Below, in pieces: positions 1 through 64,000 of a stretch of DNA of 64,000 nt (the first letter of the stretch is position 1; each line of letters begins with the position of its first letter). The notes beneath the pieces are model-generated. The model had not been told where the DNA came from and ran no database searches. It saw only the letters and a list, made by a program, of their open reading frames with translations. This DNA comes from Gossypium raimondii (lineage: Eukaryota > Streptophyta > Magnoliopsida > Malvales > Malvaceae): positions 6,944,001 through 7,008,000 of the forward strand of contig NC_068567.1 of the NCBI RefSeq assembly GCF_025698545.1, written 5' to 3'. The position numbers and the translations under genes were made by a program.

Positions 1-99
1 GGCTGTTATAGAGAGAAACAAGAGGGAGGGTTTAGGGGGATGAAATATAATATTTGATTGTGGGTAGAAGGGGCCAAATTCTCTTTGATTGTAGGGTGA

Positions 100-135
100 A
101 GAGTGAGTGAAGACCTCATTTATAGACAGACCCTC
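100..135 (-). promoter_or_regulatory. Probable TATA box of a minus-strand gene beyond the left edge
   Basis: On the minus strand the sequence reads GTCTATAAATGAGG, a good plant TATA box (CTATAAAT, plus positions about 117-127). Downstream on that strand (positions 90 to 1) lies a pyrimidine-rich stretch with CCCTCCCTCTTG and CTCTCTA blocks, typical of a plant 5' leader. No start codon with a convincing reading frame is reached before the window ends. A gene running leftward out of the window is inferred, not seen. Confidence 0.35.
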
Positions 136-300
136 TTTGTATATTAGAATTTAGTAGTAGGTAGGTAAAATTTACTTTTGAAGGGGGATTTTCTTCTTTA
201 ATGCCGGGGAAAGAAAATAAAAAGCCTAAATTTATTCCCAAATTGGAATTTACAGTCTTTTTCCTTGTTTGTTTCTACCTCATTGGAATCATACACTCAG

Positions 301-904
301 CGGAGGCGAAGGAAAGGAGTGTATAATCATGTCGTGTAGGAGCACAAAGCAAACAAGAACAGGGAAAATCAATCCATCACACCCAAATTTGCCTACAAAG
401 AAAATAGTAAAAATGCTTCATCAACATATATACACAATACAATTGTACAACTCTTTCTCCTTCATTTATTTATCAAAATTTTAGATGTTATAAAGTGCAA
501 TTATTATGTACTTAAAACAAAATATTTAAATTGTATTTTAATAAAACTTACATATCTTTATTTTATAAAATGTAATTAATATATTTTATTAAAATAATAT
601 TTTAACTAAAATTGATCATGTTTATTTCACTTAGTATAGAAAGAATTAATTTAGTAAAAAATTACTTCATATTTTATGGTAAAATATTAGTTTTACAATA
701 AACTTAACTATTATAATCAAACATTGTCTATTTAGAGAGGATAAGTATATACCGATTTCTTTCTTGTTCACATGGATTGATTATAATATTTGTGTATCTT
801 ATTAACTCAAAATTAAATCATTCAAAAATAATAAGATATAGAGGTATTATAATTGTATATTTTAAAAATTATAAACTACTCATTGTCGTTTTTACATTTT
901 TTAA
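301..904. other. AT-rich spacer, no gene seen
   Basis: The stretch is strongly AT-rich with many short A/T runs. The open frame at 269-484 has no recognisable domain and no splice context. Nothing else could be supported here. Confidence 0.5.
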
Positions 905-1352
905 GGGTAAACTATAAAAATGGTCATTTTTGTTTGTCTCATATTATATTTTAATTACTTATATTTGAAATGCTATGTTTTAGTCATTTACATTATCGTT
1001 TTGTTGCAAAGTGGTCACTCTACTATTAAACTCCATTACCTCCCTAACGGTAGTCCTACATGGCAGTCCAAATAGATTTTAAATGTCAACTTGGATGTTC
1101 AGTTGCTGGGATGAAAATAGGTTTTTAATTAAATAAATTTAATTTGGATTGCCACGTAGGATATCCAAGTTAGCATTTAAAATCCATTTGGACTGCAACG
1201 TAGGACCGCTATTAGGGAGGTAACAAAACTTAACGGTAGAGTGACCACTTCGTAACAAAACAATAACATAAATGACTAAAACATAACATTTCAAACATAA
1301 GTGACTAAAATATAATTCAAGGCAAACAAAAGTGACTATTTTTGTAGTTCAC
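905..1352. mobile_element. Mutator-like MITE with long terminal inverted repeats
   Basis: The left end reads GGGTAAACTATAAAAATGG and the right end is its imperfect reverse complement, ending near TTTTTGTAGTTCAC. The two arms stay complementary for about 200 bases, through GTGACCACTT, ACGTAGGA and TTAACGGTAGAGTG, so the element is almost entirely a fold-back. The flanks are poly-T rich (ATTTTTTAA on the left, ATTTTTTTAA on the right), which fits a 9-10 bp target duplication but is too simple to be decisive. It belongs to the same family as the elements at 42911-44432 and 55729-56444. No coding capacity was seen. Confidence 0.75.
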
Positions 1353-1664
1353 ATTTTTTTAAAAATAAAAATATAAGTTTAGGATTATTCTGTAAAAAAA
1401 AATCATATACTAGTTTATTACATTGTATGCTGCTTCTATTTATTGTTGCATATTTTATGTAAGAAAAAAGAAAAGAAATACTATTATTAAATTACCGATA
1501 TTTTCAGATTATTACTTATAATTTTTTTATCAAATTATATATGAAAGAGATTAACTGAAAAGAAATAAAGTTAAATTTAAATTTAAAAGCTAATGTTCCA
1601 AACGAAAATATTAACATGTGTGGAAATAAAACGAGTAGGGTTTAAAAAGAATATATAATTTCTA
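1353..1664. other. AT-rich spacer
   Basis: Only A/T runs and short low-complexity stretches are visible between the MITE and the SINE-like sequence. Confidence 0.5.
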
Positions 1665-1790
1665 ATTGTGTCTTAGTTCGATTGGTATAAGGTTGTGGGT
1701 TCGAGTTCGTTGAAGCGCATTATCCTCTTATTTAAGGGTTGGAGAGAGGGCTATAGGTAGTTCTAGATATTATATAAAAAAAGTAGATAT
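1665..1790 (+). mobile_element. tRNA-derived SINE (plus orientation)
   Basis: A Pol III type promoter is visible: an A-box-like TTAGTTCGATTGGTA and a B-box-like GGGTTCGAGTTC about 30 bases later. These are followed by a GGGTTGGAGAGAGG segment and an A-rich tail near 1780. A related truncated copy occurs at 9135-9245. Boundaries are approximate and no clear target duplication was found. Confidence 0.55.
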
Positions 1791-1896
1791 GACAAGAGGT
1801 GGGCAATGCCCTAACAACAACGCGATTAGCGCAATTTAAACCCAAGCCACATTTAAGGCAATACACACTCTGACCATTAGGTCACGACACGATGTT
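1791..1896 (-). mobile_element. Second tRNA-derived SINE fragment, opposite orientation
   Basis: On the minus strand the sequence contains TGACCTAATGGTCAGAGTG (A-box region) and TGGCTTGGGTTTAAATTG (degenerate B box), then GCGATT...GTTGTTAGGGCATTGCCC. That tRNA-like head and body arrangement is typical of plant SINEs. It directly abuts the plus-strand SINE tail to tail. Confidence 0.5.
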
Positions 1897-2629
1897 CTAA
1901 TTAATAATTTAATTCCTTCAACATCTTTGAGGTATGGCCCGAAAAAATATAATTTAAAATAATTATTACAGGAAATAATTGAAAATTTGCAAAATATAGG
2001 AAAAGGAATTGTGCAACTGGATACAAGAAGAATATACTGAAACTCCAATTCACTAAAGCTACATATATTACATTAATTATTCATTAACTTACAATATATA
2101 CTACATAAAAATTATATATAATTTTAAATTTAATCATTTTATTTTATAAAATTATAATAATTATATTTGTTCCTAAACAGAATTTTCTAGCTTAATTTGT
2201 TTTTCAAGTGTGACCATTTAATTATAATAAATTATTCTGGGTTTTAAAAGAATGGATTGCCCTTGTTAAGTTGTAAATTTTGACACATCACAATGGTGAG
2301 ATTTTGTTTAATAAAGCCTGTACATAAGTTTTATATTATTTTTAAAAATAATATAAACTATTAAAGGATGTTGTATGTTTTGAAATAAGTTTATAATATT
2401 TTTCCCAACATTTAAATAAAATAAACAGTTACATAATCATCATGAATCATATATAAAATATAAAAAAAAACATTTAAATAAACTAAAACCAAATTAACAA
2501 CTATGGTAGGCACTAGGAAGGATGTAATCGTAAATTTTTAAATTAAAGGTGGTCTTAAAGTCTTATTCTCAAAGTATAAGCCATTCAATTCAAGCACGTG
2601 AAACATGTGCTTTTAAAAAAATATAAAGA
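1897..2629. other. AT-rich spacer upstream of the tRNA gene
   Basis: No gene was seen. The T run at 2613-2619 (read on the minus strand) lies just after the tRNA-His gene and could serve as its Pol III terminator. Confidence 0.45.
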
Positions 2630-2701
2630 TGTGGCTGCTGGGATTCGAGCCCAGGTCTCCACGGCCACAACGTGGAATTCTTACCACTAAACTACAGCCA
2701 C
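2630..2701 (-). tRNA. tRNA-His (GTG), nuclear type
   Basis: The minus strand folds into a full cloverleaf. A seven-pair acceptor stem (GTGGCTG with CAGCCAC) closes the molecule, and A at plus position 2630 is the discriminator base. The D arm contains TAGTTTAGTGGTA, and the anticodon stem CCACG/CGTGG encloses loop TTGTGGC with anticodon GTG. The T arm contains GGGCTCGAATCCC. The A and B boxes are intact and there is no intron. The extra G at position -1 of mature tRNA-His is not encoded (the template gives T), as expected for eukaryotes. The sequence is unlike the plastid trnH, so it is a nuclear gene. Confidence 0.96.
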
Positions 2702-3078
2702 ATGCTTGGTAATTGTTATATATTAAGTTAATTATAGATTAACTTTTGAATCTTGTTTTTGTGATGCTAAGCTGGTATATAGTTCAACCCAAACTTCCAA
2801 TTTAATCTTTTATTCCTGATGGCTGCCATCGATTGCAAAAGTACTGTTCAATAACACAGCTCAAACCGTTGTCTTTGGCCCAGGAAAATACTGTACTGTT
2901 CCAAGAAGAACTAATTTTAACCAAAGCACAACTATAATTTAAAATATTAGCTTAAAACATTTACCTAATACAAATTATTATAATTAAGCTCAAGGTGATA
3001 CAGCCATAACATATATGTTTTCTGCCTTGTTATTCATATATATACTTGACATGGGTATTGCTAAGACCATAAAAGTGA
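2702..3078. other. Spacer between tRNA-His and the small 3079-3483 gene
   Basis: The stretch is AT-rich, contains no supported gene, and probably includes the 3' untranslated region of the minus-strand gene that ends at 3079. Confidence 0.45.
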
Positions 3079-3483
3079 CTAGTAGGGAGGGCGGCAAGGA
3101 ACTGGAAAAGTGGGTTGATGGTGATACTGAAACTGTGGTGACGGAGGCGGAGGCGGAGGCGGAGCGGGAGGATAACTGTAAAACTCATAGGGTGTTGATG
3201 ATCCAACAGGGTGTCCACATCTAGAACAATGTGGTTTGCTCTTGCTCTTTCTCTTGCACTTACACTTGCCAGGGTGGCTGCTGCTGCCGCATGTGGCTCC
3301 GTTTTCTAAATGGTGTTTCTGAGTGACCACGTTGTGAACCCCTCTAGCGGCTCCTTGGATAGCGCCTTCAATGGCAGCCAAAGGATAAACCAGGCACCGA
3401 TCAGCTGCCCGGTGCAGCTCATCGATTCCGTGTTCTACTGAATCACTCACATGATTCCTCACCTGCTGTTGGTTCCTCCTCAT
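3079..3483 (-). CDS. Small basic protein with Cys-rich middle and poly-proline tail, unknown function
   Basis: I do not recognise a characterised family. The frame encodes 134 residues from an ATG at 3483 in good context (GCGATGAGG). The open frame extends further upstream only through a TTG, so I reject a longer start. Residues 1-58 look helical and contain EHGIDELHRAADRCL and a small-residue stretch AIEGAIQGAARGV. Residues 65-90 hold Cys65, Cys74, Cys76, Cys86 and Cys89 in a Lys-rich, possibly metal-binding segment (KCKCKRKSKSK, CSRC). Residues 105-115 are nearly all proline, followed by a His/Pro/Tyr-rich tail. There is no signal peptide or membrane segment. A TATA-like TTTATAAG lies about 65-75 bases upstream. 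It may be a single-exon plant-specific gene; expression is not shown by the sequence. Confidence 0.6.
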   Translation of the reverse strand: MRRNQQQVRNHVSDSVEHGIDELHRAADRCLVYPLAAIEGAIQGAARGVHNVVTQKHHLENGATCGSSSHPGKCKCKRKSKSKPHCSRCGHPVGSSTPYEFYSYPPAPPPPPPPSPQFQYHHQPTFPVPCRPPY

Positions 3484-4240
3484 CGCCTCAATCGGCTTTT
3501 CTTTGTTTTCTCTTTGCTTTTGGCCAGACTTATCCACCACCTTCCTACTTATAAACAAATATATGAATTTTCAAGGATCCTTTAAAAATTTTGAAAAAAC
3601 TGAATATGTTCGATGCCTACTCATTTCCGAAAAGTCTAATATGAAGAAAATACAGCAATAGGAATAAAGTTAATGGCTGAAACTTAAAAGTAAAGCTATA
3701 TATACATATATATATTCCTTATCAACAATTTCTGACGGTGTAGAGTTGATATTCTTGAGTGACAGCATCGTCATCCAACTTCGTCAGCGAATTAAGGGCT
3801 ACCATTTGTAAATTCATTGATATTACTGTTCTTTGATCTTCTGCATGAAGCTTTAAAGGTGCCAAGATATTTAATTAATGATTTGATAAGTTTTTTTGTC
3901 CTAAGCATAAATGATTTTATGTTATCCTGATTTCGATGTATATTTAGAAGATCATATTTCATGATTTATGATGAATTAAAGTAATAATTGGATAGATGCA
4001 GGTGAATAAGAATACCAAGACCATATTGAGGAGGAACCACCCAACGAATACAAGCAGGAAATATCTTTCTAGGATAGTACTATCTATATCTAATACAAGT
4101 AAGTAGAGATAACCTAAAGGTATGCAAGCAATTTTGAATAAATGTGGTTGATGCTAACCTTATTTCATGGTTTAGTACACTTCATACTGAAACCTTTCTT
4201 CCTTAATCTATAATCTCCCTTCACTCCACATTCTTCTTTT
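3484..4240. other. Promoter side of the small gene, then unassigned spacer
   Basis: The TATA-like element TTTATAAG (minus strand, around 3549-3556) belongs to the 3079-3483 gene. The remainder shows no convincing reading frame or repeat structure. Confidence 0.4.
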
Positions 4241-5660
4241 TTCTCTTGTGTTGCTTTGGGTTCAGTGTATTTGGAGCTAATTAACCAATTATGCAGTTTG
4301 TTCCAATTGGTGCTTTCATTGCTCTATCATGACCGATGGTACTTGTTTAATAAAATTAAGACTAAATTGCAGGACATCATTCAGATTATAATGGCAGCTT
4401 TCTATTTGAAGGGAACGCTCCATGGTATCTTTAGATGCAGCAACTCTCGTGTTGGTAAAATTTCACCGAACTGATGATTGAGCTGTTTAAGTTTACTGAT
4501 CTGAAGGCACGGCAGGGCTTATTGGCATTAACATCACAAACATCTACAAGAGAAAAATATCGAAATCGTTTTGGGACTTTGTCCAATTAAACTACTGGAT
4601 TACCATTGTCATTCTTGGTGGACTACATTTCATGATTAGGAGTTGAGATTAAGAATGAGGGATTATCCTTTAAGCCTATTAGTGCGAACCATGCAAAATG
4701 CCTAGCTTGTTTACAGGAGACTAAGTTTAGCTAAGAGTGGTCAATTACTAGAGAGCATGGGATCTGTGGATCTTTAAGTTGATTAGACCATCCTTTCTAC
4801 CACCTCCCTTTTGGGGATACATCTAAACCCAACCCCAAAACAAATACTCTAAGAAATTTAACTTGTCGTTTGATCCAAACGAAAGCGCAATAAAAGAACG
4901 AACAACCCCTAATAAGGTAATCATTGAGGAGAAAAAAATTGAGATTGAACTTCCACTTAAAAATTAAACGACAAGTTGATGATGAAAAAGAAAAAAGGAT
5001 ACCAACAAATTTAAATTCTATCAACAAGTTTAAATTTGACTTGAAGATGTGATGAAAACAATCTTTTTGAACACATGGCGAACATTACAAATTCCTTGTA
5101 GTCTTTTAACAATCCAAACTACAATGAATGACATTTTCAAGCAATACTTGCATAAATTTGTACTTGTATTTTTCGACTTTATCCTAATGCATAATTGTTC
5201 CTTATCTAATCATCTCAAAATACATACGTGTTATTCTTGAGACATTAAATGAGAATAAAGTAGTAGCGAAGGAGAGTAAATGCATTTTTGGGTGAAGTAG
5301 AATTAAGTGCTTGGGTTATATTGTCTCTATGGGTTGCAAGTAGATCCCTCCAAGATTGAAGTTATCCTAAAGTGGTCGATGCCCCCACAATCTCAAGGAA
5401 GTTAGGGGGTTCTTGGGTATAGTAGGGTATTAAAGTGTTCTATTAATGGATTTGCTAAAACTGCATCTCCTCTGTCAGACTTGTTGAAGAAAGAAAAACT
5501 TCGCACAAGATGCTTTTGAACAATTAAAGATAACCTTAAGTAATGCTTTCATCCTTGCCTTACTGGGTTTTTCAAGGGCTTTTGTAATAGATATGATGCA
5601 TCTTGAACTGGTATCGACTTTTATCCCAGTAGTCGGTAAGGATGGGAGGTACTATTGGAT
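4241..5660 (+). pseudogene. Decayed Ty3/gypsy retrotransposon remnant
   Basis: Translating 5280-5640 in shifting plus-strand frames gives pieces typical of gypsy reverse transcriptase and RNase H: LGYIVS, VDPSKIEVI-like, EVRGFLG, INGFAKTASPLSDLLKK and FEQLK. Frameshifts and stops separate every piece. The segment around 4295-4330 resembles the leader region before gypsy gag, but this is weak. No LTR pair was found, so the limits are only approximate. Confidence 0.5.
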
Positions 5661-6307
5661 CATATTCAATCACTAAAACATTTTTATAAAATCATTAAAT
5701 GAAGTTTAGGATTAGAAATTTAATAAATCATTTAAAAGTGATTTGGGGATGATCGGAAGTGTTCGGGACTCAAAACAGATCTCAGAAAATCAAAACAACT
5801 TGAAACAGTGCAGTGGCCTGAGCCAAGACTTGGTATCGGTACGTGTAGGGAGAAGCACCAATACTTCTCTTTGGCACAGTAGATTTTAGCTAATCAATTG
5901 CAGAATGTGGTTGGACGTTGATATTTGATTTCCGTTCATATTCAAATAAACAGAATATTCTCCCATCTGGCAACAATAATAGTATCCAACACTAAAATCT
6001 TTATCTTCCAGTAGCTTCTCATTTACTCCATCTCCATAGTTTTATATATACCTCAAAATTATTTTTTTTTAAATTTTATGAAAAATCGAAAGCTAAAAAA
6101 TTTGAAACTGCAAAAGCATAGAACTTGTTTTTCCATTAATAATGAATACTGAAAGATATCAAATAAGATATCCTTAAGCAAAAAGACTATGAAACAGAAC
6201 TGTTATACCATCACATTCACTGCTGCTGCTGATGATGATCATGCTATAGAGACTTTCATAATTCAACAGTTGAATGGAAGCATCAAAGATTAAAAGACTG
6301 GTAATAT
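5661..6307. other. Spacer and probable 3' UTR of the GRAS gene
   Basis: No gene was seen on the plus strand. The 150-250 bases next to 6308 are expected to be the 3' untranslated region of the minus-strand GRAS gene. Confidence 0.4.
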
Positions 6308-8134
6308 TTAGACATTGGCTTCTAGAAATTTCCAAACTGAAATCGAATGCATCGGCGTTCCCTTCCAACCGACGAGCAAGCATTTTCCGTTCATATCGAG
6401 TGTACAACAAGTCCCACACGCAAAAGTTTTGAGAATAAGGTCTGCTTGGTACTTGGATGACATGCTTAATTCGGCCTCCTCCATCCCGTACCGGACGAAA
6501 AACGCCCTCCAAACATCGAACTTCACGTTCCGGACCTTCCTGTCGGTGCCTTCAGCCGCTACCATGTTCCGAATTCCATCACCAAAGAACACTGATTCTA
6601 AGATCTCTCTGTTCTTACTATCCTGTTCCATGCAAGTAGCTATGCAATCAAAGTATGCACTGAAGTAAAACAGGACTTCGATGAAACGGTTCACGAAGAT
6701 CGGTGAGTTATGGTTGGCTTCGACTTCGGTTACCACCATTAAACAAGGATTCATAACCCTGAGTACCTTCATTATATTTTCGATCCGGTTCGGCGTCGCA
6801 AGCATGCTCCGGAAAGCAAACGCGGCGTAGGCAACTATGGTTTCTTCAGCATCAAGTTCAAAGAAATCTTCTTTAAGATCTAACATATCTGAGACCATAA
6901 CAACCTTAAAAGCAAAAGGTACTCCCAAACTCTGAGCAAAACTCGAGAGCCTCTTACCGGTACCATCAATTAAATCCTTTGCTTCGGTTGCAACCGCGGT
7001 TATTTTCAAGAGCTCGAGACGATATTCGTGTTGTCGAGATGCAAGAGCTTGGATTAAGATGGTCCATTGAATACCATTTTTTATTGCAAGATCAATTATG
7101 TGAACCTTATTGGCCTCAGCAACATTTTCCACAATGGCTTGGATCCCTGCAAATTGTGAAACCTGACCAAAAGGGAAAGCTCCATGGCATGCCAATACAG
7201 TAGGGTTCAAGGCTATCATATCCGTGTCGAAATTACACAAAGGTTTCCATTTTAAACTCTTCGATGAACTTCTTCCGGTCTCTCTTTCGATCTTCTCTCG
7301 AAGGGCTTCGGAGAAATAATAGACCACACGCTGAACCGGATTTCCGGTTTTCGATGACATGTAGTCACATTGTTTCAGCAATCTGCTTGCACTTTCATAT
7401 TGTTGGTACCCTACTTTCTCTGCAGCAGCAAGAAGGAGCGCCGCAAGCTCGATATCTCTCGTCTCCCGATCCGAAAATCCCGAAAAAGAAAGACTAAAAG
7501 GATGATCAACCCCAGAGATTCCATCAATAGTTTGGCCACATGACTTGAGAAACATCTCACCAGCAACCCTCATGACTTCTTCGGTCGAAAGCTTTCGGTC
7601 TTCGTCCTGAGTGTCGGATACGGTTATGTCATCATCGGTTTTCCTTTCCCCATTCAACCGTTTGAATCCATTGCCATAGTTGTTTAGCAGTCCAAGAGAA
7701 GATAAACCAGGGTACTGTTTTCCCTTCTTTGCCTCACCAATATCTTCATAAACTCCATTGTTGATCCCACCAAGCTCTGCAATTTCATCGAAACATGCTT
7801 GAATCAATGGAGATTGAGCATTGAAACTCACACCATTATGCAGACCATATTCTATAAAACTTTGTTGTTCTTGTTGCTGCTGCTGCTGCTGCTGATGATC
7901 TTGTTTGAAGAAACTGAAACCAGAGGCCTCCATTGATGCATCTCCATAGAATCCATAATCAGAAGGCAAGGAATCAATGCCACCAGTTTCACCCCAATCT
8001 TCAACACCATAAAAACCACCAGCTTTCCCTTTATTACCTCCATCAGAGCTCTCAAATTCATTATTAGAAGAACTCAACTTATCTGGAGCTCCATAAACAT
8101 TCAAGTCAACAAAAGAGAACACATCATTCCCCAT
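6308..8134 (-). CDS. GRAS family transcription factor, DELLA/RGL-like but without the DELLA motif
   Basis: This nuclear transcriptional regulator has 608 residues in one coding exon. The N-terminal ~220 residues are low-complexity and acidic with an eight-glutamine run (about residues 81-88, from a CAG/CTG repeat). From about residue 228 the GRAS domain is complete: LHRI (IELAALLLAAAEKVG), the VHIID motif (VHIIDLAIKNGIQW, 344-357), LHRII (LLKITAV), a PFYRE region around VTEVEANHNSPIFVNRF, and the C-terminal SAW motif (VGWKGTPMHSISVWKF). DELLA and TVHYNP motifs are absent, so gibberellin-triggered degradation as in true DELLAs is not predicted. The closest match I recall is plant proteins labelled DELLA RGL1-like. 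The ATG at 8134 sits in ACCATGG; the open frame reaches 8146 only through a TTG. A 5' UTR intron is likely: donor GTAAGATC just below 8650, acceptor CATTGCAG ending at 8141. Confidence 0.93.
   Translation of the reverse strand: MGNDVFSFVDLNVYGAPDKLSSSNNEFESSDGGNKGKAGGFYGVEDWGETGGIDSLPSDYGFYGDASMEASGFSFFKQDHQQQQQQQQEQQSFIEYGLHNGVSFNAQSPLIQACFDEIAELGGINNGVYEDIGEAKKGKQYPGLSSLGLLNNYGNGFKRLNGERKTDDDITVSDTQDEDRKLSTEEVMRVAGEMFLKSCGQTIDGISGVDHPFSLSFSGFSDRETRDIELAALLLAAAEKVGYQQYESASRLLKQCDYMSSKTGNPVQRVVYYFSEALREKIERETGRSSSKSLKWKPLCNFDTDMIALNPTVLACHGAFPFGQVSQFAGIQAIVENVAEANKVHIIDLAIKNGIQWTILIQALASRQHEYRLELLKITAVATEAKDLIDGTGKRLSSFAQSLGVPFAFKVVMVSDMLDLKEDFFELDAEETIVAYAAFAFRSMLATPNRIENIMKVLRVMNPCLMVVTEVEANHNSPIFVNRFIEVLFYFSAYFDCIATCMEQDSKNREILESVFFGDGIRNMVAAEGTDRKVRNVKFDVWRAFFVRYGMEEAELSMSSKYQADLILKTFACGTCCTLDMNGKCLLVGWKGTPMHSISVWKFLEANV
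7857..7902 (-). repeat. CAG/CTG trinucleotide repeat encoding polyglutamine
   Basis: The plus strand shows a run of CTG and TTG triplets, coding for eight consecutive Gln plus nearby Gln residues in the GRAS protein N-terminus. Such tracts often vary in length between accessions. Confidence 0.85.
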
Positions 8135-8649
8135 GGTAAACTGCAATGGAAAGTTGGAGAATCCACAAGGAAACTAATACAAAGTATTTCACCAATTTCA
8201 ACAATTTGTATATGTTGTTATATGATGTAACCGAGAAGATTTTCTTATTTTACAAGGAATATAATACTATATTGTTCTTTGAAAAAGTATAGCAATCTTA
8301 ATATATACATACTGATATTTTCAAAGTGTAACAAAGACATAACCTCTCTTCAATTCTTAAATTAAAAATAATACGTTTTAATATACTCGAATCCACGTTC
8401 TCACAATTTAAATGTGTGTTTAACATAAATTTTAGATATAAATATTGGAAAGGAGCAAACCAGGATTATTCAAATGCCTGATATCATATATTGTTGAGAA
8501 AGTAATGAATCAAACAATTGCGTGGTTAAAAAGACTAAAAGAGCATAGAATGGTAAATAAACAAGAAACAAAAGATCATTAAATGACAAACAGAAAAGTG
8601 CATATAACAATAATCAAACCTTGATAAAGACATGAAAGGGAGATCTTAC

Positions 8650-9134
8650 AATGCTGCCTGCAACAACGACTCGTACTTTGAGAATGACAGACAGGCAATT
8701 GACGTATGTTTTGTCCCTAATGGACATCTATTTACATTGCCATTATTTTTTTATGAATTTTTGGAGGAAAATCAACTTATTAGCTGACGCATCAACTTGG
8801 GTTTCTTCCCAATGAGGGTGGCTATGTCACAGTTCATCAAATTTTATAATTACAAAGCTCTAAAAGGATCTTTCTCTATGCATAATTGGTAATTCATTCA
8901 AGGATTTTCTCTAGGGATAATTGATTTTCTGAATGGAATAGTTTAAGCTATGTTTTTCAAACTAAGTTGTCGGGCATTGATATATATATATATGTTCGAT
9001 ATACGAGTCTTGAAAGTGATGAAAAAAATGACATAATTCATTACGTACCCTAATATTTTAAAAATAAATTCTTTATCTATAAACAATTAAAATTAGGTTT
9101 AGTTTTAGTTCAAATGACATATGTATTATTGTCA
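8650..9134. other. Upstream region of the GRAS gene
   Basis: Positions just above 8650 probably contain the non-coding first exon and promoter of the GRAS gene, inferred from the splice donor at 8649. No other gene is supported. Confidence 0.35.
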
Positions 9135-9245
9135 ATACAAGAGGACGTAAACTTGAGTGCACTGAAACTCAAAATCTTCCTATTTATAGATTGGAGGCTT
9201 ATAGGTAATTTTAGGCATTGTGTCAAAAAAGAATAGATATGGTCA
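9135..9245 (+). mobile_element. Truncated SINE copy, 3' part
   Basis: The segment GATTGGAGGCTTATAGGTA...TTTTAGGCATTGTGTC followed by an A-rich tail matches the 3' half of the SINE at 1665-1790. The tRNA-like promoter half is eroded. Confidence 0.4.
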
Positions 9246-9628
9246 TAACTCATGTTTTCTAAGTTTCAATTGAATTTTTTAAATAAAAAATTAATATCGA
9301 GTCAAATGTTCGAATGTATTGTTATATCATTTTAATTATTAAAAACTATTTATTTATTATTATATTTTAAATAAATTAATTTTATATCTGAATTTTTTAA
9401 TTAACTATTGAAACAAAAGATGTAATATTTTAAATAATTTCAATTTATTATGAGCTTTTTAGATTTAATCCTACCCAACTTTACGTCATAAATAATCCCA
9501 TTGAAGTAAAGCTTTTGGAAACTAGTCAAAGCCCTGGATTAATGGGTTTTTCATACAAAAATAGCTTAAGTATTTTAATGGGCCTTATTCTTACTTTCCA
9601 AGCCCAGCTTAATTATAATTTCAATTTA

Positions 9629-9943
9629 GGGTAAACTACACTAGTTCTCACCCAACTAAATTTCTTTTTTACTCGCTCAACTATAAAAAGTTATAAAATG
9701 ATTATCCAACTATTAATAATTTTTTTTCATCCAACTATCTTTGATTTTTGGGTGTTTTCATTTTTACGTTAGTCTGTTGGTGACCCCAAAAAACAAAATT
9801 GAATAGTTGGGTGACCATTTTTGTAATTTTTATAGTTGAGTGACCAAAAAAAAATTCACTAATAATTGGATAATCATTTTGTAACTTTTCATGGTTGGAT
9901 AACAAAAAATTACTAATTGAGTGACCAAAAAAGAAATTTACCC
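9629..9943. mobile_element. Mutator-like MITE (315 bp)
   Basis: The termini are GGGTAAACTAC and TTTACCC, and the arms carry repeated GTGACCAAAAA / CCAACTAT blocks that pair with each other. Flanking nonamers TTCAATTTA and TTCAAATCA agree at seven of nine positions, consistent with an aged 9-bp target duplication. It is non-coding. Confidence 0.6.
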
Positions 9944-10533
9944 TTCAAATCATTCTCCTCTCAGTTTCTTTCAATTTTGTATATTTACTTTACATAGCTT
10001 ACCAAATAGAGTTACGGTAGAGGTGACAGTGGTGGTGGTGGTGGTTCGATATTCGATCAGATAGTATTACAATGGTTGAAGACAGGCAATGTTCAAAGCA
10101 TATTCACTTTTCTATTATAGGCAAAATCTGTCGCTTTATGCCTGACATTGATGTTCAATGAAAAATTATTCATAGATATCGAGATATAATCTTCCGAAAA
10201 CCTTTCCAAAAGGAAAAAGTTCAAATATTGCATCCAACATACATCAAAATGTGAATAACATAGGGCATAGCCACATAACAAAATAGAGGAATGAAAAGAG
10301 AAATGGAGCTTTCATTACTGTGGTTAGAGGCATGAATACATTGTCCACAAACAAACAAGCCGTTGGAATGAGTACAATTACAAAAGTGAGCGAGCTTGGT
10401 TACTATGTAGGAGCTCGAGCTCAAGCTCGAACATTAGAAGTGAAAAATGACATGATCAATGGTCACCTTCGATTCTCATCTCACGAATGATATAACATTT
10501 CCGCATCAATCTGGGAAATCGAAAGAACTCATC
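9944..10533. other. Spacer and probable 3' UTR of the INO80B gene
   Basis: A short GGT repeat lies near 10030. The rest carries no supported gene on either strand; the side nearest 10534 should be 3' untranslated sequence. Confidence 0.4.
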
Positions 10534-12524
10534 TCAACATGCAATTAAAGGTTGAGCCTTTGCATGTATTGCTTTGTAGCAATCAAGACTGCATAGTGGA
10601 AGCTTCGACTTGGAATCTCGATACTTGTATGCATTTGTACAATTCGGACCAGCGCACTTTTCTCTTGGTGGTGGATAACTAGAGGGAAAAGAAATGCATA
10701 AATAACACAAATAAATTACTGGAGAAAGCGTATATAAATCGTCAAAAGCATGAGACAGATGGATTTGTAGAAGTACCCAGATGGCACTGAATTGAATAAC
10801 TGTGGTAGACCGATATCTTCTGAAAATATAACTGTCGTTCCACCAGGACCCATAACCCACCTCACCGTGTTAGATGCGAGAGTTTCGGATTTGGTTGCCT
10901 TTCCCTGCATCAATTATAACATCAAAATGAATGAAATCAGTACTACATGGCACCAAGAAAAAAGCATGACGTGGAAAAAGGGTCACAGACCTGTGCCAAT
11001 TCGTCCCGCTGCTTCTTCATCTTATCTTCTTTTTTCTTTCTTGCGGAATCTTGACCAAGTATTTTTCTGATTGCCTCAGCCTACGACAATTCAAAGACCC
11101 TACTGAATACTGTTTCTTGAATGATCGTGGAGCAATTGTAAAACCAATCAAAAGAAGAAAAGAAAAAAGAGGGTAAAACCTCAGCATCCCTGGCTGCTTT
11201 CTCAGACTGCATTCTACGCCTCTGCGCAGCCTCGGCCTTCTTCAACTGTAGCTCCACTTCGGAAAGTTTCTCCTTTTGTTCTATGACCACAGATCATTAT
11301 TAAAACAATTAATTTATAACATTTAGCATGGAAAGCTCAAAGATGCTCAAGAAAGGGAAAGAACAAGTGGGGTAATTCCTTACTTTTAGATGGCGCAGGA
11401 GGTAAACCGTCAGGGAACTCAACAAGAGTCGCACCCGGACCAGATAAGAGATCTTTCCCAGACTGAAGAGCTCGATTTCGTGTAGTGGGAGTTGATTCGG
11501 TTCTTCCTTCGACAAACAAATCAACTGATCCCCTTCCCAGCTTCTTCCTTTTAGATCCAGGCTCATCATCGGATATACACTCGTCTTCTTCCACATAATC
11601 TCTATCCTCAAAAGCAGCACCTTCTCCCCCATTTCTCTCATCCTCTTCATCTTTAAGGTTCAAGTGACCATTTGAAGCATTTAGTCTCCCTAGATAACGG
11701 ATTTCCTCATCTTCATCATCATCATCACTATTTATACCAACATCCAATACACGCCTCTTAGGAACCCGTTTGCTCTTACGAGTTGGCTCGTGTCTGTCAT
11801 TTTCATTCCCAGCTACACATACACCAGTTGCTTTTCCCCTAGAGGAATGCCCCTTTCCATAACCGGAGCCACTTCGGGATAAATCCTTCCATCGAACTCC
11901 GTAGCCTTCTCCCTTATCTGAAACACAGGAGCCTTTCTTGCCCTGCAGTGATTGTTCATGCAACAAACCATCAGCTTGCAAGAGGTTGAACTGGATATAA
12001 AGAATACCCGAAGAACAAATGAGACACTGTAAAGTGATACACATGCGTGCACACACACACATATGGCAAAAGTAAAAGTGACAACAACAGACAGCCAATC
12101 ATGACAAAACAAATTCTATACAAACAGTAAAAGCAGGAAGTGATTTGTTCGAATTAGATGAAAATACCAGGAGAAAGGACTTCTCTCGTGTTTGAGAAAC
12201 ATCGGAGAAATGGGAAGACTTAGTTAAGCCAGGCTCAACATCAAAGGCATGATCCACGGTGGAGTTTGTGTGGATCGTACGTGTAACCCCACCAAGCTTG
12301 AGCTTAAGTTTCAGCTTATTCTCACTTCCAAATCCATTAGAACCATTCTTAAAATTTTGATCTTCATTGCCACTACAACCTATGGCTGGTGTTGGTGATG
12401 ACAATAAAATGTAATTATGTGTAAATGTCTGCACAGCAACACGTGGACGTCGTAAGATGCCACTCCTCTTCTTCTTTACGGCACAGCCAACGACAGCTAA
12501 CTCCGACCCACCAAAGCTTTCCAT
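10534..12524 (-). CDS. INO80 chromatin-remodelling complex subunit B (IES2-like), six exons
   Basis: The product should be a 459-residue nuclear protein of the INO80 ATP-dependent chromatin remodeller. Exons on the minus strand: 12524-12168, 11942-11384, 11280-11180, 11080-10991, 10904-10777, 10678-10534. All introns are GT-AG and phases join without a stop. The start MESFGGSELAVVG, with a basic KKKRSGILRRPR block, is typical of the plant family. Exon 2 is acidic (DDDDEDEE) and rich in basic nuclear-localisation-like stretches. Exons 3-4 encode the PAPA-1-like basic coiled region (QRRRMQSEKAARDAEAEAIR, about 306-378). Exon 6 encodes a HIT-type zinc finger: Cys420, Cys425, Cys441, Cys445, His450. 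A 5' UTR intron is likely, with donor GTAAGT at 13086-13081 and an acceptor near 12544. The coding sequence looks intact. Confidence 0.92.
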
Positions 12525-13547
12525 AATGGGCAGGGAATCCAACTCTTTAAACAGCAAATGACAAAAGTAAGCTCAAAATGCACAAGTAAAATATTAAGGA
12601 AACAATCTAAAGTCTAAACCACAAAAGATATTCAATAATCATATTAGCAATAAATGACAAACAATGTCCTCAACTGGAATGAAACCCCTTAAAGAAAAAA
12701 GAAGAAAAAATTCAGCAGATTATCAAATCTCACACTTATTTAGTCAACTTTGGTCCTTTATTAGTCTAAATCAGTATTAATATGGCAGAAAATTTCTCAT
12801 TACTAGGAAAAGCAACCAAACCCAAGCTAAAGAACTTTCAGTTTGAAGCTCAAAATCCTCAATGCTAAGGCAAAGATTCATAAAAAAAGACTGCATTTTT
12901 CACCCTAAAAAATTACAACTTGAACCTTAAGAAAACATATCATTTCCCAAAAACTAGCCTCAAACTTTACACATTTGAAAGTTCAAAAGCAAAAAGAAAG
13001 ATCAAAATTTTCCTATTAAACAACACAAAGGGGAAAATAATATGAACCAAAAGAAAAGGAATAAAGAAAAAAAAGCAAAGACTTACCCAATTACAAGAAC
13101 TGAAAAACAGAGGTAGGCCTTTTTACAGATAGAGGGTTTTTGTTAAATTTTATTATGGTTTTGGGTATTGAAGAAATATTGGGTTGGAGAACGAGCAGAG
13201 GGTTTTCCCTTTCCAGAAATGGCTTTGGTAAATGATACTGTAAGTAAGTATTTCCTTTTTTTTGCTCCATTTTTATTTTCAATTTCTTTTCGCTCCTAAA
13301 CTAACCGAGCCGTAAGAATTATTTTTCTTTTTTGATTTTTTTTCCTCCTTTTTTAATACGGAGCAGAATCTTAAGAGATGGATAGGTCGTCAAAAGACCA
13401 ATACCATTGGCAGGACCATTATTTAAACCATTAGGCTTGAGCCCAATTTTCTTTCTCTTTTTATTGAAGCATTTTAAAAAATATATATTAGATTAGGTAT
13501 ATCCATGATATCATATGGATGAAATATATTTATAACAACATTTATAT
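12525..13547. other. 5' UTR, leader intron and promoter region of the INO80B gene
   Basis: The minus-strand donor ATTGGGTAAGT at about 13081-13090 suggests a non-coding first exon upstream of it, roughly 13087-13250. The Copia-type LTR begins at 13548, so the 5' flank available to this gene is short (roughly 300 bases). Confidence 0.45.
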
Positions 13548-13734
13548 AGTTTATAAAATAAAAAGATAGAGAGTAAAGAATAAAAGAAAGAGAACGTATT
13601 TTATTGATCAGTAGGAATAATTTATCATGCTTCTCCAAAGTAATTCTACTTCTAATGGCTATTAGAATTTAAAGTACATAAAAAATTATTTGGATTTTGA
13701 TGGGCATCCACTTAATAATAAAATATTCATAACA
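13548..13734 (-). repeat. 3' LTR of the Copia element
   Basis: On the minus strand it starts TGTTATGAATATTTTATTAT and ends near TTTATTTTATAAAC. It aligns with the 231-bp LTR at 19938-20168 but is shorter by internal deletions. The adjoining purine tract at 13735-13746 fixes the orientation. Confidence 0.75.
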
Positions 13735-15985
13735 CTCCCCCTTGGATGTCTATTGGTTGATAATGTGTCTCGTTAAAACCTTACTAAAATAAAAATCCTG
13801 TGGGAAAAAAATTCCTAGCAAAGGAAAAATAGTACATACATATTTAATACGTATAACATGTTGTCTCATTAAAAATCTTACCAATAAATCCCAATGAGAC
13901 AAAACCTCAATTAAGGGAAAAAGAGTACAACGTGTATTTACTCTCCCTCATGAAAACATTACATAATATCTCATATTCTACGTATTCAATCTTGAGCATT
14001 AGTTTTTCAAATGACCATTTAAACGTATTTGCTAAGCATTTATATCACCATTCTTTTGAAAGTCATAAGTGAGAAATTTTTTGGAGAAATATATTTTGAT
14101 CTATTCAAGAATTTCAATAATAATCATAACAAACTTTAATCATAATTCTTATATAAAAATACAAATAGGTATTTTGGATCATTTTATAATCATTCTTCAA
14201 TTGCTATTCACTAAGTCAAATTTACCACATATGTTCAAATTATTTCAATTCATATAAATGAATAATTTCCGAGAATTTCAATATGCTTCTAGCATTCTAA
14301 ATCCTTCAAGGATTTTAATATAAACTTTACTATATAGTGATTCATAAAGGTTGTAAAACAACCATTAGGCGTAAGTCTAATCTTTTATGAGCTACAAGTT
14401 TAATAATATATCTAAAATTTATTGTATCCTCTACAAAAGAATAGTATATCTTTTCATAATCAATGTCGGGACTTAGTGAAAAACTTTATATTTTTATTTT
14501 GTTTTTGCAAAACTACTTTATTTGTACCCTCACTAGCTTTATATACATTTAGATATTTGGACTCTTGGTCCAAAAACTCCTAAATTTAATTATACTTGAG
14601 TTGCGTCTTTCTATTTTGACCAATCTATTTCATATCTATATTTCTCAATAGATTTATTCAAGATTATCCCTTTATTGCATTATTTTAGCAATAATATTGC
14701 ATGCAAAACCATTGTCAATCACTTTTATTATTGGTTCCACATTTTCTTGAATTGACATAATTTATTAAGATTTGTTTTATTCTTACTATTTTAATCTTCG
14801 TTTGTACTTGAATCTCTTTTGGAGTTTTAGTTATTAGTTATGTCTTAGGTCTCTTCTAGAGCACCCGCCTCCACTATATGACAATCTAGAAGAATTTTTA
14901 TATTTGAAGCAGATCAATCTATCATTTATTCTAACCGATTATTCTCTTGAGACTTTGATTCAAATTAAAATATTAAATGATATATAACACGTGATTATTC
15001 TCATTAAGTTTGTAAATACATCGATAGTTAACTTGAAATAAAGTGAGTTATCTTTTTTGAACTTCTGATTCAAATTACTCTCTATAAGGATCTAGATAAT
15101 GAAAACTCATTACAAGCAGTGGTTTCATTTAGCTATTATTTCTCCCCTCTAATGCCGGGAAAACTATCAAATTAAAATAGTAATAACAGATCACATCATA
15201 ATTGAATCTCCAATACATTTAAAACATCTAATAATACAAGGAGACTCGTAATTAATATATATTCTCAACTTTCTTTGAGGACTCACTCATTTTTGTGCGT
15301 TATGGTGGATTAATTGAAACATATACACACATACAAAAATTCAAAGATGGAAACATTTAGCTCTTGATCAAAAACCAATTGTAATGCTGAATATTTATTG
15401 GCTTGATGTGTACAACATGTAAATCATCATAATCTCATGTTGAAATAGGAAGTTTAGTTCTTATAAGTAATGGTTTAGATATTAATCGAGACGTTCAATC
15501 AATACTTTCTCTAAACCATTATGAGCATAAATAGCAAGTTTTTACAAAAGTTTTTCAAGGTTATATATAACAATCAATAAAAGACTAAGATATAAACTCA
15601 TCAAGATTAACAAAGATGGATTGTTTTAATCACATAATCTAAAATTAATTATTTAAACAAGTAATCTTGCAAACAACAGAGTTACAAGTTGATAACACAT
15701 ATATGATTATTTTATAGATGTATCTACCAAAATAATGTAATATCAAAACAATCCACATGGTGGATGAATGAACCCATATTCATTTCGAAATGCAATATAT
15801 TAAATCTTAACTTTAGCTAGTGAGTTTCTAATAATCAATTTTCATTGAAAACAACTAATAAATGAGAATTCTTTAAATTAAAGAATCTTTTGGTTCTTTA
15901 ATGAATGTTCATATGAATTCTCAATTAATTTTTGCATCATATATGATCTAGGATGGTCTAACTGGTCACGCCAAGTAGTAAATGT

Positions 15986-16609
15986 TAGGGGTGTGCAAAA
16001 TTCGGGTAAAACCGAAAAAATTCGGTTAACCGACCGAATTCGTTAATCGGTCGGTTAACGAATTTTTTCGATCGGGGTCGGTTAATTATTTTTGATTTTT
16101 CGGTTAACGGTTAATTCGGTTCGAAACGGTCGGTTAACGAATTTTTCGATTAACGAAAAAATTAATAAATAAAATTATAATATATAAATAGGCCCACTAT
16201 TCACCTAAACCCAATCTAAACTCAAGTATTCAACCCAACCCAACCCAATCATAAAATTAAATTACAAATAATTTAATAAATAAAAATAAAATTTTAAAAC
16301 TAAGACTAAAACTAAAGTCTAAAAGTCTAAAATAATTTAATTATGTAGTGATTCAATTTGGTTAATTTGGTTAATTCGGGTAATTTGGTTAATTCGGGTA
16401 ATTCGGTTAATTCGGTTAATTTTTAACCAAAAATAAAAAAACATATAATTTTCGGTTAATTCGGTTAACCGACCGAATTAACCGAAAAAAATTCGGTTCG
16501 GTTAATTTTTTTGAAAAAAATTTCGGTTCGGTTAACGGTTAAAGATTTTGAAAAGTCGGTTAATTCGGTTAATGTTATTTCGGGTCGGTTAACCGAATGA
16601 ACACCCCTA
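15986..16609. mobile_element. hAT-like non-autonomous element with CGGTT-rich ends, nested in the Copia element
   Basis: The terminal inverted repeats are TAGGGGTGTGCA and TAGGGGTGTTCA (one mismatch). A perfect 8-bp target duplication GTAAATGT flanks the element at 15978-15985 and 16610-16617; eight bases is the hAT hallmark. Both subterminal regions are packed with TTCGGTTAAC-type repeats in opposite orientation around an AT-rich core. No transposase is encoded. It inserted into an already resident Copia element. Confidence 0.9.
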
Positions 16610-18414
16610 GTAAATGTATTTGTATCAGTAAACTTCTGGTTTGCTTTAATATGCATTTCAATTGTACTAATAATATCAATATAAATTGTGGCAAATTGAC
16701 AATTTTACTGTCATTCATTTTACTTTTTATCCACATATAAGTACTATTGTGACATTTACTACTGGAAATGTCTAAATCAATGTGAACTCTAATGCCACTA
16801 AGTCAACAGAATAAATATAATTTTCAAACAATTATATGCAATATTCGCTCAAGGGAATATGCTAAAATCTTCAAATGTCCAAATTGACTTTAATGATAAA
16901 AAATATAATATTTATTATATTTATTGCAGACATTCAGTTCAAGGAATATGCAAAAATAATTCGACAATAATGTAAGCATATATCATATTTCTTACCAATA
17001 AAATTATATAATTATCATCTGCTTCAAGGAATGATAAATTAGTATAAATCATTGAGCATTCGAACTAAGAATAAACATTTGGCAACATTTTGAATCATCC
17101 ATCTTCTTTTTATCTATTTATCAATAATGACAAAAGTTAAAATTTCATAATTGTTATGTATTGCTACATTCACGTCATCAAATGGAGTAGAACTGGTGGA
17201 GCGAATAACTTGTTATTTTATTTAGCCATAAGAAGATATAATATCAATTCAAAATACTTTTAAAGCCCTTTTAATAAAAGTTTTGTATAATCAATTAACT
17301 ATCAAGAATAACTAGTTAGATCATGTATAGAAATAAGCCTAAATTAAATATATGAATAAAAGTCGCATCTCTAACATAAAAATATGACATAATGAAAAAC
17401 TAACAAATTTTCTTTTCATAATCATCATCGTAAATATGCATGAAATTTAATTCAAATTCCAACCATCCATGTTTATAGAACTTTTCATTTACAGTTGCTC
17501 ATGTCATTTCTCTATATCATTAACAAATGGAATAATATAAAACATATGAATTATTACCTTTAACAATTCTTTAAACTAAATCAAATTGAATAATCATAAA
17601 ATTCATTGGTTTATTAACACAAATTTGCATACTAGATATGTTTTAGTCAAATATATTATTTAGTTATAAAACTTACTATAACAACATAAATAAATCGATT
17701 AACGTTCATTTTCGTGAACAAATGAAATGTTTTAAAACAATATGTAACCCATGTAATCAAAACTTAAGCAGAAGACCATCTCGAATATTTAAACCATATA
17801 TCAAGTCGATTTAATATTAAAGATGTACATTTTTTGTTCTACGTTCAGTCTTGTCGATTTTATCAAGAAATAAGCAAATTAAACTCCAATAGTAGACTTT
17901 GAATCAAATCAAAATTTATTAATAGCAAACTTTGAGAGTGGATCTTATTTTTAGGTGTACAACAGTACATAACTAATGAATTTTCATACATAAGTAGTCT
18001 CTCTTCTTTGAAAGTTTATATTGAGAACTCTTGTTGTTCTCTTCTTTATCTCTATCTTTTCACTACGGTGGCGAAAAGAAATATTACTAATAAGATATCC
18101 AAAATTAAGTAATGAGTGTCACAATTCACAAAAGGATACAACTCATACTAGAGATTCCATCTTTAACAAAACACATAAAATCCTAAAAAAATCATTGACT
18201 TAAAGTTTAGTAATGAATATCAATAGCAAAAATTCCTTAATATGGATTATAGAAATCCTAAAATTGGCATGCTAATATTTAAAATGATCATCATAATAAA
18301 GACAATGTCAATATCCCTTTATTGTTTAGATTCGTCACAATCATCAATTTGATATGTAAAATTTGATTCAACATCATTCTTATTATTCATTTTCATATTG
18401 TTTCCTTTCCATTT

Positions 18415-18560
18415 GATAGAAATTTGATAGAGTTCAACTAAATGTTTAGGTGTTTGACAGGTACGCAACTAATGACTTTCCATACCATATTGATAACATA
18501 AGTTATCTCCATTCCTTAAAGAGTTCTTGGGAATTCTTTTATTTTCTTGCTTTCTTCTGT
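18415..18560 (-). pseudogene. Copia gag zinc-knuckle relic
   Basis: Minus-strand translation gives NGDNLCYQYGMESHW followed after one disruption by LRTCQTPKHLVELYQ. This matches the plant copia gag knuckle pattern CYxCGxxxHWxxxC. The second knuckle cysteine is now Tyr and the frame is broken. A second, more degraded copy of the same segment seems to lie near 17945-18000, suggesting an internal duplication. Confidence 0.65.
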
Positions 18561-19937
18561 TTTTCCTCTTCTGGTGGTGAGAAAATTTATTACGACGATC
18601 CCCTATGACTATTATTATAGTCCAACTTACTACATCCATGTCCAAGATTATGTCTTTCAAATTTATTGCATATTGTTACATTCTCTTCAGGGAATGATTA
18701 GATTCATGATTAAAAATCGTTGTTCAATCATAAGTAAACATGATATTAACTCTTGAAATCTTTTTTCAAGATACTGCTATTGTAGGAACACATTTGAAGC
18801 ATGAAAAGATGAATGAGTCTTCTCTTGCAAGTTCTCATCAGTAATATTTTTCCACGTAATTTTAATCGAGAACTTATTCTATATACTGTAGAGTTATACT
18901 CATAGTTTTAAAAACTTACAATTTCAGGTACATCCAACCATAACGAGCTTTAGATAGGAGATCTTTCAAGTGCATCAAATCATAAAACTATCATATTCTT
19001 ATGGCCATATATATATTTCTTTATCTAATCATAACCTATAATTAAATCACATAATTCATAATAATATAACAAATATGTATGATTTCTTAGTGCTTCATCC
19101 ACATACACCTACTTTAAATCACAAATATATATAATTTTTAATGCTTCATAACAAGCACCTACTTCAAACTATTTCAATTGGTTGAAATCTTTATAATTCA
19201 ATAATTCAACAAAATTTAGCTAAAATAGGAAACCAATCTAGAGACAAAATACTGTCTCACATGACATATATAAATAATGTTAAGATCACATATATTTTAA
19301 AATAAAAAATAAACCAATAAGTTAAAGCGGATCATGATTGTTTTATTCATTAAAAGAGCACACGAAAAATCACTTAATAATTTTGATATATAAGTTAATC
19401 ATAATTCAACTATGAAAGAAATTAAATAACTCATGACAAAACATTGAGTCTAATCAAAGGATTCATCCTAAAAAATAAGTTATCAAAAGTAATATATACC
19501 ATATTAATAACAAACATATCTAATCAACAATAATGTCTTTTACATAAAAAAAATTAACCTAGAAAGGCAAAAATCAAATACCATCAGAATGTGAATTTTA
19601 TGTCAAATAAAAATTAATAGTAGCCATATCCTAATTGAAAAAGAAAATATGATCGAAATATAAAAGTGTCTTACCAAATCTATACGTTACCCATGCTTGT
19701 ACAATGATAAATCAAATATTGGGGATAAGAATGTAAAATCCATAGCTCGGTTTGGTCGCCTGGAACTGAGTTATGGGTGTTACAAAGAATAATAATCCTT
19801 TTTGAAATTGAATCTTTCAACATTCTAGAGATGAAGTTGTAAGGATGAAAGATTAAGGTGAAAAAGGAATTGGATTTTGGGGACAACTTCGAAAGATTGT
19901 GAAGTGAAAAAAAGAGAAAATTATCGTGCTAATAATG

Positions 19938-20168
19938 TGTTATAAAATAAAAAGACAAAGAGTAAAGAACAAAGAGAATGAGAGAGCAAAAGAGAGAGCG
20001 TATTTTATTGATCAATGGGAAGAATCTATAATACTTCTCCAAAATCTATATTTATAGACATAAGAAGTTTAAATAAAATAGAACATCAAAACTTAAATTA
20101 TCTTCATCTTGATCAAAACTTATCTTGATTTTGATGTACATCCACTTAATAATAAAATATTCATAACA
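19938..20168 (-). repeat. 5' LTR of the Copia element
   Basis: This 231-bp repeat is bounded by TGTTATGAAT and TTTTATAACA on the minus strand. The sequence that follows on the minus strand, ATTATTAGCACGAT, occupies the primer-binding position; it is not the usual initiator-tRNA-Met site, and I could not assign a primer tRNA. Confidence 0.75.
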
Positions 20169-20970
20169 ACAAATAAATATTATAAAATTATTAAAAATTA
20201 AGTTTTAGCACACAATTGGTACTTAAATTATACTTTTTTTATTTTGGTACCTAATATTTTTGTCACAAATGATATTTAAATTACTTTTTTTTCAAAATTA
20301 GTATCTCTATTCAAATTGTTAAGTCTATTTTATTTAAAAAAAAACTTAACCCAAAAACTACTATCTAAACTATACCATTTTCTTCAAGTTGATACCTAAA
20401 CTTTTTTTTGTCACAAGTGGTATTATTCTTCTTTCCCATTTTACACCAAATGTTATCTCCATTAAAAAATGTCATCCAATAATAGATTGTCACATCATAT
20501 AAACTTTAAAAATATTTTTAATATTTTTATTTTTTACTTTATTTTTCTCTCTTTATTTTTTCTATTTTGTAAAATAAGCAGAGATATCATTTTAAGAAAA
20601 AAATGATTTAAATACCACTTATAATAAAAATTATACCAAAATGAAAAAAAAAAGATATAATTCAAATGCAAATTTTTGGGTTTTCATTACTTGTGGAGAA
20701 GTGAGAACAATTCCTGGTGCTTAGGTTTCAACATTACAAGTTTTCAAAGAAAGAATCCTCAACGTGCAATAACACAATTATAAAATTTGTAAAAAATATA
20801 TACAAATTACTAAAAAATTATTTAAAAAAACCTCTCTACCCTCACTTCCTCTTAACATTTCCTCCTTTGCTACTATCATCTCATGCAAATCCTCCGCTTA
20901 CTCTACCACTCACTCCTCCCTCCCTTCCTATGATTTGTGCACCATTGCATATTGTCCCGTCGGCTCCAAC
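20169..20970. other. AT-rich spacer with MITE-like low-complexity sequence
   Basis: Repeated phrases such as TTGGTACTTAAATTA and TTGGTACCTAATATT recur between 20210 and 20640 in both orientations, suggesting an old fold-back MITE. Ends and target duplication could not be fixed. Confidence 0.35.
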
Positions 20971-20974
20971 GCTT

Positions 20975-21091
20975 GTTATTCCTATTGTGTTCATTGGTGG
21001 GAAACTTGTGGGTGCAATGGATAAAGTCGTGGCTTCTCATGTTGATGGCACTCTTATTCCTCTTCTCAAACAAGCTGCTGCACTCTTACTT
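20975..21091 (+). pseudogene. C-terminal relic of a plant CC-type glutaredoxin
   Basis: The translated segment [20 protein letters not shown] followed by [14 protein letters not shown] closely matches the C-terminal half of CC-type glutaredoxins, including the GG glutathione-contact region. The N-terminal half with the CC active site is not recognisable upstream in any plus frame. The usual stop right after the ALWL-type end is lost, so the frame runs on to 21130. It is best read as a decayed gene fragment. Confidence 0.6.
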
Positions 21092-21130
21092 TATCATCTT
21101 TGGCGTTACTCATTAAAAAGGAAAAAATGA

Positions 21131-21656
21131 CATAGAAAAGCATGGTAGAGGAAGAAAATTGGTAGTTTGGAGTCTACTCCATTTTGATACAAGGGCTGAT
21201 ATGTCTTAGGCTGAAGCTTTTTTTTCCCTCCTTGTTGATGTTTTGCTTACGAGTGGGTCTTTGACTCTTTGTTGGTGTGCCATTTGTTGGTTTGAAGCAT
21301 TTTGTTGATTCATTCATTAACTCAGTAATGGAGGGATAATGTAAATCACATTAATTCATAGGTCTAATGGTTAATTTTTCTCTAAATTATAACTAAAATT
21401 TCAATAGTATCGAATTAATATTTTAGTTATAGTTCAAAAATCAAATTAATTATTAAGTTTATGAGTTAATGTGTAATTTCATCTGTATATTAATAATAAT
21501 TATTTTTTAAATATTTTATAGTTATGACCAAAGTAAAAATTTATTAATAATTTGGTGGCAAATGATGTAGCATTACCCAAATATATTTGAAGAATAGTGA
21601 TTTAATAGTCCACGTTGACATCTATTAGCAAGTTAACAAAAGAGTGACCATAACCG
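21131..21656. other. Spacer without a supported gene
   Basis: AT-rich sequence. The first part may be degraded flank of the glutaredoxin relic; no splice sites or domains were seen. Confidence 0.4.
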
Positions 21657-21666
21657 TAGTTTATCC

Positions 21667-22043
21667 GGTAAAGGTATCATGGAAGCCCCTATACTAAAAG
21701 TTAGATTGCATTTTATCCCTTCTATTCAAAAAAATAGGAAATGAGCCCCTAAACATTAGATCAAAGAGCAAACTGGTCCTTTTATAAGAAATTTCATCCA
21801 CATTTGCAGTTAAAAACGGGTCTCTATACATCAGCATGAGGTACACATGGCACTCCACATGTCACTATCTAATTTTTTTGTCAGCTACATCAATTTTTAA
21901 TAGTATAGATTGGTGAATTTTTTTTAACAAAAAAATAAGTTTACTCTTTAATCTAATTTACATGATTTAATTTGCCCATTTTTTAAGTAGAAGAACAAAA
22001 TATAATTTAACTCTTAATACAGGGCCTCCACGATAATTTTACC
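21667..22043. mobile_element. Mutator-like MITE with perfect 10-bp target duplication
   Basis: The ends GGTAAAGGTATCATGGAAGC and GGTAAAATTATCGTGGAGGC (reverse complement of the right end) are inverted repeats. The decamer TAGTTTATCC occurs directly on both sides (21657-21666 and 22044-22053). A 377-bp non-coding element with 9-10 bp duplication fits a Mutator-derived MITE. It lies about 220 bases upstream of the PMEI start codon, so it may contribute to that promoter. Confidence 0.8.
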
Positions 22044-22264
22044 TAGTTTATCCTAAATATTATTACTCCAGATTGACTTCATTTTTCCTGGATAGGAATA
22101 GCTACCAAATTACAATGAATAAAAGTAACCGCTCCGGTTCAAGGAAAAAAACATGAGAGTAACCGCCCAAAAACTTGTCACTTCTATACGTTTCTTTTAT
22201 CTTCAAATCCACCAATTTTCTTTGGTTTTTAAAATTCTTTGCAACAAAAACCAAGGGGAAAAGA

Positions 22265-22873
22265 ATGGAACTTACAAACAAAAAAACGGTGCTTGTGTTA
22301 CTGTGCTTCCGGCCTGTGTTAGCCATTTACGTAGCTTCTGCTCCAATAACTGCCTCAGCCCCAGTTCCCCCGCCTATATCACAGCCGCCGACGGTGGTTC
22401 CTTCTGATCCTCAGATCAAAAGCCTGTGTGCGAAAACTGAATACCCCGATCTTTGCTTAACCACTATTGCACCTTTCTTCAATGGCAAAACAGACATCGC
22501 ATCCGTTGTCGAAATGCTGATAAAAGCCGGCACTGAACAAACCAAACAGGCCAATGCCACCGCAACAAAAATGGCTGCCGACCCTAAATACGCCGACGAT
22601 CCGAAGACAATCTCGGGACTTAAAGGTTGCTATGAAATGTATGATGATGCTTTGGATAATATGCAGAACGCCATGGACGCCATTCCAGTTCACGACATTG
22701 GCACCATTGAAACCATGGTTAGTGCAGCCATTACGGATTATGGAACATGTGACGATGGTTTTACGAGGCAGCCGAATCCTGTTCCTGATGGAGTTTCTCC
22801 AATGGTGGATATCAATGAGAATCTTCAAAATATTGGTAGCATTATCCTTGCCATTACTGATTTACTGCACTGA
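22265..22873 (+). CDS. Pectin methylesterase / invertase inhibitor family protein (PMEI domain), secreted
   Basis: The frame encodes 202 residues with no intron. The ATG at 22265 begins a secretory signal (MELTNKKTVLVLLCF, cleavage probably near residue 26-32); the longer open frame starts only with TTG at 22175 and is rejected. A proline-rich linker (33-46) leads to a four-helix PMEI domain. The four diagnostic cysteines are at 55, 64, 122 and 162 (LCAKTEYPDLC, GLKGCYEMYDDAL, YGTCDDGF) and should form the two family disulfides 55-64 and 122-162. Members inhibit either pectin methylesterase or acid invertase in the apoplast or vacuole; the sequence alone does not tell which. The gene stands alone between MITEs. 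Confidence 0.9.
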   Translation: MELTNKKTVLVLLCFRPVLAIYVASAPITASAPVPPPISQPPTVVPSDPQIKSLCAKTEYPDLCLTTIAPFFNGKTDIASVVEMLIKAGTEQTKQANATATKMAADPKYADDPKTISGLKGCYEMYDDALDNMQNAMDAIPVHDIGTIETMVSAAITDYGTCDDGFTRQPNPVPDGVSPMVDINENLQNIGSIILAITDLLH

Positions 22874-23000
22874 TTTAATTTGCCCTTATATATATCTACA
22901 AAGTATTGCAAGCACGGATCATGCAAAACGCGCCTTTTTTATTATTTCTATTTGGTATTTCAACTTATGAAATGTTATACAAATTACCTTAATACATTAA

Positions 23001-23726
23001 GGGGTATTTGATTCATAAATATAACATTACAGCGGTAATATTACGTTCCGGAATGTGATTGCAGTGTTTGAATTTTCAACATTTCGACCATCCTATAATT
23101 TAATCATCTTGTAGTATAGAATAGGATTACTACAGCCCATTCATTATCATATCTTAGATTAAAGATGCAATCTTAAATTTTAGATCAATTTACCCTTTAT
23201 TTTATTATTCTAATCAATTTAGGCTTTTTTTAAAAATAAAGTTGACTAATTAAAATAAAAATTTTTTTTTCTTAATAGCTAACTAGTAGATATCATACAT
23301 CACAATTATAATCATTATATTTTATTTAATAATTTATTTATTTATTTATTAATATATTAATTATGATTTTAATTATAATTATAATTATGACTGGGGTTGC
23401 AGTCACTTTTCATGAATTATTATGATTATGATTTATAAATTTATTTCAACCTAATATATTTACTCATTAATATATATAAATTGTAAGAATTTATCATAAT
23501 TTCTTTGAAAATTGAGACTAAAAATATTAAAGGAACTAAATTTGTTAAAAAAAAACAAATTCTATAACAAGGACAATTGAGTAAATGTGCTTTTAATTAA
23601 TCTTATATTCCATCAACCAAATACCTGAACCTTCCAGTCAAATGAACCAAATAAGGTAACCACACATTCCACTTGTAATATTACATTACGGAACACAATC
23701 TAAAATTCGGCAAACCAAATGCCCCC
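23001..23726. mobile_element. PIF/Harbinger-type (Tourist-like) MITE
   Basis: The ends are GGGGTATTTGATTC and, reverse-complemented, GGGGGCATTTGGTTTG, and the flanking trinucleotide TAA is duplicated (22998-23000 and 23727-23729). Inner arms also pair (TAATATTACGTTCCGGAATGTG against CACATTCCACTTGTAATATT). Three-base TAA/TTA duplication with GGGGGCATTTGG-like ends is characteristic of PIF/Harbinger MITEs. It is non-coding and starts about 130 bases after the PMEI stop codon, possibly within or near its 3' UTR. Confidence 0.75.
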
Positions 23727-23813
23727 TAACAGTCTTAGTTATTTTACGAAGGGATAAAAATAGTTAATACATGATTGACATGTGACAGATGGCATGGAAT
23801 TTAATGGCAATAG

Positions 23814-24370
23814 TGATTACATTTATTTGAAGTTTCGGTAGTGTCGAAAAACTCGGTCCGAAGCTAGTTTTGATTAAAAAAAATTTGTCGTAACTTAAAA
23901 TGGAATAATTATGTGTCAGATATGGGATTGTAGAGTTGAATTATTAAGTAGAATTAAATTAAATAAATAATTTAATAATAGTATAGGAGCTAAATTGCAA
24001 GTGTCAATAATGAGATTTGATTGAAAAATGTTGGAGAGTCTAATAAACTTAGGTCCAAAGGAAAATTATACCATCATTATAACATACTTAGTGCTTGAGG
24101 ATGATCTTTACCATTGATTGTCACTAATAATATCAAGAGCCAATCTTGGCCGTTAATTCATTTTATTTTTATTAATTAATTCATGCTAATTAAATGAATA
24201 AGTGTTGGAGGGAGACAGACTGCATAAAACAAATAAAAAAATTGCTTCATACTCATCCTTTTCACACCGAATAAGAAAGAAAGAAAGAAAGAAAGAAAGA
24301 AGGAAAATGTTGCTTGAGTTGGTTAAGAATTTTTCTTAATTTTAGTTGAAATATTGATAAATAAAGCCCA
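23814..24370. repeat. Old LTR-derived sequence, target of the gypsy insertion (left part)
   Basis: The phrases TTTCGGTAGTGTCG and AACTCGGTCCGAAGCTAG are typical of the start of a plant gypsy LTR. The GCCCA at 24366-24370 is the target duplication of the nested gypsy element, so this sequence resumes at 34832. The start is approximate, and no matching duplication was found for the outer element. Confidence 0.35.
24272..24304 (+). repeat. (GAAA)n microsatellite
   Basis: About six uninterrupted AAGA/GAAA units, ending in AAGGAAAA. It is a simple repeat that may be polymorphic. Confidence 0.9.
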
Positions 24371-27189
24371 TGTAACACCCCTTACCCAAAACCGTTGCCG
24401 GAGTCGAGCACGAGGCATTACTTAACTTATTTTACTAATTCGGAGCATAAAAATTTACTTTGCAAATTAATTTCATTATTTACAGCAAAGCTGTCCAATC
24501 ACGCAACAGTTACTAAATTAAGTATAACTCGAGCTACGGAACTCGAAATTTAATTACGTAAATTTTCCCTGAAACTAGACTCATATTTCTACTTACCATA
24601 AAATTTTTGGAATTTTTTCTTCAGCCAATTAGTACAGTTTATTAGTTAAAGTCTCCCCTATTTCACCACCTGACAGTCCTGACCTCTTGTCACTAAAAAT
24701 AAGTTTTCTCACTGTAGAATTTTCATATTAAGTTCTTACTTGTTTATACAGAAAATAGACTCAATAAGGAATCTAGACATATAAACTATAACTCATAACC
24801 ATTTTTATACAATTTTTAATGATTTTCTAAACTCAGAATAGGAGACTCCAAAAACAGTTCTGACCTTGTCTCACTAAAATTCACATATCTTAAAATATAA
24901 ATTTCCTTTTGCTACACCGTTATTTTTCCATGAAAATAGACTCAATAAGATTTCATTCCATATATTATTCACCCTCTAATTCATTTTATACTATCCTAGG
25001 TGATTTTTCAAATTCACGTCACTGTTGCTGCCTGAATTCTGTTTCTTTGCACAATTTTACCTTTTCATGATTTCCATACATAATTTATCACCTAAACTCT
25101 TATAACAACAAATACCTTCACGCTTAACCATTTTAATGACCATACATCATCAAATACTTACACACCATTCTTTATCAAAATCATAACTACAAACATACAA
25201 AATAACTAAATCCCTATACATGCCATAACTTAAACATGTTTCATCATAAAATACCGAGTAGTTGTTTTTGATAGTGTGGATGATCTCCGACTTCTTTAAG
25301 ATCCTTGAAGTAGCCTTGCAATACTATAAGAGAAAGAGAAATAAAAGACGTAAGCATAAAGCTTAGTAAGTTTACTAGCAAATAAATAACAATATTTAAC
25401 TCAAATAATTAAACTCAAATGTCTATATCTCTAGTTTACTCTTTAGTTAATCTCATACTAGTTCTCTTGCTTGTTTACTTAATATACTTGTGTTCATAAC
25501 TTACTCTTCTCTTGCTGCATCGTCGAATATCAATTGATAATATAATAAGTTCTTAGCTCTTATAACTTACCTGAACTTGCCATTCATGTTTTTAACTGAA
25601 CTTTCCTGAACATGATTCGTTTATTAGCCCGTTGAGCTACATTGGAACAATAAGGATTCTCGGGTCTCTTCTGATAATAACATGCCAAAGCCATGTCCCA
25701 GACATGGTCTTACATGGGATGTTCTCATGTCGGTGCCCATGCCATGTCCCAGACATGGTCTTATAGGGGACCTCTCATCTCGGTGCCAACGCCATGTCCC
25801 AGACATGGTCTTACATGGGACCTCTCGTCTCGGTGCCAACGCCATGTCCCAGACATGGTCTTACATGGGACCTCTCGTCTCGGTGCCAATGCCATGTCCT
25901 AGACATGGTCTTACATGGGACCTCTCATGATCTCAAGGATGCCAATTCCATGTCCCAGACATGGTCTTACATGGGATCTCTTTACCCAAATGTCATGACA
26001 TTCGTATCCAGTACCATCCTTATGTATCAACGGGACTTTTTAATTTTAATTCTCTATCATTTCATGCTTGGATCATCATCAAATAAATTCATAAAATAAA
26101 TTCATAATTGCTGGAAAATAACAGCATTAATAATAATTATTAAAATATTGCATTTATTTACCGTAAACTTACCTCGGTATCAAATATAGTCCAATTCACC
26201 AACTTAGTCTTCAGCTTTATTCTTCCCTTTGTCTAACCTCGAGTTTCGTTCTTCTTGATCTAAAATAGCAAGTTTAACTTATTTAATACTCACATTCATC
26301 AAAACAGCCCTCGACTCTAACTTTTTCAAAATTACAATTTTACCCCTAAACTTTTGCATAATTACATTTTTGCCCCAAGGCTCAGAAATTAAACTTCATC
26401 CCTTATTCTTATGTTTTATGACATGCTGAACATTTTTCCCTTCTATGGAAACATCAAATTCCCACTCTAACATGTACTTAAGAACATTAGATATTTTTAC
26501 CGATTATGTCGTTTTACTCGTTTTCACTTAAAATCGGCTAGCAAAAGTTGTTTAACATAATTTCTAGCTTCATATTCTATCATAAAACATCAAAATAAAC
26601 ACTTTTCACCTATGGGTATTTTTCCAAATAAAAACCCTAGGTTAAATTATTGCTAAAATAAGCTAAATTAAGCTACCGAGATCTGAAAAACGTAAAGAAC
26701 ATTAAAAACGGGGCTTGGGATCACTTACTATGGAGCTTGGAAGCTTGAAAACCCTATCTATGGCTTCCCCCCTTGCTGATTTCGTCCTAGTGAAGAAGAT
26801 GATGATTTTTGCCATCTTTTTCCCTTTTAATTATTTTTATTACTAGATTACCAAATTGCCCCTAACTTAAAAATTTTCTATTTCACTTATCTCATGTCCA
26901 TTTTTGTCTACCAAGATACCAATGGTCTAATTACCATATAAGGACCTCCAATTTAAAGTTTCATAACAATTGGACACCTCTAACATGTAGAACTCAACTT
27001 TTGCACTTTTTACAATTTAGTCCTTTTGACTAAATTGAGTGCCCAAACATCGAAATTTTCGAACGAAATTTTCACAAATTCATTTTTTGAAATCGTAGAC
27101 CATAAAAATATAAGAAAAATAAAATTTTCCTCATCGGATTTGTGGTCCCGAAACCACTGTTCCGATAACCTTAAATTTGGGCTATTACA
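24371..27189 (-). repeat. 3' LTR of the gypsy element
   Basis: 2819 bp, bounded by TG and CA. It is aligned throughout with 32013-34826. It contains a six-copy tandem array around 25690-25970 and carries no conserved reading frame. Confidence 0.95.
25682..25978. repeat. 50-bp tandem repeat built on a palindrome, in the 3' LTR
   Basis: Six copies start near 25690, 25741, 25791, 25841, 25891 and 25945. Each contains CCATGTCCCAGACATGG, an inverted repeat with a three-base centre, followed by TCTTACATGGGACCTCTC. The open frames across it (repeated PDMVLHG or AMSQTWSYMG) only reflect the unit translated in different frames. Confidence 0.9.
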
Positions 27190-27206
27190 ACTCTCCCCCC
27201 CTTTTT
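27190..27206 (-). other. Polypurine tract of the gypsy element
   Basis: On the minus strand AAAAAGGGGGGGAGAGT lies immediately before the 3' LTR. This is the plus-strand DNA priming site used in LTR retrotransposon replication. Confidence 0.85.
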
Positions 27207-28050
27207 AGGATTTTTGTCCTCGAAAATCTTACCAGTAAAGAGGTTTGGGTACTGTTTTCTCATTGCCTCTTCCGGTTCCCATGTCGCTTCCTCAATCCCG
27301 TACTTTTGCCATAACACTTTCACCAAACTTATCTTTTTGTTTCTAAGCTCCTTTGTTTCCCGTGCTAATATCTTAACCGGTTCTTCATTATAAGTCATAT
27401 CGGGTTGAATCTCCACTTCTGTCGGAGTAATAACATGTGAAGGATCGGATCGATACCGTCGTAGCATAGATACATGAAAAACATTATGAATTCTATCGAG
27501 TTCCGGTGGTAAAACCAATTGATAAGCAACCGGTCCAATTCTTTCTATGATTTCATATGGTCCGATAAATCTTGGACTCAATTTATCCTTTCGACCGAAC
27601 CGAAGAACTTTCTTCCAAGGAGACACTTTTAAGAATACTTTATCACCCACCTGAAATTCAATGTCCCTTCGTTTAAGATCGGTATATGACTTTTGACGAT
27701 CGGAAGCTACTTTTAAACTATCCCGAATCAGCCTTACTTTTTCTTCTGTTTCCCGGATCAAATCAACCCCGTGTATCTTCTTTTCACTGAGCTCTGTCCA
27801 ATATAATGGTGTTCTACATTTTCTACCATATAAAGCTTCATACGGAGCCATTTTAATACTGGACTGATAACTGTTATTGTAAGCAAATTCAATCAAAGGT
27901 AGATACCTTTCCCAATTACCTTGAAACTCTAATACACAACATCGAAGCATATCTTTCAACCTGAATTATACGCTCAGATTGGCCATCTGTCTGAGGATGA
28001 AATGTAGTACTGAAATACAACTGAGTACCCAAAGCTTCTTGCAATTTGTC
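27195..28050 (-). pseudogene. Gypsy integrase C-terminal part with chromodomain-like tail
   Basis: From about 27959 the frame reads through FAYNNSYQSSIKMAPYEALY, the GPYEIIERIGPVAYQLVLP core and VFHVSMLRRY, to a terminal VLWQKYGIEEATWEPEEAM segment resembling a chromodomain. It is separated from the catalytic part of integrase by a TAG at 28051-28053 (Trp position) and by an indel near 27960. The region containing the third catalytic residue (TDGQSER) is still readable in another frame between these lesions. Confidence 0.85.
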
Positions 28051-29535
28051 CTAGAAACGAGACGTAAATCTGGGATCTCTATCTGATATAATGGAGACAG
28101 GCACTCCATGTAGTCTAACAATCTCAGATATGTACAATTCAGCCAATCTATCTAAAGAATAATCCATACATACTGGGATAAAGTGCGCGGACTTTGTCAA
28201 TCGGTCGACAATTACCCAAATGGTATCTTTGTTCCTCGAAGATAACGGTAACCCAGATACAAAATCCATAGTGATTCTTTCCCATTTCCATTCCGGTATA
28301 GTGATTGGCTGAAGCAACCCCGAAGGTACCTGATGTTCAGCTTTAACCTGCTGACATACTAAACATCTTGATACAAACTCAGAGATATCACGTTTCATAC
28401 ACGGCCACCAATACATTTTTTTCAAATCATTATACATTTTATTACTCCCCGGATGTACAGACATAGTACCGCTATGAGCCTCGTGTAGAATCTTCTGTAT
28501 AAGCTCGGAATCCTTTGGTACACATACTCTGCCTCTGAATAATAAACAACCATCAGTCCCAATTTGAAATTGTGAATCATTACCTGACTCACATTGTACC
28601 CGTTTAGCCTGTAACTTTTCATCATTTTTCTGAGCCTCATATATTTGTTGACGAAACATCGATTTAGCCTTCATTTCAGCTATGATTGAACCATCATCAG
28701 TCAGTGACAACCGGGCATTCATAGCTCGTAAAGCAAACAGAGATTTTCGGCTCAAAGCATCAGCTACCACGTTAGCCTTACCCGGATGGTAATCAATAAC
28801 CAAATCATAATCCTTTATCAATTCAAGCCACCTACGGTGTCTCAAATTCAAATCTTTCTGTGTCATCAAATATTTCAAGCTTTTGTGATCAGTATAAATA
28901 TGACACTTTTCACCATACAAATAATGTCGCCATATTTTCAATGCAAATACAATAGCAGCTAGCTCGAGATCATGTACTGGGTAGTTTCTTTCATGTGGCT
29001 TAAGTTGTCTTGAAGCATAGGCTATTACTATATCTTCTTGCATCAAGACACAACCTAAACCATTTAATGATGCATCACTATAAATAATAAATTCCTTACC
29101 CGATTCATGTTGTACCAACACAGGTGCTTTTGTCAACAACTCATTCAATCGGTCAAAACTTTGCTGGCATTTATCTGTCCATTCAAATTTAACATCTTTC
29201 TGTAATAAATGGGTCATCAGAGAAGCTATCATAGAAAACCCCTGTACAAATCTCCGATAATATCCAGCTAATCCCAAGAAACTTCTAACTTCAGATATAT
29301 TCTTCGGTGGACTCCAATTGACAATGACTGAAATTTTACTTGGATCTACCCTGATGCCTTCTGCCGATACAATATGTCCAAGAAAACCTACCTCTCGAAG
29401 CCAAAATTCACATTTATTAAATTTAGCATAAAACTTCTTTTCACGCAGAATTTGCAACACTATTCTCAAATGTTCTGCATGCTTATTTTCATCTTGAGAA
29501 TAGACTAAAATATCATCAATGAAAACTACTACAAA
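28051..29535 (-). pseudogene. Gypsy reverse transcriptase C-terminal half, RNase H and integrase core
   Basis: One open frame covers [14 protein letters not shown] (RT catalytic Asp pair) and the RT thumb ([15 protein letters not shown]). RNase H shows [13 protein letters not shown], with [11 protein letters not shown] and [10 protein letters not shown]. The integrase zinc domain follows ([13 protein letters not shown] and CLVCQQVK), then the first two integrase acidic residues ([18 protein letters not shown]). A single inserted G at 29536 separates it from the N-terminal RT part, and a TAG at 28051 ends it. Confidence 0.9.
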
Positions 29536-29536
29536 C

Positions 29537-30253
29537 TTTGTCCGGATCTGATGCGAATATCCGGTTCATCAAATCCATGAATACTGCAGGTGCATTAGTC
29601 AACCCAAACGGCATAACCAGAAACTCATAATGCCCATACCTGGTCCTGAAAGCTGTCTTTGGCACGTCTGGCTCTTTTACCCGTAACTGATAATAACCCG
29701 ATCGGAGATCAATCTTCGAAAATACTGTGGCATCTTTCAGGTGATCAAATAAGTCATCAATTCGAGGCAACGAGTACTTATTCTTTATAGTTACCTTATT
29801 AAGTTACCGATAGTCAATACACAATCTCAAAGACCCATCTTTCTTTTTCACAAACAGAACTGAAGCACCCCAAGGTGAATGACTCGGACGAACAAAACCT
29901 CTGTCAACAAGTTCCTGTAACTGTGCCTTTAACTCTTTTAATTCTGTAGGAGCCATACGATACGGAGCTCTGGAAATTGGGGCAGTTCCCGAAATTAGAT
30001 CTATGGAAAATTCCACTTCTCTTTCCAGTGGTAACCCTGGTACCTCTTCTGGAAACACATCAGAAAATTCACATACAATTGGCACTACCTGTATCTTTAA
30101 CTCAGATACCTTAGTATCCAACACATACGCCAAATAAACATCATACCCTTTTTTGACACACCTCCTAGTTGTCATAACTGAAATCATATCGGATAATCCT
30201 TCTGTCTGATCAGGTTTAACCCGAAGTAATTCTCCATTCTGGCATTTCAACAC
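29537..30253 (-). pseudogene. Gypsy protease end and reverse transcriptase N-terminal half
   Basis: Two in-frame pieces are separated by a TAA at 29804-29806 directly after LRLCIDYR, where the family has Gln. The first carries [13 protein letters not shown] and [13 protein letters not shown]; the second carries the RT palm motifs [32 protein letters not shown] and [12 protein letters not shown]. The frame breaks at the G insertion at 29536. Confidence 0.9.
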
Positions 30254-31035
30254 AACATATTTACATCTACGTTTACTCTTGCATCATCTTTGAGTTAACC
30301 AATCCATGCCCAATATCACATCAAACTCATCAAAAGGCAATAACATCAAGTCAACCGGGAAACAAATATCTTTTACCATCAGTGGACAATTTTACAAACT
30401 TTATCCACCATCACAAACTGGCCCAGGGGGTTCGAGACTTTAACCATAAATTCAGTAGGTTCAACAGACAAATTTTTAACAAATACTAATTTTGTGCATA
30501 TGTATGAATGTGTAGAGCCAGGATCAATTAATGCAATAACATTAGTGTCATAAAGAGAAAATGTACCCGTAATTATATCAGGAGAGGACGCCTCTTCACG
30601 AGCTCGAATAGCATATGTTCTCGCGGGTGTTCTAACATCAGATCTAACTGCTGAATCTCTAGATGCACCCCTGTTACTGGCTCCCACTCCTAGGTTTCTC
30701 TGCGGTCTTCCTCTGATAGGAGCATTTCCTGATCTTGCACTCATTATTTCTTCCCCTTTTGTTGTTTCAGGACAATCCCGAACAAAGTGATCTGGTGCTC
30801 CGTATCTAAAACAAACATTTTCACCTGCTCTACACTCTCCGGGGTGGCGTCTCCCACATTGAGGACATTCTGGCCTAGGAGGTCGAGTACTGCCTGTACT
30901 TGCAACTGTAGTGGTTTGAGCTCTAAAACCCTCGAATCTTCTATTTCTGCTTCGGCCAGAATATCTATCTGGAAAATGTGATCCGCTAGAGAGCTCCTTA
31001 GATCTATTAGAAGTAGACTGAAATGATTTACTCAT
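30254..31035 (-). pseudogene. Gypsy gag C-terminus (zinc knuckle) and protease
   Basis: The frame starts with ATG directly after the gag TAG. The zinc knuckle reads CFRYGAPDHFVRDC; the second metal-binding Cys is Tyr here, so the knuckle is damaged. The protease active-site segment is ALIDPGSTHSYIC. A one-base deletion near 30391-30395 (after DKVCK) breaks the frame. The following DEFDVILGMDWLT piece is readable in the shifted frame up to a TGA at 30284-30286. Confidence 0.85.
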
Positions 31036-31875
31036 CTACCTCTTCTTTGTATCCTGCACTTCAGCTCCAGCTTTGCCTTTCTCTTTTTCTTTTAGCAAAT
31101 CTTCTGCTTTACAAGCTCTCTCAACCAAAACAACAAACTCTCTAATTTCTAGGACACCCACGGATAATCGAATATCATCATTAAGTCCTTCTTCAAATCT
31201 CTTACACATGTTAGCTTCAGTGGACACAAATTCCCGTGCATACTTACTAAGTCTAACAAATTCGCGTTCATATTCAGTCACAGACATTTTACCTTGTTTT
31301 AGCTCAAGAAACTCCTTCCTTTTTTGATCTATAAATCTCTGGCTGATGTACTTCTTTCGGAACTCCTCCTGAAAGAAATCCCATGTCACCCTCTCACTCG
31401 GTACTACTGACACAAGGGTCTTCCACCAATGGTAAGCTGAATCTCGAAGAAGTGAAACAACACACTTCATACATTCTTCAGGTGTACAAGAAAATTCTTC
31501 AAAAACCCTGATGGTATTCTCAAGCCAGAATTCTGCTTTTTCTGCATCATCATCTTTGGTAGCCCGAAATTCTTCAGCCCCTTGTTTTCTAATCTTATCA
31601 ACAGGTGGTCTCTCCCTGATGACTATACCTGCAGCTGGGGAAGCTATATGGGGAACCTGTGAATCTTGAGGGGGTCGAGGTCTTACAGCCGGATTCGTAC
31701 GAACAAACTCGGCAAAGCAATCATTCATGGCTTGGAAGAAGGCTTCTCTAGCTCCTCCTCCCTGTCTAACTGATGCAGGTCTTTCACTAACATTAACATC
31801 TAGTGGCGCCGTCCCTTCTGCGGAAGCAGGCGCATTACTTTTTACTTCATCTATACTAGCTCGTTCAGGATCCAT
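31036..31875 (-). CDS. Gypsy gag polyprotein N-terminal part
   Basis: The ATG at 31875 begins MDPERASIDEVKSNAPAS. The frame carries a Retrotrans_gag domain (WDFFQEEFRKKYISQRF, KQGKMSVTEYEREFVRL). The gene ends at TAG 31036-31038, immediately followed in frame by ATG. In related elements gag and pol run on in one frame, so this TAG is either a CAG-to-TAG mutation or a readthrough codon; the former is more likely given the other lesions. Confidence 0.85.
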   Translation of the reverse strand: MDPERASIDEVKSNAPASAEGTAPLDVNVSERPASVRQGGGAREAFFQAMNDCFAEFVRTNPAVRPRPPQDSQVPHIASPAAGIVIRERPPVDKIRKQGAEEFRATKDDDAEKAEFWLENTIRVFEEFSCTPEECMKCVVSLLRDSAYHWWKTLVSVVPSERVTWDFFQEEFRKKYISQRFIDQKRKEFLELKQGKMSVTEYEREFVRLSKYAREFVSTEANMCKRFEEGLNDDIRLSVGVLEIREFVVLVERACKAEDLLKEKEKGKAGAEVQDTKKR

Positions 31876-31995
31876 TACTATAAAAGAAAACATTTTAAAA
31901 TCGTCAGGAGTCGTCACACTATCAAAATATATAAGTATGGCATGTATAGGTAGACTCTTATTCATACTGCATATTTCCGAGAACCGATTGAACCT

Positions 31996-32007
31996 GCTCT
32001 GATACCA
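31996..32007 (-). other. Primer-binding site complementary to initiator tRNA-Met
   Basis: TGGTATCAGAGC on the minus strand lies five bases after the 5' LTR end, the standard primer site of plant LTR retrotransposons. Confidence 0.92.
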
Positions 32008-32012
32008 ATAAA

Positions 32013-34826
32013 TGTAACACCCCTTACCCAAAACCGTTTCCGGAGTCGAGCACGAGGCATTACTTAACTTATTTTACTAATTCGGAGCATAAAAATTTAC
32101 TTTGCAAATTAATTTCATTATTTACAGCAAAGCTGTCCAATCGCGCAACAGTTACTAAATTAAGTATAACTCGAGCTACGGAACTTGAAATTTAATTACG
32201 TAAATTTCCCTGAAACTAGACTCATATTTATACTTACCATAAAATTTTTGGAATTTTTTCTTCAGCCAATTAGTACAGTTTATTAGTTAAAGTCTCCCCT
32301 ATTTCACCACCTGACAGTCCTGACCTCTTGTCACTAAAAATAAGTTTTCTCACTGTAGAATTTTCATATTAAGTTCTTACTTGTTTATACAGAAAATAGA
32401 CTCAATAAGGAATCTAGACATATAAACTATAACTCATAACCATTTTTATACAATTTTTAATGATTTTCTAAACTCAGAATAGGAGACTCCAAAAACAGTT
32501 CTGACCTTGTCTCACTAAAATTCACATATCTTAAAATATAAATTTCCTTTTGCTACACCGTTATTTTTCCATGAAAATAGACTCAATAAGATTTCATTCC
32601 ATATATTATTCACCCTCTAATTCATTTTATACTATCCTAGGTGATTTTTCAAATTCACGTCACTGTTGCTGCCTGAATTCTGTTTCTTTGCACAATTTTA
32701 CCTTTTCATGATTTCCATACATAATTTATCACCTAAACTCTTATAACAACAAATACCTTCATGCTTAACCATTTTAATGACCATACATCATCAAATACTT
32801 ACACACCATTCTTTATCAAAATCATAACTACAAACATACAAAATAACTAAATCCCTATACATGCCATAACTTAAACATGTTTCATCATAAAATACCGAGT
32901 AGTTGTTTTTGATAGTGTGGATGATCTCCGACTTCTTTAAGATCCTTGAAGTAGCCTTGCAATACTATAAGAGAAAGAGAAATAAAAGACGTAAGCATAA
33001 AGCTTAGTAAGTTTACTAGCAAATAAATAACAATATTTAACTCAAATAATTAAACTCAAATGTCTATATCTCTAGTTTACTCTTTAGTTAATCTCATACT
33101 AGTTCTCTTGCTTGTTTACTTAATATACTTGTGTTCATAACTTACTCTTCTCTTGCTGCATCGTCGAATATCAATTGATAATATAATAAGTTCTTAGCTC
33201 TTATAACTTACCTGAACTTGCCATTCATGTTTTTAAGCGAACTTTCCGAACATGATTCGTTTATTAGCCCGTTGAGCTACATTGGAACAATAAGGATTCT
33301 CGGGTCTCTTCTGATAATAACATGCCAAAGCCATGTCCCAGACATGGTCTTACATGGGATGTTCTCATGTCGGTGCCCATGCCATGTCCCAGACATGGTC
33401 TTATAGGGGACCTCTCATCTCGGTGCCAACGCCATGTCCCAGACATGGTCTTACATGGGACCTCTCGTCTCGGTGCCAACGCCATGTCCCAGACATGGTC
33501 TTACATGGGACCTCTCGTCTCGGTGCCAATGCCATGTCCTAGACATGGTCTTACATGAGACCTCTCATGATCTCAAGGATGCCAATGCCATGTCCCAGAC
33601 ATGGTCTTACATGGAATCTCTTTACCCAAATGTCATGACATTCGTATCCAGTACCATCCTTATGTATCAACGGGACTTTTTAATTTTAATTCTCTATCAT
33701 TTCATGCTTGGATCATCATCAAATAAATTCATAAAATAAATTCATAATTGCTGGAAAATAACAGAATTAATAATAATAATTAAAATATTGCATTTATTTA
33801 CCGTAAACTTACCTCGGTATCAAATATAGTCCAATTCACCAACTTAGTCTTCAGCTTTATTCTTCCCTTTGTCTAACCTCGAGTTTCGTTCTTCTTGATC
33901 TAAAATAGCAAGTTTAACTTATTTAATACTCACATTCATCAAAACAGCCCTCGATTCTAACTTTTTCAAAATTACAATTTTACCCCTAAACTTTTGCATA
34001 ATTACATTTTTGCCCCAAGGCTCAGAAATTAAACTTCATCCCTTATTCTTATGTTTTATGACATGCTGAACATTTTTCCCTTCTATGGAAACATCAAATT
34101 CCCACTCTAACATGTACTTAAGAACATTAGATATTTTCTGATTATGTCGTTTTACTCGTTTTCACTTAAAATCGGCTAGCAAAAGTTGTTTAACATAATT
34201 TCTAGCTTCATATTCTATCATAAAACATCAAAATAAACACTTTTCACCTATGGGTATTTTTCCAAATAAAAACCCTAGGTTAAATTATTGCTAAAATAAG
34301 CTAAATTAAGCTAAGGGATCCGAAAAACGTAAAGAACATTAAAAACGGGGCTTGGGATCACTTACTATGGAGCTTGGAAGCTTGAAAACCCTATCTATGG
34401 CTTCCCCCCTTGCTGATTTCGTCCTAGTGAAGAAGATGATGATTTTTGCCATCTTTTTCCCTTTTAATTATTTTTATTACTAGATTACCAAATTGCCCCT
34501 AACTTAAAAATTTTCTATTTCACTTATCTCATGTCCATTTTTGTCTACCAAGATACCAATGGTCTAATTACCATATAAGGACCTCCAATTTAAAGTTTCA
34601 TAACAATTGGACACCTCTAACATGTAGAACTCAACTTTTGCACTTTTTACAATTTAGTCCTTTTGACTAAATTGAGTGCCCAAACGTCGAAATTTTCGAA
34701 CGAAATTTTCACAAATTCATTTTTTGAAATAGTAGACCATAAAAATATAAGAAAAATAAAATTTTCCTCATCGGATTTGTGGTCCCGAAACCACTGTTCC
34801 GATAACCTTAAATTTGGGCTATTACA
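32013..34826 (-). repeat. 5' LTR of the gypsy element
   Basis: 2814 bp, near-identical to 24371-27189. Differences are scattered point changes and 1-3 base indels. It ends GGGCTATTACA next to the GCCCA target duplication at 34827-34831. Confidence 0.95.
33322..33615. repeat. 50-bp palindromic tandem repeat in the 5' LTR
   Basis: The same six-copy CCATGTCCCAGACATGG array as at 25682-25978, with the same order of variants and the same copy number. It was therefore copied with the LTR and has not changed length since insertion. Confidence 0.9.
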
Positions 34827-34831
34827 GCCCA

Positions 34832-35804
34832 AGTATTAAGTTTAAGAATTGATAAGGTCTTGGTTAAGTCACCATTTTTGAAAGCTTAAGAAAACTTAAT
34901 GTGAAAAGAAAAGATTCATGCATGTAGTTATTAACTAGAATTATTGTATGAAAATGTGAGAAATGTAGTAAGAAGTGTTGAATTAAGCTTGAGTCAAGTT
35001 TGAATTAATTAATTAATTATGTGTTGTTAGAGACATTATTGAAAAGGATGAAAACTTTGAGGTTTGATAGTGAATAATAGTGATATGAGGTCCCTATACT
35101 ATATTTATGTAGTCAAAATTAGATTCAATTGGGTAAATCATGAGGTACGAGTGTTTCAGATATTAATGTTTTTAGGGACCAAATTGAATTAAATATATCT
35201 ATGTTTAATTGTTGTGTTTTTATGCTTAATATGCGAAACTAATGAGAGTTCTGAAATCAAAATTATCATACATATCTAACGATGATTCCAGGACATTGCA
35301 GAACAAATGAAAAGAGAAAGTCGTAGACGAATAGCCTCTTTCCCGGTTTGTGCTTTCATAATTCGATTTCAATAAACATATATTACATGCATAATTCAAT
35401 AACTGATTAGAAATAAAAGGGATGATAATGTTGTACGTGGTCGAGAAGTACGTATATGCTTTATTATGTGCTATGATCAAGGTATGATAAATGAGTTTGT
35501 GAATATGAGACTATTTGATATGTTAATTGAATCTACTTATGCTTGCTATATGTTATTTGATTACGATTATATTGGGAATATGTTTTGTGATAATTACTAA
35601 TGGAAAAATGCCTTATTAATATCGTTGGATAGAACCATGGGTAGTGTTGGCACGCCATAGGGTCTATTTTGATAGGTGGGAGATTCAGCGTTATTCGCAT
35701 ACATATATATTGCGATAGTTCTCTAATTCTCTGAAGGTCAAGAATGTATCACCAACTCAAATTCCCTGAGAGTATGAGCATGTTCTGGTAAGGTTGGTGG
35801 GATT
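34832..35804. repeat. Old LTR-derived sequence between the gypsy element and the solo LTR
   Basis: This continues the sequence interrupted at 24370. It has no open frames. Phrases such as AACCATGGGTAGTGTTGGCACG and the general layout resemble plant gypsy LTR interior. The assignment is tentative. Confidence 0.35.
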
Positions 35805-38376
35805 TGTAACGACCCAAAATCAATGGTGTCGGAAAATGCAGTTTCGAGATCTCATTTCTATAAACTAAATTCGTAAATATTTAACAAAAATATAATATTT
35901 ACGAAGTTATTATATAAGTGAATTGAATTTTGGATATGTAATTTTTATTGAATTAAATTAAGTTTAACGAGCTAAATCATAAAATCCAATCGTTACGGAT
36001 TTTTAATTGGAAAATCAATTGAGAACTTAAGTAGAAATTAAGCCAATTATTAAATGATAATGATGCCACTTTAGAAATGATAATCGATGGTAGTGGAAGA
36101 TTTTGTGTATATATATAAAGTTTTATAATATTTAAAATTATATAATGATAATAATATAAAGTATATTAAAACAAACAATTGGAAAGGGAGAGAAAACATT
36201 TTTCTCATCTTCTTCCCACAACCGAAACCATAATTTCCAAAATTGAGAGCTTTCGGCCTAGGGTTCTAAATTTTAAGCTTTTAATCGGTTAGTTCAATTT
36301 AGTCTTTTTCTTGTAATTTTTATTTTTTGAGATCATGAGAGCCTAATCTAGCTAGCCCATGTATTAATTTATAAAATTGTTAAAGTTTTAGAAAGTTACC
36401 ATTGTTGATTTCTTGAAGTTTTAGGTATTAAATTGATAGATTTTAAGCTTAGAGGTGAAAAAAGACTAAATTATGAAGTTAATTGATAGTTTCGTATAGT
36501 AGGGACCAAACTGAATAAATTATAAAATTGATTGTATAAATAAGAAATAGGAGGTCCCTAATGGATTATAGTAGAATCAGATTTCAATTTGGAGTTTTAA
36601 ATTGAAAGTTATGTTAGTTCCGGTTTTAGGGACTAAATTGAATAAAATGCAAAATGTATATAAATTGACAATTTGTTCTGAATTTGGTTGAATATTGATG
36701 GTATTGTATGTTTATATTAATCTATAGCTAACATCAACCCAAATTTCTTGACTAAGAGTCGATGAGTGCTAGACACACTTTTACTTCGGTTATACCAATG
36801 AGCGCATTGCACAATTTATTTACTTCGGATTTATCTGAAGAGGCACCGAGTAACAAATCGGTGTGATTAGTTGGATCCGTGTATCCGTTCGAGTTTGAGC
36901 CAGGTTAATAGGGAATAAAAATGTGAAATGGACAATGATATATGAATGATCATTGTTGTGAAAAAATTATGTAAACTAGATTTATAAATTCAAAAGATTG
37001 GGACTAAATTGAAATAAAATGACCAAATTGATTCAATATATGTGATATTAAAGTGTTATACTTATACACTAGTTAAATAAACATACATGAAACCATTATA
37101 GATTGTATATTAATACCTTAGATTAAATTTGGCTTAAATGTGCATATATTAAATGATATTTGAAATTGAAATGAATTGTATGTAATTAGCTTCATTTCAT
37201 GTTTATTCGAATGAATTATAGAAATACCATTGAGTTTATCACTCAGTGCATGGTTTTGTTTTCCATCGCAATCTTAAATATCGACTTCAACATCTAGATA
37301 GAATCCCGGACTCAAAGATATTGGTGAAATTCCTTTTTTAATTAATGTCATGTACCTAATAGAGTCCTCTTTGTGTTTTGATATGTTTGGAATGTTGAAT
37401 TTGGGAGTTGATCTGTATATATATGTAGTAGGTAATAACAAGTTGGTATGCAAATGTGGTATAAAGGAGTAATGACTTGTTAGTAATGGTATATTTTGTT
37501 AATAGTTGGAATGCATATAAGGAATATAGAATGGTACTTGTGAAATATGAATTAGTATGAATCATGTGGTAATTGGTTAATACTTGAAGTGTGGATTCTT
37601 GGAAGATGATAATGATATATTTGATGAATGCTTGAAGTTATAGATTGTTTGAAAGATGAATGTGTTAATTATACATGTTTGGGAGAATTAATTGAAGGTA
37701 GATATATATTGTATGTATCTTGAACTTGGTAGGAAATTAGACCTTGAAAATTTGCTTGGTTTGATTGCTAGTATATGTGGATTGAATTGTAAAAGTTAAG
37801 GTTATGGATTGGAGTAGTTAATATTTTGAAGATACTTGTTAGATGCTAAAATGTTATTTACAACAATTGAATGTTGTGTATGCTTGTTTGAGTATAAGTA
37901 AATGAGAAAATTACAGGTTTTAAAGACTGAAACTTTAGTATTAGTAGGTGACATTATGATGTCGTTCGAATGTCGTCACAACGAGAAAATCATGTTGCGA
38001 TGTCAAATACAAGTTGTCGAGATGAGTTTCAAGCCCAAGCCACGGCGCAACGAGAATTTACGTCATCGCGATGAGGAGGCCATTTGGCCAAGTCAGTATG
38101 TCACGTCGCGATGAGGAACCCTCTCACATCGCGACATTGAACTTGAATTTTGAAAATTTTCATTTTAGTCTTAATTCAATTTAGCTTTAGCTTTAGAGCT
38201 TCCGTAAGCTCGTAGAAAGCTCGAGAATGATTGTTTGATTTATTGATTGTGTGTTTGATTGATTTAAATCATTAAATTATGTTAATTGTCCGTGAAATGA
38301 TAGTAGTTGTTTTGGCAACGAATGTGATATCTTGTAACTCGAATCTGACGATCGAGTCAAGTTATGGGGTGCTACA
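35805..38376 (+). mobile_element. Solo LTR (2.57 kb), gypsy type
   Basis: The sequence begins TGTAACGACCCAAAATCAATGG and ends GTTATGGGGTGCTACA, with TG and CA termini. The flanking pentamers GGATT and GGATC agree at four of five positions, consistent with an aged target duplication. No internal region or second LTR is present, so it probably formed by recombination between two LTRs. Between 37950 and 38140 it contains several copies of a TCGCGATG / CATCGCGA motif. Confidence 0.7.
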
Positions 38377-39983
38377 GGATCAATGCATTTGTGCCCTATC
38401 AATACTTCAGTGTGTATATTTGTATGATGGTGGATTGATGCGAGTATCCATCTTTGAGTCTGATTTTGTTAATTGGAATTAAAATATGAAATAATATATG
38501 CTATGTGTGTATTGGTGATTAAAATGTGAAATTTCATGTTAAGTAATAATATTATTGAAATATGATTATGATGATAATATGAGAAAATGTATTGGTATGA
38601 TTTAATAGATGTAAATACCTTGAGGGTACATCATAATTTCAATATGTAAAAGCAAGCATCACATTTATACGGATATGTTTATGTGATATATGATCATGGA
38701 AAATCTTGAGGGTTTAATGATTTATTTAAATGTATGTTTATGTGGAGAATGGTAATGATTTGATTCTTAATGACATGAATAATCATATACCTGACTCGTT
38801 TATTAGAATACTTGAACTCGAATTATGTCAACACCATTGAGTATATATTACTTAGCGTACAATTTTGTTTGTTTCCGTGCACAGGTCTCGAACGAATGTT
38901 AAAGTAGATTGTAAGTTCGTAAGCATCTAACTTAGCAGCTCAGCTCAAAAGTTAAACTTGTACCTATTTTGTAGGTATGTATGTGTATATGGTTAAATGG
39001 CATGTATACCTAGGTTGGTTTTATGGTTTGTTGGTTAAGTTAATGATTTATGACATATTTTGGTAACTTGCCTTATAATATTTTGAGAGTTGAGCTTCAA
39101 TCCTTGATTAGTTGATAATTATGTATGATTATATACTTTAATTATGCGATTTACTTTGTTGGATATTGATGCATTATATGCTAAAATTAGAAAGTGCTTG
39201 AATGCATTTTCATATGCTAAATTGATCAGTTTGTGTTGTTAACAGGTTTAGGTGAATTTTTGGTTAAGTTTTGAAAGCATTAAAAGGTGCAATTAGTTCA
39301 TTTTATCATAGAGTTTCAAGACAATAAAAACATGTCTCGAGACCACAAGTACAAGATTTGTCATTTGGTATAATCCATTACTCAGGGTCTCAAGACTTAC
39401 CATGCAAGTCTTGAGACAATCTCACTTAGGTCTCAAGATAGAGTGGCCTATATCTCGAAACAAAGGCACATTAAATCTACAATAGTTTTGCGCTGTTCCA
39501 GGTCTCGAGAAAAGAAACTCTTGTCTAAAAAAAGCTAAAAATTGAAGTTAAATTTAAAAAAAACAAGGGATGTTTGTCTCAAGATCAATCTCGAGACCTT
39601 GTCTCGAGACATGAATCCTAAGTTCTCGAAATATTTCTACATTGAAACAAAAATACCAAAAATGAAAATAAGCCTGTCTCGAAACACAATGCTGAATTTG
39701 ATAAAAATAGTTTGGATTTGAATCTTAATTATATTTTAAACCCAGTTTGGATTTGAATCCTAACTATATTTTAAACCCCATATAATTCCCTAATTGTTTG
39801 AATTATGAAAATGTGTGTTCAATTAATTTATTTACATGGTTGTTTGAGATTGTATGGAAAATATAATTGCTTGAATGTTATGTTACATGATTATTGTGGT
39901 TGATTTAGTATGAGTTACTCCAACAACATAATGTGATGTCATACATTCAAACATGACAACCGGATCGGGTATGGGGTATCACA
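38377..39983. repeat. Old LTR-derived sequence with CTCGAGAC motif cluster
   Basis: The region ends with GGGTATGGGGTATCACA, resembling the TATGGGGTGCTACA end of the adjacent solo LTR. From 39297 to 39690 it carries at least eight variants of the palindrome GTCTCGAGAC. It is probably the 3' part of the outer LTR whose other pieces are 23814-24370 and 34832-35804; that reconstruction is inference. Confidence 0.4.
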
Positions 39984-41265
39984 TGTTTCACTAAACAATA
40001 TGCTCAAATTTTAATTTTCATTGGGGTTGAGATTATTTTGTCTGTATATGGCAAGAATGATTTAAGAGGGATCACATGCTTAAGGCATAGTTTGGTCTTC
40101 ATAAAACTCTCAATTCTACAAAATTATCGTCAATATTAGAGGAAACATGTGTTAAAAAATTATGCATTAAGTTATGCTTAACAAATTAATATTAAATAAG
40201 AAAACAAGAGTTTTAAAAACTAAAATAAATGGAATTCATTAATTTAAATTAATTAATTAAAATAAAAGTAATTGAATGCTTAAAATACAAAAAGAAATTT
40301 CATGTCATCTATCACATGTCGATCTTACATTAATTATTTTGTTACCTCATAAAACTAACGTTGTTAGTATATTGAAGTAATTTGTATAACGTTTGATAAG
40401 TTCAAGTATCAAATCAAGCAAAAATAAAAGATTAGATATCAAATTAGGAAAAAGTGTCGAGTTTATGTACTAAATGGGACCCAAAAAGATTAAATACCAA
40501 ATTAGGAAAATATGTCAAATTCAAGTACTAAATTGGACCATAAAAAGTCAAGGTACCTAATTTCTTAATATGTTTGCAAAGTTTAAGAAAAAAAACCCTC
40601 TGTTGATGTATAAGTGTGAATTCAATTTGGTTAAATCAAGTTTTTGTTTTTTGGTTAAAATATGTCATAACTAATAAGTTTCTATACTCGTGGAATTTAG
40701 TCGTTGTACTTTTTATTTAAGGAATTTAGTCCTCTAGTTTTCATATTTCAAAATTTAAGTCCAATTATTAATGTTGTTATATTTTTTGTTAAACTTGTCG
40801 GTGTGATATTTTGAAATAAAAATATTGTTGTAATGAATCTGAATTTAACAAAATTATTTTAACAAGATATTAATAGTTGGACTTGAATTTTAAGATCTGA
40901 AAAGTAAAAGAACTAAATTCTTAAAACTAAATCTCAAATTTATGAAATTAAACATATTTTAACTCTCTTTTTTTAACTGCTCAAATGTAATTCATTTTTC
41001 ATATTTGATATACTAAATTTAACATTAAGTAAAATGAATCCAATTTGCAGAATTTATTGATCATCCCCTTTATTGGCAACTGAAGTTATCAACATATACA
41101 ACACAACATGGGGGGCTCCTTTAAATTCCAACAAGGAAAAAAGGGATAAATTTGCATGTTAATTTATTTCATAGAACATCAGTTGTTTATCCCATTCAAG
41201 ACTTTAACCAGCTCCGAGGAAACCGGTGAAATAAGTCGTCGGAAAAAAGTCATGGGAGCATGCAC
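39984..41265. other. AT-rich spacer with a fold-back MITE-like segment
   Basis: Between about 40670 and 40960 the left arm (AATTTAAGTCCAATTATTAA) is the reverse complement of a right arm (TTAATAGTTGGACTTGAATT), giving a fold-back. No terminal duplication could be fixed. No gene was seen before the last exon of the stress-protein gene. Confidence 0.45.
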
Positions 41266-42761
41266 TTATTCATGGTGCTTCACCACAGTCACGGCGCAGG
41301 AACCATTGTTCACCACATAGTTACTTACACTGCCCATTATAGCCCTAACAAAGACAACATCAAGATGATTAAAATCATATCCAAAATGATGAAAGCCATG
41401 AACACAAATGATAATTCACCTTTTAAGCTTGCCGAGCCCTCTATTTCCTACAATTATGCAGTTAAGAGGGATACTATCAATAGCCTCACATAACTTCTCA
41501 CGTGGATCACCCCAATAAGCTTCCATAAGAACCTCAACCTGAGAATCACATACAAATACCATTTATTAAGAACTGCAATTAAATGAAGTTCGAATGTTTC
41601 ATGGATTTTTGGTGAAGAAATATTGCTTCTTTTTGCTTAGCACCATTGCTAACAATTTCCACTACTTCAGGGTCATGCTTTACTCCATACTTCTTCATGG
41701 TTGCAGGATAATTAATGGAACAAAGGCTAAAAAAAGGGACCAAAAGAAAATCAACAAAAACAGATTTAAGAAAAACAAAAGCTTTTTTATATCTGATTTT
41801 TAGAACATAGCTGCAATGGTTGATCTTGGCATTAAGATTTCGAGTGTCTAACTAAAAATAAAAAAATATTAGAAAATTTAGTTAAGATGTTCAAAAATTT
41901 GATAATTCTAATTAAAACTTTCAAAAATTTTAAAGGCTTAATGAAATTTGACAAAAAATTTGAAAGGATCTAATTAAAATTTTGAAAAACTCTAAAAGAT
42001 TCAATGAAAATTTTCAAAATTTTCAAGAGGCCTAACTAAAATTAAAAATATTTAAGGGTCTAAATATAAATTTCAAAATTTAGGGACCACTCATTACCAT
42101 TGGCCTCTACATAGCTAGATAATAACCTAATTTTTTCTCGAGAAACAAACATCAAGAAAAATTCCAAATAAAAGAAGTTAAAATATGCTCTCAATTGCTT
42201 TACTTTAACAAGGTTTAAGTGCTTAAAATTTTAAAATTAAATTCTCTTATATTTTTTATTTAAAGATCTTAATTTATTAAAATAGTTAATTTTTTATCAA
42301 AATTTATCAATATGACATGATGACATGTTATTAATTAACAAAAAATAAACTTGTTAGATTGAAAATTTTGAAGAAAGAAAACACTCCCTGTATTAATGAT
42401 TAGCATGGAGAAGCCTAAAAAATTATCATCTAAAATTGAATTATAAATTTTAAAAGTTAAAATATAATTTTATTATATTAATTTAAAATTTAATATAGGG
42501 ACTAAATCTCAATTTCTTTTAAAATGCGGGACTAGTGACACATTTTGACCTAGAAAAAAAAATGGAAAGAGAAGATTACATACGTGAACCGATGCCTTCC
42601 CAGAGTTGCATCTCGCCCTTCTCATAATTCCCTTCGGGTTGTATGGTAATAAGGGTAAGATGATCCTCTTTCCGGATAACGTTTTCCATAGCCCATTTTA
42701 ACGCACTCTTGCTACTAGATGAGAAATCTATAGCCACCCCAATTCTCCTTTCAGTCGCCAT
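41266..42761 (-). pseudogene. Universal stress protein (UspA-type) gene, probably frameshifted
   Basis: Four exons are recognisable on the minus strand. Exon 1 (42761-42584) reads MATERRIGVAIDFSSSSKSA and continues to EGEMQLWEG-like sequence. Exon 2 (about 41731-41626) contains TMKKYGVKHDPEVVEIVSN and GAKQKE. Exon 3 (41538-41420) reads VEVLMEAYWGDPREKLCEAI through the ATP-loop-like VGNRGLGKLKR. Exon 4 (41344-41266) reads AIMGSVSNYVVNNGSCAVTV. Exons 1, 3 and 4 are intact, with GT donors at exons 1 and 3. Exon 2 begins after TTTTTTTAG in one frame (PFVPL) but MKKYG is in another; compared with the usual PLTEFSDPATMKK-like sequence about ten bases are missing, so translation should hit a stop. 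The exon 2 donor is GC, not GT. Confidence 0.75.
41821..42575. other. Intron 1 of the stress-protein gene, with an AT-rich repeat
   Basis: Variants of AATTAAAATTTTGAAAAA and GGCCTAACTAAAATT recur between 41860 and 42080, probably an old MITE inside the intron. No exon-like sequence was seen here. Confidence 0.4.
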
Positions 42762-42910
42762 ATCTCACCGTAGAATATACGTATATGTGCAAGCCTTTTG
42801 GGCTTCTTGTTTTTTTCCTTCTTCTGGATTGATCTATGTTATTCGTGTAGGAAGAGTTTGCGGTGTTTTCATAATTTGTTATGATAATCAATAAACAACC
42901 AAATAATAAA

Positions 42911-44432
42911 GGGTAAACTACAAAAATAGTCACTTTTGTTTGACTCAGGTTACATTTTAGTTACTTATGTTTAAAACGTTACGTCTTAGTCACTTATGTT
43001 ATTATTTTGTTACGAAATGGTCACTCTTCCGTTAAGTTCCGTTATTTCCCAATGGTAATCCTACGTGGCAGTCTAACTAGATTTTAAGTGCCAAATTGGA
43101 TTTCCTAATGGGATGAGAATAGATTTTTAATTAAATAAATTTAATTAATTAAAAATTTTAAACCCTAAATCTTAATTAAAAAACCGTTCATCTCTTTTTT
43201 TTTTAGTTTTCTTTTTCAGTTGACTAAGAAAGTTATTTTTTAGCCATGGTTAGATACACACAGCTGACCATGCATTATTATTTAGTTTCTAACATATTAC
43301 ATTTTATGCAGTACTCTTAACTTACAGCCATGGAATTTGCTCTGAATAAGATTGATAAACACTGGGACAATAACAGAAGCCTTAATCAGCATATGAATGA
43401 CCTGAAAAGGAAAGTAATGGAATTGAATGGTGTGAAGGAAGATATAGATTCTAGAATGAAAGCAGAGCTGCAGCCAAGAAAGAAACTCAAGAGGGAGGTC
43501 CAGATATGGTTAGAAAACGTTGAAAGAATCAATGGCGAAGTTCAAAACCTTAATGAACGAATCGGTGAAAGCAGTACTCTTACACGTGGATTTCATGCAG
43601 ACGATGTGTTAAAGAGGACAAGAGAAGTTGAGGAACTTATTCAGCAAGGCAAATTTCAGGAAGATTTGGTGGTTGACAATCCTCAATGGATTGGATAGGT
43701 TCTGTCGACAACAAGATTATCAGGTGAAGGTACAAAGGTCTGTATGGAAGAGATTTGGAAGTGCTTGATGGATGATGAGGTTGGAAAGATTGGAGTTTGG
43801 GGGATGGGTGGTGTGGGGAAAACAAGCATCATGAAACTTATAAACAATCAACTCTTACAAGAGAGGGAGAAGTTCGATATTGTAATTTGGATCACTGCAT
43901 CCAAGGAGATGAGTATTGCTAAGCTACAGAAGGCCATTGCAAGTCAAATTAAAGTAACTTTTTGTGGTGACAATGTGAAACAAGAAGGGCACGGATGCTG
44001 TTTGAAACATTGTCTCGGAAGAGTAGATTTGTGGTGATCTTGGATGATATATGGGAAGCGGTTTCCCTTGAGAAGCTAGGAATTCCTGAGCCATCTACTG
44101 GGATTAAATTAGTGTTGAAAACTAAAAAAAGAAAACTAAAAAAATGGGGGAGATGAACGGTTTTTTAACTAAGATTTAGGGTTTAAAAATTTTAATTAAT
44201 TAAATTTATTTAAATAAAAATCTATTCTCATCCCATTAGGAAATCTAAGTTGGCACTAGAAATCTAGTTGGACTGCCACGTAGGATTACCGTTAGGGAAA
44301 TAACAGAACTTAACGGAATAGTGACCACTTTGTAACAAAATAATAACATAAGTGGCTAAAACGTAACAATTCAAACATAAGTGACTAAAATAATCTGAGG
44401 CAAACAAAAGTGACTATTTTTGTAGTTTACCC
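42911..44432 (+). mobile_element. Pack-MULE: Mutator-like element carrying a CC-NBS-LRR gene fragment
   Basis: The termini GGGTAAACTACAAAAATAGT and its reverse complement begin inverted repeats of roughly 300 bases (42911-43218 and about 44120-44432), nearly identical in sequence. The flanking nonamer AATAATAAA is perfectly duplicated at 42902-42910 and 44433-44441, the Mutator hallmark. No transposase is present; between the arms lies about 800-900 bases of resistance-gene sequence. The element sits about 150 bases upstream of the stress-protein start codon. TIR relatives are at 905-1352 and 55729-56444. Confidence 0.92.
43330..44115 (+). pseudogene. Captured 5' part of a CC-NBS-LRR disease-resistance gene
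   Basis: The frame from ATG 43330 encodes a coiled-coil N-terminus rich in Lys/Glu heptads (LNQHMNDLKRKVMELNGVKE) and then DNPQWIG before a TAG at 43696-43698, where a Gln codon is expected. In the same frame beyond it lie KIGVWGMGGVGKTSIMKLIN (P-loop) and FDIVIWITASKEMSIAKLQK (RNBS-A). A shift near 43988 moves the frame, after which RARMLFETL and RFVVILDDIWEAVSLEKLGI (kinase 2) are readable, ending at GIKLVLKT where the terminal repeat starts. LRRs and most of the NB-ARC are absent. It resembles the RPS5-like CNL group. It cannot encode a working receptor. Confidence 0.9.
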
Positions 44433-44458
44433 AATAATAAATAGCCAATCCACAAAAA

Positions 44459-44610
44459 ATGGTAATAAACGGTCACGAGTTTAGTGAAAGCAAGGGAGAA
44501 AAGGCGTGGGAAAAAGTCTTGTTAAATGAAAGTTTGCAGTTTGTGGTAGGGTGTACGAGTTTTGATGTTTTTAAACCGCTAGATGGAGATCAATTAGTTA
44601 TTATTGTTGA
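44459..44610 (+). other. Short open frame of unknown meaning, cut by a hAT-like element
   Basis: The frame starting MVINGHEFSESKGEKAWEK remains open into the element that begins at 44611. Without that element and one copy of its target duplication it would continue for nine more codons (EARFRSFG, then TGA). I recognise no family. It may be chance. Confidence 0.2.
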
Positions 44611-45024
44611 TAGGAGTGAGTATTTAATTGAGTCGAGTCGAATTGAGTAAAAAAATTTCAAGTCAAGCCGAGTCGAATTAACAAATCTTATTATTTATAT
44701 TCAATGATGCATTTACATAGATCGATTATTTAACTAATAGACGAAGTACAATATTATTTTAACTATATAAACAACATAATGGTTTTCCCTTTTAATTTAA
44801 TGAGTAAACATTTATCAAAAAGACGAAATTTTACCTTTTCTTATTTAAATTTTCGGATAATTTAAATTGTGTAATTCATATTCGAGTTAAACTAAAAGAC
44901 TTGATTTTTTTATTCGAGTTGATCCGAATAACTCGATTAACTCAAATAACTTGAACTATTTAATTCAAAATTTGAAATTTTTTACCGAATTTTTTCGAAT
45001 TGAACTATATTTTGGTCGCCCCTA
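44611..45024. mobile_element. hAT-like MITE with GAGTCGA-rich ends
   Basis: The ends are TAGGAGTGAG and, reverse-complemented, TAGGGGCGACC. Flanking octamers ATTGTTGA (44603-44610) and ATTGTCGA (45025-45032) agree at seven of eight. The subterminal sequences carry GAGTCGAGTCGAATTGAG on the left and ACTCGATTAACTC / TTCGAATTG on the right. The 414-bp element is non-coding. Confidence 0.7.
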
Positions 45025-45032
45025 ATTGTCGA

Positions 45033-45152
45033 GGCTCGATTTCGATCATTTGGTTGAGAAGTATTGGATTGTTTTGTTGTTGTCGGCCTGTTGAGGGACC
45101 TATGTACTTTTTGGGTTTTTTTTTTTTTTTAAAGAATCTTTGTCGTTGAAAG
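45033..45152. other. Short spacer between two hAT-like elements
   Basis: Contains a poly-T run at 45117-45131 and no gene. Confidence 0.4.
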
Positions 45153-47639
45153 TAGGGGTGAGCATTATATCGAATCGAATCGAATTGAAAATTTCCAAGT
45201 TAATCGAGTTTTCGAATCTCATTTTATCATCCTAACTTTATTTGAAGTTTTATCGAATCGAATCGAGTGAGATAGAAATCGAATCGAATCGAATCAAATT
45301 ATTTGTTCGAGTTAAGTTTAAAAATAAAATAAAATTATTGTTGTTTATTTTAATGTAATTTTTCAAAAAATAAACTTCTTTAAAGTTTTTAAACATAATC
45401 ATACAACAAAAATTGAAGTAAATAAGTGAATAAATAAAAGTAACACAACGTCAATCCAAATAAACAACATGATTCCAAATAAACAACAAAATAATACAAA
45501 AGATTATAATAAAAACATAAGTAAAAGTCCAAGTAAATAGCATGAGTCTAAATAAACAACATTATAATAAAAAACAAAACATAATGAAGAACAAAACAAG
45601 CATTGGATGTATAAAATAAGCAGACGAAAGAGAAATGAAGCACATTTAATTTCCTATTAAGTTGCATCATACCAAATCCCTAAATAAAATTGTAATGATC
45701 AAACTTTGTTGTGAAAATCATACAGCTACTTTAAAGATCTATTCCCCAAAAAAAAATACATAAACATAAAATATTCCAGCTTGTTTCTAGTTTCAACAGT
45801 TAAACATGCATAATCTCTTAGCTTACCATTGGCACTGGTGAAGATGATTTGTCAGACTTAGAAGACTTGCCTTCATCGTTGTTTCCCATGGTCAAAGCAC
45901 CAAAGGTGGAACCTTTTATAGAAGTTGGTTCACCTCTCTCTGTCAACTGCAATCAAGGAGAAACATGAAGCAAATTTTCTAGACAGCAATAAGAATGGCT
46001 CAGTAAAAAATCATACAAGCAAATCAATACTGATATTTAATTAGATCCAACCACTTGATTTAATATTAAAATTTCTGAACAAATGCTTTAAAGTATGCAG
46101 ATATCATCACAAATCATTCTACTTCCATATTACTCTCACAAAGCAGACAAATGGTTGTACAGGCGCAACGAATACTGCCTTCTTCAATGCTCAAAAGAAC
46201 ACCAAGAAATCACTGAAAGTCACATTCGTGTTCCTTGAATTGGCTTGATGCTCTCTACAAACAGTTAAGATTTACAGATTTCTACTTCCTGATGCTTAGC
46301 ATGTTTGATCTAATTCTAATCAGCTTATCATAAACAACTTTATAGAAATCCAAACAAGTGCAGTCTGACATAAATATTTGGGGCTTCATTGATATTAACT
46401 TATTCAACTTTCACCAAACTGTGTTGGAAAGTTTAGAATATGGATTTAATTGCACAATTGAAACTTGAAATTGTTAGTTACCTCAGGTGCTCATCTTATG
46501 AGTTAAATCCTATACTAGCAAGCTCGGGGAATATGACATAAACGTATAATTTACAAATAGGCTGCTTTCAAAAGTATTTACAACTGAACAGAGGATTTTA
46601 ATTTTTCTCCAAGAAAAAAAAGGTTTAATCCAGTTTCAAATAATACAAAATTTTCATGAACATAATAATTCCGCAAAGAAAGGAGGAAGAGAAAAACAGT
46701 GAATGGGAAAGATGGATAGCCCGGAAAATACATGGAAAGCCGAGGGTATAACCGTCTTTCAAGCACCCACACCATATCGAGATGGTAAAGGTCAAAGGAT
46801 GATAGCCAAAGAAACGATGCAATTTAAAAAGAAAAAAGAATCCGAAAAGATTAATCTGTCTTAATTAAAGGTCAAAAATATACATGAAAATACTGTCTCC
46901 AGCACGTTCAACAGCTGAACCAAACAAAACCTTCACGTAGTAATCAACTAAGCAAATAATAATAAGAAAATAGAAAATTTAACATGTAACTCTAATTTCA
47001 ACATACCTTAAAATCTGAAACCCGAGATTCTTCCTTCTCTTGGCTGGAAAACAATAATACAATTACAAATCAATATTAGATTATCTTCAATTAGGGAAAA
47101 AAAAGAAGTAGAGAAGAGAATTTGAAAAGAAATATTAGTCAAAAAGACTGCATTATCTTCTTCACTGAAAAAGATCGGGAATTCTTTTCTTTTAAAATTC
47201 GCGGAGAATAAGAGAGAAATAAAAGTTAACATACCTCTGATTTTGGAATTGGGTGGAGCCGTCAGCCGTGGAGGACCGGAGGTGGATCGGTGGAGGAGGG
47301 TGGACCGGAGGTGAAAATTTTCGAATTGGGGAAAAAAAGGAGGAGGGAGGGCACGGGCTTAGTTAGGGATTTTGGAAGAATGGAAGTGATTTTGTTTCAA
47401 CTTTTAATTTTTAAATGTAGTGTTTTTTAAAAATAAAAAATATATGTGGTGTATTTTAAAAATAAAAAATATAGTTTATATTCGAATTATTCGAGTTATT
47501 CGAATTCGAAAATTTAATTCGATTCGAACTCGAAATTCAAAAAAAAATTCGAATTGATTCGATTAACTCGATTCGAATAATTTGAAATTCGAAATTTTTT
47601 TCGATTTTTTCGAATCGAATCGAATTTTGCTCAACCCTA
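45153..47639 (-). mobile_element. hAT-like element carrying a captured bZIP-gene 5' end
   Basis: The terminal inverted repeats are TAGGGGTGAGCA and TAGGGTTGAGCA. Flanking octamers GTTGAAAG (45145-45152) and GTTAAAAG (47640-47647) agree at seven of eight. Subterminal zones (45165-45320 and 47480-47625) are packed with CGAATCGAAT repeats in opposite orientation. There is no transposase. The 2.1-kb interior instead contains gene-like exons with intact splice signals on the minus strand (45827-47380). Confidence 0.75.
45827..47380 (-). pseudogene. Captured 5' exons of a G-box-binding bZIP-like gene
   Basis: Three exon-like blocks are visible on the minus strand. The first is a GC-richer leader ending at 47235 (AATCAGAG|GTATGT). 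The second is a 37-base exon at 47043-47007 (TTTTCCAG acceptor, TTTTAAG|GTATGT donor). The third is an exon at 45946-45827 (ATTGCAG acceptor, CCAATG|GTAAGC donor). The third holds an ATG at 45889 in ACCATGGG context and 21 codons reading MGNNDEGKSSKSDKSSSPVP. That resembles the N-terminus of plant GBF-type bZIP factors, whose genes also have split leaders. No proline-rich or bZIP exon follows before the element ends, so only the promoter-proximal end was captured. The family assignment rests on a short peptide. Confidence 0.6.
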
Positions 47640-47647
47640 GTTAAAAG

Positions 47648-49246
47648 TGATTGTGAATTCATAATATATATTTTACTTTAATGTAAAGTACACGTATACT
47701 TATCTAACTTTTAAAAGTTTTAGCATAAAAATTATTTGCAAAATAAATACCCGCATTATAAAATTTGTTCATTTTGATCACTCATATTAAAATGAAAGAT
47801 TTATACTTTTCATTACTAGAACCAGTGTCATAAGTAGCTATAATATTTCTTTGGACCTTGAAACTTTTTTGCTTTATGAGGTTCTTCCTTTGAAACCGAG
47901 TTGTAATGGTTGGTACTCTAATTAACCTCCATCTCTACCTGGATATATGGCTGAAGGTGACTATGGTAATTGTTATAATTGTAAAATGAAATCTTGATAC
48001 AAAACTTAATAAAACTAAAATCTGTCATGTTATGTCATTAAGAACAAGACTATATCCAGAGGTGTACTTAAATCCATTGTTGGAGATAGTCCAGAAGGTT
48101 TTGATCTTTCAATAAAATAGTTAGTTTTTCTCTTAGTATAACTTTCGATAGGGATAGAAAATATATATGAGATAACTCTATTTCTTGGGAACCATTACCT
48201 CTTTAAATAGCTACTAAATCTATTATATTATACTAAAATGCTAAATATATTATGCTAATGAATCCTTTAGAAAGAAAATATATTTTGTTTAACTAGACTT
48301 GCAAGTAATCTCTTAGATTTTGTTTTAACTTAACTTGCAAGCAATCTTTTTAGAATTTGAGTCACACAATTCTAATAACTCAATCGACAGATACTATTCT
48401 TTTATCTAAGCGACAATGTGTTATTGAAAAATAAATCAATACATGTTTATATATGAAGTTGTTTTTGAAAAGTAGTTAGTTCTAAAAATCTACCCAATTT
48501 TTAAACTGCTTTTAGATTTTTAAAGTAAATTTTAGTTCTTAAAATTTAAAATAATTATTATTATCTTTTAAATTTTAAATTGTTATTATTATCATAATAA
48601 ATTTCCTATAAAAGATAATAATTTTAATAAAAATAAAAATTAAAACTTTAATAGGAAAATAAAATTAAAATATAATAATATTTTAAGAAGTATTTATATA
48701 AATACAATAAAAACATTTAAGGAGTAATTTTAAAACTAAAACTAAAATTAAAAGTAAAAATAAAGATATGATATATGATATATGATATATTGTATAAGAT
48801 TAGTATACACATACCTGTATATGTTGAGTATGTTTATTACGCTTAGACCCATATATAATAATTGATTATAATATAATATATATTATTAGTATAAATATAA
48901 TATTATTTTAAAATCAATATACGGGTATAATAATTATTTATCATGATCATCATAAATAATATAAGTTATGAATATTATTTAAAATAATTTTGATTAATAA
49001 TTTTATATCAATATTCACGGGTATTAATAATTATATATAATATTTATTTTAAAATTTATTTTTTAGAATAATAATTTATTGATACATAATATTAAGTTTT
49101 GTATACTTTATTAGTGCACGGATTAGATAATTATTCACATTATTGATATATTTATCATTATCAATTATTAATACTATTATATACTTAATTATTATTAAGT
49201 TTTGTATAATTTATAGCGTATATACTAATATCATACGATATGCACA
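47648..49246. other. AT-rich spacer with GATATAT microsatellite
   Basis: Very AT-rich sequence. (ATATGAT)n occurs near 48767-48792 and long A/T mixtures run to 49230. No gene or transposon end was identified. Confidence 0.45.
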
Positions 49247-49517
49247 GATTTGCATTCTGATGATTTCATTTCTTGTTTGGTTGCTCTCTATCTAGTATTG
49301 TTAATGATCTTGTTTGAGCAATTGCAGGTTGGAATCCCACGACTGAGGGATTCGTTTTAGTGTTTTCCTTGAAACTGTTGATTCTTTTAATTGTTTTTCT
49401 TTGTTCCGTTCTTTAATAAAGAGGCCGACTTTTGAGTTAAGAAAAAAAAACATCACTTGGCGCGAATAGGAAACCTTTAAAGTGTAAAGTTTTAACATTT
49501 ACAATATTTAATTCCAT
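49247..49517 (+). repeat. Duplicate of the LINE 3' end plus its flanking sequence
   Basis: This 271-base block matches 59309-59579 almost base for base. It includes the last ~200 bases of the LINE, its poly-A, the target-duplication word ACATCACTTGGC and about 55 bases of downstream flank (GCGAATAGGAAACC...AATTCCATT). The LINE body is absent. Because host flank is included, this is not an ordinary truncated insertion. Confidence 0.85.
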
Positions 49518-51847
49518 TTGTCGAAACCGTCTTTTTGAAAACAAAAATTTAGTTGTCGACTTTTAAAAATAAAACTGGAGTCGCCACCGATCCTTTATTA
49601 AGGTGTGACCGGCCCACCTCAAAATTATTTTGGTCTGCGAATTTTGAAAACAGGTTCGGGAGTCAGTTACGCACGAGGAAGGGTTAGCACCCTCGTAACG
49701 CCCAAAAATTGGTACCAAATTGACTATTTAATATCTTAGTGTCGAAAGTTAAAAAAAGATTTTAAAATAAGCTTGAATGATGAAATTTGCAAAAGGATAA
49801 TCAATTGTTCAAGTCATGTAAAGAAATCGAGTCCCAATACGTTAGGGTACAATTCCTCATAATCCCCAAACTTAAATATCACTTTTATTTTATACGAAAA
49901 ATCTTCATTTCGAGAAAGTAACATGCCACACCCAATACGTTAGGGCACAACAAGTTAAGTTCCCGAAAATGATTTTTATGCATTTTGAATAAAATAAAAA
50001 AAATATTCTCGGTCATTTAGGATTGACAAAGAAAATCAGAACCCAATACGTTAGGGCTCAATTTCCCTCGAGAATCCCAAACTTCCAATAATGCTTTTAT
50101 TCAAAAACCTTTAAATAAAATAATAACTTTGATGAATGATTAAAACCAAAGTATATTTTCAAAAGAGTATGTTAAAAGGTTAATATGTAATATGATACGA
50201 ATCCTCTAATTTACGGCATAAATAAATATTTGCAAATATATACATACAAATACACTATACAAGTAACTTGCAAATATGTGTACACATATATTTAATACGC
50301 CCATACAAGGATAAAAAAATGGAATGGAGTGTATCAATCAAAACTAATAAAACACATGCATATATATATATGTGAAAATAAAAATGTACAAAAGAAAAAG
50401 GTGTATTTGTGTAGATATTTACAAAAATAAAGACGTAAGTGAATCAAGCAAATTTATATTCACATATATTTAAATACACATATATGTATAACATATATAA
50501 TAAAAATATTTATAATGATTTTTGGAAACGGATGCGCGAATATGTTAAACATGCACATGTTATAAAACGCCTATGTATATATATAAAGTATATAGTATAT
50601 ATAGAAAAGGACAGTAAAATAAAAAACTATAAAATAAGTATGTGTGCGTAAAATATGCAACTTTATAAAAACTTAAATATACATATTGAAAATGTGTACA
50701 TATATTATATATATATGAAAATATGCGTGTATGCATAATAAGTACAGTAGTATTAATGATAGCAAACAATGTAATATAATGACAATAAAAAACAAATAAT
50801 TACACAAAATAAAAAAACAATCTTAAAAAAACGGATTAAATCGATCAAATGACGAAAAACAGGGGCGAATTCAAAAATAATAAAAGGTATCAATTCGAAT
50901 GTACGAGCAACAATGAGGGACTAAAAAGGAAATTATTCCTTCCCTCCCAAATGCCACACAGCGAAGTATCTAATTGTAGCAAAACTAAAATTTGCGTCCC
51001 AATTTTTTAAAAAAAGACAGGACTTAATTGAAACGTGTTGCAAGAGGGAGGGGCCAACTGCGCAATTTTCCCTTTGAAGCCAAACGCGCGGATCCTCCCC
51101 TTTGGGTCGGGTCACCGCGCGGGTCAAGGCTTAGACGAAACGGCGCTGTTTTACTTCATTACTTAAAACAGATTTTTTTCTTTTAAAAAAAACACTTTCA
51201 TCAGATTGTAAAGAGAAAGAAAAAAAAATAAAAAAAACTCCCTTTGCTCTGCTAGGGTTTCGTCCCTAGCATCATTGCACCGCCGTTCGTCGGCCTCCTC
51301 GCCAAAGCTCCGATCGCGACGGAGATGGCGACGGCGCGACGCTCTCGGGTAAGTTTCCTTCGTTCTTTTTGTATTATTATTTTACAAAACAAAAAAAAAA
51401 TCAAAAGAATAGATGAAAAAAAAAAAAAATAAAAACGATTCACCTTCAAGAAAAAAGAAATATTCTTTGCAAACTCAGTATTTCTTCCTATTTCTGTTTG
51501 TGTATTTTTTCCGATCCCCCTTATTTACAGATTAAATGGCCTTTTATAGGCCGAAAGGAAAATAAAATATTTTGCTTGTTTCTCGTTGCTGGACTCTTTG
51601 AGTTTGTTTTGGTTGCAGGTGTCGTGCGTGGAGCGACGTGGGGAGGCTGAAACGTGCTCGTGGAGGCCGAGACTTGCGGCAGTTAGGGGCTGTGGGAGCG
51701 GCGCATATGCAAGGCTGCTTAGGGTTTTAGTTGCTGGACTAGGGTTCTTTTCTTTTTGTTTTTGTTTTTGGTCTATTGGGCCTATGCGGGCCTGTATTTG
51801 TTGGGCTGTTAATTTGTTTGAACTTGGGTCAATTGGGCCCTATTACA
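49518..51847 (-). repeat. LTR of a third gypsy-type family (3' LTR in minus orientation)
   Basis: Bounded by TGTCGAAACCGTC and GGGCCCTATTACA. The adjoining interior read on the minus strand supplies a purine tract AAAGAGGGGCAGC directly before the LTR, so this is the 3' LTR of a minus-strand element. It contains three copies of CCCAATACGTTAGGG and a GC-rich leader-like segment with a good splice donor near 51350. The open frames at 51586-52081 have no domain. The opposite LTR is not in the window. Confidence 0.7.
49833..50056. repeat. Dispersed CCCAATACGTTAGGG motif, three copies
   Basis: Copies at 49833-49847, 49931-49945 and 50042-50056 are identical over 15 bases, about 100 bases apart. 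The motif is an imperfect palindrome (CCCAA/TTAGGG arms around TACG). Confidence 0.85.
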
Positions 51848-51972
51848 GCTGCCCCTCTTTGCTCGTTGTCGTGTAACGGGAACAGAGCAAAGACTAAAAG
51901 CCCAATTGTGCCAGGCCTTACTGAGCCTCGACTTCTTCGGTGCTTTTCTTCCTCAAGTAGCTTTATTCCTTC
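51848..51972 (-). other. Interior of the third LTR element, next to its 3' LTR
   Basis: CTGCCCCTCTTTGCTCGTTGTCG is the complement of the purine tract and its upstream region. The interior is interrupted by the solo LTR at 51973 and resumes at 54979. Confidence 0.6.
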
Positions 51973-54900
51973 TGTAACACCCCTTAACCGTATCCAACAC
52001 CGGAATAGGGTACGAGGCATTACCAAAACACATACACTTGTAAACGTATTTAACCGAGTTATAAAATTTCATCAAAATTAAAACTTTCAAAATAATTAAC
52101 ATGTTTCTATAACTTTTCACAATATATCCTCAAAATATTATAATCATAATAATTAGGGCCTCATGAGACCCGATACATACTCATGCAATTTAATGCTTCA
52201 TTTCCATTTCATTCAATTCGCAATTTCTCATGCTCATAATTTAAATCATATCACTAGCAATTTCCATTTAATTCACGTACAATTCAATGACATCAAATTC
52301 AAAACTAATACGTATTTACCATTTAACTCAATGTTTATTGATTATACCATTCAATAACACATTTATGAAATTCTCAATTTAGCAATGAAAATATCACTTT
52401 AGTTTGAATAACAACATCGTCTGATATAAATACACTACCACTTATCCATTTACTTTAATTTTTTCGGCCCATTTGTCACTTACCATCCTTAATCAAATTA
52501 GGAACGGTCACGTAAAATTGAGTACTTCACTTTCACTTTGCCATAGTATAACTATGGTCTTACGTATGATCACTTATCACTTGTCCCTGATCAGATAAGT
52601 GTAGCCACCTATCACTTTTCACTTTCCACTTGTCACTTGATCAGATAAGTGTAGCTGAAGCTATCACTTATCACTTTGTCACTTGATCAGATAAGTATAG
52701 CCAAGCTATCACTTATCACTTTGTCACTTGATCGATAAGTATAGCCGAAGCTATTACTTATCACTTTCCACTTGTCACTTGATCAGATAAGTGTAGCTAA
52801 AGCTATCACTTATCACTTTGTCACTTGATCAGATAAGTATAGCCGAAGCTATCACTTATCACTTTGTCACTTGATCAGATAAGTATAGCCGAAGCTATTA
52901 CTTATCACTTTCCACTTGTCACTTGATCGGATAAGTGTAGCTAAAGCTACCACTTATCACTTTTCACTTGATCGAAGTACTCAAATCCGCGTCCGCTCAA
53001 TTTGATCATTTATTCATATATCGGGCTTACCAACATGTGTTAATTCATAAACCATTCATGGTATTATTTCATGCCAAATCATATACTGAATATACCATAC
53101 ACACATACTATGAAACTTTATTTTCACACATGAGCTTAAACCATGACCAATAATGCACAAAAATAAGCATCATTCATATTTCATCGCTTATGAGTTATAA
53201 TCAAACATATGACCATTTATACACGAATCATTCATATATTTCCCAATTTTCCTCCTCCTCCTCTCCATTCCACATCCTTAATGTGTATAACACACTTAAA
53301 CAACATTAACCATAATTTCAATATTCACTAACATGTATATTCAAAGCTGTTTATCCGAGTCAGAGTCACTAAATTATTTTTATCCGGAGCTACAGAGCTC
53401 CAAATTAAGATCCGTTAATTTTACCTGAAACTAGACTCACATATCTTGATACCATAAAATTTTCATAATTTTTGGTTCAGCCAAATAGTACAGTTTATTC
53501 TTTAAAGTTTCCCCTGTTTCGCTGTCTGACAGTTCCGACCACTCTTCACTAAAAATTAATTATCTCATTGTACAGAATTCGGATGATGTTTTAGCTTGTT
53601 TCTTCTAAAAATAGACTCATTAAGGATTCTAACCATATAAACTATAACTCATAATCATTTTTTTTACAATTTTTAATGATTTTCCAAAGTCAGAACAGGG
53701 GAACCCGAATTCATTCTGACCTTGTCTCACAAAATCTATTATATCTCATGATTTACAATTCCATTGCTTACATCATTTCTTTTATAAGAAACTAGACTCA
53801 ATAAGCTTTAGTTTCATATTTTATTCATCCTCTAATTCAATCTCTACAATTTTTGGTGATTTTTCAAAGTTACACTACTGCTGCTGTCCAAAACTGCTTT
53901 AGTGCAAAATGTTGATTTCCATTTTGCCCCAAATTTCACAGTTTATACAATTCGGTCCTTTCTCAATTAACCCTCAATTAATCTAATTTTCTCAATTAGT
54001 ACTTTACTAGACATTATAAGTTGTTACACAACTATTGAAATTCAGAATTTCCACATATAACTCTATCTTCAAACTCTTTTACTATTAGGTCCCAAACATT
54101 CACTTTCTATTCAATTCTTTCAATAAAATCAGCATATGAACAATTTAAAGCTCTAATTTCATGCTAAATCATCATATACTTCCAGCACATATTCATATCA
54201 ACTTTCAACTTCTTTCATAAAATCAAAACTAATGAATTTAACAAGTGGGCCTAGTTGTAAAAGTCATAAAATACAAAAATTTCAAGAAATAGTCAAGAAT
54301 TGAACTTACTTGTAATAAAAATATGAAGAACCAGCTTGAAGAAGCCCTTCCATGGTGTTTTAGCTGATGAGAATTCAGAAAATGAAGAGAAATCTAGATA
54401 ATTCCACTTGGGTCCTAACTTTATTAAGCAAATTTTGCAATTTTCCAATTTTGCCCTTAATTCTCCTTACTTTCTTGCTGATTTCATGCCTCTGTTGTCC
54501 AGCCCAAATAGACCTTGGGTCTATTTGTCTTTTAAGCCCTCTTCCTTTTATCATTTAAGCTATTTAATCATTTCCCAAAATTTTGCATTTGTTACAATTT
54601 AGTCCTTTTGTTCAATTAATTATCGGAACTTTAAAATTTCTTAACCAAACTTTAATACTAACTTTTTAACACTCCATAAATATTTATAAAAATATTTATG
54701 GCCCAGTTTAAAATCCCCGAGGTCTTGATTCCTCATTTCGATTCTAATTATTTTAATATTTATTTCTAGTGCACTATTCACTATTTCAAAAATTTTCCTA
54801 ACTTCATATTTAACTTATACTTACTAAATTAATAATATTTTCTACCCATTTGTCGAATTTAGTAATCTCGAATCACCGTTCCGACACCTCTGAAAATTCA

Positions 54901-54978
54901 AGCCATTACATTTTTTTTTCGTCGGATTTGTGGTCCCGAAACCACTGTTCCGACTAAGCCTAAAATCGGGCTATTACA
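51973..54978 (+). mobile_element. Solo LTR (3.0 kb) related to the gypsy element at 24-35 kb
   Basis: Begins TGTAACACCCCTTAACCG and ends AAAATCGGGCTATTACA. The pentamer CCTTC is perfectly duplicated (51968-51972 and 54979-54983). Many blocks align with the 24-kb gypsy LTR (CAGCCAA...AGTACAGTTTATT, GTGGTCCCGAAACCACTGTT), but overall divergence is high. The tail is odd: a complete LTR-like end AAGCCATTACA occurs at about 54899-54909 and is followed by a T run and a second end. No coding interior is present. Confidence 0.8.
52570..52975. repeat. Tandem repeat of CACTTGATCAGATAAGT units in the solo LTR
   Basis: About eight units of roughly 46-60 bases carry TTGATCAGATAAGTRTAGC and ATCACTTATCACTT. 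The unit contains complementary words (CACTTATC and GATAAGT), so each can fold on itself. The array occupies the same relative place as the CCATGTC array in the related gypsy LTR but has a different sequence. Confidence 0.85.
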
Positions 54979-55283
54979 CCTTCCTACTGCATCTTCAGAG
55001 GTACAGGAATTAGCGTTTCAATCTACTCCACTGCAATGTCAGGGAGATAAGATTCGTATGCTGTAGCTTCTCAATTTGCTATCTTTAATCTGCTCCATTG
55101 CGACTTGTAGTTTCAATTTGTTCTGCTACAACTTAAAGATAAATCTGATGCGATCTACTCTACTGCAACTTCAGAGAGATGAGATCTGCGATTTTAATCC
55201 ACTCTATTGCAACTTCAAGGAGATAGGATTGGTTTACTTCAGTCTGCTCCACTACAACTTCAGGGAGATAAGATCTGCGATTT
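54979..55283 (-). repeat. Interior tandem repeats of the third LTR element
   Basis: Units like CAATCTGCTCCATTGCAACTTCAGGGAGATAAGAT recur five or six times with drift. The sequence then stops abruptly against AT-rich DNA near 55283, so the element is truncated here. No gag or pol was seen. Confidence 0.6.
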
Positions 55284-55728
55284 TAATATTATATAACATT
55301 ATAATAGTTAATTTTTTATTTTAATACTATTATACTAATTTATATAATAATCATATACCATATATGTTAATTAATTTAATATACATTAATGTTTATCATA
55401 TATACAAATATTACGTGTTTTAAATCAGATATAATTAATATTTATTATAAAAATTGATGCAAGTGTTTGCTTAATATTATAATTAATATATTAAAATTTA
55501 AGAATTTCAATTTTTATATTTACTAATATAATATATGTTAGTGTAAGTATACCAATAATTTTATATTATATATATTAATAAATATATTAGTATATTATAT
55601 AATATTATGTGTTTAATAATTAAAATTATGTATTTACAGAAATTTTAATATAATTAATGTATAAAAATTATTAGTATCAAATAATTGAATATTAATATTT
55701 TAATATATATATATATATATTATTTTTA
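55284..55728. other. AT-rich low-complexity sequence with (AT)n
   Basis: Nearly pure A/T, including an (AT) run at 55702-55720. No gene. Confidence 0.6.
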
Positions 55729-56444
55729 GGGTAAACTACCAAAATAGTCACTTTTGTTTACCTCGAGTTACATTTTAGTCACTAATGTTTGAAATGTTAC
55801 GTTTTAGTCACTTATATTATCACGTTGTAAGATTTTAGTCACTGAGCAGTTAATTGCCGTTAACGGTGTAACAGTAGGCTAACATGGCACATTAAATCAT
55901 CATTTAAAAGAAAAAAAATTTAGGTTAATTTATAAAATCACTCCCCATATTTTTTTCGTTTTGAGCAATTTAGATTTTTTTCTTTTATGTTTTTTTTAAC
56001 TTTCTTTTTTTTTTCTTTATTTTCCATTCTCTTCTGCTTCTCCCTCTATTTTCCTCCCTTCTCCATTTCTTTTAATGTAATTTTTCTATGTTTTTCGCTT
56101 GTTAAAACTAGTCCCTATACTTTTTTTTTTGAACATTTAATATTTTCAAGTGAGGTTAGCTTTTGAACTAGTTTTAACAAAAGAGAATGAGAAAATAGAA
56201 AAGTTCAAAGAACATAAAAGAAAAAAAATTAAAATTGCTCAAAATGAAAAAAAATATAGGGACCAATTGTAGGATTTAACTTAAAATTTTCGTTTGAAAT
56301 GATAATTTAATGTGTCACATCAGCTTACCGTTACACAGTTGACGGCAATTAATGACTCAATGACTAAAATATTACAACACGATAACGCAATTGACTAAAA
56401 TGTAACCTGAAGCAAATAAAAGTGACTATGTTGGTAGTTTACCT
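55729..56444. mobile_element. Mutator-like MITE with perfect 9-bp target duplication
   Basis: The ends GGGTAAACTACCAAAATAGT and its reverse complement (GACTATGTTGGTAGTTTACC) start inverted arms of about 190 bases. The nonamer TTATTTTTA is duplicated exactly at 55720-55728 and 56445-56453. The interior is pyrimidine-rich on one side and purine-rich on the other, extending the fold-back. It is non-coding. Confidence 0.85.
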
Positions 56445-56596
56445 TTATTTTTAACATACATGTGTTAAAAAGAATCATATATTTTATTAATTAATAAAAA
56501 AATTAAATGTAAAAATTAAAACAACATCACTTGGCATATCTATCAGCGGGTGAGGATGGTCTAGGAACGGTTTTCTATTAGCGTTTTTAGCATATC

Positions 56597-57604
56597 TTGG
56601 GAGATGAAGTGGCTAGTTATTGCATTGGTCTTTTAAACGATGAGTTTCTTATAAATCTTATTAATCATACGCATATTGTCTTAATTCCAAAAGTTAAGAG
56701 TCCTCGCAGCATACTAAATTTTTGCCCTATAAGCCTTTGTAACGTATTGTATAAGATTGCTTCAAAGGCTTTGGTGAATAGGTTTCAAGAAGTTCTTCGG
56801 TTTTGCATTGATGAGGCACAAAGCGCATTTGTGCCGGGGCGTCTTACTTCTGATAATATTGTGGCAGCTTATGAGATTCTCCATTCCATAAAAAATAGAA
56901 GATTTGGTAAAGAAGGGTTGTTTGCTCTCAAGTTGGATATGAGCAAGGCGTACAACTGTATTGAGTGGCGGCTCATTGAAAAGATGTTATTGAAAATGGG
57001 TTTCTCTGTCAATTGGGTGGAACGGATTATGTGGTTCATCACGTCAGTTACTTACTCAGTTGTGGTTAATGGGAGGGTGGGAGATAAGTTTCCGCCATCT
57101 CGGGATCTTCGATAGGGAGATCCTTTGAGTCCATATCTGTTCTTAGTTTGTGGTGAGGGCCTTTCGGCTTTGCTTAGGTTGGCAGAAAGTAGTGGTGCGA
57201 TAAAAGGAGCAAGGGTGATGAGAGGGCCCTTGAGGGTTACTCATTTATTGTTTTCAGACGATAGTCTCATTTTTGGGGATGCCACGGCAATGAAAGCATT
57301 GAATGTCTTGAAGGTGCTTCAATCATATGCCAAGTGTTCTGGTCAACTGGTCAATTTTGAAAAATCTAGAGTTTTCTTTAGTTCAAATGTAGACATGAGG
57401 AATCAGTTGGATGTGGAGAGAATTTTGGGGGTTCACCATGCTGATAATTGGGAGAAATACTTGGGTTTACCTTGTATGGTTGGTCGAAACAAGAAGTGGG
57501 CTTTTGCTAGCCTAAGAGATAAAATTCAAAGTCAGATATCTTCTTGGAGTGCGAGGCTGTTATCTATGGGTAGCAAGGAGGTTTTCATCAAATCCATTCT
57601 CTAA
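56597..57604 (+). pseudogene. LINE reverse transcriptase
   Basis: The first frame (56597-57115) contains HIVLIPKVKSPRSILNFCPI, NRFQEVLRFCIDEAQSAFVPGR and the catalytic-region ALKLDMSKAYNCIEW. A TAG at 57113-57115 replaces the Gln of the usual RQGDPLSPYLF motif; the frame then continues in phase. The second part carries the catalytic FSDDSLIF motif and GQLVNFEKSRVFFS, and ends at TAA 57602-57604. It is typical of the plant L1 clade. Confidence 0.9.
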
Positions 57605-59277
57605 GCAATTCCAACATACGCTATGATGGTTTTTTTTGTAGCCAAGAACTTACTGAAAATAAATTGAAGTTATTCTAGCTAAGTTTTGGTGGCAGAAGGC
57701 GGCTGACAAGAGATGCATCCATTGGTGTACTTGGTTATTTTTTAGTAATCTAAAGGATGATGGAGGGATGGGGTTTAGGGATCTTGCGAAGTTTAATGTA
57801 TCCATTGGTGTACTAGTGAAACAGGGGTGGAGAATTTTAATGCATCCTACATCGTTGATGGCACGTATTCTAAGGGCCAAGTACTTTCCTAATACAAGAT
57901 TTCTTAGTACTCAATTAGGTTCCAAACCATCACTCGTTTGGAGGAGCATATGAAGTGCCAGGAAATTAATTGAGATGGGGCTTAAATAGAATGTGGGGAC
58001 AGGTGAAAGCATTAATATTTGGGAGGACTGTTAGGTGCTAAGGTCTTTACCTGAAAGAGTTCAAACTTTTAGATCAGGTAATATTGAGAGGGTGTCTGAG
58101 CTTATTTTGCCAAATGGAATGTGTTCGAATCAAGATTTGATTGACTTGCTTTTTATAGCTGCTGATGCAATCCTCATTCATGGTATTCCTTTACCGTCTG
58201 TTCCTCAAGAGGATTGTCTCGTATAGGGCGATGAACGTTCGAGTATCTACTCTGTTCGTAGTGGTTATCGTTTATTACTCCAACAGCCGACTTCTTTATC
58301 ATCTAGGCATGAAGTTTTCAAGTAAATTTGGGCAACTAGGTGACCCCCGAAAATCAAAATAGCTTTGTGGAAATTTGTTCATGGTTTTGTAGCCACTAGA
58401 TCATACCTATACAATAAAAGAGTTGCAAATAACCCAAGTTGTCCGATGTGTAATGTTGATTATGAGACGATGAACCATGTGCTAAGATTTTGTGCTACAG
58501 CGAGAGATGTATGGTTAATGATGGGTTACCCATTGCATGTGGTTAGTGCTCAAATAAATTTACGTGAGTGGATTTCTTGGATATTGAAGATGCATCATAC
58601 AACAAAACATAATGAAATTTGTGTTACACAGTGGGCTATATGGTTTGCCTAGAATCGTATGGTGCATGAGGGAACAAACCAGAGTGTGGGTGAGATTGTT
58701 AGCTTCATTCGTTGCTATTGTGTGAAATTGGTCTCTGTGATCTCTACAAATAATGGTGTAGTTTCCGGCTTTCAAGTTCGGTGGTTTCGGCCACCTGCAG
58801 GGGTGGTCAAAATAAACGTTGATGCTGGGTTTAGATTAAATCAAAAGACGGCTGCAACAGGAGTTGTGATTCGAGATGAAAATGGGGAAATTTTGGGGCT
58901 TGTTGCAAAATCGCTTACCCTGTTCTTTTAGTCTTTGCAGCAGAAGCAGTTGAGTGATACACGGGCTCCGATTTGCTAAAGAGTTGGGTTTTCTGTCAAT
59001 AATAGTTGAGGGAGATTCAAGATCGGTTATTAGGAAGATTAATAATCATGAATAGGATTTCTCGGATATAAGGGCTCTTACATGGTCCGCAAAAGAGATA
59101 GTGAAGGATTTTTAGGTCTGCGCCTTCCACTTCATTGGTAGATCTGGGAACAAAACAACGTATGCAATGGCACAAGAGGGATTAAATCAAGGCGAGGATG
59201 GCTATTGGGTAGAAGATGCTCCGACATTGGTAGAAGCAGTAGCTGCAGAAGACTGTCGTCTTCATGAGCCTCTATAG
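57605..59277 (+). pseudogene. LINE C-terminal region with RNase H (RVT_3 type)
   Basis: In broken frames one can read a zinc-finger-like domain (CPMCNVDYETMNHVLRFCATA, 58440-58505). An RNase H domain follows: VKINVDAGF with the first Asp, ATGVVIRDENGEILG, IIVEGDSRSVI and FHFIGRSGNKTTYAMAQEG. It ends at TAG near 59277. At least six stops or shifts interrupt it. Confidence 0.8.
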
Positions 59278-59308
59278 AACTGTTGGTTTTCTTCGAAGGG
59301 TTGTGAGG

Positions 59309-59579
59309 ATTTGCATTCTGATGATTCCATTTCTTGTTTGGTTGCTCTCTATCTAGTATTGTTAATGATCTTGTTTGAGCAATTGCAGGTTGGAATCCAC
59401 GATCGAGGATTCGCTTTTAGTGTTTTCCTTGTAACTGTTGATTCTTTTAATTGTTTTTCTTTGTTCCGTTCTTTAATAAAGAGGCCGACTTTTGAGTTAA
59501 GAAAAAAAAAACATCACTTGGCGCGAATAGGAAACCTTTAAAGTGTAAAGTTTTAACATTTACAATATTTAATTCCATT
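59309..59579 (+). repeat. LINE 3' end plus flank, source-like copy of 49247-49517
   Basis: Here the block is continuous with the LINE body and target duplication, so this is the original arrangement. A few single-base differences separate the two copies. Confidence 0.85.
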
Positions 59580-60159
59580 AATGTTGATTTATTAAAAATT
59601 TTATATGTTAATGAAAAAATTAGATTGTTAAAATATTAATAATAAAAAAAATTATGAAAAAAATATAAAATTATATATCAATATAAGTGGATTCTATGAT
59701 TTAAGCAACAAGTAAGGGGGTGGCTTAAGTAAAGTAAATGAGCCATAGGTTAGACCCACTTAACTCTAAAAGAACTAAACGGAAGCGCACGAGCCACTGA
59801 GCTAAGCTCACTTACGAACAGATTAGTTTTGGGCCAACAACAATCCCAACAGATTTACTAGTACAAACGATGTGTAATTAACAAATCCCCATTTTGATGG
59901 CGGAGAGAAAAAAAAAACTAATCCACATTTTCTGGCCGAGTGAAAAAACAACTGATCCTCATCTTAAGCTTAAACCTCTAATGAAGTTAAAATTACAATA
60001 AATGCCATTGCATAGACAGTGAAAAGAGTAAAGCTATTTCCTAAGCAGAATCTTGTTTATTTTTCAGAAAAGAAGAAAATCAAAAAACCATTTCGCTTGA
60101 GAGCAGTTCTTCAGTCTTCTTCAAGATTAAAAGTTTTCAGTCTCTGGAGATCGAAAACG
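59580..60159. other. Promoter and 5' UTR region of the ALDH22A1-type gene
   Basis: AT-rich up to about 59690. Positions 59700-59818 include a tRNA-like promoter on the minus strand (separate entry). The pyrimidine/adenine-rich stretch 60085-60159 is likely the 5' UTR of the aldehyde dehydrogenase gene. Confidence 0.45.
59700..59818 (-). mobile_element. Possible tRNA-derived SINE fragment
   Basis: The minus strand reads GTGAGCTTAGCTCAGTGG, an excellent Pol III A box, and about 45 bases later GGGTCTAACCT, a degenerate B box. It is not a functional tRNA cloverleaf. No tail or target duplication was identified. Confidence 0.3.
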
Positions 60160-63100
60160 ATGGCGTTTTGGTGGCCGATCATCGTTCTCGCCTTTGCTTA
60201 TGCGATCTGTCGTTTCTTGCTGATGCTCATTCCCCCGAATGTTCCTTCTATCGATGTCGATGCCTCAGATGGTACGTATACAGATACGGAAAACACGTAT
60301 AATTCGTTCTTCTTTGCTTATACGTATTTTTATACTTTTTGCAGCTGATAACTTTTTTTACTTTGAATTTGTTCAAACACAGTGTTGGATGACGGGAACC
60401 AAACGCAAGAAAACAGCTTCATTTACGTGAGTATTTCTTAGTTGATTATTTTATTTTATTTTTCCTTTTTTGAGTACTTTTTTTCAATTCAAACTTTAAA
60501 GACTCGGTTTGTTCAGTGATTTTTTTTCCTTTCCTTAAATGAGCTTAATGATTGTCGATTTAATGAAACAACTTAGCGAATCATTACAATGTGGTTTGGA
60601 TTCAAGCTTATTTTCCACTTATCTCAAATCAGAGTGTGATTTTTTAGTACTTACTTTTAGTGGAAAGAAATGAATCTAAGGTAAACCCAATTGAAATTGA
60701 TTTAGTAATCGACTTTAATTTTGCATGTAAAGTTAGAAATATAAATTGATTTAGTAATCTAGTTCCTTTTCTAGTGGAATGAGATTAATCATTATCGATT
60801 TAATGAAATAGCTTAACCAGCTATTACAATTTGGTTCAGATTCGAGCTTTCTGTTTCCAATTAAATCTTAAATCGAAGTATCGTTCCTTTTTTATTTATT
60901 AAATAAGAATATTTGCTTTTTCTGGAACGAAATGAAACTAAGGTAAATCCGATTGAAATCAAAATATTATTTGTGTAATAGAATAACTTTGTATATGATA
61001 ATCTTGTAGTTGAGTTCTATGATTCTAACATTATGTTTGATTGTAATTTTAACTGCTTGCCTCTTGGGTGAAAAAGGGATAAGCAAAAGAGCGTAGTTTT
61101 TGTTTATTTGAATCTCATTTGGAAATGCTGTGCAGATACCACCAAGGGGAAGGACGCAGCAATCAGACAGAAAAGTTCAATGCTATGAGCCAGCTACTAT
61201 GAAATATTTGGGCTTTTTCCCAGCATTGACACCTGCTGAGGTTAGTGATGTTCAGGATTACATTTTACCAGAATCACTAACGAAGGAGTATTTATATGTT
61301 CATTGTTAGACCCTAAATGGTTGACATTGTTATTTTATGCCAAAGCTTATGGGCACGTGTACATACATGTAGACTACAGACCACTTTTCTCTGTTCGATT
61401 GTTTGTGTGAATGAATGTATAATGTTTCTACTGCTCATTGTTATAACTGTCTTTATGGAATGAGTAGGTTGAGGAGCGTGTCACACAAGCCCGGAAAGCA
61501 CAGAAAATTTGGGCTAAAAGTAGTTTCAAGCAAAGGCGACAGTTTTTGCGGATTCTTTTAAAATATATTATTGAACACCAAGAACTTATATGCGAGTAAG
61601 GATTTTGTTCTTTATATGGGGAGTGTTTTTTTTAATATCATTTCCCTTTTCCTCAGATTAAAAACTTTATATTCTGCATTTTTCTTTAATTATTTTCTAT
61701 TTTCTGTTTATAAGAAAGTTGCATTTCTGCTGATTTTATTATATAGGCATTATTTGAATGCCTTTGTATGACATATTTTTTTGTTGTCTTACTAAAGAGT
61801 CTCTTCACGGGATACTGGGAAAACAATGGTTGATGCCTCTTTAGGAGAAATAATGACTACATGTGAGAAGATAACCTGGCTTCTTTCAGAGGGGGAAAAG
61901 TGGCTTAGGCCTGAATACCGGTAATTCCAGCTTTTTAATACTATTTCTCCTTTCTAGATATTCTTGGCTGTATCCAAAAGAAAGATTATCCATTATCACA
62001 TGCATCTTACTTTTTATCACTGAATTTGTCGACTGCACTCCATGGACCTTTATTTGCTAATGGAAAAACCAAGCAATTGTATGTTGCATGTATTTACTTT
62101 GTTGTACCATCAAAATTCTGTCAACAGGGCTCAGGCTTTTATTTCATAATCATTAAAAATGAATGCTTTTATATGATCTACAGCAGCATTATTGTCAATT
62201 ATTCTGAAAAACTAGCTTTTAAGTGGTGTACTTTTATTTTGGAATCGGTTACCAGTTTTTGCTATCAGTAAACTCTGCAATTCATGTCAACCTTCATTTG
62301 AACTTCTGCAGATCTTCTGGAAGATCAATGCTTCACAAGAAATCCAAAGTGGAATTTCACCCGCTTGGTGTAATTGGGGCTATTGTTTCATGGAATTACC
62401 CTTTTCATAATATTTTTAATCCAATGCTTGCAGCTGTGTTTTCAGGAAATGGTGTGGTAATTAAGGTACTTACTGATAGATCCTAATTTTTTAGTCTTCT
62501 ATTATCCTCTTATTCTTTATCTTTATCAGTTCTAGACTGCTCTCAGTTGTAATTTTGTGTCTAATCTTTAGAGACTGTTGCCTGATGCCCCAGCATCCTT
62601 GTCCCTGAAACTTGTCACTGCAATTTACAGTCAATTTTGGCATTTTATCATGATGCTGATTGAAAATTATGTGATTGTAAGTGTAGGTTTCTGAGCATGC
62701 AAGCTGGTCTGGATGTTTTTACTTTAGGATAATCCAAGCAGCTCTTGCTGCAGTTGGAGCTCCTGAAAATCTGGTTGAGGTAATTACAGGGTATGTAGTT
62801 ATCACAATTATTCTGGACTTACTATGCTCCTTTTATTTAGTAGAACATACTATGCTTTTGGTTTCTATTCATCCAATATTAATCGGGCTTCTCTTTCATA
62901 GCTTTGCTGAAACAGGAGAAGCACTGGTATCTTCTGTTGATAAAATCATATTTGTTGGATCACCAGGTGTGGGAAAGATGGTATGATCTCATGTGTGGCT
63001 CTGCTGTAATTCTCGATACTAATAAGATCTGATTTGTTCCGTTGAGAACTACTGCTCTTTACTATTAGCAAAGGAAAATAAAATACTTTCTATTTTCCTT

Positions 63101-64000
63101 TTCAGTTTTACCTTGATGGGACTGCTTTTATTGTTTTCATTGCAAATGGATTGAAATGTTTGCTTTTATTGCAGATAATGGCAAATGCTGCTGAGACCCT
63201 TATACCAGTTACACTTGAGCTCGGTGGGAAAGATGCCTTTATTGTGTGCGAAGACGTAGATATTCCACACGTATGAACCCTTTCGACCCTTTTCGATAAC
63301 TAACATGATTGAACATATCTATATTTTGATTGAGAGCTGAAGTTGCACCGACCAGTGCAGTTGAGAATCACTGTTTTCCATGAAATAGGTTGCCCAAGTT
63401 GCTGTCAGGGCCACTCTCCAATCAAGTGGGCAGAACTGTGCTGGAGCTGAGAGATTTTATGTTCACAGGGATATTTATAATTCATTTGTCAATCAAGTGA
63501 CTAAGATTGTGAAGTCTGTTTCAGCTGTAAGATTTTCTTTCTGATATGTCCTCTGCAAGCCAGTGTTATAGCTTGTTCTCTACAATGTTATGTTAATGAT
63601 AAATCTAAATATTTACCGGCTGTCCTTGGCCATTTGGTTGTTTGGTAAGTCTGTGGCAGATAAAGCATAGGTGGCAGTTTCAGCTTTCCATTAGGTCTAT
63701 AACTTGTGTACTTACTTGTGGAGTATAATTGCTGCACTAATTGTTGAACTGTTTAGGTATCGACATTCTGTGAGAAAAATTAGATTTCTGATGTTTGGAT
63801 ATCTTTTATAGGGCCCACCACTAGCTGCAAGATATGATATGGGTGCCATATGCTTGCAAGAGCATTCTGAGAAGCTTCAACACCTTGTAGATGATGCTGT
63901 AGACAAAGGAGCCGAAATTGTAGCTCGTGGAAGTTTCGGCCATTTAAGTGAAGGCGCAGTTGATCAATTTTTCCCCCCTACGGTGCTCAAAAATGTAAAC
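60160..64000 (+). CDS. ALDH22A1: Aldehyde dehydrogenase, ALDH22A1 type (5' eleven exons; runs off the window)
   Basis: This NAD(P)-dependent dehydrogenase oxidises aldehydes to acids; the plant ALDH22 family has one or few members and its physiological substrate is not settled. Exons: 60160-60271, 60383-60426, 61136-61240, 61468-61595, 61798-61920, 62312-62465, 62687-62790, 62902-62980, 63175-63270, 63389-63526, 63812-64000. All introns are GT-AG and phases join, giving 424 codons of a family usually near 590-600 residues. The N-terminus has a membrane anchor ([20 protein letters not shown]), implying membrane or secretory-pathway targeting. The cofactor fold shows SWNYPF and the glycine motif FVGSPGVGK (274-282). 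The general base is Glu298 in LELGGKD and the nucleophile Cys332 in [11 protein letters not shown]. No lesion was seen. Confidence 0.95.

What the first reader, a model, noticed from the sequence alone, without database searches (positions are those of the whole stretch)
42902..44441. Pack-MULE that has captured the CC and P-loop region of an NBS-LRR gene
Seen directly: ~300-bp near-identical inverted ends, a perfect 9-bp duplication AATAATAAA, and resistance-gene sequence between the arms with P-loop GMGGVGKTS and kinase-2 ILDDIW. Established: Mutator-like elements without transposase that carry host gene pieces are Pack-MULEs. Inference: transcription across it would give RNA with long complementary arms around an NBS segment, a possible source of small RNAs against related resistance genes.
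Basis: partly seen in the sequence, partly recalled or inferred. Interest (0 to 1): 0.78.

Follow-up and report, generated by a model that had tools for sequence, protein, structure and literature searches.

The report
Multi-copy resistance-gene-carrying Pack-MULE in cotton
A cotton jumping gene has picked up the front part of a disease-resistance gene, broken it, and copied it to at least seven places in the genome; this is a well-made example of a known kind of element, and one copy appears in the public gene catalogue as a resistance protein.

Summary
At 42911-44432 lies a 1522-bp Mutator-like element with ~306-bp inverted arms (280 of 304 aligned positions identical, so diverged rather than near-identical) and a perfect 9-bp target duplication (AATAATAAA). 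About 887 bp between the arms (43232-44118) come from a coiled-coil NBS-LRR (CNL) gene. The window's assembly matches Gossypium raimondii. It holds at least seven full copies (98-100% interior identity) on six chromosome-scale contigs, each with its own target duplication. The closest host genes lie in a CNL cluster on contig C11 (best match 94%), where the gene continues past the captured piece and no arms were found. All seven copies share one stop codon and one 14-bp junction duplication: one capture, coding ability lost, then spread. Sister elements with the same arms carry a different host fragment (phosphate transporter, about 27 copies). C-to-T changes in CHG context suggest past methylation of the captured part. 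Two cotton miR482 sequences and one miR482-like cotton candidate fail the published targeting rule here. Small-RNA silencing of resistance genes is untested. One copy equals a public 'disease resistance protein RFL1-like' model. Verdict: a genuine, multi-copy, decayed Pack-MULE; new member of a known kind.

The parts
42902..42910 (.). left 9-bp target-site duplication AATAATAAA
42911..43231 (+). left terminal inverted arm (aligned to the right arm over 42911-43216; the similarity to sister elements' arms runs on to about 43232)
43232..44118 (+). captured host DNA: end of a CNL gene's 5' leader (a putative 3' splice site is my reading), coiled-coil region, P-loop to kinase-2; junctions uncertain by 1-3 bases
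   Evidence: Pfam
43330..43698 (+). coiled-coil-region ORF, ATG at 43330, ending at TAG
43696..43698 (+). in-frame stop TAG, shared by 7 of 7 copies and absent from the closest host gene
43801..43822 (+). P-loop segment (GMGGVGKT), where miR482 is reported to pair with CNL mRNAs; this best-scoring 22-nt stretch is identical in 7 of 7 copies and in two host CNL genes; fails the rule for the three sequences tried
43971..43972 (+). place of a 1-bp deletion (frameshift) shared by the window, C11 and C3:31.37 Mb copies (3 of 7)
44037..44054 (+). kinase-2 motif ILDDIW in the shifted frame
44117..44144 (+). 14-bp perfect tandem duplication GAAAACTAAAAAAA at the right capture junction; exact string in 7 of 7 copies, in 0 of 17 sister-element loci (16 distinct places)
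44126..44432 (-). right terminal inverted arm
44433..44441 (.). right 9-bp target-site duplication AATAATAAA

Best explanation
The feature is a non-autonomous Mutator-like element, a Pack-MULE, one of at least seven copies of a subfamily in a Gossypium raimondii genome. Shown: arms, target duplications, seven copies at 98-100% interior identity, one shared stop codon, one shared junction duplication, and a CNL cluster on C11 holding the closest host genes. Inferred: an element of a large MULE family, whose other members carry a phosphate-transporter fragment, lost its middle and filled the gap by copying ~887 bp of a CNL gene (template switching, leaving a 14-bp junction duplication). A stop codon then ended coding ability, and transposase from a MULE elsewhere mobilised the element to at least seven sites. 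Host cytosine methylation probably silenced the copies. The most likely function for the plant is none: it is a decaying mobile fragment.
For: Arms and perfect target duplication. Seven copies with independent target duplications. NB-ARC matches. Closest host gene C11:3403437-3404331 at 94%, with no arms in the 9.9 kb fetched around it and with the gene continuing past the captured segment. TAG in 7 of 7 copies; 6 further stop codons spread over 4 of 7 copies in the ancestral frame; 1-bp insertions or deletions in the coding part of 6 of 7. Nonsynonymous:synonymous changes among copies 28:16, not different from a spectrum-matched null (p 0.12), 6 of them to stops. 14-bp junction duplication in 7 of 7 copies and 0 of 17 sister loci. 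C-to-T changes at CHG 11 of 52 versus CHH 10 of 272 in the interior. MULE transposase domains are plentiful in the genome: 150 of 2055 candidates scored, 150 over cut-off.
Against: No transcript, small-RNA or methylation data. No autonomous element with these arms was identified. The methylation footprint is significant in the interior but not in either arm taken alone, and the control genes are more diverged. The exact parental gene is not settled: the best G. raimondii match is 94% in DNA, while a G. hirsutum protein (P0128) matches the element's translation at 97% over 66% of it. Under a simpler null (ts:tv 2:1) nonsynonymous changes are slightly fewer than expected (p 0.049). One of the seven target duplications is imperfect (C11 copy, 8 of 9). 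No empty site was found in this genome.
Confidence: 0.92

Rival explanations
1. The seven copies act in trans: transcripts with complementary arms, or read-through antisense transcripts, give 21-24-nt RNAs that silence CNL genes of the C11 cluster.
For: 324 of 865 21-mers of the interior match at least one of eight fetched CNL loci (seven on C11, one on C10) perfectly, 245 of them the closest gene's locus. The interior shows a CHG-biased footprint. In rice, 24-nt small RNAs map to the internal and arm regions of genic-MULEs (PMC4858842, passages read).
Against: The arms pair imperfectly, with longest perfect runs of 32, 31 and 24. No RNA data. Methylation alone explains the footprint. The P-loop site fails the published rule for the three miR482-type sequences tried, with a mismatch at position 11.
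Confidence: 0.05
2. The element encodes a short working CC-NB protein, as the public G. raimondii model 'RFL1-like' implies.
For: P0121 (225 aa) matches the C11 copy in 225 of 235 columns, the other 10 being one gap.
Against: The gap removes 30 bases that end in the shared TAG, an intron too short to be credible (intron length rule recalled). The protein ends in a frameshifted tail. Stops and frameshifts accumulate among copies.
Confidence: 0.02
3. A resident CNL pseudogene that happens to lie between two unrelated MULE arms.
For: Arms of this family are abundant: 2354 first-look candidates for the left arm, 40 scored.
Against: Same arms, same junctions and same interior at seven places, each with its own target duplication.
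Confidence: 0.01

Closest known systems
PM-ZIBP, a multi-copy Pack-MULE family of tomato (PMC3310237, passages read)
   Same: A host gene fragment between MULE arms, amplified to many copies with target duplications of 9-10 bp in the table lines shown; 13 tandem-arm copies plus one single-arm copy reported there.
   Different: Different arms and a zinc-ion-binding gene. Most of its copies have doubled arms, while the copies here have single arms. Here a sister set with the same arms carries a second host gene.
Pack-MULEs / genic-MULEs of rice (PMC4858842, passages read; Jiang 2004 and 2011 known only from citations and recall)
   Same: Non-autonomous MULEs with host gene pieces and no transposase; small RNA and methylation at arms and interior are reported there.
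   Different: Dicot host, a CNL fragment, with stop and frameshift; expression, small RNAs and methylation not measured here.
LTR-retrotransposon-mediated NLR duplication in pepper (PMC5664825, two passages read)
   Same: A mobile element copies NLR sequence.
   Different: That route is RNA-mediated and intron-losing; here DNA was captured, apparently with leader/intron sequence, by a DNA transposon, and the product is a fragment.

Membership tests
Mutator-like element (MULE) | long terminal inverted repeats | tested here: met
   ~306-bp arms, 280/304 identical
Mutator-like element (MULE) | 9-11-bp target-site duplication, different at each insertion | tested here: met
   seven copies: four exact at 9 bp (window, C8, C4, C3:31.37 Mb), two exact at 10 bp (C2, C10), one with 8 of 9 matching (C11)
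Mutator-like element (MULE) | mobilised by a MULE transposase | not testable with these tools
   MULE transposase domains are plentiful, but none was tied to these arms
Pack-MULE | carries host gene sequence whose source lies elsewhere in the genome | tested here: met
   CNL cluster C11:3.32-3.42 Mb; no arms at the fetched loci there; exact parental gene not settled
Pack-MULE | no transposase between the arms | tested here: met
   ORFs >=40 aa listed, longest 125 aa; of these the three main interior ORFs were scanned and give NB-ARC or nothing above cut-off; none of the 150 PF10551 matches scored (of 2055 candidates) falls inside the element
CNL resistance gene (functional) | intact open frame through CC, NB-ARC, LRR | tested here: not met
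   stop, frameshift, and truncation after kinase-2
miR482 target | score <=3.5 and no mismatch at positions 10-11 (rule in PMC3877274) | tested here: not met
   scores 4.5-5.0 with a position-11 mismatch for ghr-miR482a, ghr-miR482b and one miR482-like cotton candidate; other miR482 members not tested
small-RNA-producing locus | mapped 21-24-nt reads | not testable with these tools
   no read data

The most novel reading that the evidence does not exclude
A MULE family that swaps host cargo (phosphate-transporter fragment in one branch, CNL fragment in another) has put seven methylated copies of a CNL P-loop region across the genome. These feed 24- or 21-nt RNAs that dampen the C11 CNL cluster, so transposon copy number tunes a resistance-gene cluster.
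Probability: 0.05. Interest if true: 0.75.

Novelty: new member of a known kind. Interest (0 to 1): 0.38.

Why it matters
It is a clean case of one capture followed by spread to at least seven sites, with the broken frame fixed before the spread, so the spread cannot have depended on the encoded protein. It also shows two different host genes carried by one arm family, and a public 'disease resistance' gene model that is a transposon copy. NLR counts in cotton may be inflated by such copies. If small RNAs from the copies were found, transposon control of a resistance cluster would become directly testable.

Tried and rejected
miR482 target or decoy at the P-loop: ghr-miR482a, ghr-miR482b and a third, miR482-like cotton candidate score 5.0, 4.5 and 4.5 with a mismatch at position 11, so the site is not predicted as a target; other family members were not tested because I did not find their letters in the text passages read. 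Purifying selection on the fragment: not supported, though a cruder null gave p 0.049. Empty site elsewhere in the same genome: joined flanks gave 43 matches (40 of 453 candidates scored); only the window's own two flanks matched at full length, the rest were partial, and none spanned the junction. Rfam scan of 42300-45000: no family at gathering threshold. PDB comparison of the NB part only repeated NB-ARC membership. Autonomous partner: MULE transposases are abundant, but I could not link one to these arms; the loci could not be cut out. A 4-kb sister element (L051) contains an insertion without any transposase ORF that I could recognise by eye. Ages: with a substitution rate recalled at roughly 3.5e-9 per site and year, mean pairwise divergence 2.3% would mean a few million years; offered only as a rough figure. 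Papers: all ten searches used; I saw the listings, and passages of twelve papers. In those I saw no report of an NBS-carrying Pack-MULE family in cotton; most subscription papers are not held.

Full report
What was checked. The sequence at 42902-44441 shows a direct repeat AATAATAAA on both sides of a 1522-bp unit that begins GGGTAAACTAC and ends GTAGTTTACCC. The two arms align over 309 columns with 280 identities among 304 aligned positions and 5 gap positions. They are clearly inverted copies but not near-identical. Between them, 43699-44037 matches Pfam NB-ARC at E 4.3e-17 and 43971-44156, in another frame, at E 4.7e-9. The preceding ORF 43330-43698 has no Pfam family above its cut-off but aligns with N-termini of cotton CNL proteins.

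Where it comes from. The protein search gave 152 relatives at E <= 0.001 among 1448 candidates, 120 listed. The first by E-value, P0001, is a G. barbadense protein at 79% over 86% of the query; the best with full coverage is P0002 (G. mustelinum) at 93%. The assembly that holds the window (750.8 Mb, 281 contigs) has a contig C11 of 63,188,200 bases, the same length as the contig of two G. raimondii proteins, P0009 and P0121. P0009 matches a gene of that contig at 100% over 738 residues. I infer that the genome is G. raimondii.

Copies. A search with the interior (43219-44125) gave 42 matches; 40 of 61 candidates were scored. Seven are full-length at 98-100%: the window (C3:6987219), C8:62015418, C4:15271925, C11:58035752, C2:48244850, C3:31371887 and C10:2810414. 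All seven have both arms and a length of 1522-1526 bp, and each is flanked by its own duplication: AATAATAAA; TAAAATCTT; TTAATAAAA; TAGTTTTAA/TAATTTTAA (8 of 9); TTTTATATTG (10 bp, or 9 bp if the last G belongs to the element); TTTAGGAAA; TATATAAATT (10 bp). Mean pairwise divergence is 2.3%, range 0.6-2.9%. The C11 and C3:31.37 Mb copies group together (support 100/99), as do C8, C4 and C2 (93/89). The window copy shares a 1-bp deletion with the C11 and C3:31.37 Mb copies.

Source gene. The next matches are host CNL-like genes, mostly in C11:3.32-3.42 Mb: 94% (C11:3403437-3404331), 89% (C11:3385446), then 80-85%, with one 81% match on C10:6880603 and weaker ones beyond. At the best locus the gene runs on beyond the captured piece (open frame of 350 aa, interrupted later). 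No arm match (E <= 1e-5) was found in the eleven CNL-matching loci searched, which are nine distinct places, one of them the lone C1 piece. The match is uneven: 86 of 100 columns at the start of the coding part against 93-98% elsewhere. A G. hirsutum protein (P0128) matches the element's translation at 97% over 66% of it, and matches the best G. raimondii gene at only 85%. The true parent may therefore be a neighbour that is lost or changed in this genome.

Anatomy of the capture. On the left, arm sequence shared with sister element L047 runs to about 43232 and gene sequence starts there. On the right, gene sequence ends at about 44116-44118 and is followed by a perfect 14-bp tandem duplication, GAAAACTAAAAAAA, at 44117-44144. 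The exact string is in 7 of 7 copies and in none of 17 sister loci, which are 16 distinct places. One capture with a slipped junction is the simplest account; template switching during gap repair is inference.

Decay. The stop TAG at 43696-43698 is in 7 of 7 copies and not in the closest host gene. The ancestor of the seven therefore already lacked the open frame. Four copies carry six further stops in the ancestral frame (C8 one, C4 three, C2 one, C10 one), and six of seven carry a 1-bp insertion or deletion in the coding part (C4 is the exception). Among copies there are 28 nonsynonymous and 16 synonymous changes, 6 of them to stops. A null built from the observed mutation spectrum expects 74% nonsynonymous (p 0.12); a cruder null gave p 0.049.

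Methylation footprint. Against a majority ancestor, C-to-T changes over the element hit 11 of 48 CG, 14 of 71 CHG and 27 of 411 CHH sites. In the interior alone the figures are 6 of 24, 11 of 52 and 10 of 272 (CHG versus CHH p 6.7e-5). In the arms taken alone the contrast is not significant (left: CHG 1 of 10, CHH 10 of 66; right: CHG 2 of 9, CHH 7 of 72). Six host CNL loci (five on C11, one on C10) show no CHG excess (8 of 39 versus 45 of 217; p 1) and a weak CG one (7 of 18; p 0.083), though they are more diverged, so the control is imperfect. I read this as past transposon-type methylation of the captured part.

Sister elements with another cargo. Many other loci have these arms (2354 first-look candidates for the left arm, 40 scored). 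Those examined include ~1.58-kb elements whose arms are ~490 bp and whose middle encodes the start of a phosphate transporter (TIGR00887, 3.9e-45 over the fragment but far below the full-length cut-off; Inorganic phosphate transporter 1-11). That middle has 26 matches at 92-100%, one more copy interrupted by an insertion (two pieces), one host-like match at 84% and four at 72-76%, besides seven 52-base pieces (40 of 40 candidates scored). Of 14 distinct places of this kind that I examined, 13 showed arm matches of 250 bases or more on both sides, three of these with one arm lacking its outer end, and L070 showed none. The CNL element's left and right arms each form a supported group lying among the arms of these sisters; the backbone is unresolved and the root is arbitrary, so descent of the CNL element from a transporter-carrying one is likely but not proved.

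Public annotation. P0121, 'disease resistance protein RFL1-like' of G. raimondii, matches the C11:58.036 Mb copy in 225 of 235 columns; the other ten are one gap that ends at the stop, and the protein has the same frameshifted tail as the window. The public model is therefore a transposon copy.

Setting. The window copy lies about 150 bp upstream of the predicted start codon of a universal stress protein gene on the minus strand (exon 1 Pfam Usp 2.5e-7; start codon 42759-42761 read; a second putative exon piece gave no Pfam match). The C11 copy is followed about 1.7 kb downstream by an ORF with a Rieske domain. Of three ORFs scanned beside other copies, one near C2 gave a PH domain below cut-off and those near C8 and C10 gave nothing; the rest was only listed.

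Regulatory idea. 324 of 865 interior 21-mers match one of eight fetched CNL loci (seven on C11, one on C10) perfectly, 245 of them the closest one, so small RNAs from the copies could in principle act on the cluster. The arms pair in perfect runs of at most 32 bases. The P-loop stretch pairs with ghr-miR482a, ghr-miR482b and a third, miR482-like cotton candidate at 5.0, 4.5 and 4.5 with a mismatch at position 11, failing the rule in PMC3877274 (passages; sequences from PMC4628322 and PMC3639194, passages). No RNA data were available.

Comparison and novelty. The testable features of a Pack-MULE are met. Multi-copy Pack-MULEs are known, for example PM-ZIBP in tomato (PMC3310237, passages). What is particular here is the CNL cargo and the difference of cargo within one arm family. 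I rate it a new member of a known kind.

Noticed in passing
window 905-1352 and 55729-56444: Two shorter relatives of the same arm family; the second is flanked by TTATTTTTA on both sides, the first by imperfect A/T-rich repeats.
   Followed up: partly
L047:956-1456 and about 27 genomic places: Sister Pack-MULE family carrying the start of a phosphate transporter gene; a host-like 84% match lies at C10:26963180.
   Followed up: partly
C11:58035752-58036656 (L041): A copy of this element is annotated publicly as a resistance protein (P0121), with a 30-bp 'intron' over the stop.
   Followed up: yes
L045 (C11:3400000-3409900): The CNL gene closest to the captured piece loses similarity to its relatives after about 333 codons, and a copia-like polyprotein ORF (my reading, no family search) lies about 4 kb downstream.
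   Followed up: no
C1:35552347-35552494 (L024): A lone 148-bp piece, 93% like part of the captured segment, with no arms within 1.5 kb.
   Followed up: no
window 27174-29565, minus strand: LTR-retrotransposon ORFs with reverse transcriptase, RNase H, integrase zinc-binding and chromo domains; ORFs further on to 32073 look like the rest of it but were not scanned.
   Followed up: no
window 56591-57604: Reverse transcriptase ORFs (Pfam RVT_1 for 56591-57112; the second ORF not scanned) starting about 150 bp after the short MULE that ends at 56444.
   Followed up: no
window 6311-8134, minus strand: GRAS-domain gene, 98% identical to a cotton DELLA RGL1-like protein.
   Followed up: partly
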